Source: Pachyseris speciosa (taxonomy: Eukaryota > Cnidaria > Anthozoa > Scleractinia > Pachyseridae). Taken from it: a stretch of DNA of 64,000 bases. This document shows, in pieces, positions 1-64,000 of this stretch. Under the pieces are notes generated by a model. That model ran no database searches, was not told the DNA's origin, and was given only the letters and a program-made list of their open reading frames with translations. Every line of letters starts with the position of its first letter. The first letter of the stretch is position 1. The translations under genes were made by a program, and so were the position numbers. The DNA is taken from the NCBI GenBank assembly GCA_016490735.1, contig JAEMWC010001371.1, forward strand, positions 45,001-109,000. Direction: 5' to 3'.

Positions 1-308
1 GAAAAACAAATTGCTATTTTGTTTTAGCGACAGAAAGGGCGCACCGAACAGAAAAGCCGAAATTAATTGTGATTCAGACATAGTTGTCCACCTGTCAGCA
101 AGTATGCAAGCAGCAGAGGAGAGCAGTTTTGTTCTGAGGGCAGAATAAAGAGGACAGTCAAGAAGATAATGCTTGACGGTCTCAGTTGTGGAAACTATGT
201 AGTTAATCATTGCTTTTTTGGAAAGGCATTTTCTTGCTAATGACAAATATCATTTCTTTGTGCCTTAGTGTTAAATAACATGCGTGTTTTAAAATCCTTG
301 TGCTACAG
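1..308. other. Left-edge non-coding sequence (probable intron)
   Basis: No exon is seen here. The stretch ends in a splice acceptor (ctacag, AG at 307-308) in front of the first EGF exon, so it is probably intron of that gene, whose upstream part lies outside the window. Confidence 0.5.
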
Positions 309-534
309 CTCCTTGCTCTCCAAGATGCCAAAATGGCGGATTCTGTGCATCCCATAATGCGTGCAGATGTCCTCCGCACTTCTTGGGTGAACGTTGTCAG
401 TTTCCCGTATGCATACCGCCCTGTATTAACGGCGGCCACTGCGTCAGACCCAATGTGTGTATGTGCCCTCCTGAATGGAGAGGAGATTATTGTCAAAAGC
501 CCGTGTGTCATCTTCCATGTTTAAACGGTGGAAG
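309..534 (+). CDS. EGF-repeat protein, internal exon: EGF repeats 1 and 2 and the first half of repeat 3
   Basis: Read with phase 1 in (CT CCT TGC), the exon is open for 226 nt. It encodes two complete EGF-like modules, CSPRCQNGGFC...ERC and CIPPCINGGHC...DYC, then CHLPCLNGGR, which breaks off inside a third. Spacing is C-x3-C-x5-C-x5-C-x-C-x8-C in both complete repeats, the spacing of EGF modules in WIF1 and VWDE-type secreted proteins. The acceptor is ctacag and the donor AG|gtaaat. Phase 2 out joins exactly to the exon at 2083, rebuilding an Arg codon. The longest open frame here is in a different register and is a shadow. The product is probably extracellular or a receptor ectodomain; the full protein cannot be named from four EGF modules. 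Confidence 0.85.
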
Positions 535-601
535 GTAAATGATTCACTCTCTGAACACTGATTTATTTATAGTAAACAATGAGCGCAAGTTACCAGACTG
601 A

Positions 602-952
602 AGTAGTATAGGACGCACCGGTTAGACCTCTTTCTTGAGGGGGACTCTCATTAATTTGAGGGGGTAACAAATCAGCGTAAGGTGACGTGATGAATAGGTA
701 TCTCATTAAGATAGGGTGATATCACGTACTATTTTCCTCTTATTGCAGTCATGGTCGGTACAAGTAACCAGTTTGGTCGGTTTTAAAATATTTTTTTGGA
801 TACACCCTAACACCTCCTCCTTCTCCTCATTTCCAATTTTTGCCATGACGTCTCCTTACGTTAATTTATTTAATTTATCTTTCCTCAAATTAATGAGATT
901 CCCCCTCCTTTATGACTAAAAAAGAGGCCCAACCGATGCGACGTATACTACT
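602..952. mobile_element. MITE-like element with about 60-bp inverted ends
   Basis: The left end (AGTAGTATAGGACGCACCGG) and right end are imperfect inverted complements over about 60 bp, both including a C-rich/G-rich block and TTAATTTGAG. No coding capacity. The target duplication is unclear. It lies in the intron between the first and second EGF exons. Confidence 0.6.
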
Positions 953-1254
953 GAGTGAAGCGACTAGTTTGACGTTACTTGAAGGCGCTACGCCGCTTGT
1001 TAATGATTTTAAAGTTCGCAAGGGACACGTGCCTTCCCTGATAACCTGCCGCGGGAAGTTAAAATCAGATCTTCTCTTATGAAAACTCATGTTCTCGTTG
1101 GTCGAACCCAAATACAGACTGTCTTGACTCAAGGAGGACTTCACCAAAACGATTCCAAAAGTCGTCTTGTACTCCTCGGTTCGAAATATTAACCATTCAT
1201 TGTACTGACTCTTCATGGGAAATACTTAAGGGTGACACTGATGGAGGTAGTGTT

Positions 1255-1683
1255 GTATTTTATTTACACATGGTAATGGTAAGGTATTTATATAGCGCTC
1301 ATATCACATAGTCTCATGGCGGTTTACATCACTGGCCGGGCGACTCGACCAGACTGCTTGTGCAGTTTACAATTAATGAAGTAGGTAATGAGTGCCCCCG
1401 TAATGTAGATATCTAGGACAGACACTAGGGGTGGTCACAGTCAAAGTTTTGTTACGTCCTTAGTGGTTTTTTTACATTCCACAGAATCAGATTAAGTGAA
1501 AGTACTGTGAGACGGGGCCTACGGTTTACGTCCTTATCCAAAAGTCTAACCATTTGCAGATGCATTACAAAGGCAGCGCTTACTCCTCAGTTATTTAAAG
1601 ACCCTGAGTTTTGGTCCGGCCGGGGTTAGAACCCGCGACCTCCCGCATGGTAGTCCGGTGCTCTACCACTGAGCTAACCGGTC
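1255..1683 (-). mobile_element. tRNA-derived SINE, family 1, copy A
   Basis: On the minus strand the element starts with a tRNA-like head (1683 down to 1612) containing an A box (TAGCTCAGTGGTAGAGC) and a B box-like GGTTCTAACCCC. The body is shared with the copies at 28679 and 38118 (AACTCAGGGTCTTTAAATAA-like start, CCCCTAGTGTCTGTC, ACGGGGGCACTCAT). The 3' end GCGCTATATAAATACC differs from the ATT-rich tail of copy B. The B box has a T-to-C type change, so this copy is probably silent. It lies in an intron of the EGF gene. Confidence 0.8.
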
Positions 1684-2082
1684 ATTCCACATGGAATTTT
1701 CCTGTGTTACTATTTTGGAGGAGGTTGTTAAATACAATCTTTCTGTAGTTGTGAGAAGGGGTTTTCTACTTTGTTAGTCAAGATGTTTTGATGTAAAGTT
1801 AAGAAATCATCAGGAGTGTTTATAAAGTTTAAAACACGAGGCGCAGGCATGTGTTTTACGACTTGATAAACATGAACGGCTTCAAAAGCTTTACCGTAGA
1901 TCTATCCATTTAGATTTTTCAAAATTTAGCTGTGTCTATATCAGATATAAAAACACTCATCAAACATTAATTGCGTTTGTATTTTCTTAATGAATTATTA
2001 ATGAATTTGAGAAGAACACTTCAGGCGCCTCTAATATGCTTCCACTGATTCTCTACCATTCAACTAAGCTGTATTTTCCCAG

Positions 2083-2144
2083 GTGTGCTCGGCCAAACCA
2101 ATGTACCTGTCCTTCTGGGTATAGTGGTACTATGTGTGAAAAAG
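2083..2144 (+). CDS. EGF-repeat protein, internal exon: second half of EGF repeat 3
   Basis: This 62-nt exon lies between a ttttcccag acceptor and a gtaaat donor. Its first G completes the AG of the previous exon to AGG (Arg). It then reads CARPNQCTCPSGYSGTMCEK and ends in phase 1. Joined to the previous exon it gives CHLPCLNGGR-CARPNQC..., a canonical EGF repeat with the same cysteine spacing as its neighbours. The exact phase match across a 1.55-kb intron holding a MITE and a SINE strongly supports a real gene. Splitting an EGF domain after the third-cysteine loop is less common than the usual phase 1-1 whole-domain exon. Confidence 0.85.
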
Positions 2145-2901
2145 GTAAATGTGACTACAAAATGTTATCTTAACAAAACAGTTGTCAAAGTAGACCAGAC
2201 TATACCAACCATACATACTACATACATTTTGCGTTTAAGATGAACGGACGTTACCTGTTGAAAAGTTGTCTCGGTTGTGGTTGGGGGCGATCTGCACTAT
2301 TTGCAAGACCTCGCAGGATTGGTTCAAACAACAATAAACAAATAATGAAATTAATAGAGCCTTGCACTAAAACAACAGTGTTGCAGCCTATAAAGCTCCA
2401 TTGAAATTAGTGGTTTTTAAGCGGTGCAGCCCAACCGCTTGGGATACAGTTTCTACTGTTAGAAATAACAGCGCTTGGAGTTTAGGGTTTAATTTAGGTA
2501 AAAATTATATTTCTGTTCAAGAACGAAAAATGAAAACAGATGAAAAGTCACCCATGAACGACTACACAGCTGAAACATGCTAATATATAAACGTCTGACA
2601 GTACGCGGCGATATATTCTAAGCAGTCCATACCACGGCCCTTTTCCATTTTCCACGTTCTGGTGAGAGGTTTTCACATGTAGGTGGTGTCTGGAAGCTTT
2701 AGTTAATAGTAATTTTAGTTTAATTGCCAAGCTAAGAGATTTAACTGTATCTCGGAAACTTTCACATCTTATTTCAAAAAATTTCAAATCGCTTTCTCTT
2801 TTTCGGGGTTCTTCTGAGGTTAAAATTATTTTAAATCGACGGATTTAAAAAAGATTTAGGGATTTAGCTTGGGCTAAGAGTGTATTTTCTTCTGTTATTA
2901 G

Positions 2902-3000
2902 CCATTTGTAACCAGCCCTGTATAAATGGAGGTCATTGTGTTCGGCCTGGGGTCTGCGCATGCGCGTTTGGATATACTGGGATACAATGTGAAGAGAGAG
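2902..3000 (+). CDS. EGF-repeat protein, exon encoding EGF repeat 4
   Basis: The acceptor is gttattag and the exon is in phase 1 (G|CC gives Ala). It reads AICNQPCINGGHCVRPGVC, then ACAFGYTGIQCEER, a complete EGF module of 99 nt with phase 1 at both ends, the classical shuffling exon. The donor AG|gtgcgt at 3001 is plausible. If it is not used, the frame runs only to a TGA at 3024-3026, which would make this the terminal exon. No further EGF exon was found downstream in the window, so I cannot tell which is right. Confidence 0.82.
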
Positions 3001-3026
3001 GTGCGTTGATAACTTATGGTACATGA

Positions 3027-4190
3027 ATGAAATCATATGATGATATGGATTATGGGTAATAAAATGCGTCCTTCATCAGAGTTTTACGAGGCTATAGAAT
3101 AGTTTCAGATAAAGCAAGGAGAAAGCATGGTCTAAACAGGGTTTGAAACAACAGCAAAATACACGAAAACACTTTGTAAATTAGTTAAAGAAATTGACGT
3201 ATTGCGCGCAAGAAACATAGGAAAGGGCTGTGAAAAATCTAAAATTGTGCCGAAAAAAGGAATGTGTTATGAAAACGTTCAGGTCATAAACAAAGCGGAG
3301 ATAACGACGCCAAGCTTTCTAGCATTCTAAACAAGCCTAAAAACACATTAGAAACACGCTAAGAAAACTGGTGAGAAATGTCCGCCGAGAAATGTCCACC
3401 ACTGAATCCCAACGAGTGGCGAGACGCTGGGACGAAGACACTAACTTAACTGGAATTCCTTGTTCTGGAGGTTATTGTTTTATCATCGTAATTTTTATGT
3501 CTACTTTTTTACAGATCCATGGGTTGACAAAAGAAAGCGTTAGATGTAACGACATTCAGTTTCTCAGAAACCCAAAACTCAGGCCTGGGAGCCTGGGGAC
3601 AGTTTGTCAAAAGTCCGATAAGTTAGTGCGCACGAAAGACAAATTGAAGAATTGTAAATGGTTTACGATTGAGTGTTGTAGAACTAAAAGTTATGGCCCT
3701 GGCCAATCACCGCAAACGGTATTCGAAGCAAAGACATGTGGCCGGCGCCAAGCGCGGGAAAATGAGCGCGTTGAAGTGATGTGATTGGTTTTAGTTTGGC
3801 TTCTTATTGGTTGAGAAAGTGACGCAAGTTTTGTTGACCAATCACAGAGCGAAGTAATGCAAAACCAAAGGAGACGCAAGTCACTTTTGACACTCAATTG
3901 AAAACTGTTCAATTCGGCAAAATAGCGACAGTCGATAGTTAAAACGGATAGGTAAACATCTTATCGGCGTTGTTGAGAAACGGGCGTCTGGACACGTTGC
4001 AATAACGCCAACATGGTGACGTCCGTGTCCATATCAGAAACCTGCGGAACTTTTCTGGCCACACACATGCAAAGCAGTAAGGGGTACCGCAAAGGACTGT
4101 CTCAAAGATGAACTTCCGCTCCAGTTTGTAAACTATTTATATCCGCTTTTATTTCAGATTATTTTGTTTGTTCATGACAATATATCTATT
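3027..4190. other. No supported feature
   Basis: Probably intron or 3' flank of the EGF gene. A 137-codon open frame at 3371-3784 shows no recognisable domain and no splice support. Confidence 0.4.
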
Positions 4191-4216
4191 TTATATAGTA
4201 CAATGCACTTTCTTGG

Positions 4217-4440
4217 ATGTTACTAATACCAGGAACCGGGAATGGGGAACGGGGAACGGGCAACGGGCAACGGGCAACGGGCAACGGGCAACGGGCAACG
4301 GGCAACGGGGAACGGGCAACGGGGAACGGGCAACGGGGAACGGGGAACCGGGAACGGGAGTCTGGAAACCAGTGTACAGCGGTAATCCGCAAAAAAATTC
4401 AAAATGGCGGACGAAGGAAACGAAAATGGTCTGGGAACCA
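4217..4440 (+). repeat. G-rich 7-bp minisatellite (AACGGGC/AACGGGG) in a dispersed repeat, copy 1
   Basis: From about 4237 to 4360 the sequence is a run of 7-bp units (GGGCAAC or GGGGAAC), so G triplets recur every seven bases with four-base loops, a strong G-quadruplex pattern. Open frames across it on both strands are low-complexity artefacts. The right flank (GGGAGTCTGGAAACCAGTGT, then AAAAATTCAAAATGGCGGAC) is also found, inverted, beside the second array at 7060-7313, so the array belongs to a dispersed unit. The left flank holds ATAGTACAATGCACTTTCTT. Confidence 0.85.
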
Positions 4441-5864
4441 GTTTTGAGCACATGTCTGCGCATGTACAAAGGTTGTGGAGGTCCTTGGCTCCAGCGTAGT
4501 ACAGTTCGTAAACTGTAGATAAAGGTGAACATTTTGCCGATTATTAACGCCGTTTCCGCATAATAAAGGCCGACATTATTACCACAGGTAGTTCTTTTCA
4601 TGGGTTATTTAACTGCCGTTCCTACCTTTGTAAATTTTTCCTTCTTTTCGCTAAAGCCATCCGAACCTCGTACGTGGCGTAGTCGAAGTAGACCTGGGAT
4701 TCAAAGTATTGGCACAGTCAAATGCCATCGTAAAGATTTTGGCTGATTTCAACAATACACGGTTATGTTAACCTTCTTATCTCGACGTGATTTTCTATTT
4801 GTTCAATTTCCGTTCCCTTTTATGTTGTTAACCCAGAAAGTTTTCTTATTTATGGGAAACACAGGAGTGTTGTTGCAGTGTAACAACACAGCTCAAGTGT
4901 ATCATCATCATTGTATCATCAACACTTTGGTCATATTTAAGTGCTACACACATATTTTCGCCATCTTTTACTACGTAAATTTTAATTCTGGTACTTTTTC
5001 GTTGTCCACAATGCTGGTAAAATTAACATATTTTAAGTTACAAAATTACTGTATTTTGCAACTTTGAAAAACCCAAGAAACAGTCAGAATGTCTTGATTT
5101 GATTGGGTTGACGGTGTATTCTTAATACCAAAGGGCCTGTTTTCCAACATCATTCACTGAAGCACCTGTAATAGCCTTCACAGCAAGTGCACTTTTATCA
5201 GGTTACAGCCCAGCAATACCATACCAAACTGCCTACGTCTTAGGAGCTATGAAAGCCCTCTAATGCTACAAAAGGTGTCAGGTCAATACCCTGTCCCAAC
5301 TACCAAGCAAAACATCTGCCAAAACTTTTCTAAGGTCTCAATAATTATACCAGTACTAAGGAAAACATAAAGTGCTCATGACATACATACATATATCAGT
5401 TTAATCAAGGCATTTAGAATAAAGTTGACTGTACAGAAAATGACAGATTTTTGTAAAAAGCAAAATCTGTTTTCATCTTAACCATTCCTTTTTTAGACAA
5501 GACACTTGAGTAGTTTCTATTTGAGTTTAGTGAGTAAGACAAACACCAAGGTAATCACCCGTTTCAAAAACATGATCTTATCTGAATTCACAACAGCACT
5601 GCCAAAATGGCATCTGCATGCAAGAGAATCTTGGAGTAGTTATTGGGTTCAACTGTGAGTGTTGGGAGTTTTGTTAGCCAATTACATTGTCAGTAAAGAA
5701 AGCAAAACTTAAGCAGACATAATAACTATTATTACTCCCAACAATAAGAAACAGTCAGGCAAAGTCGATGGAGAAGACAAATTAAAACCTGTCAAAATCA
5801 CTTAAATTATCACTTCTGAGACAAAAGGATGACAGTACACCGCAGGTAAGGCAATTTAACTTTT
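4441..5864. other. No supported feature
   Basis: AT-rich sequence. Short open stretches on both strands lack domains or splice support. Confidence 0.4.
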
Positions 5865-6391
5865 ATTTAGCATTGGTCAGTGCATGTAATCATCATGCAT
5901 CTACAGACTCATACAATACCAGGCTTGCTTCTAAATCAACCTATTACATCAATGCCATCAAAACAAACTATGGTAAATGCAACTTTCGCTTTGCAGCTGT
6001 AAAAGTCTGGAATCACCTTGATGAAAGCATTAAACACCTTCCCCTTAAAACGTTTAAAAGCAAAGTCAAGTTTGACATCTTACAGTCTTACTGTTCATGA
6101 GATTTCAAGTGGTGTATATTTATTCACTTATTGATTTATTCTCTTATTTATTTATTTTTATCTATTTATTTTTTTGTCGTCTTCTTTTGACTTATTAACT
6201 GCTCTGCTCTAGCTTTAGTGCCAACCAATCTCCTATACTTAAACATTACTTAATTTTACTCGGCTCGATTAGCTTTCCAGTTATTCTGAGTAAATGTTAC
6301 CTTTCCTGTATTATTAGATGATGTTGTAAATTAAGTTCAATTATTATTTGGCAATAAAGCTGGTGTTGTTGTTGTTGTTGTTGTTGTTGTT
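5865..6391 (+). mobile_element. 5'-truncated LINE of the LINE B type, 3' end only
   Basis: The frame 5873-6100 reads YNTRLASKSTYY...KTNYGKCNFRFAAVKVWN, clearly homologous to the C-terminus of LINE B ORF2 in this window (YQTRLASKISYY...RTNYGKFNIRFSGVKVWN). After the stop there is a T-rich 3' UTR and the terminus GGCAATAAAGCTGG followed by (TTG)n at about 6360-6391, the same type of end as LINE B. The upstream part of the element is missing, as usual for incomplete target-primed reverse transcription. Confidence 0.85.
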
Positions 6392-7050
6392 AAGAAAAAT
6401 ATGGTAAATCCCATACATTTACTATAAAAAACAAAGGGTTACATGAACAGATTGTCTAAGTGCACTATGGTTGAAATACAGTAGAGTTTTTCATGACAGT
6501 AAGTTATGTCATTTAAAAATGACTTTGTAAAAGAAAAGGAAAATATTTTCCAAGGCGGGAAATGCTATTTTCACTAAAAGAATTTTTTTTAAAACCTAGG
6601 TTAGCAAACTCTGAGGGGCTTTCAAACCAGACAAATGACTAAAAATAAAATATTATTTTCAAGTTCTGTCAATGCTTGGTTTTACTGTTGTTTAAAAGTT
6701 TATCGATACAAGGTTAACTGTAACTCGTATTACCTGTTGTTTTGGATTTTTTAATGCATTTGTATTTGTACAAACACGGTTTATTTATTCACTCGTTGTT
6801 CAGTGGTAATTGTATGTATCTTTGCACGCAGTAACTTGAATAAATATACCGTTTATTAATTTTTCTACCTTACTTGTATTATCTCGATCTGTTCTGACCT
6901 CCTCGCTGCTTTTCTGCTGATAATGATGTTGGGCTACAGGACCACTTTCGTGCACAAAATCCGGCGTAAAATGACGATTTCAGGAAGGGAAAAAGTGAAT
7001 CCCCAAAACAAATGGTGGCAACCGTTGCAGAACCCTTGACTTTAAATTCT
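6392..7050. other. No supported feature
   Basis: AT-rich, no coding or repeat structure recognised. Confidence 0.4.
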
Positions 7051-7059
7051 CACCCAGGA

Positions 7060-7313
7060 ATACGAGCTTCATATTTTCTCTGTTTACCTGTTTTCGTCTT
7101 GTTTTTGTCCGCCATTTTGAATTTTTTTCCGGACTACCGCTGTACACTGGTTCCCAGACTCCCGTTCCCGGTTCCCGGTTCCCGGTTCCCGGTTCCCTGT
7201 TCCCGGTTCCCGGTTCCCTGTTCCCCGTTCCCCGTTCCCTGTTCCCCGTTCCCCGTTCCCGTTCCCCGTTCCCCGTTCCCCGTTCCCCGTTCCCCGTTCC
7301 CGGTTCCTGGATA
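7060..7313 (-). repeat. Dispersed minisatellite unit, copy 2 (inverted relative to copy 1)
   Basis: The plus strand shows a C-rich array of TTCCCGG/TTCCCCG units from about 7161 to 7306. Read on the minus strand, the order CAGGAACCGGG, G-rich array, GGGAGTCTGGGAACCAGTG, TACAGCGG, TTCAAAATGGCGGAC matches copy 1 at 4231-4440. The 20-base block ATAGTACAATGCACTTTCTT lies beside both arrays but in opposite relative orientation, as if the ancestral unit had inverted ends. Confidence 0.85.
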
Positions 7314-7689
7314 TAGTACAATGCACTTTCTTTCAGAGCATAACTTTATCTGTTAAATATTCATTTTGAAAATATAAGCTTTCATTAAAAGAAAGGAAGA
7401 TAAAACAAGATATTGCCAACATACAAAGTCAATTTAAAGGCGCGGTTTTTTATCAATGCATGTGATATTCATTCCAAAAGGATTAATAAACAGTTTCGTT
7501 TCTATAATTTTTCAGATGAAGAAGATAAAGGCAATGTTTATCTTTTTTGTGAGACACTACACTATGAAATTAAATTATAAACCACACGTGAATATATTGA
7601 TTTCTCTTTATTTCCTGTGGTTTTCTTCTTCGTACCTGCATCCTGCACTCCACATTTTTATGCAGAACCCAGCGATCAAAAAAACCTCG

Positions 7690-8433
7690 CACAATCCATC
7701 TTTACCTCAAAAGACAAAACGGTTCACTGCTCCAATGTGCGAAGTTTCTGGCACTCAATACAGCCCCTCTTTGAAAGCTATACAATTTGTGAAATTGATG
7801 TTATTCTTGGTGTTACTCGACCAGTCAAAGATTCCCTTCTTTATAATCACCTTATCTTACTCTCGAAGCAGTATATTTATAGTTGTAAACTCAAGAATGC
7901 TTTACCGACAAGAGTTGTATTTTTAACAAAAGTGAAAGCAGTCTTTGAAATGGAGCGTCGGATAGCAAAAGAGAGAAATAAACTCTCCTTTCATCTTAAA
8001 AAATGGGATAAGCTCCTAACACGGGAACATCACCTCAAACTTCCATAATATTACACTTTTCGCTATTCTGTTATTATTATATTTTTATGGAATTGAGTTT
8101 TCTTCATAACTATTTTCTATTTCTTTGTTAAAATATAGCACCTTGTAAGGCACGTTTACCTATCTGTATTTGTATAATTTTCGTATGTCTTTCCAAAAAT
8201 TTGTTCAGTATGTACGAGTAAATGTAAGTTGTAATGACTGTACCAGCTAGTGTGAATTAATAGTTTGTGTGCGTGTGTGCACGTTTGTGTGTGTGGTGTG
8301 TGCGTGCGTGGATGTGCGTATTTCGCTATGTAAGCAATATTGTTATTTGTTATCTGTTATCTGTACTGTTTGTGTAATGAGAAATAAAATTCATACATTT
8401 TACCGACAAAAAAAAAAAAAAAAAAAAAAAAAA
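7690..8433 (+). mobile_element. L1-like LINE, 3' fragment with poly(A) tail
   Basis: The frame ending at 8048 (SFWHSIQPLFESYTICEIDV..., LLYNHLILLSKQYIYSCKL, FLTKVKAVFEMERRIAKERN) matches the pattern of the C-terminal tail of L1/Tx1-like ORF2 proteins. It is followed by a 3' UTR with a GT-rich stretch, an AATAAA signal near 8382 and an A-run at 8407-8433. The start is approximate. Everything upstream (endonuclease, RT) is missing. Confidence 0.7.
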
Positions 8434-8613
8434 ACCGTTCACCCAAGCTGTTAATGCTTGGGCTCAATCTTTGCTTTGGTAGATTTAAGGGGTAATGCCC
8501 GCTACCATGTGGCCTTAGTGCCAATAAAGTGGCTTCAGCTTGCCAGATCACATTAATTTGTGAGGTATCCTTGTCATTCCAGCCACATCCCACAAGCTTT
8601 ACGTTTTCACCCC
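8434..8613 (+). mobile_element. Truncated single copy of the 257-bp hammerhead repeat (retrozyme monomer)
   Basis: From GCTGTTAATGCTTGGGCTCA to CCACAAGCTTTACGTTTTCAC the sequence is a diverged copy of the unit tandemly repeated at 20251-23328, in opposite orientation, so ribozyme sense is on the + strand. It begins within a few bases of the point just after the predicted ribozyme cleavage site and stops before the CTGATGAG segment, so it lacks the catalytic core. It abuts the poly(A) tail of the LINE fragment. Confidence 0.8.
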
Positions 8614-10659
8614 TATTTAGCCTGAGGTCATGCCCTCTCCCTATATCCATCCCCCCGCCCCCTCCTCCCCCCCCAAAAAAAGACGCCTGGTCACAGGTTA
8701 GTCCCCATTAAACCACAGTGTTTCCACAGTCCGTCTGCCCGCACTGCAAGTAATGTAAGTAGTAAGTAGTAATCCTTCTGTTGATTAAATAAAACTTGAA
8801 CTTGGTCCAGTTGTTCAATGTGCAGTAAAACCAACCCATGCAGTGAGAACTTAAATTCCAATTTCTAAACTGGAATAAAAAAAGTCACAATTTTACCAGA
8901 ACGGACTTTTGTTTGTCAGGTCTGGCTTTGAGTTGCCGAAGTTATCTTGCTTACTTACAATTCTAAACGAGTCGCATGTAAACCTTGGTTAACAGGGTCC
9001 ACTCAGTTGCTCCGGAGCAGATCAACGCTAATCCAAGATTAAACGTTTACCGCGCTTTAAAAGCCTTTCCAAGAGTAAAGAAAAGTCTTATTCAAAACTG
9101 AAGGACGAAAATATTTTCAAACATCTGTAAGAATTAGCAGCTAGACAGGAATCAGATTTCACTCTAATCCTGGGGTAGCTTAACGGAGCTTTGAACAAGT
9201 GGCCCTGTGGCTCAGGATCAGTTATAACCAGGCTTAGTGTAACTCGACCTTTACTAATTGCAGTCCACTTATAGGTGCTCAAAACTCAAAGTCCCTGAGT
9301 TGTTTGTCTGCCGCAAGTCTTTAACACGTCTATGCCGTAGCTGATAGGCGAGAATTCTAAACCTTCGAAGGTTATCTTCAAATCCTGTAAAATATCCAAA
9401 CAAACTGGATTTTCGTGGCGCACTTTGTAGAAAAATCCCGAAAGAAAAAAAAATTAAAAAAAAATTGCAGGTTCGCCCTCAGAGTAGACCTAGACACATT
9501 TCACACTTTAAAACATGAGAAAACAAACAGTTTAAGGAGATTAAGTCCGTTACGGCGGATGTCTATTGTTGGATATTTTTATCTGCAAAATTCGAAAATA
9601 AACAGGTATGACACAACGGGCTATTTACAAAGAAAAGCGTAATTGTTTGAACGCCTTTTTGCGTCAATTGAGGCCCTTTGAACGTCATCTCTCCTTACCC
9701 TTGACCTCTCAATCCGCTACCAATGAAAACAGCATCCACAGTCTCCAAATGGCAAGTGAATTTTAATAGTATAAACAGATGGTGAAAATCTACTTTCCGC
9801 AAAACGATCGGATTTTTAGTTCCTTCTTCGACGATTTGCCAGCCTCTCTGATCAGCTTACAGGCACGTTCTAAAGAATGGGTTCAAGAAAAACGTACCAA
9901 GGCCAGTAAAATGTTTATAGTTGCTGAAGTCGGATGATGACATGCTCAAGAGAACATTCGTGGAGTTATTGATACCAACTTAGGTTCTGTTTAAACAGAG
10001 CTCACGTCAGCTTAAATTTAAACCTTTTAATAACAAGACGAAGACTCTCATCTTGCCAACAACGTACTGTCTCCGTGATATTAATAAAACCGCCCGTTTT
10101 CCGGATTTGCCTCCTCTATGTTTGGGTAATTTTAAACATTGCCGCAAGATTAAAGTAGAGTTTTCACGTCTGAAGGGAGTTCCCTTTGCAATTACGGTTT
10201 TAATTTCTTCAGAGGAAAGAAACTTCTCCTTGCAAGATTGAATTAATGTGAATACCAAATTTGACCCAGAAGATAATCTCCCACTAAACGGACTGATTGT
10301 TTTTACCGACAAACTGTCGCAAGACTGACATTGAGGCAAAATCTTTATTAATGAGGGAAAAAAAGCAGTCTCTTGAAAAAGAAAACATCTTTTCACAAAA
10401 GCTTGTTTGTTACAGAAATTGCTGGCTTCGCGACAATGCCAAACAAAGCTGCTTCTTAAGGCTCTCACCACCATCGCCTTTCCTGCGAAAGACTTCTGCC
10501 TTCAAGTACGATATGAGTGTACCAGTTTTTTCTTGTCAGTTCTTAATTCTATATCAAAGGCATTACCCTTCTATCTACGACTAATCCTCACTATTCAAAA
10601 AATTAAAATACAAATGTGGCCTTGAACTACTGAAAAATACACTAAAATACTAAACTGAA
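8614..10659. other. No supported gene
   Basis: Contains a C-run/A-run at about 8649-8682. Around 8990-9260 there are phrases like those of the MITE at 58217 (CTAATCCAAGATTAA), perhaps a decayed copy. Open frames at 10007-10584 overlap on both strands and have no recognisable domain. Confidence 0.35.
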
Positions 10660-10696
10660 GTCCGAGCTTTCGCCTCTCAACGGCATCGTCAGGGAC
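10660..10696 (-). ncRNA. Hammerhead-like hairpin relic, probably from a Penelope-like element
   Basis: On the minus strand GTCC precedes CTGACGA, a GCC/GGC hairpin with a seven-base loop, GAAA, GCTC, then GGAC, which pairs with GTCC. The order helix I, CUGANGA, helix II, GAAA, NUH, helix I matches a type I hammerhead with a minimal helix III. One extra base (U) sits between CUGACGA and helix II and helix I is only 4 bp, so activity is doubtful. Similar terminal hairpins are known from Penelope-like elements. Confidence 0.4.
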
Positions 10697-10883
10697 AGAT
10701 AAGATAAAATATTCTGCGAGGGCCGAATAAAAGGGGGAAAGGTGACAAAATAAGACAATGAGTAGAACAGTCGATGGCAATGAGCGAGTGTCACTGTGAC
10801 AGGATCCAGTCACTATTCAAGTTACCATTCCCCAGATCTTAACCGGTCTTAAACTGGCCCATTTCAGTCCACTTTCCGACCCC

Positions 10884-13800
10884 TTGCCCTTGGCAATTAA
10901 GCCAACGTGCTGGAACACACGGCATACTTTTCTTCGTCTACCGCGGTCAGCGGTCAGCGAACAAGATGGACGTGTATTTTTGACGGCCATCAAAGTTCTT
11001 GAGTTTTTTATGAATTTTTGTACAGTGTCTTTACGTTTATTGTTGTTCTTGTCTGACTATGGTGCATGGACTGGTCAGCGGCGGTCGAACAAGATGGCGG
11101 GCATTTTCGTGGCTCCGATGAAATTGTTTTTTCTTGCCTTGTATCTTCACAATCTTTCACTAAAAAGTCATAATTTTGCATTCGAAGATACTACCTGTCT
11201 GAATGGTTACTTCATTTCGCCTTCTCTTCTTCAAATGAGGCTGAACGAAGCGGGTCTCCTGGTGAATGGAACTGACAACGATCGAACAAAGTCAACGTTA
11301 TTATCATGTTCCCCAGGCTCACTGTCTCTTCGCTTGATTATTCTTAGTGGAGATATTGCTCTGAACCCGGGACCCAAGTATCGTTTTCCATGTGGTGCTT
11401 GTTCCAAGCCGGTGAAAATCAACCAAAAAGGCGTTCAGTGTGATTTTTGCGACACGTGGTACCACGCTAAATGTTGCTCTATGAACGATGAGTGCTACAA
11501 CAACCTAGCCAACAGCTCCTGCTCATGGATCTGCTGTAAATGTGACGTCCCTAATTTTTCAAGATCATTATCCAGTAAACCTGAGATATCTGAGGATAAC
11601 TATTATCAATCCCTATCCTTCTTGGGTTCATCTTCCCCTGGGCCTTTGCATCAATCTACTTCATCGCCCAAGTCATCTCCGACATCTTCAAGTGGAAGTC
11701 CCTACAAATCCCACAATAAGAACCCTACGAAACTCCGAGTGATGTCAATTAATGCTCGCAGTTTGAAGAGTCAAACCAAGCGGTTGGAATTTCAGAATCT
11801 TGTTAATCTTCATAAACCAGCAATTATAAATGTTAACGAAACCCATATAAGTGACTCTGTTTTTTCATCAGAAATCCTGAACAGTGGATATACGATCTTC
11901 CGCAAAGACAGAGACTCATATGGGGGTGGAGTGCTGTCTGCTTTTTCAAACGATCTAGTAGTCTCACATGCACACCACCTTTCTGGCGACTATGAAGGTA
12001 TTTGGTCCAAAGTGGAAATAGCTGGCAGCAAACCACTCTATGTCGGTTCAATCTACAGACCACCTGACCCAGATGTTGAACCTTTGGAGGCTCTGGACCA
12101 AACATTATGCCACCTGACCCAGAAATCTCCCCCAAATATACTGCTCACTGGTGACTTTAATCTGCCAAGTGTTTCCTGGGCTGAAGATAACTACTCCATT
12201 CAACCCAATCCTGCATATGGACTTGAGGTGAACAATAAGCTGCTAGATATTGTAAATAGCCACTTCTTGACCCAACATGTGAAGCAACCAACTAGAGGTC
12301 ATCATATCCTAGACTTAGTATTTACAAGTAATCCTGACATGGTTACCAATTTGGAAGTTCAGAGTGGCATGAGCGATCATGATGCCATTATCTTTGATAT
12401 TAATTTAAAACCTTCACTGAACAGAAAGCAACCAAGGAAAGTGTTTATATTTAAGAAAGGTAATATGGAAGCTGTCAGAAATGACTTGAAAAAATGCTTT
12501 GATGAACACATAGCTACTGAGGCTCCATTCAAGTCAGTGGACGAGAATTATCAGTTCTTCAAGTCATCAATCAATGACAGCATAAGGAATCACATTCCTC
12601 AAAAGAATATCAGTGGACGTTGGAATGTACCTTGGTTAACAACTTCTATCAAACGTCTGACCAGAAAGAAGCAAAGGCTGTACAATAAAGCACGAAGAAC
12701 CGGTAATCCTAGTGACTGGAAAAAGTTTAAAGAGCTGCGAAAACATGTAAAGGAACAACTGTCTGTTGCACACAATGAATATGTATCAGGACTGTTATCA
12801 GCTCCTGAGGAATCCAATTCCAGCAAACCAGTACCAACCAAGCGATTTTGGTCATACATCAGATCCAAGAAATCCCATGATGTTGGAGTAGCTCCACTGA
12901 AGGATAACAATGTTGATGTGAACGACAGCCTTGGGAAAGCACACTTGTTGAGTAATCAATTTAAGTCAGTATTCACACAAGAAGATGCTGATAATATTCC
13001 ATATCTTGGCCCAAGTCCCTATCCTGATGTACCACCGACTGTTTTTACCATACCGGGAATACTTAAGTTATTGAACAACATCAATCCCAAGAAAGCTAAT
13101 GGCCCTGATCTGATCCCATGCCGTATCCTCAAAGAAGCAGCCGCAGAAGTTGCTCCATTCTTACAGTTCCTATTTACTCAATCTATGGAATCTGGAAGAG
13201 TGCCTAGTGACTGGTTGAAGGCAAATATTACACCTGTATTTAAAAAAGGCAGTAAACATCTTGCTGTTAACTATCGCCCTATTTCACTGACTGCTGTTCC
13301 ATGTAAGATCTTAGAACATATTATTCTTCATGACATAATGGCTCATCTGGACACCAACCACATACTGGTTAACTCCCAACATGGCTTCCGCAGGAGGTTT
13401 TCTTGTGAAACCCAGCTAATAACTACAATCGAGGAGATTGCCAAGGCCCTTGATAATGGTAAACAGACTGACCTCATAATTATGGACTTTTCCAAAGCCT
13501 TTGATGTTGTACCCCATCAGCGATTAATCAACAAACTGGATTATTACGGTATACGTGGTTGCCACAAGGATTGGCTAACCAATTGGCTTACATGTAGGGA
13601 ACAGTCTGTTGTTGTCGATGGTGTCTCATCTCCTCCAGTTCATGTTTTATCTGGTGTTCCGCAAGGAACTGTTTTAGGTCCCCTTATGTTTTTGTTATAT
13701 ATAAATGACATTGGTCATGATTGCTCCTCCACTATACGTTTGTTTGCCGACGATACTATCTTGTATAGTATTGTGGAATTAACAAGTGATGCTGAACATC

Positions 13801-14546
13801 TCCAATCTGACTTATCTGCCGTAGAACGTTGGTCAACAAAATGGCAGATGAAATTCAACCCAAGTAAATGCTTTGTCATGAGGATAGCCAGAAAACGTGA
13901 TCCTGTTATTTATAAGTATAAACTAATGGGCCAAACATTAGAATCAGTATTACACTACCCATATCTTGGAGTAGAGTTATCATCCAAATTAGATTGGAGC
14001 CACCACATTGATAACAAAGTCAACAAAGCAAATCAAATTCTTGGCTTCCTGCGAAGAAATCTTAGTAATTGCCCTGAATCAATTAAAGAACTAGCTTACA
14101 AAGCACTAGTGAGACCGCATTTGGAATATGCAAGCCCAGTGTGGGATCCATGGATGGACAAGCACATAAAGCAACTTGAAGCTGTACAGCGGCGATCTGC
14201 ACGTTTTGTAAAAAATTGTTGGGCGCGAACACCTGGAACTGTCACAAATTTACTCAATGATTTGGATTGGCCCCCTCTAGAAGTCCGGAGGAAAATTGCT
14301 CGCCTCACCGTTTTTCATAAGGCTATCCAAGGTGAATCAGCGATAGAACTCCCAAGCTATATTAAAGGATGCAATCGCCAACTAAGATCTACTCACCATA
14401 ATAGATTCACTGAATTGAGACCGAGAACGGAGGCCTACAGAAACTCCTTTTATTGCAGGACAATAAAGGAATGGAACTCATTGCCTAACAATGTTTTAGA
14501 TATAGAAAAATCTTCATTATTTCAGAAAGCGCTCAGACTAGACTAG
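10884..14546 (+). CDS. LINE A: 2A-like peptide, PHD finger, APE endonuclease and reverse transcriptase polyprotein
   Basis: The open frame is 1220 codons. The likelier start is the ATG at 11094 (residue 71, AACAAGATGGCGGGC), giving about 1150 residues. After a hydrophobic N-terminus comes SGDIALNPGP (155-164), then a PHD-type Cys/His finger (C170 to C220). An exonuclease-endonuclease-phosphatase domain follows (KLRVMSINARS from about 283, NETHISD, GSIYRPP, LTGDFNLPSVSW, MSDHDAI). The reverse transcriptase holds NITPVFKKGS, NYRPISL, DFSKAFDVVPH, SGVPQGTVLGP and catalytic FADD near 954, then a typical C-terminal region. This is an APE-type non-LTR retrotransposon of the CR1/jockey group. The frame is fully intact, suggesting recent activity. 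Confidence 0.93.
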   Translation: MPLAIKPTCWNTRHTFLRLPRSAVSEQDGRVFLTAIKVLEFFMNFCTVSLRLLLFLSDYGAWTGQRRSNKMAGIFVAPMKLFFLALYLHNLSLKSHNFAFEDTTCLNGYFISPSLLQMRLNEAGLLVNGTDNDRTKSTLLSCSPGSLSLRLIILSGDIALNPGPKYRFPCGACSKPVKINQKGVQCDFCDTWYHAKCCSMNDECYNNLANSSCSWICCKCDVPNFSRSLSSKPEISEDNYYQSLSFLGSSSPGPLHQSTSSPKSSPTSSSGSPYKSHNKNPTKLRVMSINARSLKSQTKRLEFQNLVNLHKPAIINVNETHISDSVFSSEILNSGYTIFRKDRDSYGGGVLSAFSNDLVVSHAHHLSGDYEGIWSKVEIAGSKPLYVGSIYRPPDPDVEPLEALDQTLCHLTQKSPPNILLTGDFNLPSVSWAEDNYSIQPNPAYGLEVNNKLLDIVNSHFLTQHVKQPTRGHHILDLVFTSNPDMVTNLEVQSGMSDHDAIIFDINLKPSLNRKQPRKVFIFKKGNMEAVRNDLKKCFDEHIATEAPFKSVDENYQFFKSSINDSIRNHIPQKNISGRWNVPWLTTSIKRLTRKKQRLYNKARRTGNPSDWKKFKELRKHVKEQLSVAHNEYVSGLLSAPEESNSSKPVPTKRFWSYIRSKKSHDVGVAPLKDNNVDVNDSLGKAHLLSNQFKSVFTQEDADNIPYLGPSPYPDVPPTVFTIPGILKLLNNINPKKANGPDLIPCRILKEAAAEVAPFLQFLFTQSMESGRVPSDWLKANITPVFKKGSKHLAVNYRPISLTAVPCKILEHIILHDIMAHLDTNHILVNSQHGFRRRFSCETQLITTIEEIAKALDNGKQTDLIIMDFSKAFDVVPHQRLINKLDYYGIRGCHKDWLTNWLTCREQSVVVDGVSSPPVHVLSGVPQGTVLGPLMFLLYINDIGHDCSSTIRLFADDTILYSIVELTSDAEHLQSDLSAVERWSTKWQMKFNPSKCFVMRIARKRDPVIYKYKLMGQTLESVLHYPYLGVELSSKLDWSHHIDNKVNKANQILGFLRRNLSNCPESIKELAYKALVRPHLEYASPVWDPWMDKHIKQLEAVQRRSARFVKNCWARTPGTVTNLLNDLDWPPLEVRRKIARLTVFHKAIQGESAIELPSYIKGCNRQLRSTHHNRFTELRPRTEAYRNSFYCRTIKEWNSLPNNVLDIEKSSLFQKALRLD
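11346..11375 (+). other. 2A-like ribosome-skipping motif in LINE A
   Basis: Codons for SGDIALNPGP precede the PHD finger. The 2A consensus is D(V/I)ExNPGP; here Glu is replaced by Ala (DIALNPGP). 2A sequences in the same N-terminal place are documented in CR1-like LINEs of marine invertebrates. With the Glu missing, skipping may be weak or lost. Confidence 0.6.
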
Positions 14547-14688
14547 ATTTAGAGTAATTAATTTATATTTTTATTTTATTTTTTATTTTTATTTTTATTT
14601 TTTTTTATTTTAATGTCTTGCAGTGATGGGTACTCCCATTGTAGGACTTTAAATTCATGTAGATGTAGATGTAGATGTTACTCGCGAA

Positions 14689-15486
14689 GTGCTGGAGGAA
14701 ATTTTAAGACTAAAACTAGAGCCAATTGAGAGTTCTTTGAACTTTAAAGACGACGAGCATCGCAAGTTGTTGGAGAGAGTGGTTAACCTCGAGAGGAGTG
14801 TGAAAGCTCTTGAGCTGGAGAATAATGCACTTAAGGCTCAACTTAGTACCACCATCAACAAAGTTAAGACGAATGAAGCTCTCCTGGATGAACAAGAGCA
14901 ATATATGCGACGAGATTGTGTTGAAATCAAGGGAATTCCGATTAGCCGTGACGAAAATACGAATGAAGTCGTGAAACAAGTGGCCGGCCTTCTTGATGTT
15001 GAGGTATGCGAAGATGACATCTCAATCAGCCATAGGCTTCCTCCAATTCGTCCTTGGACTGACGATAACGGTAATGTGCATTCCCCACCACCGAGTATTA
15101 TAGCCAAGTTTGTTAAGAGAGAGGTCAAGGAGAATTTCTACAGAGCAAGATATAAACTTAAAAACAAATCATCTAGGGATCTTGGTGGTCTATCATCAGC
15201 GGAGGAAAATAAAATATTTATCTCCGAAAGTCTTACTCAGACAAGGAAGAAATTATTCAAAGCAGCCCTAAAAGTCAAGAAAGAATTGAACTTCGACTTC
15301 ATATCCACCACAAATGGTAGAATTTTCCTCAGGCAGAACAAGGACAGTCGCTCCCACTTAATTACTAGCGAATCTGATCTAGCGAAGTTGAAAGTGTCAT
15401 CCAGAGGTCAAGGCCAAGTTCAAACTGGTGGCCGAGTGCAAGCTTCTCCTTCACATCGTCCAGCACGGCAAGATGACCAAGGTTGA
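14689..15486 (+). CDS. LINE B ORF1: coiled-coil RNA-binding protein
   Basis: 265 residues. Residues about 15-75 are a heptad-rich coiled coil (ERVVNLERSVKALELENNAL), expected to trimerise or oligomerise. Then comes an RRM-like region (DCVEIKGIPISRDEN, SIIAKFVKREVKENFYRARY) and a C-terminal domain (IFISESLTQTRKKLFKAAL, NGRIFLRQ), the layout of L1-type ORF1 proteins that coat the element RNA. The frame is open upstream of this ATG (VTREVLEEILRL), so the protein is probably N-terminally truncated. It is separated from ORF2 by 79 nt. Confidence 0.8.
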   Translation: MLEEILRLKLEPIESSLNFKDDEHRKLLERVVNLERSVKALELENNALKAQLSTTINKVKTNEALLDEQEQYMRRDCVEIKGIPISRDENTNEVVKQVAGLLDVEVCEDDISISHRLPPIRPWTDDNGNVHSPPPSIIAKFVKREVKENFYRARYKLKNKSSRDLGGLSSAEENKIFISESLTQTRKKLFKAALKVKKELNFDFISTTNGRIFLRQNKDSRSHLITSESDLAKLKVSSRGQGQVQTGGRVQASPSHRPARQDDQG

Positions 15487-15565
15487 TCATGCGGATCCAG
15501 CTAAGTGCATTAAGTTCTCTCCTACACTGTTACTAGTTATCCACTAATTCTTATAACTACATTGA

Positions 15566-18500
15566 ATGACAATGTCTAAGTGTAGGAACTGTATGAGGCC
15601 TGTGAAAGAGAATTGTAGAGGCATCCAGTGTCATTCTTGCCTCTGGTGGTTTCACTTTAAATGTTCTGCCTTATCTGTTAAAGAGTTCAATTATTTCACT
15701 ACAACTCATGACTTGTGGCTCTGCCTGCATTGTCGTCAAGAAATTTTTCCGTTTAACTCTGTAGAAGACCATGAGCTGACTGAGCTCTTGGTCTATAATT
15801 CCAACACAGATTGTCTCTGCTCTGATAAAATCTCCAGATTGAATCTAGAGTCCTTACCATGTTTTGATCTATCTACATGTATTAATAATAGCCCTAATTT
15901 ATCTAGCATTGATATTGATTTGAATTTACCCTCTGTGACTAATTTTGGTTATTATTCAACTCATGAGTTTCACTCTAATGAAGATATTCGATCAACTATC
16001 TCTGATAGGACATTTTCTGCCTTGCATTTTAATATAAGAAGTCTCTCAGCAAACTTTGATGATTTCTATCATATGTTATGTGACATGAAATATTCTTTTT
16101 CTGTTATTGCTCTTTCCGAAACTAAAATCAAAGCTGGAATTGATCCTTTTTTAAATACTAATCTTCCTGGTTACTCTTTTTTGTCTCAACCATCTATGTC
16201 TAATGCTGGTGGTGTTGGTTTCTACATTAAAGATAACCTTTCATATATAAAACGTGATGACTTTTGCACGTCTAATCCAGAATTTGAGTCCATTTGGATT
16301 GAAATTGAGGTCCCACACCAGCATAATATTGTCTGTGGATTAATATATAGGCATCCTGATCAAAATATTACCAAAGCTGCTGACTTTTTCTATAAGGCGA
16401 CTGAGAAAGTAAATAATGAAGGTAAATTTTGTCTTCTGATGGGCGATTTTAATATTAATCTTTTGAACTATGATTCTCATTCTGAAACAGAAGATTTCGT
16501 AAATACTCTAGGATCCTATGCATTTCATCCACAAATTCTGAAACCTACTAGAATAACTTATCATTCTGCAACCTTGATAATTTTTGATAATATATTTTTT
16601 AATTCACTGGAGCATTATGCTATTAGTGGTAATATTGTCTGTGGGATAACAGATCACTTGCCTAATTTTCTGATTATCACAAAGTTATCCAATCCTCCAA
16701 AAAATTTTAAGATGTACAAAAGGGACTACTCAGGGCTTGATAATGAATTGCTCATATCTGAGGTCAGCAAGGTGAACTGGGAGGAGGTACTAGCTAGTGA
16801 ATCTGGAGTGCTTGATGTTAACACTATATTTCAGAATTTCTATCTCTGTATTTCTAATCTGGTCAACAAGCACGCACCTCTTCGTAAACTTACTCGCAAA
16901 GAAATCAAGTCATTATCCAAGCCCTGGGTCACACCAGGCATCCAAACATCAATTAGGCTGAAGGAAAAGTTTTATAAGCGTTTCCTAGAATCTAGGAATA
17001 TATATTTCTTAACTAAATACAAGTTTTATCGGAACAAGATTACCGAATTGCTTAAAGCCAGCAAAAAGAATTACTACCATAATTACTTCATTGCTAATAG
17101 TAAAAATATTAAAAAAACCTGGGCAGGCATTAAAGAATTAATTACTCTCAAACCAAATGGATTCAGCTCTCCCTCTAAAATTGTTGTTGGTAACAATGTC
17201 ATTACTGATTCTAAGGCTATTGCCTCAGCTTTTAATGATCATTTTTCTCAAATTGGCAGTAAATTAGCAGAAGACATTCCTCAAGTTGATATTGATCCCC
17301 TAGACTTCCTTGGTCCTTCACTGGCAAATAGTTTTATGCTATTTCCTGCTTCTGCAGCAGAGATAGAAGAGATAATTTCTAGCCTGAACTCGTCCAAGGC
17401 TTCTGGTCCTTTTAGCATTCCTGTATGCCTGCTAAAGCTATTAAAAACCTGCATATCATTCCCCTTGGAATTTATTTTTAATATTTCGTTTAGTAGTGGG
17501 TGTGTGCCTGACCAATTTAAGTTAGCTAATGTTATTCCAGTTCATAAAAAGGACTCAGTCACTTGCATGAATAACTACCGACCTATTTCATTGCTCTCCA
17601 TTTTCAATAAAATCCTGGAGAAGCTTGTGTATAATAGACTTATCACTTTTATTGAAAAATATAATGTTATATATGACAAACAATTTGGCTTTAGGAGAAA
17701 TCATTCCACTCTTCATGCAACTCTTTTAATTACAGACAAAATTCAGAGAGCAATTGAAGATGGCCTATTTTCCTGTGGAATTTTTCTTGATTTCTCTAAG
17801 GCTTTTGATACTGTTGATCATAACATATTACTAAAGAAATTAAGCCACTATGGAATCCGTGGTATTGCTAATGACTGATTTGCTTCCTATTTAAGCAATA
17901 GGAGGCAGTATGTTACTATAGGTAGTATTAAATCAGAAGACACCCTAATTACTCATGGTGTCCCACAGGGTTCTGTGCTAGGCCCTCTTCTATTTCTCCT
18001 ATATATCAATGATTTCAGTAAGTGCAGCAATGTCTTTGACTTTCACATTTTCGCAGATGATACAAATCTATTTTACTCTAATTCTAAGTTAGCAGAACTC
18101 GAGTCCATTGTTAATTATAATCTGAAAATGGTCTCTGACTGGCTTACGGCGAATAAGGTCTCATTAAATATAGATAAGACAAATTTCATTATTTTCCATC
18201 CCCCTCAAAAGGTCAAAGGTCACTTAGTCAAATTGACAATTGATAATAGGGAGATTGCACAAGAGAAATTTATTAAGTACTTGGGTCTCATCATTGATTC
18301 ACATCTCAGTTGGAAGTATCACATTTTACATATTTCAAAAAAGATTAAGAGATGTATTGGCATACTATCTAAGATAAGGTATTCTGTGACCGATGTGGTC
18401 CTTGTACAGCTGTATTACTCACTTATATATCCTTTCCTGACTTATAGTCTAATAACCTGGGGGACTACATATCAAACAACTCTTTTACCTCTTATCACCT

Positions 18501-18880
18501 TGCAAAAAAGAGCCGTCAGAATAATAACATTCTCAGAATATAATTGCCACTCTAGTCCACTCTTTCGGAAATTAAAACTACTTAAACTAAGTGACTTATT
18601 ATACTTGTATTGTGCTTTATTCATGTATGACTATTACTCCAACAGACTGCCCTTAATTTTTAACGATTTTTTTATGAGTATCAACAAAGTGCATCAATAT
18701 CAAACCAGACTGGCAAGTAAGATTTCATACTATCTGCCCAAAGCGAGGACCAATTATGGCAAATTTAACATTCGTTTCTCTGGAGTTAAAGTCTGGAATT
18801 CCATTGAAGACTCACTAAAATCTAAAAGTCGTACTTGTTTTAAGATCAGCATAAAAGAATCACTTATCTCCAACTACTGA
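15566..18880 (+). pseudogene. LINE B ORF2: PHD, endonuclease and reverse transcriptase, interrupted by one TGA
   Basis: About 1104 codons in a single register with one stop, TGA at 17876-17878, where the family has Trp (GIRGIAND-stop-FASYLSNRRQYV). Domains in order: PHD-like finger (residues 6-56, CRNCMRPVKENCRGIQC), APE endonuclease (ALHFNIRSLS near 152, ALSETKI, LIYRHPD, LMGDFNINL, TDHLPNFL), reverse transcriptase (ANVIPVHKKDS, NNYRPISLLS, DFSKAFDTVDH, HGVPQGSVLGPLLFLLYIND, FADD near 829) and the usual C-terminal tail. Apart from the stop, the frame is undamaged, so inactivation is recent or the stop is an allele or sequence error. Confidence 0.88.
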
Positions 18881-19166
18881 CTGGTTCATTGATGTACTTT
18901 ATTTTCCAGTTCTCGTGTGTACACATCCCCTTGTCTATTGTTATTTGTGTGTACGTGTGTGTGTGTAAACGTAATCCTGTCTATTGCTCTATGTTCAGTA
19001 AGTGTATTAGCAAATTTTTTTCCGCTTGGCCCAGCCACTTAGCTCGATTAGCTTTGCTATTTCTAAGTGGCTGTGCTCTTTTCTATTGTAATTTTTTATC
19101 TCTTGTATTTGTCTACACTGTGTAATTTCCGGGCACGAAATAAAGATTGTTGTTGTTGTTGTTGTT

Positions 19167-19980
19167 CTACCTCTGCGCGGGGAAAGGCGTAAAACAGGCT
19201 GCCACAACTCAAGAACACACTCGTGGTTAAAACGTTTGCTTCAAGTTTCAATACACAAACTCAAAAGTTAGAACAATGTTTCATGATTCTTCGTAGTGAA
19301 GGCCATTTCGGCCTCATTATCCGTCATAATCCTCTTCACTTCACTCGAGTATTAAGTTCTGCACGTTTTCATCTTAATTCAGTGATAGCTTTTTTTCCTG
19401 TCAGTGTTTGATCACTCAAAGTCCCTGACATTTCATAGTAATGATAGCATGTAAACCCTTGAGGCGCAAGAAGTACCTCTTAATTCACTATAGCTTTCCG
19501 GAGGAACATTGACATTGGTCCGATTCCTTTGAACTGGGCAAGATTTCTGGTAGGTTGACTTTAGTATTTAAGGAAAAGGTTTGAATAGAGCAGCAGAAAT
19601 AGGAAGCAAAATAAGACACGCACGTTTATGGGTATCTACATGTTCACTGGTCTGCATTAACCGAATGAGCTGAAATAGTTCCCAGTAAAAGAATCGACTC
19701 GCAAACATGTATAAGTCTGTCAAACAAGAGGCTACAATTAGCCTAAACTCGGGCTTGCAAAACACAGTATTGTATCCCTAACTTAGCGCTAAACAAAAGA
19801 ATAGAGGGAAGTCTGTCTTTCTTACATCGGACGCATTGTGTTTAGCTTGTGTTGGAGTCTATTTCTTTAGACCCCTATCAACATATATTTCTCTAAAATA
19901 CAGCTCCACCATTGAGCACAATAATTATAACACTTGTAAAAAATATTTCTAAAAGAACAAGAAAAAGAGAAACAGAAAAA
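19167..19980. other. No supported feature
   Basis: AT-rich; no open frame with a recognisable domain. Confidence 0.4.
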
Positions 19981-19989
19981 ATAAAGCCC

Positions 19990-20070
19990 GTGATATATAC
20001 CACTAAAGGACATCGAACCCGGGTTAGCTGCGTCACAGGCAGGAACAATGACCTTTAGGCCACAGAGGTT
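19990..20070 (-). repeat. Degenerate tRNA-like sequence
   Basis: On the minus strand the order GTGGCCTAAAGGTCATTG (A box-like), CTGC-CTGTGAC-GCAG (anticodon-type stem-loop, GUG in the anticodon position) and CCCGGGTTCGATGTCC (B box-like) resembles a tRNA or SINE head. The T stem is broken and no clean acceptor stem forms, so this is a relic, not a working tRNA. Confidence 0.35.
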
Positions 20071-20235
20071 TATCGTTATGCAAGATGATAAAAATAGTGT
20101 ATTGATTCCAAAAAAAAAAAAAACTAAGCACACTTGTTTTCGCTTCGATGGATAATTGTTTGAGAAAGGAAACGCTTATCGAACGATGTTGGATTTTTTC
20201 GCATAAATGTGAATGGAGTATCGGTGAAATGTGAG

Positions 20236-20250
20236 TAGAAAATTAATTAG
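20236..20250. repeat. Left target-site duplication of the hammerhead array
   Basis: TAGAAAATTAATTAG, identical over 15 bp to 23329-23343 at the other end of the array. Confidence 0.88.
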
Positions 20251-20357
20251 GATATACCTCACAAATTAATGTGATTTGGTAAGCTGAAGCCTCTCTAAAG
20301 GCACTAAGGCCACATGGTAGCGGGCATTACCCCTTAAATCTACCAAAAGCAAAGATT

Positions 20358-20438
20358 GAGCCCAAGCATTAGCAGCCATGGACAGCTGTTTCGGCCTTGT
20401 TAGGCCTCATCAGCATGGCATAGCTAATGCTCAGGCTC
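20358..20438 (-). ncRNA. Hammerhead ribozyme, unit 1, intact
   Basis: On the minus strand: helix I 5' side GAGCC-TGA-GCATTAGC-TAT-GCCATG; core CTGATGAG; helix II GCCT-AACA-AGGC closed by G-C; core CGAAAC; loop AGCT; GTC with cleavage between 20381 and 20380; helix I 3' side CATGGC-T-GCTAATGC-TTG-GGCTC. Helix I pairs over 6, 8 and 5 bp with two internal loops. Helix III is only A-U and C-G with a four-base loop, the minimal type I form, and CAGCTG could also pair in a dimer. Confidence 0.9.
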
Positions 20439-20614
20439 AAGTACCCACATATCCATAAAACAAGCAGTGAAAACGTGAAGCTTGTGGGATGTGGCTGGAG
20501 TGACAAGGATATACCTCACAAATTAATGTGATTTGGTAAGCTGAAGCCACTCTAAAGGCACTAAGGCCACATGGTAGCGGGCATTAACCCTTAAATCTAC
20601 CAAAAGCAAAGATT

Positions 20615-20695
20615 GAGCCCAAGCATTAGCAGCCATGGACAGCTGTTTCGGCCTTCTTAGGCCTCATCAGCTTGGCATAGCTAATGCTCAGGCTC
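20615..20695 (-). ncRNA. Hammerhead ribozyme, unit 2, core intact with helix I mismatch
   Basis: CTGATGAG and GAAA are kept. The base-proximal helix I strand is GCCAAG instead of GCCATG (A-A mismatch against CATGGC) and the helix II loop is changed (TAAGAA). Probably weaker than unit 1. Confidence 0.8.
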
Positions 20696-20871
20696 AAGTA
20701 CCCACATATCCATAAAACAAGCAGTGAAAACGTGAAGCTTGTGGGATGTGGCTGGAATGACAAGGATATACCTCACAAATTAATGTGATTTGGTAAGCTG
20801 AAGCCACTCTAAAGGCACTAAGGCCACATGGTAGCATGCATTACCCCTTAAATCTACCAAAAGCAAAGATT

Positions 20872-20952
20872 GAGCCCAAGCATTAGCAGCCATGGACAGC
20901 TGATGAGGCATTGTTAGGCCTCATCAGCATGGCATAGCTAATGCTCAGGCTC
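20872..20952 (-). ncRNA. Hammerhead site, unit 3, core converted (inactive)
   Basis: The GAAA of the core reads TCAT, and one helix II base also differs (TGCC instead of GGCC). Helix I is kept. Without GAAA cleavage is not expected. Confidence 0.8.
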
Positions 20953-21128
20953 AAGTACCCACATATCCATAAAACAAGCAGTGAAAACGTGAAGCTTGTG
21001 GGATGTGGCTGGAGTGACAAGGATATACCTCACAAATTAATGTGATTTGGTAAGCTGAAGCCTCTCTAAAGGCACTAAGGCCACATGGTAGCGGGCATTA
21101 CCCCTTAAATCTACCAAAAGCAAAGATT

Positions 21129-21209
21129 GAGCCCAAGCATTAGCAGCCATGGACAGCTGTTTCGGCCTTGTTAGGCCTCATCAGCATGGCATAGCTAATG
21201 CTCAGGCTC
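21129..21209 (-). ncRNA. Hammerhead ribozyme, unit 4, intact
   Basis: Same core and helices as unit 1, no change in any catalytic position or in helix I. Confidence 0.9.
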
Positions 21210-21385
21210 AAGTACCCACATATCCATAAAACAAGCAGTGAAAACGTGAAGCTTGTAGGATGTGGCTGGAGTGACAAGGATATACCTCACAAATTAATGT
21301 GATTTGGTAAGCTGAAGCCACTCTAAAGGCACTAAGGCCACATGGTAGCGGGCATTACCCCTTAAATCTACCAAAAGCAAAGATT

Positions 21386-21466
21386 GAGCCCAAGCATTAG
21401 CAGCCATGGACAGCTGTTTCGGCCTTGTTAGGCCTCATCAGCATGGCATAGCTAATGCTCAGGCTC
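21386..21466 (-). ncRNA. Hammerhead ribozyme, unit 5, intact
   Basis: Core CTGATGAG, CGAAAC and GTC all present, helix I fully paired as in unit 1. Confidence 0.9.
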
Positions 21467-21642
21467 AAGTACCCACATATCCATAAAACAAGCAGTGAAA
21501 ACGTGAAGCTTGTGGGATGTGGCTGGAATGACAAGGATATACCTCACAAATTAATGTGATTTGGTAAGCTGAAGCCACTCTAAAGGCACTAAGGCCACAT
21601 GGTAGCGGGCATTACCCCTTAAATCTACCAAAAGCAAAGATT

Positions 21643-21723
21643 GAGCCCAAGGATTAGCAGCCATGGACAGCTGATGAGGCCTTGTTAGGCCTCATCAGCA
21701 TGGCATAGCTAATGCTCAGGCTC
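21643..21723 (-). ncRNA. Hammerhead site, unit 6, core converted (inactive)
   Basis: GAAA is TCAT, making CTGATGAGGCC-TAACAA-GGCCTCATCAG a perfect hairpin arm pair. It also carries the GCTAATCC variant in the helix I 3' strand, shared with units 7 and 11. Confidence 0.82.
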
Positions 21724-21899
21724 AAGTACCCACATATCCATAAAACAAGCAGTGAAAACGTGAAGCTTGTGGGATGTGGCTGGAGTGACAAGGATATACC
21801 TCACAAATTAATGTGATTTGGTAAGCTGAAGCCACTCTAAAGGCACTAAGGCCACATGGTAGCGGGCATTACCCCTTAAATCTACCAAAAGCAAAGATT

Positions 21900-21980
21900 G
21901 AGCCCAAGGATTAGCAGCCATGGACAGCTGATGAGGCCTTGTTAGGCCTCATCAGCATGGCATAGCTAATGCTCAGGCTC
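21900..21980 (-). ncRNA. Hammerhead site, unit 7, core converted (inactive)
   Basis: Same TCAT conversion and same helix I variant as unit 6, its neighbour. Confidence 0.82.
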
Positions 21981-22156
21981 AAGTACCCACATATCCATAA
22001 AACAAGCAGTGAAAACGTGAAGCTTGTGGGATGTGGCTGGAGTGACAAGGATATACCTCACAAATTAATGTGATTTGGTAAGCTGAAGCCACTCTAAAGG
22101 CACTAAGGCCACATGGTAGCGGGCATTACCCCTTAAATCTACCAAAAACAAAGATT

Positions 22157-22237
22157 GAGCCCAAGCATTAGCAGCCATGGACAGCTGTTTCGGCCTTGTT
22201 AGGCCTCATCAGCATGGCATAGCTAATGCTCAGGCTC
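22157..22237 (-). ncRNA. Hammerhead ribozyme, unit 8, intact
   Basis: Core and helix I as in unit 1. A private A (CCAAAAACAAAG) lies outside the ribozyme. Confidence 0.9.
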
Positions 22238-22413
22238 AAGTACCCACATATCCATAAAACAAGCAGTGAAAACGTGAAGCTTGTTGGATGTGGCTGGAGT
22301 GACAAGGATATACCTCACAAATTAATGTGATTTGGTAAGCTGAAGCCACTCTAAAGGCACTAAGGCCACATGGTAGCGGGCATTAACCCTTAAATCTACC
22401 AAAAGCAAAGATT

Positions 22414-22494
22414 GAGCCCAAGCATTAGCAGCCATGGACAGCTGATGAGGCCTTGTTAGGCCTCATCAGCATGGCATAGCTAATGCTCAGGCTC
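22414..22494 (-). ncRNA. Hammerhead site, unit 9, core converted (inactive)
   Basis: GAAA is TCAT; helix I is unchanged. Confidence 0.82.
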
Positions 22495-22670
22495 AAGTAC
22501 CCACATATCCATAAAACAAGCAGTGAAAACGTGAAGCTTGTGGGATGTGGCTGGAGTGACAAGGATATACCTCACAAATTAATGTGATTTGGTAAGCTGA
22601 AGCCTCTCTAAAGGCACTAAGGCCACATGGTAGCGGGCATTACCCCTTAAATCTACCAAAAGCAAAGATT

Positions 22671-22751
22671 GAGCCCAAGCATTAGCAGCCATGGACAGCT
22701 GATGAGGCCTTGTTAGGCCTCATCAGCATGGCATAGCTAATGCTCAGGCTC
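22671..22751 (-). ncRNA. Hammerhead site, unit 10, core converted (inactive)
   Basis: GAAA is TCAT; helix I is unchanged. Confidence 0.82.
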
Positions 22752-22927
22752 AAGTACCCACATATCCATAAAACAAGCAGTGAAAACGTGAAGCTTGTGG
22801 GATGTGGCTGGAATGACAAGGATATACCTCACAAATTAATGTGATTTGGTAAGCTGAAGCCACTCTAAAGGCACTAAGGCCACATGGTAGCGGGCATTAC
22901 CCCTTAAATCTACCAAAAGCAAAGATT

Positions 22928-23008
22928 GAGCCCAAGGATTAGCAGCCATGGACAGCTGATGAGGCCTTGTTAGGCCTCATCAGCATGGCATAGCTAATGC
23001 TCAGGCTC
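22928..23008 (-). ncRNA. Hammerhead site, unit 11, core converted (inactive)
   Basis: GAAA is TCAT, with the helix I variant of units 6 and 7. Confidence 0.82.
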
Positions 23009-23184
23009 AAGTACCCACATATCCATAAAACAAGCAGTGAAAACGTGAAGCTTGTGGGATGTGGCTGGAGTGACAAGGATATACCTCACAAATTAATGTG
23101 ATTTGGTAAGCTGAAGCCACTCTAAAGGCACTAAGGCCACATGGTAGCGGGCATTACCCCTTAAATCTACCAAAAGCAAAGATT

Positions 23185-23240
23185 GAGCCCAAGCATTAGC
23201 AGCCACGGACAGCTGTTTCGGCCTTGTTAGGCCTCATCAG
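23185..23240 (-). ncRNA. Hammerhead site, unit 12, core kept but helix I lost
   Basis: CTGATGAG, helix II and GAAA are intact, but the 5' strand of helix I is missing because the array switches to an inverted copy directly after CTGATGAG. The 3' strand also has a change (CCGTGG). It cannot fold as a complete type I hammerhead. Confidence 0.8.
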
Positions 23241-23328
23241 AGTGGCTTCAGCTTACCAAATCACATTAATTTGTGAGGTTTATCCTTGTCACTCCAGCCA
23301 CATCCCACAAGCTTCACGTTTTCACTGC
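23239..23328 (+). repeat. Inverted partial unit closing the array
   Basis: AGTGGCTTCAGCTTACCAAA through CACGTTTTCACTGC is the reverse complement of about 88 bp of the array unit (equivalent to about 20466-20552). Inverted terminal fragments are a known habit of Penelope-like insertions. Confidence 0.85.
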
Positions 23329-23343
23329 TAGAAAATTAATTAG
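23329..23343. repeat. Right target-site duplication of the hammerhead array
   Basis: TAGAAAATTAATTAG, identical to 20236-20250. Confidence 0.88.
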
Positions 23344-23586
23344 CAGAGTGAAACTGTTTACAAATACGTCAATCCAGGGTCATTTGAAACACAAGAAAGG
23401 AACGTTTCTGGACAGTTTCAAGGGACGCTAGTACATTTGTAAAATATAATCGCTTATCATTCAAAAATTAAAGTCCAGAAATTGAGATATTGTGGCAAAA
23501 TAGTAAATAAACTACCTGTCAAAGTCTCAGGGGTGTGTGATATCCCGTACTTAAGTTATTCAACAAAATGTACATCTCAATGGAGC

Positions 23587-24116
23587 GGATACGGGGAACA
23601 CGGCAATCCATCTGGAGTTAAATTTTGGTCATGTTAAAAGCTTTCTTCTCGCTGTTGAACTTGCAAACATTCGTATAGACACTTAACATATTAGTTGTTC
23701 AGACTTCAAAGACACAAGGTGAATCGACGTTTTCCGATACGTGACAACAGGCATCATTCTTGCTGTTGATATGAGATTTACACTTCCGAATCACTCGGCC
23801 GTGAAAGGTCAAACTCCCTTTGTCTGTAGTCTCTAATTTTTGGCGCTCCCCTCGCGTCGCGTCTCCTCGCAACTTCGCGCGCGCACGTGCCCTCACAATC
23901 CGTCGCCAAAATTAGAGACTACTCGCTGTCTACTGAAGCAGACACGGGGAAACACGGTAGTCCATCTGCCGTTAAGTTTACTCATGTTAAAAACTTTCTT
24001 CTCGCCGTTGAACTTCCAAACATTCGCATAGACACTTCTCTTAACATATTGTTTGTTCATACTTCAAAAGCCACAAGATGAATCGACATTTTCCCATACG
24101 TGACAACACGCATCAC
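23587..24116. repeat. About 170-bp direct duplication flanking a CpG-rich hairpin segment
   Basis: The segment from ACGGGGAACACGG to ATACGTGACAACAGGCATCA (about 23590-23756) recurs from ACGGGGAAACACGG to CATACGTGACAACACGCATCA (about 23944-24115) with scattered differences. Between them, AGTCTCTAATTTTTGGCG (23829) and CGCCAAAATTAGAGACT (23902) are inverted complements around a CpG-rich stretch with many CGCG motifs. Confidence 0.65.
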
Positions 24117-25296
24117 TGTTGTTAAAAATAGTTAGCGCTTGCGCAGAAACACCGGAAGTGCCATTTGTGGATGATACTCGACGACGAAAAAGAATTCGAG
24201 AACCGTCGGTAGTTCTAGACCCGGGCGCCGCGCGAGACGCGCGCAGCCCCGGTAAAAAGGCCACCAATTTTGGTATGTATGTATCCAGTGCTTAATCCGA
24301 CAAAACGGTGTCGAATTGCGCACATCTGCCATTGTCAAAAGCGCGTTTCCCTATTTAGCAGTCGGGAAAAAAGCGGGAACTAGGGAAAAACCACCATAGG
24401 TTGACACAAGTACAATGCATGCGAGGTTAAAACGAGTCTTAAAGCCGACGCAAGTTGTATCCGGTTCACTGATTTTGTTTAAGTTCTTTTACCCAGGGTC
24501 ATAGAAAAAATGAGGTTTCATTTGATCTTATAGTACTCCAGCCAGCCTAACAAAAGCTAAGGGCGTAATGAGTAACAAATTGATAAGGAGAGGGACCACT
24601 TTTAATAATTTTCTTTTAAAATTGCGCCGCATGCGTTTACTTGGCTCGCCCTGTTATCGAAGAGTTATCTCACTGAAATCTTCGAAAACAGAACTCAATA
24701 AGCTGTTGCAAGTTGTGGAATTAGTGTGAAACAGGTAAAATAGATTTAAATGAGTTGATCATTGATAAGCTTAAGCTTCTCTCCAGCTCTGGGTTGACAT
24801 TGACCCATTTTCCTCCAGTCCCATCCACCCCTCCCCTCCATTTTGACTGACATGTCCCGGCTGGAGAAATTTAGAGTTATGTCCCTGAGTGAAACCTTCA
24901 CTACACCAGAAAATATTTCGCGCAACCTGTCCCACGATTTTTTGGCGCCGTATGGAGAAACGTTTCTTTGGGTAAAAACCTAGCATTGAGGCTTGCAATT
25001 TATTGAGCGTCGCAGGAATCGCGAATGGTGGAGCCAACTTCAACTGCTGCCGACGATTGTTATACTCACAAAATTGATTTGTCGTGCATTTTATGTGGCA
25101 AAAAGTGCCTCAAATTGTCTACTAATATAGTCCTTAAGGCCTTGACCCCCAGCTTAATTAAGCCGAGCACGTACATTGTTTCAAGCAAGAGCCCTGAAAC
25201 CCTTTAAACTGAAACCCTTTAAACTTTTATTGATTAGTTTACCTTCAATAGTTGCATTTCATGATGAAATGGAGCAAACTGGATTACCGCTTCGTA
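24117..25296. other. No supported gene; CpG-rich patch at about 24120-24350
   Basis: The patch holds GCGCCGCGCGAGACGCGCGC and AATGGCAGATGTGCG-like sequence (minus strand) and could be a promoter, but no linked coding exon was found. The rest is AT-rich. Confidence 0.3.
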
Positions 25297-25685
25297 AAGC
25301 CCCGGCTACACGTTCAAACATTGTTATAAAACATTTGTTGGATGAACAATGTTAGAACGTGTAGCATGCATGTTTGATGACGTTTGTTCAACATTTTCTG
25401 TTGGAAGCATGTTTTGATTTTGATCAAACATTTTCTCCAACATACAACAAATGTTGAAGCGTGTAGCTTCCCTTTCAACAATGTTGTATAGCAAAGACCA
25501 ATCAGAGTTAAAGGCCCAGTCTCCAATCCGAAAGCCTAATGGCAGAGGTGGAAATTGTTGAAGTCAGACCGCCGAAGCGACGTGTTTCCAACAATGTTAT
25601 ATGCGTATCCAACATTGTTAGAAGCGTTCTTACAACAATGTTGGGACGTGTTCTTCTAACAATGTTAGAACGTGTAGCCGGGCTT
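25297..25685. mobile_element. MITE with inverted ends AAGCCCCGGCTACACGTTC / GAACGTGTAGCCGGGCTT
   Basis: A 389-bp element with 18-19 bp terminal inverted repeats and many internal ACAATGTT/AACATTGT repeats in both orientations. The open frame over it (25539-25769) runs out of the element into a G-run and is not supported as a gene. Confidence 0.75.
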
Positions 25686-26284
25686 AACGACCATTTGGCC
25701 GCCATGTTGGAATCCTCTTTGATCAGAACAGGGGGGGGGGGGCTATTTATAGCGCGCCCCCGCGTTTAACACTCACACAATAGAATTGTGTAACCAAAGA
25801 AATCTTGACAAGTAAGCTTGTCGCGTTTAGTGTTTGAAGACAGCTCTCGAGTTCTACGTTAAGTTCAATTAATTTCTCAAGGCTGTTTACGCGCCGTGGT
25901 AATAGGCGTTCTGCGATCAGCTTTGGCGTCTCATCGATTTACGTTAAATTTTTTTCTCGAATTTTAACTGAAAATTTACTTATGTAAAAGATGTAAATGA
26001 ATATCAAGTTGTCTTTGTGCTCCGAAATGATGCTGTGCGAGATTGTCTTTAGAATAGAAGAAAGAACAAGAGACGTTTTATCTCGCTAACATACTCGATT
26101 TCAAGCACAGAATGGGCATTCATTTATAAATTAATCCTTGTTTATTTTCAGTAGTATTCCCACATCAGACAGGCTGAAGCGACTGGCGACAGAATGCTTT
26201 ATGACAATCCAATTGCCGTTAATTATGTTGCTTCACAAGATAAAGCGGATACTGGGCCGAGGAAAAACGTGGGATGAGCGAAAG
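25686..26284. other. No supported feature
   Basis: Contains a G-run at 25730-25742; otherwise nothing recognised. Confidence 0.4.
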
Positions 26285-26620
26285 AAAGGTGTCTGCGGAG
26301 ATTGAATAGAGAAAAAGTAAGGCCGCGTGTTAAGTCCACGCGTGCAAGCAGACTGGGGAGGAGAAAAGTAAGGCCGCGCGCGCACGCACAGATCGGAAAA
26401 GGGAAAAGTTAGGCCACGCGTGTACACAGAAGTAAGGCCGAGCGCGCACTTTGAGTGAGAGGAAAAATAATCCCACGCGGTAATGCCACGCGCGCACGCA
26501 GAGATTGAGAAGGGGAAAAGTAATCCCAAGTAGTGAGCCCACGCGCCCACGCACGTACGTTAGGAAGAGGAAGAGTAAGGCCGCGCGTTAAGCCACGGGC
26601 GCACGCAGAGGAAAGGAAAA
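26285..26620. repeat. Degenerate GC-rich tandem repeat
   Basis: Loosely repeated 50-60 bp units of the form GAAAAGTAAGGCCGCGCG...CACGCGCGCACGCAGAG recur six or so times. Several long frames cross it on the minus strand because of composition; none is a credible gene. Confidence 0.65.
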
Positions 26621-26691
26621 ATACGAATATGTACACAACGATTTGGGAGAAGTGCAAGGGAAGGTGTACGCTGGGAGATTGGAAGCCTCCC

Positions 26692-26795
26692 ACGCAGTCG
26701 TTTTCAGGTGAAATACGACTCCCCTAAAAACGACTGCGTGAGAAGCTGGGAGATTGGGGAAACAAACAAACAAACAAACAAACAAATAAATAAAT
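26692..26795. repeat. Small inverted repeat and (CAAA)n microsatellite
   Basis: ACGCAGTCGTTTTCAGG and CCTAAAAACGACTGCGTG pair around a short spacer (26692-26743). A (CAAA)n/(TAAA)n tract follows at about 26758-26800. Confidence 0.6.
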
Positions 26796-26840
26796 AAACA
26801 GGGCATAAATAAAAAAAATAACAATGAGTATTAAATCAAG

Positions 26841-27019
26841 GACCGATACAACAATAGAATGGTTTTAAGTTTTGTGTACTATATTCCGGCTGGCCAAACT
26901 AGCCTTCTTCAGGTACATTGAGAATTTTATTGGAAGGGGTGTTAGAATAAAAAGCTGGCTGGTTTGGCCAGCCGAAATATAGTACACCAAACTTAAAACC
27001 ATTCTACGTTGTATCGGCC
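26841..27019. repeat. Inverted repeat with hammerhead-like hairpins
   Basis: Arms 26841-26905 and 26957-27019 are inverted copies over about 62 bp (GACCGATACAACAATAGAAT versus ATTCTACGTTGTATCGGCC). On the minus strand 26917-26875 reads TGTAC, CTGAAGA, a GGCTAG/CCAGCC hairpin, GGAA, TATA, GTACA, where TGTAC pairs with GTACA. The right arm keeps GGCTGG-TTTGG-CCAGCC-GAAA on the plus strand but lacks CTGAAGA. This order resembles a minimal hammerhead with one extra base; probably a Penelope-type terminal repeat relic. Confidence 0.5.
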
Positions 27020-27365
27020 CTTACTCTTAAACTCTTTGTTGATTTTATTACGCCGATCAGATCACCAGTTTGATCCAACGTATACTAGCAGGATTATTGC
27101 CACGGTTGCTTGCTTGAACATTTAAATAACAATGCTTGTATGAGGTATAGATCCGTTGTGTCAATGTTTGTTAGCGTGAACTGCGATTCCACCCTAAGTA
27201 AGTCGTTTGTTGAGAAACATATTGCTGCGCAGTTGTGAAGTCCTGTCGCGCGTTCTCGATTATTTCGAGAAGGGACAACGGCAGTTCACGTCCCTTTACG
27301 TTTTGGCAGATAAGCCAGAGATTAGCTACACGGTTTCCGATAGACTAAGCGTTTGTAGACAATAA
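27020..27365. other. No supported feature
   Basis: Flank downstream of the minus-strand gene ending at 27558. Confidence 0.4.
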
Positions 27366-27375
27366 TTTATTTATT
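27366..27375 (-). promoter_or_regulatory. Possible poly(A) signals of the minus-strand gene
   Basis: Two overlapping AATAAA hexamers on the minus strand, about 185 nt past the stop codon at 27558-27560. The position is reasonable for a 3' UTR but no cleavage site can be seen. Confidence 0.35.
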
Positions 27376-27557
27376 AAAAATAAGACAATTCATTCGTACA
27401 AACATCGACATTTTTATACCGCGGTATCAATAATAATTTATCTTGTTTGGAAGACCTCATTTTACCACGGAAATAAAAAATGATGTGAAGTACTTCAGCA
27501 GAACCAGCCTTCCCTGTCGAGTCGCGGATCATTCGATATCAAACGCGAGATATACAA

Positions 27558-27737
27558 TTAAAAGTATCTGGCCATCTGGCGAGAAAGTTTCTGAAGCGAG
27601 AACTTGACATCACAATAGTGTGTTTCCTCAAATGAAGAATGATCCTCGCAGTTGTGAACGCGTGTGTTTCCTGCTAGCAACGATTCGATTTCTTTAATTT
27701 CGTCCAGCTTTTCCTGTTCTTTTCCTATCTTATCAAT
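27558..27737 (-). CDS. Terminal exon of a coiled-coil protein with an eIF2A/PYM1-like tail
   Basis: Acceptor ttttttctgcag, phase 0, then 59 codons and TAA. It reads IDKIGKEQEKLDEIKEIESL, then LAGNTRVHNCEDHSSFEE and a Cys-containing end, ...SRQMARYF. With the upstream exon (LEKTE) it gives the pattern LEKxxxxKIxKExxLxxExxxxE, close to the C-terminal helices of eIF2A, and more loosely to PYM1 and Caprin. The 35 extra residues after that motif are unlike those families. Family assignment is inference. Confidence 0.65.
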   Translation of the reverse strand: MDKIGKEQEKLDEIKEIESLLAGNTRVHNCEDHSSFEETHYCDVKFSLQKLSRQMARYF

Positions 27738-28001
27738 CTGCAGAAAAAATATAAAAACAACAAAATCGGCTGTCGTTCCTAAACTAATACACGAAATATC
27801 TTACACGGGTTTCAGTTAAATGTGCGTATACCAAAAATACTATTTCGACTATTTTTCTCTTCGAGAAAAACTCGTGTAACTCACTTAAGCCAATCACAAC
27901 TAACTTTTCATTTCATTAGTCAATCAGAACTCCGAATGAAAAACCAATCACCGCCGAAGTCACGTGTCTTATCCTGCGCCCGTTTTAGGCTCCTAGTTCT
28001 G

Positions 28002-28263
28002 GTAGAGTTGGCGTAGTGGTCAGGCAACTCGCCTTCCACCAATGTGGCCTGGGTTCGATTCCCGGACTCGGCGTCATAAGTGGACTGAGTTTGTTGTTGG
28101 TTCTCTCCGAGAGGTTTTTCTCCGGGTACTCCGGTTTTCCCATCTCCTCAAAAATCAACATTTCAAAAAAATACCAATTTGATCTGGATGCAGGACCTCC
28201 CTGGAAAACACTTCGGTTAGTGGAGCTTCCTGGGTAAATATCGTGATTATTATTATAATATTT
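28002..28263 (+). mobile_element. tRNA-derived SINE, family 2
   Basis: The head has an A box (GTTGGCGTAGTGGTCAGG) and a B box (GGGTTCGATTCCCGG), and ACTCGGC pairs with GTAGAGT as an acceptor-like stem. The body contains TTTCTCCGGGTACTCCGG and CTGGAAAACACTTCGG, and the end is (ATT)n. It lies in the intron between the two exons of the minus-strand gene, antisense to it. Confidence 0.8.
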
Positions 28264-28317
28264 TTTTAGCCATTTACTTTTCATTATAATGCTTTTACAA
28301 CAAACGATTCCACAAAC

Positions 28318-28549
28318 CTCTGTTTTCTCTAATTCGTCACCGCGATCCCTTTTCTCTTTCAAGTTTTTAATTTGTTGAAGTTTCTTCTTCAAAGTTCGTA
28401 ATCTCTTTTCTGCAGAGGTAAGACCACTGGCTTGTGAGTTCGAAGGCACTGTTTTCGTTGCAGTTGCTGTTGTGTTCGGTATTCAGTCTGCTTGTTTTTC
28501 CTCGGTTAATGGCGAAACATCAGCACCTAACTCCTCTAAGTCTGCCTTG
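28318..28549 (-). CDS. Internal exon of the same minus-strand gene, with an in-frame TGA
   Basis: Acceptor taatctttcag and donor GAG|gtttgt; phase 0 out fits the terminal exon at 27737. Downstream it reads SAEKRLRTLKKKLQQIKNLK, then EKRDRGDELEKTE, a basic and acidic helix matching the KKIxNLKKKLxxIxxLK pattern of eIF2A tails. Upstream it reads KADLEELGADVSPLTEEK in the same register, but a TGA at 28483-28485 separates the two. Either the stop is a mutation or error, or splicing starts the exon after it (for example at ACAACAG). The intron to the terminal exon holds a SINE. Upstream exons were not identified with confidence. Confidence 0.55.
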
Positions 28550-28678
28550 CTGAAAGATTAGAAAAGATAACGAAATGAGCGAGACAAATATATAGAAAAT
28601 TTATGTTTTCTCTTAACCCTTCTCTTTTGCCTTCAAAGTTCAACAATTATTTTTCTTTAAACAAACAAGTCCATAGCC

Positions 28679-29127
28679 GACCGGCTAGCTCAGTGGTAGA
28701 GCACCGGACTACCGTGCGGGAGGTCGTGGGTTCGAACCCCGGCCGGACCAACACTCAGGGTCTTTAAATAATTGAGGAGAAAGTGCTGCCTTTGTAATGA
28801 CATCTACAAACGGTTAGACTTTCTAGTCTTCTCGGATAAGGACGATAAACCGTAGGCCCCGTCTCACAACTCTTCATAATTCTCTGATTCTGTGGGACGT
28901 AAAAGAACCACTAGGGACGCAACAAAACTCTGGCAGTGACCACCCCTAGTGTCTGTCTTAATTTGATATTTACATTACGGGGGCACTCATAACTCATCTT
29001 CATTAATTGTAAACTGCGTTATAAGCAGTCTGGCAAAGTCCCCCGGCCAGTGTTGTAATGCGCATTTGAATATTGCATAGAAAATGCGCAATATAAATGT
29101 GATATATTATTATTATTATTATTATTA
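28679..29127 (+). mobile_element. tRNA-derived SINE, family 1, copy B
   Basis: The head 28679-28750 has a perfect A box (TAGCTCAGTGGTAGAGC) and B box (GGGTTCGAACCCC). The body is shared with copies A and C (AACACTCAGGGTCTTTAAAT, AAACCGTAGGCCCCGTCTCA). The end is GCGCAATATAAATGTGATAT(ATT)n. Of the three copies its Pol III promoter boxes look best preserved. Confidence 0.87.
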
Positions 29128-29191
29128 TGTACCATACTTTATATCAGTTTTGTCAACTCAGTCTATGTATTTAGTTAATTTACACTTACCC

Positions 29192-29249
29192 TCATTGTAT
29201 TTTACTTTCGATCCTGGCCTTACTGTTACTGTTAACTTTATTTTTACTC
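29192..29249 (-). CDS. Possible small exon
   Basis: Between ctccctcag and gtaagtg the minus strand reads VKIKLTVTVRPGSKVKYNEG in one open frame. Splice signals are good, but its phase does not fit the next exon at 28549, so its link to that gene is unproven. Confidence 0.3.
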
Positions 29250-29734
29250 TGAGGGAGCCCAATGTCTATAAGCCTCTAAATTCGCTTCTAAATTCTTAAG
29301 GTCGTCTTTGTTACTGGGTATCGCGTATATATTTAGTAAACTAGCTTAAACTGGCTTAAACTAGCTTTTGGTAAAAAAAGATCGCAAAAGGAAAGTTAGC
29401 AATCCGATCATGCGCAAATACGTTAAAGGAAAACATTGGGACATTTGCACACTAAGTGGACACATGTGTTGATTAACCTACAGGGCCGTCAATTGACACT
29501 CCATCAAATGGCTCACAGACCTGACCTTAAAACCCAACGCTTTATCAGAACAAGTAGATTTAATAGTGGAACACGTACACCGATTTTCTTAGCATAGCTT
29601 ATGTGGTGAGCAGAATGCGTCGGTGAAGATGGATAGAATTGACGCTGACTTGTCATCGAGGGATCGCTGCATGTGTCTTTTGAGTCTTGGATGATCTGTG
29701 CCTCGTATGTTTTACATATCCTCGCAGCTATTTC

Positions 29735-29817
29735 GAAATTAGACTTAATTAGAAATTTATACTTGTAATAGGTAATGCCACGAATAGTACCGAAATAAAT
29801 TGTTGTTGTTGTTGTTG
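29735..29817 (+). mobile_element. LINE 3'-end fragment
   Basis: TTAGAAATTTATACTTGTAA, TAGGTAATGCCA, GAAATAAATTG(TTG)n: the same terminus as at 33040-33128, with a (TTG)n end as in LINE B. No coding part. Confidence 0.65.
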
Positions 29818-42319: not shown

Positions 42320-42385
42320 AGTTGTTATCGGACAGTTTGTTATTGGACACTTTTTTATTGGACACTTTGTTATCGGACAGTTTAA
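42320..42385. repeat. 15-16 bp minisatellite
   Basis: About four units of TTGTTATCGGACAGT / TTTTATTGGACACTT. Confidence 0.8.
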
Positions 42386-42752
42386 TAAGCCAATCACATT
42401 CAAAGTTGTAGTTTAAATCAGGCAATCACAACCTTGGTTACAATCACCATACATTTTGATAGTAGTCAATTTCAGAGCGACATTAAACAATTTACGCTTC
42501 CTTTGTCAGTCTTTTAATGCAAAATGTCCTTCCCTTTTATAACTTGGCTCTTCTTCTTTTCTCGGAAATTGTTAAACAAATCGGACTCCCGCTGCGCGGT
42601 CGTCCGATTTTGTTATCACTCGTATGATTACAGACCGAATTGGACTCCACTCAGTCCTATTACCACTACTTATTACAATATTATTAATTATTGTGCGACT
42701 CCGTCGTCGTCGCCGTGCGTACGCGCCCACGAGCAGTACCGCTAGCCATTTT

Positions 42753-42784
<32 letters not shown>

Positions 42785-42810
42785 AGGTATGGAGCTCCGC
42801 TATTACCCTT

Positions 42811-42860
42811 GACCGAACAGATACAGTGTATCTACCGAAACTTGTCGTTGGGTGCCCCTG
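42811..42860 (-). mobile_element. 446-bp MITE family, terminal fragment
   Basis: CTACCGAAACTTGTCGTTGG followed by GTGCCCCTG matches one terminus of the full copies at 46272 and 50212, in reverse orientation. Confidence 0.75.
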
Positions 42861-42964
42861 GCTTATGGTTGAATTCGAAACGATTCTGGGGAAATTTAAC
42901 GTACACGAAGTTTAAAATCAGGACAAAAATTTTAGAACGCATAAGCTTTCGATTCATTCCACAG

Positions 42965-43525
42965 ATTTCTCCACAGGGTGCAGAGGAGTTCTGTTCGATC
43001 GTACACGACAAAGTCTCACGTTGTTAATTCCAAAATATGTTTCTTTGTACGATAAAGATTGTCGAAATGAAATCCTTTTGATTTGTGAACGTTTTCTGCT
43101 TCCACTGATATCCTTCTATATATCCCCCTGTCTTTCTCTGGTGCGGTTTCATGTTCATTTGCAAGTACCGCGGACCAAAGTGCTGTGGGCTCGTACGGTT
43201 ATAAAAGGTTGGCTTACAGTACTCTTCTTTTACTCGGCACGAAACTCGGCACTTCGTGCCTCGTTCGGAAAGCTTCGCTTTCCGATTTCCGAAGCTTATT
43301 CGTTGCCCTTCGGGCAAAGATCATATGTGCCCGCGGCCAGTCAGTTCGACGCAGAAAATGCAAGTAAACATGGCGGAAAGGATATGGAAGCAGGAAACGT
43401 TCACAAATGAAAAGGATTTCATTTCGACAATCTTTATCGTACAAAGCAAACATATTTTGGAATTAACAACGTGAGACTTTGTCGTGTACGATCGAACAGA
43501 ACTCCTCTGCACCCTGTGATTTCTC
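42965..43525. mobile_element. DNA transposon remnant with about 145-bp inverted ends and 7-bp target duplication
   Basis: The element 42972-43518 begins CACAGGGTGCAGAGGAGTTC and ends with its complement. The arms 42972-43116 and 43376-43518 are inverted copies. ATTTCTC flanks both sides (42965-42971, 43519-43525). The interior (43230-43350) is not related to a transposase I recognise. Open frames within it on both strands are by-products of the inverted arms. Confidence 0.85.
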
Positions 43526-43536
43526 TCCTCTATTAG

Positions 43537-43642
43537 CCTGAGTGCCAGAGGTTTTATTTTTCTTAGCGAGGCCGGCAGTTAACGGCTTCGCCGCGTAATT
43601 TTCCTGCTTCAAACGAAAAAAAATAACCTCTGGCACCCAGGG
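43537..43642. mobile_element. Small foldback element
   Basis: CCTGAGTGCCAGAGGTTTTA and TAACCTCTGGCACCCAGG are inverted ends around an about 60-bp GC-richer centre. Confidence 0.7.
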
Positions 43643-45229
43643 TACTCCTCTGTGGAAAGTGTAATAAACTAAGAACTAGGAGCTTGTTTTTACTTTCAAA
43701 TAAGAAATCAAATGTTCTTCTAAAATATCCTTATAATTTTGCTATCAAGGTACAAATGGAATCGTACTAGATTTTATGTTTCGCAGGCTGACGTAACAAA
43801 CGTCACACACTTCTAGACCTTGCGGTACCAGTGGCGTGCCTTCTGTCCACAGGTCCTTGTTAACCACTAAACAACTGGTAGACCTGTGGAGGAATGGCAA
43901 CTATCTCAGCAACGCCGAAAACTTTGGAAATGTTCACTGATCCACTAAGTTTATTAATACCACTGTTTCAACCACATCGATTACATTTTCTTTTCCTACC
44001 TTGCTCTTACTCTTTCTATAAAGTCATTGCTTGATTGATTGATGTTTAGTTTTAATCATCATCAAGTCTCGCTTTCCTCTTTATTGAAGTCATTGAGATG
44101 GAATAACGTAGTTGTATGCGACATGATGACAATAAACTCACTCGAACTCCAAAAGCGCGCCTGAGAGGCTGGCAGAAAAGTCGCAGTGAATGCTGGCTTT
44201 TGCTTGCTTTCCGGTGCCTCGTTCCACAAGTGTGTTGTTGCCCCAGTTTGTTGCAACAGCAAACACGTTTCTACCTTGAAATTTTCTAAGTGATTTCATT
44301 CATCACAAGCGACTTAGAAAACTGGATAGGATCCAGTAACGTTGTTGTTGAGGCACACTGCCACACGTGCTATCGTTTTGACCAATCACAGACAAGAGAA
44401 AATATAGAGGGATTACAATACAGTCATAAGCATACAGCAAGCTCATGAGAGCAAACAAAAGATTACTAGAGGAATCTCGAAAGAGAAAAACACGTCTTGT
44501 GTGCGCAGAAATACACTGAAGCGCACGGAAACGCGACGCGAAATAGAGGCTCTACATTCGCGAGGTAGGTACTCTTCCGTCGGTCGCGGGACTGCGGGAT
44601 TTTGGGGCTTGGTCGGGATTCGGCAGTGGAACTCTACAGAAGCTGTCATTTTGAGACAAAAGGTGTCAGTTTGTGACCCTATTGACGTCATAATTGCAAT
44701 CTACAGTATACCACAGCCGACGTTGTTTCGTGAGTTTACCTTGCGCTCATTCTGAGACAGCACTGACAGCCTTACCGGTTAATAAGATGTTCGCTAATTA
44801 TTGAACGTGGGCGAATTCCAAAACATTAAACCCTGCTCTAAAAAGAAACCTCAGTAACCGCATTAGATGCAACTTAATCTAGACCGTCCCTCCCTTCCCA
44901 CAGGGATAAATGGCAATATAGTTTTCACAAAAGAGAAATTGCCTATTTACCATCCCCCACCCCTCTCGGGCACATGCCAAGGCCAGGGTAAATAAAACTG
45001 CTCCATGACTCAAGACACGTACAAAAAAAAAACAACAACAACGGTACTTTGAGAAATAACCAGCTGTGAGCCGAACGTGCTTTAACTCGTTACTTTTAGA
45101 TAGAAATCGCTTTTCTCGCGACAGGGAGTACAAGTGTATTTAGAGTCTAAACTTGACCCTAACACTTCCCATGAAAGCCAGGCCAACTCTGACTACTTGA
45201 TGGCTACGTGATGTAGAATGCCTATCGAC
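43643..45229. other. No supported feature
   Basis: A short inverted repeat (TTTTCTAAGT / ACTTAGAAAA) lies at about 44280-44323. No gene recognised. Confidence 0.4.
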
Positions 45230-45300
45230 GTGACAAATCAAATGAAAGCTACTGAGCAGTACTTTCCTGTGTTGCTGTTTATGATTCTGTACATGGTATT
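45230..45300 (+). repeat. Partial unit of the 105-bp dispersed repeat
   Basis: TCAAATGAAAGCTACTGAGC, AGTACTTTCCTGTGTTGCTG, then TTTATGATTCTGTACATGG: one unit start as in the array at 52496. Confidence 0.75.
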
Positions 45301-45349
45301 ACCTCTTAATCTAAGTTTCAAATCATAAAAGATATCCAACTAATTAAAA

Positions 45350-47170
45350 TTTACATTGATTGTCGATTTAACATTGACTCATGAACAAAAGCAGCAATAG
45401 TCCTACAGATAAAAGGATCAATGCAATTGAAAAGAAATAATATTCTAGAGTTATTATTGAGGTTACTAAAATACATTTCTCCCCTATATTGCGGTTATGA
45501 GTGCAAGTAAATAAGAAATGTGATTCGTTGTCAATTTCATTTAAATGGCAAAAGGTGCAGATTCTCAGGCTTTTTGGTATCTTGGAGTGTCTGCCAGTTT
45601 CTGTTCGCAGGTTATGATTTCCAAGACAGAATTTATTTAATAATTTTTTATGAAAGGGATTTTTTATCGGATTCGGTTTTTTGACAGTCCTTTCTGAAGG
45701 CAGAATAGAATTTAAGCTTAAAAGAGTGAGTTAATGGCAAGTTGCAGTTTCGCTGACATTTAATCAAATACGTGCAGTAATTTTGTCAGAATTTTTAATA
45801 TTTGGAACATCGGAGATATTTAGATTTGAATTCGTACACAGGGAGTTAATCATGTGCATAAGACCCGACTGATTCTGGTAAACTTTCCAAATATAACCAA
45901 ACCTTAGTGATATTTATGCTAATTTTTGTTTTCAGTGGTAATCTACCAAGTTCATTTCTACATGCTATATTTGGGGATTGCCTATTTACTCCGAGGAAAC
46001 GTTTGCAGAAATAAACATGTGTACGTTCAATTATGTCTTTTTCCCATGAGGCATAATCAGTTTTGTCATAAATTCCCCATACCTCAGAACCATACATGAG
46101 AACAGGGAGAAATAACGAATCGAATATTTTGTTGTCAACATCAATTGGTAACATTGAGAAATCTAGATAACGACGTGTAGCAAATATGGATCTTCTAGTC
46201 TTTTCTTTTAAACTAACTTTGTGGTCTCTAAAATTCCTATTCGTCGAAAAATTAACACCGAGATAAGTATACAGGGCACCCAACGACAAGTTTCGGTAGA
46301 TATCTTTTCGGTGGAGAGTAATTCGCCTTATGCTTTCGGCGTCGATTAAAGAATGCTCTCGGATTTTCGTTACTGAAACGTGACCTAAACGATTCGCAAT
46401 TGGGAAATCATAACCCCTAAGTTTTTCGGAAAGGTCGTCATTGCTGTTTTTGGCAGTCAAAAACGTCAGCTAGCATTTTAGGAAAGAAAATAGTTCCCTA
46501 GAAAGCTCGAGGAAAGTTCATTTTAGCTTGCATTTTCTCAAAGGAGGATTTTGTTCCCTAATATTATCGGGCAATTAAAATTTCAGCTAAGAAATCCGAA
46601 CAGATAAACTTCTTCTAGCTTATGAAAACACCACTTTAAACAGACTTCAAACATCACAAGGTACTTAAAAATGCCTATCTACAGCTTTTGGTTGATTTTG
46701 CTCCTTGGGTGCCCCTGAGTATAGTTATGAGTAATTTCTATCTTGTCATGATGGATAAAGAAAGATTCCTTAACTAGCGAGGATTTTCCGACTTTCTTTT
46801 GAAAAATAACCACCTTGGTGTTAATATTTAGTAACCAGTCCTTGCAAAACTGTGATAGGGTGTTTAATGCTGCTTGTAGTCCTGTGGCTGTGTGGGAAAT
46901 TAAAACTAAGTCGTCAGCAGCATATAGAGGAGACAGTTAACATCAGAGTCACCAGGCAGTAACACTGGATCAGTATGTATCTTATCCAAAAGAGTAGGGA
47001 TTTCGTTTAGACAGAGGTTAGAAAACATTGGTGAAAGGATTTAACCTTGTCTAACACCATTTGAGCAATCAAAAATTCGGTCCTTTGATGATCTGATTTA
47101 ATAGACCATTTAGATTTCGAGTAAAGATTTTTAATGAAGTGATAAAATTTTCCCCCAATTCCAGTTCGTC
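45350..47170 (-). pseudogene. Degenerate LINE reverse transcriptase, interrupted by a MITE
   Basis: Read on the minus strand from 47170 down: NGVRQG-stop-ILSPMFSNLC, NEIPTLLDKI, a YAADDLVLIS-like catalytic block, LLNINTKVVIFQKK, KIEITHNYT, then the 446-bp MITE, then YLGVNFSTNRNFRDHKVSLK, LPVLMYGSEVWGIYDK, RTHVYFCKRFLGVNR and a C-terminal CTFCHLNEIDNESHFLFTCT. The order GVRQG, ADD, YLG, YGSEVWG, CxxC-H-C belongs to LINE ORF2 of the L1/RTE sort. Stops and shifts show it is dead. Confidence 0.8.
46272..46717. mobile_element. 446-bp MITE, full copy inserted in a LINE
   Basis: Ends CAGGGCACCCAACG and TTGGGTGCCCCTG are inverted complements; AGTATA flanks it on both sides (46266-46271 and 46718-46723). 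Taking out the element and one AGTATA restores the LINE reading HNYTYLGVNFS in frame, which proves both boundaries. Its interior gives an open frame shared with the other copy (LRGYDFxIANRLGHVxVTKI), probably because the copies are young. Confidence 0.92.
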
Positions 47171-48019
47171 ATGGTTTATAAAATAGACCATCGTGCCAAA
47201 CTGAATCAAAAGCCGATAAAACACGTGAATAATTTGCCTTTAGTAGTGTGTTACATGTTTATCAATTAATGTTTGAAGGGTAAAGATGATTTGGGGGAAA
47301 TCCAATTTGTGCGATGTAAAACATTTTCTTCTGTTAAATACACTCTTTTTTTTATAAGAATATATTTTATAAGAATATCGAGACTGAAATTTGCGAGATT
47401 TTAAGAATATTTTAAGAATAAATCTGAGGCTGAAATTGTGAAAAGAATATAATTTCGTGCGTTGAAAATCTGTAAATACCACATAATGATATGTTTTTAC
47501 TTAACTTTTTACTTTAACTAGCTAGCAATAGCCAAATGTTCAATGATGAGCGGTACATGTAATGTATTTGTGCAGTACAAAATAGCAAACAGTTAACTTG
47601 TAATGGGATACCCCAATACGTCCTTAAATGGAAATGTCATAAGCTATAATTAAGAATATTACAAGCATATTTTCAGCCTAAAATCGACAGAAAAATAGGA
47701 ATATTCAGCCTGGGCCGGAAAAAACAATATTCTTATAAAAAAAAAAAAAAAGAGTGCAGCGTTGCAATCTGATGTTAAGTGCTGAGGTGAATAATTTTCC
47801 AAGACAACTGTTGATACAAATTCCTCTGTAATTTGATGGTCTAATTTATTGCCAGATTTCTAAATAGGGGTGATAGTTCCTTCACACCAAGATGATGGCA
47901 ACGATCCAGTTCTGCACCTTTCAAGTAACACATGCCTGTTTTTAGCATTTCATTACGAATTCGGAGTTTTCCTTGATTTCAACAATTTTGTTGCGTTTTC
48001 AATTAATTTTAAAGAGACA

Positions 48020-48178
48020 GCTCATCAAATGAAAGCTACTGAGCAGTACTGTAAGTTGATGCTATTTCTCATGCCGCTTAAGATGTTTCTATCTTTTGAG
48101 TATGTGGATCAAATCCTGAAGTTTAACCATTCAAATGAAAGCTACTAAGCAGTACCGGCTTTCCTGCAGTGCTGTTTA
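48020..48178 (+). repeat. 105-bp dispersed repeat, about 1.5 units
   Basis: Two starts of AAATGAAAGCTACTGAGCAG or ...AAGCAG, one unit apart, with TTTTGAGTATGTGGATCAAA between. Confidence 0.75.
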
Positions 48179-48321
48179 AAAATACATCGCACTAGGCAGT
48201 TCTAACGATGAAATTTTGAGGCGTGCCCATTGAAATATACGCGTAAGAACAGTACTTATGCGCGAGGCAAGGTGATTTTAACTCTTAAATATTAATCTCT
48301 GATAAATACCCAAGGTGGGGG

Positions 48322-48493
48322 CAATAGACCATTTTGGAAAATACCATAATACTCTGTTTGTCCTCCCAAATTTTGCATAATCATTGTTTCCAGTTTCTCT
48401 TGGGACTTACAATGGTCCCAAGAGAAAACAAAAACAATGCTATTTGGGAGGATAAACAAAGAGTATTATGGTATTTTCCAAAATGGCCTATTG
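48322..48493. mobile_element. Foldback MITE, 172 bp
   Basis: CAATAGACCATTTTGGAAAA and TTTTCCAAAATGGCCTATTG are inverted ends of arms about 55 bp long; the centre contains CTCTTGGGAC / GTCCCAAGAG. Confidence 0.85.
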
Positions 48494-49059
48494 AAATTAA
48501 ATCTGCTACTCTGATTTAATAATATCCCTTAAAAGATGGCCGCAACGTTCATAAGTGGGCAAAACGCTGAATAAAGACTATGCAACTAGTATAGCTCACT
48601 ATGGAAACGTTTGCATTCCGCGTGGTAAACAGCTGCAGATTCAACAATGGCGACTAATAAGGCACGTACATCCTTCAACTTCGTGCGCTTTTCAAAATAT
48701 TGTGGAAAGAAGTGGGAAGTGCTGAATTCTCACCAGCACACATCTGCAGACTTTGTTTACGTTGAAAAACGCCATTAAACCGTTTTAAGCAGTTTCGCAT
48801 TGTTGCCAGATTAAGGGTGCCACGTGAAATGTGGTTTCAAAATGATGGATTAGCTGTGGGCCTGATCGGAAGAAGGAATCGTGACAAATCAGATATCCTT
48901 AAGAGTCAAAGCTTGGCTCTAACTTTCTACTGACGATAAACCCCTAAAGACCAATCAAATAAAAACTCTTATTGGGCAATACGATCCAGAGGAAAAGCTT
49001 AATGCAACAATTGAAGAAAAAGGTTAGTTTCTGTTTACGTGGCTGCTGTTCTTTTGCGC

Positions 49060-49580
49060 AAGATGGTTCTAACGTTTGAGTCTTGGATGAAATCCTCAAA
49101 TGTGACCTTTGGTGCGAAACCTGATGAGTACTAATTTCCTGTTCATGTGGCAGCTGTGTAAGGTGGTTCTAACCTTTGTGTCAGTTAGCAGACGACATAT
49201 TATTAACGTCAGCACTTTCACGATTCATTAAAAGGTGGTTCCGAATTTTGAGTCTGTGGATGAAATCCTAAAGTGTGACCATTCAAATGAAAGCTATTGA
49301 GAAGTACTTTTATTATGCTGTACAAGGTGCTTCTAACTTTTGAGTCTGTGGATGAAATCCTTAAGTGTGACCATTCAAATGAAAGCTACTGAGCAGTACT
49401 TTCATGTAATGCTGTATACAATGATTTAAAAGGCGGTTCTATGGTTTGCGTCTGTGGAACATCTACCAAGCAGTACTTTCCTGTGCTGCTGTTTGTTGTG
49501 CATTGTACTGGGCCGTGTGACCATTCAAATAGAGGATTCTGAGTAGAACTTCCGTGTGACCTTTGCAATGAAAGCTACTG
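49060..49580 (+). repeat. 105-bp dispersed repeat, diverged array
   Basis: Several diverged units with GTGTGACCATTCAAATGAAA, AGCTACTGAGCAGTACTTTC and GTTCTAACTTTTGAGTCTGT, some truncated. Confidence 0.75.
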
Positions 49581-50205
49581 TGCTCTAAGCAATTTTCTGT
49601 TAAACAGTTGTACTGATCACACCGTATAAATAGGATTTATTGAGGAACACTTTCCTGCTGTGCTGTTTACGTTTTGAATATTTTGCAAAAAAGGAATTTG
49701 TCGAATTTGCCCTTTTAAAGAGTTTGAACGTACTCAGGTAAACCAACACGAAACGTGTCAATTTCTGTCCGAATGTGTGTGAGTCCCCGCACGGCCGTCC
49801 ACGTGACAGCCAAATGATTAATTGATCCAATAAATTAATAGTCCTACCTCACTCCCGCGGCATTATCTTGTGCGATCCACAACTGCTGCCGGAGTTGAGC
49901 TGCAAGCTGATGATCCTATGTAAGTAAAAATGTTTCTTTAGTTGCTTAACGAGTAGAGTACCATCTAAAGTTCCACGAAGAGCGGATTAAATGAAAATAT
50001 CACGAAATGCTACAATAACAAGGCTTGCCTTTTGGGGGCTAATTGCATTTTTAGGTCATGAATGTCTGTAAAATCGACCCCTAAATGACCTTCCTCGAAA
50101 GCTAACTGCAAGTTTCTAAATAAAAGGTCTTTGTGAATGTGGTCCTCTACAGCCGAGCTGAAAATGAACTGCACAAGCTTGCACTCACTGAAGGCTTCCT
50201 TGGCG

Positions 50206-50663
50206 ATATTTCAGGGGCACCCAACGACAAGTTTCGGTAGACATCTGTTCGGTGAAGGGTAGTTCGCCTTAGGCTTTCGGCCTCGATTAAAGAGTGCACC
50301 CGGATTTTCGTAACTAAAACGTGGCCTAAACGATTCGCAATGGAGAAATCATAGCCCCTGAGGTTTTCGGAAGGGTCGTATTTGCCTTTTTTGTCAGCCA
50401 AAAACGTCAGCTAGCACTTTTGGAAAGAAAATAATTCCCTATAAAATTCGTTGAAAGTTCATTTCAGCTAGCATTTTCTCAAAGGAGGATTTTGTTCTCT
50501 AACATTTTCGGGCAATAAAATTTCATCCAAGGAATCCGAAAAGATCAAATTCTTCTAGCTAACGAAAACATCACTTCAAACAGACTTCAAACACCATAAG
50601 GTACTTAAAAATGACTTTCTACAGCTTTTGGTTGAGTTGGCTCGTTGGGTGCCCCCAATATTT
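50206..50663. mobile_element. 446-bp MITE, second full copy
   Basis: The element 50212-50657 has the same length and ends as the copy at 46272 (CAGGGGCACCCAACGACAAG ... CTCGTTGGGTGCCCCCA). ATATTT flanks both sides (50206-50211, 50658-50663). The two sites differ in sequence but both duplications are 6 bp. Confidence 0.9.
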
Positions 50664-50769
50664 ATCCATTTGCGTTTGATTCGGAGAGTGTTTGAGTAAT
50701 TTCTTGCCGTAGCATTTAACACGCTTAGTTAGCTAGAGTAGTTCAGTTGCTATATTAATCTGTGGATTC

Positions 50770-50840
50770 AAAACCTACAGAAAGATTTCTCAAATGCAAG
50801 CTGGTTGAGCAGTACTTTCTTGTGGTGCAGCATATTAATC
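50770..50840 (+). repeat. 105-bp dispersed repeat, diverged fragment
   Basis: TCAAATGCAAGCTGGTTGAG, CAGTACTTTCTTGTGGTGCA: recognisable start of one unit. Confidence 0.6.
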
Positions 50841-52218
50841 AGTTACGATATCAAAAGTGTTCCTAGTTTCACTGAAGTAATCAGTAATTTTCTCGCTGAA
50901 TGAACAAACAAACCAACAAGATTATGCATTTTATTATTTGTATGAGACGCTGTTACTAAAGGGTGTGTTTTGTGAAAAATCGCCGCAGCCATGATATGAA
51001 TATAAATTCTACAGTGTGTTGAGAATATTAATCTTTTATGCTTAAATCTAACGGCTCTGCATCCTTCGGGAATTTATAATCAACCGTTATCTGGCGAATC
51101 AAGGTTCTCTTTGTAAACCACAGAGAACGCAGAACGAGAATATGTTACTTTGATGATTGATCTATTTGAGACAACATGAGCGGGGCGATGCGAGAAATGC
51201 GTTTGATCGTAAGTGTATTTCATATTGATAAAGATTACTGTCTTCAAAACGCATTGTGTTGTGCTGGAAAATGGAATGAAAATACAAACATAGTTCAAAA
51301 ATGTCGAGCTATCAGTTAAAACAAGACGACACTTGTCCCAGATGAGTATGTTCCTATACGTATTTAAAACATTCCAATGAGAACACAAGAGGCGAAATGA
51401 TCTCCGCTGGTGTGTTATTTTTCTCACGAATCATCTTTTCCTTTTTTCTCTTTGCACAATCTTCTTGAGAAACAGGTTAGTGCAGGATAAGCCTTATAGC
51501 TGAAGAGGTCTACAAAATACCCCCCTGGAATTCCTTTCCTTATTCAGTAATCTAAAACGGAAACGTATCAGTGAAAAAGCTGTTACACGAGAAAACTAAC
51601 ACATGTAGCAAGCTCGATTTGTTTTAGACGACTTTCAAACCCTTCACTGCTAGCACTCTCACTGAGTTCTGTTGCCGCCGGACAGCACAAATTTCTCTCT
51701 GAGCCTATCCTCAGTTTCCCTTCCTATCTTAAAGAATGCCGGATAAACGTTAAGGTGCTCCACTAAAGCTTCTTGTTCCTTGACTGAGCTTATACTACGC
51801 ATACACTCGCGTGGGTTGATAAAAATGGCGGCTTGCACGATTCGTATATTCAATTCCGCACGCACGCAATACACAGTCAGGTGAACATTCCTTTGCTTCC
51901 AGCAAAAATGCTCGCTTGTTGCCAAGATAAAGCGAGACTGTTAAAATGCACCATCAGTGAAAGAGCCACACTGTTTTCATTGAATACATTTATCGCAAAT
52001 CTCAAAAACGACTGAGCTCTTCTTAGCATCGCCATGAAATGCACTTAAATTGCTATGGAAACCGAAGAAATCAAATGAAACACGAGATAATTATAACATA
52101 GCTGGTATATTCGTGTAGTCAAATTCAGTTGTGCGAGAGTGCTTCATATTCCTATTGTGCATTCTGATGACGTAGCAGAGAGATTTTCTCTTTATGCTGC
52201 TTTGAAAATGTTATAAAA
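50841..52218. other. No supported gene
   Basis: Open frames at 51080-51427 and 51659-51925 (minus) lack a recognisable domain. Confidence 0.35.
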
Positions 52219-52387
52219 CAATTGGTTCATACGTCTGCTGCGCGTTCGTCGAGATATGAAGCACTTGGAAAGTTTAGAGAGCACTCAAGAAGCTAGAGTT
52301 GCTCGAGGCGTAAGCATCTTTAGTGCTCTCCAAACTTCCCGCGTGCTTCATATCTCGATGAACGCACGCTGACGCATGAACCAATTG
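52219..52387. mobile_element. Foldback MITE, 169 bp
   Basis: CAATTGGTTCATACGTCTGC and its complement GACGCATGAACCAATTG end two arms that also share CGAGATATGAAGCA and AGAGCACT. Confidence 0.85.
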
Positions 52388-52495
52388 TTAACTGTTCTAG
52401 CTTTGCAGTTCCAAAATTGTTATGTAATTAATGCCAAATAGAGAAAAAATAAAATACGAATACAAATACAAATACAAAATTTTGCAGTCTTCGGA

Positions 52496-52905
52496 TAAAA
52501 TCTTACTGACAGTCAAAAGAAAGCTACTGGGTATTACTTTCTTGTGCTGCTGTTTATTATGCTGTACAAGATGGTTCAAACTTTTGTGTCTGTGAATAAA
52601 ATCCTTGAGTGTGACCATTCAAATGAAAGCTACTGAGCAGTACTTTCATGTGCTGCTGTTTATTATGCTGTACAAGATGGTTCAAACTTTTGTGTCTGTG
52701 AATAAAATCCTTGAGTGTGGCCATTCAAATGAAAGCTACTGAGCAGTACTTTCCTGTGCTGCTGTTTATTATGCTGTACAAGATGGTTCACACTTTGTGT
52801 CTGTGAATAAAATCCTTGAGTGTGACCATTCAAATGAAAGCTACTGAGCAGTACTTTCCTGTGCTGCTGTTTATTGTGCTGTACAAAATGGTTTTAACTT
52901 CTAGG
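52496..52905 (+). repeat. 105-106 bp tandem repeat, about four units
   Basis: GTGACCATTCAAATGAAAGC recurs at 52611, 52717 (GTGGCC) and 52822. Units are over 90% alike by eye and each contains GAGCAGTACTTTC, TGCTGCTGTTTATTATGCTG and TCTGTGAATAAAATCCTTGA. Confidence 0.9.
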
Positions 52906-55900
52906 TATCTGGGTGAGAGCGATTGATGGGTTGATTATCTCAATTACTTTATTTTGTTCTGCTTTATCATACATTTGAGCAGAGCTTCTTTGTTGTTCAA
53001 ACAAGCAATTCACATCAATGACATTTCAGTTTCTTCTTCGCGAAAAAGGTTAAATATCTCTGCCTGCTACGTGATTCATGTCCAGCTTTACAGCCGCCTG
53101 TTATCATCATTACATCTGCTAATCAACAGAAAGAATGCTTCGGAAAGCACTTCAACACAAGGAGAAAGAAAGTGTCATTTGTTTGCTTTATCGCTGATGG
53201 AGGATTCAGTTACAATATTGGGAAGAATTCATGAAGTATACCATCTAATTCTGCCTTGAGGCTCAGAGGAATTAACGTGTCTACAAAAATCCATACCTTA
53301 GCTTACACGACCTCAAGAAGTAAACCATTGACCATTGGTGCGCAGTATATCTGTTTAGAGGGCTCTAACTGCTCCGGACTTTTGAAATTAATTTGAACGA
53401 TATTATTTTTGCAGCATGGTAATCAGATCCCTTTGTTTTTGGAGGGCAAAAATTGACAGAGTGCGAGTTAAAGGCATCTAGAGCTTTTGAAAGGAAATAC
53501 GAAGTACACTACAAACAGAAATTCGGGAATAAAATTCGCTTGCCCGAGATTTCCTGCCGCTAAATATTCAGCCGTACAGAAAAAAACTGAGTATCTTGAA
53601 AAGGTTACAAAATAACACGAGAAAACACAATACACTAAAGAGGTATTTTTGTCAAATTTTCCCTTTGGGCAGCAATGAGGATGCAAGACATTTAAACAAT
53701 GGCGAATTAAGTACAAAGTTAATTTAATCCGACATATCACGTGCCTTAAAAATTTGACAATTTTCATTTTTCAAACAGTTTAATTTGTAAAAACGCCAGT
53801 AATATAAAGGCCAAATTGTAAAAAAATAAATAAATAATGGCAGAAAATTAATACAATGCGAGTATCAAAATATTCCAGACTGAATTCCATAAACGCTCTG
53901 AAAGCTGTTTTAACTAGAATACAGAAAGAACAGCCTTGAAAGTTTTTTTTATTTTTCAATTCAAAACATATTTCTGAGAATTCCACAGAAAATTCTACTC
54001 CTTTGTAATTAAAACCACACTTTAAAATATGTTAAAAACTAACCAAAATTGAAATGTCAAATACTCAAATATGGACGACGATCCTTGCAGTTTTTGGTCA
54101 GTCAGGTCGTTTAGATTCATCTCTCATACATTTTCAAACACAGTTTTGAGAGTCAGAGAGTTTTAAAATGTGTTTTGCACATGTAAGTTTGTTTTCAGAG
54201 TAGAACACAGACGAAGACCTAAAATTTTTAACCAAAACTGTTTGCAAAAGGTATCAACACAAAGTCTAATAGAGTGGAGTGTTCCACATTTGTCAGAAAA
54301 CAGCTGCTTTTCTGAGGAAGGCTAAAGAATTCTTCACTTAATAAATAAAGATTCCTATGTGTTGCAATTACTGCTAAAATAAAGGACTGTGCAGTGAAGC
54401 CAGCTTACTAAAAAATGCACTGTTATCCCCAGTTTTCCTTTTGGACACAAGATCTGCTTTCTCATTCCACAAAAATACTTTTTCAAACATGTAGTAGACT
54501 CAAGACACGGTCCTTAAAATCCCAAGTGATTTGAACCATCCTGCCATCAGAATAAGAAGAACATTTGAAGGGGTGCCTGGAAAAAAAAAAACCCAAGTGG
54601 CTTCTGATCAATTGCTAGATTCTCCTTCCAAACTACCTTATATTCACTTTATTTATTACAATTTATGGCATACAAAAGAAAAAGCGAAGGGATGAAATGC
54701 AAAAGAGTCGGAACTCCATATTGAGGCAGATCACCAATGGTACTAGAATGATAATGATATGGATGTCAAGTCAAAAGTCAGTTAGTGTTTTATTCCGTGC
54801 ACCCCTTCATTTACACGCTAACTAGACTGCTAGCTATCCCTTTCTGAACAAAATTTACACAGTCACACCAAAAGATTGGGTGGCCAGCTGGTAGCTAGGG
54901 CAAATCTAGGCGGGCCAGACTTACAATTAACTAAAGGATATAGATCATCAGTACAACTGGAAAGACATTGAAAAACAATAACGATGGAACTAATAAGAAG
55001 TATATAGTGGTCATACTGCTGGTAGTAATGTAGAGAAAGGATCCACTGAGCATTGCAAGGACTACATGTAAACCAATCAGTACTTATCCAAGAACAAGAC
55101 CTTTCCACAAAAGGACCAATAAAAAATAAATAATAAACTAGAAGTTACTAATAGCAAGTGAGGTGCTGCGAAGCGAGTCATCAAATTATAATTATACTAA
55201 TAATGATGAGAATAACCCACTCTTGAGGAGAATTTTCATTTGACGATCAGAGCTGAGTTCCTTTGTACAACAACGTGAATATAATTATGTCTGGAGCCAG
55301 CCGTTCAATAAACTCACATTAGGCCACCACGTCATCATGATGTCACATCATGGTTATTCCACTGTACATGTACAATAGAATGTGCATCGCCGGAAGCTGG
55401 AAAGTGAGAGAAGGGTAACGCCTTGTGTAACATATACTGTCATGCTCTGAGATCTTTCATTGTATAACAGGCATGTGAGCGATTCTGATAGAACAATGCT
55501 CGAAATGCAACTGCTTGGTTGTTTATTTACCGATTTGCCAATAGCAGGAAAATACTAATTAGGGCAGACATTGTCTGTTGTCTGTTACAAGCTTAACTGT
55601 CAAACAGTTGGTGTTGTATTTCGATTTTACCAACTAATGATCAGTAAGGGATATTTGCATGTTGTAATTCCAGGGTCTTTGAAGGGATGTTACTGAGTGA
55701 TTTCAGAGTCAAGTTTCACTCAATAACATACTCTGAATGTCCCATTGCTGTATCAAGGCGTAAATTACAGCAATATACAGAATCCATCTTTTCAAAATAC
55801 AAAACATTTGTTTCAAAAGATCTCGGTCAAAGTGACATAAAAAAAATGGCAAATTGAATGGCAGAAAGGGCAAGTTTTGTAAAAGGACTAAAGCCTTGTT

Positions 55901-57039
55901 GTCTTGCCCGTCTTATTGCAGACTGAAGTATGACATCATTGGTATATAACAACTGACCAAAGATTACAGGCCCCTTTGATGAATGTTTTTGAGCGTTGAC
56001 TGCTAGGAACATGTGGGCGATCATGTGAGCTGAGCACGCACACATCCGGCAACTGCTGCCACTGATCTGACATACTGCATAAACTCATGATCATTGCCAA
56101 CAAAAAGAATTTGGCTGAAAATTGAGTTCATTGTGGCATTCATAAAGTGCCCAGGCCCCACACGGTCAGTCGAAATTCGTGTTGCTCCTCATCAAGGCTC
56201 ACAGCAATTATGGTAACAGGCCCCCCACTCCAAAGCAAGTGGGAGACACTGATAGATCCTTATTGCGGCAGACCAGAAAACTGCAAATTTCTTGGCTACA
56301 CAGATTTGAGAATCTAACAAGAAAATTGAAAAACAAAAATTCCTAAAGAATGTCTCCTCAGTTTCTAGGTTGTTTCACAGTCTTCAAACTCATCAGCAAG
56401 AAATATCCACAACCATTCGCTAACTCAAAGACAAATGATCTGCAAAGATCAGCTTGAATAAAATACAAAATTACAAACATGAATAAGACCTGCAGTAAAT
56501 TTACTGCAGAGGGCCACCCCACAGCTCATGTACTGTCAAGGTGCAGACTGACGACCACTTTGTCTCATGTTTGCCTAAAATTACATTCTTGTCACATCAC
56601 AACAGACAAACATTGCTACATGGTGCTCATAACTTTTATCTGCTATGAAAATTGATCATGATGTGTCATCCAACTCCACCCAACAAGTTGCCTCTGTTTT
56701 TGGTATCTATCTGGCCTGGCCACAGACTGTCACGGCTAATGCACTTGGTTTGGCCGGCTGAGATCCAATACAAAACCACATAAACATGTATTGCTTTTCA
56801 TATTTTGACTTTGTCACCATAAAATGCTGAAGTATTATGATTTGAGGTGGGAAATAACATCAGCCAGTCACCTGAAGGTGGTTAGGGTGACGAAAAAGAC
56901 AGAGCTGCTACAGAAGGCAGCGTTACTAGGAACAGCAAGACTACTAAGAAAAGTACTTGAGGCCTGAGGCTACTGGTCGTAGCTTGCCCTCGAGCACATA
57001 AACAATGCCAGCAAAAAGACCAAGCTGAGAGACATGAAC
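52906..57039. other. Long stretch without a confident gene
   Basis: AT-rich, probably intergenic or intronic. At about 56030-56270 (minus) two overlapping registers read protein-like (LLWSGGPVTIIAVSLDEEQ; MNSIFSQILFVGNDHEFMQY) with a stop between, possibly a decayed coding fragment of unknown family. Short poly-A runs lie near 54580 and 53822. Confidence 0.3.
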
Positions 57040-57062
57040 AATAATAATAATAATAATAATAA
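57040..57062. repeat. (AAT)n microsatellite
   Basis: About seven units. Confidence 0.9.
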
Positions 57063-57369
57063 TTAAGCCCTGTGGTTTCTCCAAAGCCCACTTTCTCTAG
57101 GGTTTTTTTTTTTAATTTATTCCTTGATATTTTTAAAACAACACATCGTCATGGTAGATTGATCAATATAATTTATGGAATTAACACTTTAGAAAATGAC
57201 TATATTGTGACGTCATTGATGATTTAAACAGTTGGTTTAACAGTTAAGTAATTCATATTGTATAAATTATATGCTTTCTGCTCTCCGTAAATTTCCTTTT
57301 CGTATTTTTTACTTAGATGCAATGGTAATTAAAATAAAACAATGATAAAACTATGAATTATTGTCACTT

Positions 57370-57520
57370 AAAATATTATTCCTTCCTTTTTTTTCTTTTC
57401 TTTTCACTTTAATTTCTTTATCCGCTGGGCCGCCTAGATTAGCAATTGCTATTTTGCAGGCCAGTCTATTGTAAGATCATTTTTTTTACAGAAATAAAGT
57501 TGAAGTTGAAGTTGAACCCT
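57370..57520 (+). mobile_element. CR1-like LINE 3'-end fragment
   Basis: TTTATCCGCTGGGCCGCCTA, GATTAGCAATTGCTATTTTG, then GAAATAAA followed by (GTTGAA)n at about 57494-57516. The order matches the LINE B 3' UTR (CGATTAGCTTTGCTATTTCT, AATAAA, short repeat). No coding part. Confidence 0.65.
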
Positions 57521-58216
57521 AACTTTAAGAAATTTAAGAAGTTTTTTTTTTCTCCTCTTTCTCTGCCTTCACCTTCTTAGTTTTGTATTCATCCTATTTT
57601 GTTTACAAAATCATGCAAATCCAAAGTGGACTTTTGGGTCAGGGAAAGAGGGCACTTGGATTTGAAAGTCACCACGAGGAGTAAATGAAGACCACAAAAC
57701 TGTGTCCCCTTACTACTGTAGAGCAAGAACTAATTACATCTTGACAAAACAAAATCCCATATGAATTGCCTGGTAAAACATAAAAAGAATCAACACAAGC
57801 ATTGCATAATACTCAGATGAGATTGACGTCAATCAGAAATATTGTAATATTTAATAATATCACCCCAGAATTACCTACCAGAATATGACAACCCCCCACC
57901 CACCCACCCAAAAAAATCCCCTTCCCACTCCACCTTCCCAACTTCATTTCCAGAGTTCAGTGGACTTTGATTCATACGCTACAAGGCTCAGTGCTCTAAG
58001 AAAAATTTTTGGGAGCCCAAAACACTTAACCTTTAACATTCAGGGTGCCCAGCATAGTAATTTTGTGCAAAAACTAAGATTTCCTTGTCGGCAGCCCTGC
58101 GCTATAGTGCTAACGTTTCAATATTTATCTGTCAATTAAGACAATATTTAATTTCGGCAATCCTCACTCACCCTTTCAAGACTTTAGTCTATTATTGGAG
58201 CTAACTGAGTCATTCA
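57521..58216. other. No supported feature
   Basis: C-rich tract at 57889-57905; nothing else. Confidence 0.4.
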
Positions 58217-58455
58217 GGGCCCGGTTGTTCAAAAGCCAATTAACCCTAATCCAAGATTAAGAATTAACCAAGGAGTTTACTTCTCTATCCACAAACATTG
58301 TTCAACACTGATATTCTCCAGAATTTTAGATTAGAGGACTTCAATACTGAAAAGCAAAAAGCACCAAAAGAAACTTTCATCCAAAACTTAAAAACTGCAA
58401 CCAAAGTTTACACTAATATTGGATTAAGTTAATCAGCTTTCGAACAACCGGGCCC
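58217..58455. mobile_element. MITE with GGGCCCGGTTGTTC ends
   Basis: The 239-bp element begins GGGCCCGGTTGTTCAAAAGC and ends GCTTTCGAACAACCGGGCCC, a 20-bp inverted repeat with one mismatch. The inner part also has inverted TTAACCCTAATCCAAGATTA and TATTGGATTAAGTTAA-like phrases. No transposase. Confidence 0.88.
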
Positions 58456-59522
58456 AGGTCAATGCCTTGGGTGTGTCTCGATTGAATCTGCTCAACTGTG
58501 CATTAATGAAGATTACCCATCTGATTAGAGGAAATTGTCATTCCTGCTTACAAATGTGGCGAGACGCTAATAAAGGAAATGGTTTTAACCTATAATACCT
58601 AAAAGTGATTGACAAGATAAATCAGATGCATTTGTCACTTCACCATAAAAATGTGAACACATTTTCTTTCTTGTCAGTCGCCTGTACTTGGACTAGCTGA
58701 AGCAAACACCACATTCCACAACTAGAAGTAAGTGACCTTTGATCTAGTTGCATGCATGTGGATTTAAACCATTCCAGGTTCACTGATGTTTAGACATACA
58801 CAATGCTCCCTTTCTTATTTGTGTCTAACAAGCCACTCCTTACTATAGGCAGCCACCCTGGTATATAAAACCATTTCTTTTTGTTATCACTTCATGCCAT
58901 CTTGTTTGAATAACTGTTTGTCAAACACTGATTTCATCTGTGTAATCATCATCCTCTACACACAGCACACACCACCTTTTGATTCCAAATGTAATTTGCT
59001 TATGAGAAATTCTATTATTCTTGTTCTTTCAGTGTCCTTTTTCACTGACCATTCAAAAAATACTCCTTATAGTACCCAACAATGATCCAAACAAAGACAG
59101 TACAAAAGCTACATGTGTGAAACAAAAAACACTCAAGAATTCCAACTAGAATTTAGAAGTGAGAACCACTTCACACAACAGTGAGCTGCACTACAGGAAA
59201 GCACATACACCTAAGAAGCTAGCATTAACAGAAATGGTCAGTTACACTCAAAAATTGCATCCACATGATACAAAGTAATCAAACATTTTTTCATGCAAGC
59301 ATGCAGGAAACCTCCAGTCAGTACTGTTGAAACCTCCAGTACCGTTGAATGAGTGGCAGTCCAGTAGGTCTAAAAACGAAAAAGTTATCTCTATACACAC
59401 AGCAGCCTTTTCTTGATTGCCATTTAGTTGTTTCTTTTTCTCATAAAATAATAGTGGCTCTTATTAAGGAATCTTTGAGTTACAACAGTGACTTTCCCCA
59501 CGCCTATCAAGTTATTAAGTAC
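58456..59522. other. No supported feature
   Basis: Probably intron of the gene whose exon lies at 59523-59680. Confidence 0.35.
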
Positions 59523-59680
59523 CTTGTTATTTTTAGCTTCCTGCAACTGCTCTCTGAGAACAGCAACTGGGTCTTTCATTTCCATGGCCTCCAGCACACC
59601 ACTATTCTCATTAACCAGTTGTATTCTGGCCTTTGCTCATCTCTCTGTTCTTCTCTTGTTTTTTCAAAGCTGCAAGCAGT
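59523..59680 (-). CDS. Coiled-coil exon resembling RRBP1/kinectin, with an apparent 1-base frameshift
   Basis: Between a tgttttctag acceptor and an AAG|gtactt donor, the first part reads LLAALKKQEKNREMSK. One base later in register the rest reads ARIQLVNENSGVLEAMEMKD and then PVAVLREQLQEAKNNK to the donor. DPVAVLREQLQE matches the DPVAxLxxQLxE phrase at the start of the coiled coil of ribosome-binding protein 1 and kinectin, as I recall it. The shift falls at AGCAAAGGCC, where one A too many would explain it. It may be a sequence error, an allele or a decayed exon. Neighbouring exons were not found. Confidence 0.5.
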
Positions 59681-59932
59681 CTAGAAAACAAGACAGACAT
59701 TGTAAGCACGATCGATCCTCTTATCTTACTTGCTTGTGGTTATTCCTTTACAATTGCGCTTGTCCTAACCAATGGTCATATCCAGTTCTTTCAATTTGTA
59801 TCCCCCCCATGGAGCGTTAAAGATAGTATTATGTTTACTGCAGGAACAAGTTACGGAAGAATTCTTAGTTTACTGGCTCAGTAGATAGCGTCTCTAGCAA
59901 TCATCTTGAGTCTATTTTTTAGGTTAGCCTGT
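59681..59932. other. No supported feature
   Basis: Open frames on the plus strand overlap the minus-strand exon and are shadows. Confidence 0.4.
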
Positions 59933-60380
59933 GATCAGTTTTATCAGGTTCATGTCCTGAGATCCTCGTCCTGTCTGGAACACTGCCCGAGGAGTTCAAG
60001 GTAGTAGTTTGTTTCTGCAATTAATGACAGGCTTGAGTTTACATTTGGATAAACTTTGATAGTTTTCTATGGCAAAAAGCCATGAAGTGAATTTTCCCGT
60101 CAGATTTTTTTAATAAAACAGCAGACGATTAAGTCCAACACAAAACACAAAAAATGAAGGAGGCATTTGGAATTTCTTTAAATTACCAAAAATAACAAAA
60201 AAAAATAGAAAATCCAATTTTTTTAAGAGGCGGCAACCTATTATCCTCTTCCTCAGTAGGACATGTGAGGCACACAAACCAATCTGGATTTCCGGTGGAA
60301 GGTCTTTTTAATTAGAAATAGCAACAGGTGATCCTAGATGTAGAGGACTTATAAAATTTCTTCAATGGAGATTGACTCAC

Positions 60381-61178
60381 ACAGATTGAAATCCAATTAT
60401 GCAAGACAGCTTAATGTCAGTGATAATACTTTAATTTGTGCATAGCGACACAAGCCAACAAAGACTGTTGGTTAAGGCATTTTAAGATTTTTATTATATG
60501 AAGGTCAAAGAAAAAAACCTCAAAACAAACAAAAACTAACAAAAAACAAATCAAACACAACTTAAAAACTGTCAAACAAATAGCCTGACTTTAAATAATT
60601 AACATATGTTAGGTCATATCCACAAGTCCATTGACAAGACCCTTTTTTGTTAAAAAGTATGTATATTGTATGATGTTAAATAATATAACCAAAAAAAAGC
60701 ATTCACTAACCCAATGTCATTAGCCAAGGTTATCAAATGAAGGGAAAATAGTTCAAAACATCCATTTATCTTTTCTTACACAGATTGAAATTCAATTATG
60801 CAAGACAGCTTAATGTCAGTGATAATACTTAAATTTGTGCATAGCAACACAAGCCAACAAAGACTGTTGGTTAAGGCATTTTAAGATTTTTATTATATGA
60901 AGGTCAAAGAAAAAAACCTCAAAACAAACAAAAACTAACAAAAAACAAATCAAACACAACTTAAAAACTGTCAAACAAATAGCCTGACTTTAAATAATTA
61001 ACATATGTTAGGTCATATCCACAAGTCCATTGACAAGACCCTTTTTTGTTAAAAAGTATGTATATTGTATGATGTTAAATAATATAACCAAAAAAAAAGC
61101 ATTCACTAACCCAATGTCATTAGCCAAGGTTATCAAATGAAGGGAAAATAGTTCAAAACATCCATTTATCTTTTCTTA
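60381..61178. repeat. 399-bp tandem duplication inside copy 1
   Basis: ACAGATTGAAATCCAATTAT at 60381 and ACAGATTGAAATTCAATTAT at 60780 begin two nearly identical 399-bp units. The second large copy has only one unit. Confidence 0.9.
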
Positions 61179-61689
61179 TTTATCATATCAGACTGTCTAA
61201 AGTTCAACAGCTTCCTAATTTTTTTAATTATTGAAATGCCACATGTCAAAATTTTGATATGAAAAGGTTCTGTAACCATATTCCTAGGGCTTTGAGGGCT
61301 TTTCCATGGAGAGAGCAGGGTGTTAACACTTTCAGAGAACAGACAATTGTATAAACTAAACAAGTGTGACAAACTTCGCAAAAATTAGATTTCTATAATG
61401 TTCTATATATTGCTAATAATTTTTTTTGATCATTTTAAACATTTCAACAGTCACTTCAATTCTGAACACTAATCCAGTGGATAACAGAGAGAAAGAGATA
61501 AATTTCCAGCAGTGGGCTTACCCTGGCCCACTGTCAAGAGAGGGGGGCTAAACAACAGAGGGCGGGGCATCAAATAAAAGAGCTTTTAGGAAGCTTGTTG
61601 CACTACCAAGTTTAGGATATGACATACCCTACATGTAGTTCCTCAGGGGGAGGGGGCAGGGGGACAGGATAGTCAAGACCACTGATAAA

Positions 61690-62105
61690 TAATGGGCCAT
61701 GTTCTAAATGAGTAAGGGCCTGGGAACGAATCCAAACTTCATTGAAAATCAATGAAATTGAACTAAATCGATTCTCACATGAAAGGGTGTCTCAAAATAA
61801 GCAGTTTCAGCAAGCTTTGAGTATGTTTGTTTGAAAAGTTGCCAAATAACATGCATTTAAAACTTACAAAAATCCCATACAAATGTCTCTATTTCGGAAC
61901 GAGTGTCCCTCCAAACCATACAAAGTCTCTAATTTTCACAATTCTCAAACACATTTTTTTCAGCTCCAATTCAACTGAACAGCATCAAAGTTGGTTAGGT
62001 GACCATATTTGAGATGCTCTTTCATGCAGTGGAAACAATTTTTTCCAATCGATAAATTTTAAAACCTCATTCCCAGGCCTTTACTCATTTAGAACATTAG
62101 GCCCA
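61690..62105. mobile_element. MITE-like element inside the duplication
   Basis: AATGGGCCATGTTCTAAATG...AAGGGCCTGGGAA and CCCAGGCCTTTACTCATTTA...GGCCCATT are inverted ends about 40 bp long. A second copy is carried by the other duplicate at about 63496-63905. Confidence 0.7.
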
Positions 62106-62108
62106 TTG

Positions 62109-63908
62109 GATCAGTTTTATCAGGTTCATGTCCTGAGACCCTCGTCCTGTCTGGAACACTGCCCGAGGAGTTCAAGGTAGTAGTTTGTTTCTGCAATTAA
62201 TGACAGGCTTGAGTTTACATTTGGATAAACTTTGATAGTTTTCTATGGCAAAAAGCCATGAAGTGAATTTTCCAGTCAGATTTTTTTAATAAAACAGCAG
62301 ACGATTAAGTCCAACACAAAACACAAAAAATGAAGGAGGCGTTTGGAATTTCTTTAAATTAATTACCAAAAATAACAAAAAAAAAATAGAAAATCCAATT
62401 TTTTTAAGTTGCGGCAACCTATTATTCTCTTGCTCAGTAGGACATGTGAGGCACACAAACCAATCTGGATTTCCGGTGGAAGGTCTTTTTAATTAGAAAT
62501 AGCAACAGGTGATCCTAGATGTAGAGGACTTATAAAATTTCTTCAATGGAGATTGACTCACACAGATTGAAATCCAATTATGCAAGACAGCTTAATGTCA
62601 GTGATAATACTTTAATTTGTGCATAGCGACACAAGCCAACAAAGACTGTTGGTTAAGGCATTTTAAGATTTTTATTATATGAAGGTCAAAGAAAAAAACC
62701 CAAAACAAACAAAAACTAAGAAAAAACAAATCAAACACAAATTAAAAACTGTCAAACAAAGAGCCTGACTTTAAATAATTAACATATGTTAGGTCATGTC
62801 CACAAGTCCATTGACAAGACCCTTTTTTGTTAAAAAGTATGTATATTGTATATGATGTTAAATAATATAACCAAAAAAAAGCATTCACTAACCCAATGTC
62901 ATTAGCCAAGGTTATCAAATGAAGGGAAAATAGTTCAAAACATCCATTTATCTTTTCTTATTTATCATATCAGACTGTCTAAAGTTCAACAGCTTCCTAA
63001 TTTTTTTAATTGAAATGCCACATGTTGCATTTTTTTGCTGTCTAGAGATCAAAATTTTGATATGAAAAGGTTCTGTAACTATATTCTTAGGGCTTTGAGG
63101 GCTTTTCCATGGAGAGCAGGGTGTTAACACTTTCAGAGAACAGACAATTGTATAAACTAAACAAGTGTGACAAACTTGGCAAAAATTAGATTTCTATAAT
63201 GTTCTATATATTTCTGATATTTTTTTTTGATCATTTTAAACATTTCAACAGTCACTTCAATTCTGAACACTAATCCAGTGGATAACAGAGAGAAAGAGAT
63301 AAATTTCCAGCAGTGGGCTTACCCTGGCCCACTGTCAAGAGAGGGGGACTAAACAGCAGAGGGCAGCACATCATATAAAAGAGCTTTTAGGAAGCTTGTT
63401 GCACTACCAAGTTTAGGATATGACATCACCCTACATGTAGTTCCTCAGGGGGAGGGGGCAGGGGGACAGGATAGTCAAGACCACTGATAAATAATGGGCC
63501 ATGTTCTAAATGAGTAAGGGCCTGGGAACGAATCCAAACTTCATTGAAAATCAATGAAATTGAACTAAATCGATTCTCACATGAAAGGGTGTCTCAAAAT
63601 AAGCAGTTTCAGCAAGTTTGAGTATGTTTGGTTGAAAAGTTGCCAAATAACATGCATTTAAAACTTACAAAAATCCCATACAAATGTCTCTATTTCAGGA
63701 CGATGTGTCCCTCCAAACCATACAAAGTCCCTAATTTTCACAATTCTCAAACACATTTTTTTCAGCTCCAATTCAACTGAACAGCATCAAAGTTGGTTAG
63801 GTGACCACATTTGAGATGATCTTTCATACAATGGAACAATTTTTTCCAATCGCTAAATTTTAAAACCTCATTCCCAGGCCCTTACCATTTAGAACAAGGC
63901 CCATTAGG
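62109..63908. repeat. Tandem segmental duplication, copy 2 (about 1800 bp)
   Basis: Follows copy 1 directly and ends with the MITE-like element near 63905. Small indels (for example an ATTGAAATGCC region with an extra TTGCATTTTTTTGCTGTCTA) separate it from copy 1. Beyond 63908 the sequence is unique to the window edge. Confidence 0.9.
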
Positions 63909-64000
63909 TACTGAGCATTCAAAGTCTGGTGACACCATATGATATGGGCCACACTGCCATTGGTTTCCATTGGTATATTTGATATGTTGTGAGTTGTGTG

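Follow-up and report, generated by a model that had tools for sequence, protein, structure and literature searches.

Sister loci of a tandem hammerhead array in Pachyseris speciosa suggest that a Penelope-like element (PLE)-type enzyme probably inserted this retrozyme, copying an RNA circle from both sides by rolling circle. In the proposed mechanism, a PLE-type reverse transcriptase-endonuclease would make a staggered cut, mostly of 13 to 15 bp, in AT-rich DNA, and the two target 3' ends would prime reverse transcription inside the small retrozyme RNA, one at a site A and the other at a site B. Each copy would then circle the RNA a variable number of times, and the inward-pointing cDNAs would be joined, often through short microhomology. 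The array that led to this proposal lies in the window (the whole stretch of 64,000 nucleotides that was analysed) and is an older, half-inactivated copy.

Structure and class of the window array

The long arm of the array (20249..23240, with its hammerheads on the minus strand) had the predicted 11.6 copies of a 257-bp unit, with 98% matches and with 12 unit starts (20250, 20507, and so on to 23077) spaced by exactly 257 bp throughout; the copy starts at site A, unit position ~1. It was flanked by the 15-bp target duplication TAGAAAATTAATTAG of the original prediction, which was found at 20236..20250, where its last 2 bases overlap the array start, and at 23329..23343 and nowhere else in the window. 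The chance of such a flanking duplication is ~4e-6 with offsets allowed for, and a single copy of it was present in the three empty sites read. The insertion target was a dispersed host repeat (19723..24255, ~1.4 kb without the array) that was delimited by comparison of repeat copies; a MAFFT alignment of host DNA in 3-kb stretches gave no information beyond the repeat and was then confined to the shared part. When the empty site was sought, at least 40 host-repeat places matched the uninterrupted sequence at 99%. The array had been described as inserted as one piece, and a single event did occur, but it produced two inward arms and not one uniform direct array, because the last 88 bp (23241..23328, plus strand) repeat, in inverted orientation, the part of the unit from position about 215 across 257/1 to 45. 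This short arm starts at site B (unit position ~214) and shares a 2-nt overlap with the long arm at their joint. The inverted pair has 91-nt arms that are 98-99% complementary.

The target duplication and the empty site agree with the predicted class, that of the animal retrozymes, which are non-autonomous hammerhead retroelements. Like the metazoan non-LTR retrozymes in the available text of Cervera and de la Pena 2020 (PMC7229834), the element consists of ~256/257-bp tandem repeats, within a range of roughly 150-450 bp, and has a type I hammerhead per unit (Rfam scores just under gathering). The unit is without an ORF, the longest stretch free of stops in four tandem units being 48 aa, and its G+C content of 46% is below 50%; it occurs as scattered insertions whose target duplications exceed 4 bp. 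The same text gives retrozyme repeats of 220-240 bp for the coral Acropora millepora. It describes no two arms, fixed starts or tail, in which the present loci differ, and leaves the mobilising element open. Helix III of the window hammerhead, by inspection one pair with an AGCU loop, was like the amphibian form and unlike the usual invertebrate form of PMC7229834, again as far as its available text goes. According to that text, amphibian hammerhead satellites and axolotl HHR_Amex1 share the one-pair helix III, a palindromic tetraloop and a likely need for dimers, whereas their sequence and host differ from those of the window array. Satellite-like hammerhead repeats with dispersed copies, one of them with a possible target duplication, are also found in the Schistosoma W-elements, but no two-armed, two-start-site structure appears in the available text on these (PMC8490949).

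Two start zones and the RNA template

The locus sample comprised 35 loci, the window array plus 34 other clusters listed, with the best 40 of 1167 candidates scored. Outer ends fell in two narrow unit zones, A and B, ~44 nt apart, and the predicted hammerhead cut precedes site A by 131 nt and site B by ~175 nt. An exact-start search misses several B ends, since unit position 228 varies, and was not used for the end counts. Both ends were seen in 30 of the 35 loci, with 23 A/B, 1 A/A, 0 B/B and 6 other pairs; the A/B count became 22 once L044, which has the same flanks as L037, was dropped. Among the 23 independent loci with a target duplication of at least 11 bp, 20 were A/B, one (L052) was A/A and two (L040 and L063) had one odd start each. 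Unlike ends were found in 20 of the 21 independent duplication-bearing loci with both ends at A or B (P ~1e-5 under random pairing). Two arms were visible in 31 loci, or 30 when L044 is left out, and pointed inward in every one; four of these loci were cut at one outer end. Of the 30 loci with both ends visible, 24 had target duplications of 12-17 bp, and the remaining 6 (L041, L047, L051, L053, L060 and L064) were without an 11-bp duplication, those of L047 and L060 being 7 and 8 bp long; L041, L060 and L064 had one arm, and L051 was complex. Inner ends were scattered, with a 0-4 nt overlap at the joint in 18 of 31 loci. Read from the assembly, then, these insertions had narrow start zones, one of each per insertion, together with inward arms, a target duplication and an empty site. 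Foldback of one cDNA was rejected as their source: its arms would share an end position, yet the arms end at A and B. Outside the array, the window also held an older retrozyme fragment (8447..8610, minus strand, 93-94% identical), one end of which lies at site B by inspection.

When pooled, units of the same arm differed by 0.16%, units in opposite arms of one locus by 0.12% and units of different loci by 1.07% (locus medians, 0.11% within and 0.15% between arms). At seven loci (L048, L051, L053, L061, L062, L066 and L069), private substitutions occurred in all scored units of both arms, which indicates that both arms there descended from one monomer sequence common to them. Not every locus fits a single template unless changes came later, because the arms of L059 differ at two positions and those of L040, L042, L046, L061 and L065 are 1-5% apart. 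The single-monomer bottleneck gives indirect support for monomer RNA circles of the retrozyme, and we infer that the template was a covalently closed circle. Because private mutations in all units of both arms at the seven loci need such a bottleneck, it is rather unlikely that an existing array was transcribed into a long multimeric, linear RNA that served as template instead, even though PLE protein accepts linear, unprocessed RNA in vitro and mutation of the hammerhead leaves PLE insertion unaffected (PMC11167929). Broken hammerheads in arrays like that of the window would leave such multimers; in the other loci, however, 223 of 227 hammerhead cores (found by pattern with up to 4 substitutions) were intact, so that, provided the ribozyme is active, their transcripts should be reduced to monomers.

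Hammerhead cores and the later history of the window array

The type I hammerhead expected on the minus strand was found by Rfam as Hammerhead_1, with 33.9 bits at units 1 (20375..20419), 4 (21146..21190), 5 (21403..21447) and 8 (22174..22218) and 29.8 bits at unit 2 (20632..20676), all with intact cores. All five matches were just short of threshold, because the family gathering score is 34, and at the gathering threshold Rfam gave no match anywhere in the window. Cleavage of unit 1 is predicted at 20381/20380, the position read from the sequence by the original prediction as well. The core of unit 12 (23207..23240, minus strand) was also intact, with a Hammerhead_HH9 match of 24.7 bits, under the cut-off of 52; its normal helix I was lost at the arm junction, and by inspection a short substitute helix may form. 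In the six other units, all on the minus strand, three substitutions at unit positions 140, 142 and 143 removed GAAA and gave a perfect 11-bp hairpin. Units 6 (21660..21704), 7 (21917..21961), 9 (22431..22475), 10 (22688..22732) and 11 (22945..22989) carried this exact dead form, and comparison of the units placed one extra change in unit 3 (20889..20933). Five of these six units had weak Hammerhead_HH9 matches of 15.7-20.5 bits, where the gathering score is 52, and unit 3 had none. The repeats and the type I hammerhead of the predicted twelve-unit array were real, but a full set of twelve hammerheads was rejected, as a palindrome replaced the core in 6 of 12 units. Cutting of minus-strand transcripts to 257-nt monomers only, as first proposed, is unlikely: with intact cores at units 1, 2, 4, 5 and 8, such a transcript should also give 514- and 771-nt pieces. 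Structure prediction of the unit RNA gave a minimum-energy fold that pairs part of the hammerhead core, and viral contigs searched for the core gave 0 matches.

The proposal that the insertion may be young did not hold. Same-arm unit differences in the window array were 1.80%, against a median of 0.11% over 31 scorable sister loci, the third highest divergence of 32 loci; L040 and L065, the two loci above it, had few comparable units each. The host-repeat copy around the array also carried 8 private substitutions in 770 columns, compared to 1-4 in three other copies. The window units were mosaic, with four gametes at 5 of 10 pairs of shared variants, and from the array by itself a single circle would therefore not be proposed. 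Among the five shared variants, 43T, 118G and the dead core were private among the loci sampled, G251A was also present in L040 and L052, and the one at position 81 was left out of the divergence and private-substitution comparison as indel-prone. Exchange between units has happened, since variants are shuffled and the dead variant reached 6 of 12 units; mixed RNA templates are a less likely source of the heterogeneity. After insertion, the window copy would have aged as a small satellite, in which a quasi-palindrome correction may have killed one hammerhead and exchange between units may have spread the dead core to six. In the live core, 8 of 11 pairs already fit a palindrome, and a single templated correction of this quasi-palindrome yields the dead form exactly, as would also be expected had each core been broken independently by recurrent correction. 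We regard that course of events as quite improbable, given that none of the 227 cores of other loci was palindromic and that the 5 genome-wide occurrences of the exact dead form all lay within the window array.

Penelope-like elements and the inserting enzyme

In work with a purified PLE protein, the enzyme cut both strands of the target and extended them; it began copying at two neighbouring internal positions of the RNA, and these define the genomic 'tail'. Internal initiation at two sites has been described as unique to PLEs (PMC11167929). In the retrozyme loci, two internal starts likewise leave an inverted insertion with a tail at one end, and a minimal hammerhead lies near the start sites. 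They share with PLEs and their 'tail' signature (PMC11167929 and the available text of PMC3846280) inverted terminal copies with starts tens of nucleotides apart, an extension on one end, short AT-rich target duplications and minimal hammerheads nearby, and differ in being multimers of one non-coding unit without an RT or endonuclease gene and in the 44-nt spacing. The window element is not itself a PLE, because its unit has no ORF; a single ORF with a telomerase-like RT and a GIY-YIG endonuclease is absent from it. The prediction that insertion borrowed a reverse transcriptase from another element is supported, and we infer that this enzyme was that of a PLE.

In the PLEs of the same genome, all 6 inverted pairs that could be scored combined a short end with a long one; pair C728, outside these six, appears to have the opposite order. 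In the PLE family examined, the hammerhead cut lies 49 and about 110-123 nt before the two starts, whose spacing is ~70 nt versus 44 nt in the retrozyme. Its open frame carries a GIY-YIG-like region and, presumably, RT-like motifs recognised by inspection; Pfam gave a sub-threshold match only to GIY-YIG and no RT match at E 0.01, and PDB sequences gave 0 matches to the frame. Among the relatives listed for it were ones from the stony coral Oculina patagonica and the clam Solemya velum, at up to 74%. The family ends in (TA)n; of the 24 target duplications at retrozyme loci, one is (TA)n. A PLE with the A and B sequences was not found. A copy of the family lies in the window outside the array (36972..37647, plus strand), a fragment that ends in (TA)n, with a minimal hammerhead near 37477 and a GIY-YIG-like region scoring 19.5 bits, under the 22.6 cut-off.

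The window also contains LINE-like ORFs with RT and endonuclease domains (10800-14543 and 15566-17875; the few names listed by a search included Pinctada at 41%). In L1 twin priming, both target strands prime on the RNA, an inverted segment results and the inner joint shows microhomology, as here. Such priming gives inverted insertions with flanking target duplications (available text of PMC2837659), so LINE-type machinery with ordinary twin priming might have inserted the retrozyme. We consider this very unlikely: a second arm is no occasional feature, being present in 31 of the 35 loci, many units per arm are possible, no A-tail was seen at array ends in the locus sample, and the starts are internal and fixed in two zones, a mode of initiation described for PLEs only (PMC11167929). 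An origin as ordinary satellite DNA that expanded by unequal crossing over and never moved is refuted, its probability being close to nil given target duplications in 24 loci, the uninterrupted empty-site matches and dispersed loci with ends in two narrow zones, yet such satellite growth is the best account of the window array's later history, with variants shuffled between units and a private dead variant in half of them.

The PLE footprints on the array suggest a route by which circular-RNA parasites re-enter DNA. The machinery that returns animal hammerhead circles to DNA is left open in the available texts of PMC7229834, PMC7761336 and PMC11722881, and the two start zones, one of each per insertion, with the shared private mutations, offer a concrete and testable answer. 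We think it likely, with less confidence than for the insertion mechanism itself, that animal retrozymes are PLE satellites and that a PLE enzyme, probably a dimer, binds a circle made by the ribozyme at two fixed sites and copies it by rolling circle from both cut strands together, with one strand starting at the proximal site and the other at the distal one. If so, the rule of one A and one B end would be a general property of PLE insertion and not just of retrozymes, and end pairs would be a genomic readout of PLE strand choice that can be searched for in any assembled animal genome. The window copy would serve as a worked example of how such an insertion decays into satellite DNA whose ribozymes are dead.

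Structure and age of the window array

Units of the array at 20249-23240 (minus strand) started at an exact spacing of 257 bp and matched one another at 98%, and the last 88 bp of the insertion (23241-23328, plus strand) proved to be an inverted piece of the same unit. A 15-bp repeat, TAGAAAATTAATTAG, lay on both sides, at 20236-20250 and 23329-23343, so that both the exact period and the flanking duplication of the original prediction were borne out. When the flanks were joined over a single 15-mer, the resulting 136-nt sequence matched this genome at 99% and over its full length in at least 40 places (of 603 candidates, 40 were scored), and the 15-mer was uninterrupted at the site in all three host-repeat copies read. 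These empty-site copies demonstrate that the array sits in a dispersed repeat (19723-24255 excluding the array, from flank comparison and empty sites) and came as an insertion, as had been proposed together with an empty-site comparison. With hammerhead tandem units, a target duplication and an empty site, the predicted retrozyme identity holds; the element is of a known kind, and passages of PMC7229834 already describe retrozymes in animals.

On the minus strand, five units scored 29.8 to 33.9 bits with the Rfam type I hammerhead model, slightly short of its gathering score of 34. In structure predictions, the 73-nt hammerhead region had a better fold than 199 of its 200 shuffled versions (z -3.1), and its minimum-energy fold paired part of the catalytic core and is therefore not the active fold itself. 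Of the twelve-unit hammerhead array that had been predicted, the units were present but half of the cores were dead: units 3, 6, 7, 9, 10, and 11 shared three substitutions by which GAAA is lost and a quasi-palindrome, paired at 8 of 11 positions, becomes a perfect hairpin of 11 bp. Because intact sites persist at units 1, 2, 4, 5, and 8, a minus-strand transcript should yield pieces of 257, 514, and 771 nt. In unit 12 (23207-23240), the arm junction takes away the normal helix I; by inspection, the inverted tail, together with a private change (unit position 130), could supply a replacement helix in which one mismatch is followed by ~6 pairs.

The exact dead core occurred five times in the genome, always within this array. 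At the other loci, 223 of 227 cores, found with a pattern tolerating four substitutions, were intact, and the palindrome was absent from the four broken ones. The units of the window array differed from each other by 1.80%, the third highest value among 32 loci, behind L065 and L040, whose values rest on few comparisons; in the 19 other loci with at least five units, the difference never rose above 0.66%. L040 and L065 are short two-armed loci with unit differences of 2.8% and 4.9%, respectively. The array differed from other loci by 1.9%, and 5 of 10 pairs of variants common to several of its units showed four gametes, which requires exchange between units or recurrence. Over 770 columns, the host-repeat copy carried 8 private substitutions; the three others compared had 1, 4, and 4. 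Given the unit divergence, the four gametes, the private dead core and the host-repeat substitutions, the array is an older insertion, mutated and partly homogenised in place, and the suggestion that it may be young did not hold. It is half-dead and among the most decayed copies.

Elsewhere in the window, an older retrozyme fragment (8447-8610, minus strand; 93 to 94% identical) adjoined a poly-A run and, by inspection, had one end at site B. Two arrays of 7-bp repeats (GGGCAAC/CCCGTTC) lay at 4234-4358 and 7161-7307, and tandem arrays with 106-bp and 92-bp units, which have TCAAATGAAAGCTACTGAG in common, at 52513-52900 and 49232-49416.

Arms and outer ends of the sister loci

Across the genome (984 Mb in 2368 contigs), there were at least 199 unit matches, and all 34 other clusters among the matches listed were combined with the window array into a sample of 35 loci, biased toward relatives with the highest scores (of 1167 candidates, 40 were scored). 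Two arms were found in 31 of the 35 loci with flanks included (30 without L044; four of the 31 were cut at one outer end), and in all 31 the arms pointed inward. L041, L060, and L064 had one arm, and L045 was cut at both ends. We found no two-armed retrozyme described in the titles and abstract beginnings of the open-licence literature searched, which does not prove absence.

Both outer ends were visible in 30 loci. They fell mainly in two zones of the unit, site A (positions ~251 to 2, GGATATACC) and site B (~208 to 220, GCAGTGAAAACG): 23 loci paired one A with one B (22 after removal of L044, whose flanks are those of L037), one was A/A (L052), none was B/B, and six were of other kinds (one odd start in L040 and L063, the three one-armed loci, and the complex L051). 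Target duplications of 12 to 17 bp were present in 24 of the 30 (13 to 15 bp in 21 of these) and were together 73% AT; L047 and L060 had shorter ones of 7 and 8 bp, and none was found in L041, L051, L053, or L064. The 23 independent loci with target duplications comprised 20 one-A-one-B, one A/A, and two with an odd start; 20 unlike pairs in 21 has a P of ~1e-5 under random pairing. Inner ends were scattered across the unit, and the 31 inner joints showed 0 to 4 nt of overlap in 18 cases, 1 to 9 extra bases in 9, and 27 to 33 in 2, with irregular joints in L044 and L051.

L037 and L044 share flanks and target duplication, differ in arm lengths, and represent either alleles or duplicates of one locus whose array changed in length. 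The largest array seen, L043 (contig C1307, ~82127-91581), had arms of ~27 and 9.5 units; the units are nearly identical, so it is likely recent.

A probable single monomer per insertion

With indel-prone positions excluded and L043 dominating the pools, substitution differences were 0.16% within an arm, 0.12% between arms of one locus, and 1.07% between loci; without L043, the within-arm and between-arm values were 0.21% and 0.21%, and locus medians were 0.11% (31 loci) and 0.15% (27 loci). In L048, L051, L053, L061, L062, L066, and L069, every scored unit of both arms carried a private substitution, absent from all other sampled loci. Judged from these sequences, the only route by which a mutation would reach all units is a single-unit bottleneck, as from a monomer RNA circle, and the template would be a covalently closed one. 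Counting against a single monomer, the arms were 1 to 5% apart in L040, L042, L046, L061, and L065 and differed at two positions in L059, for which either other templates or later mutation may account. The L059 arms look as if each target strand had copied a different RNA.

Relation to Penelope-like elements

Passages of PMC7229834 name LINEs or Penelope-like elements (PLEs) as possible retrozyme drivers, PLEs being a strong candidate, and leave the priming unspecified; the reviews PMC7761336 and PMC11722881, in the portions consulted, leave the driver of animal retrozymes undecided. Frangieh et al. 2024 (PMC11167929) showed that a purified PLE protein cleaves the two strands of its target, extends each of them, and begins copying at two neighbouring sites inside the RNA; the segment between these sites is the genomic tail. 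Inverted pLTRs, one of which may carry a 31-bp tail, are described in PMC3846280. One predicted structure of the retrozyme circle placed site A in unpaired bases, two bases ahead of a helix strand, and site B where a loop meets a helix; the sites lie 131 and 172 to 175 nt after the hammerhead cut, respectively.

A PLE family of this genome had two end points, ~49 and ~110 to 123 nt past its hammerhead cut. Among eleven copy pairs in minus-then-plus order, taken from the matches listed, six (on contigs C1858, C104, C261, C427, C550, and C374) had one short and one long end, C1001 and C10, of a diverged subfamily, were compatible with this at boundaries that were not sharp, and three (C101, C140, and C680) were unscorable. 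A further pair among the matches listed, on C728 and outside these eleven, had the opposite order. A family fragment in the window (36972-37647, plus strand), with a GIY-YIG-like region and a minimal hammerhead, lay between (AT)n tracts. The family's Pfam GIY-YIG match was below threshold (16.8 to 19.5 bits; cut-off, 22.6), and no Pfam RT match was obtained at E 0.01. Its 632-residue open frame contains what, by eye, we take to be RT-like motifs, and at least the best-scoring relative carries Pfam GIY-YIG; the putative PLE label rests on this match, these motifs and these relatives. The ends of this family, in contrast to most retrozyme sites, continue into (TA)n, so the retrozyme may have a different partner. 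What is new is the architecture of the insertion and its bearing on mechanism.
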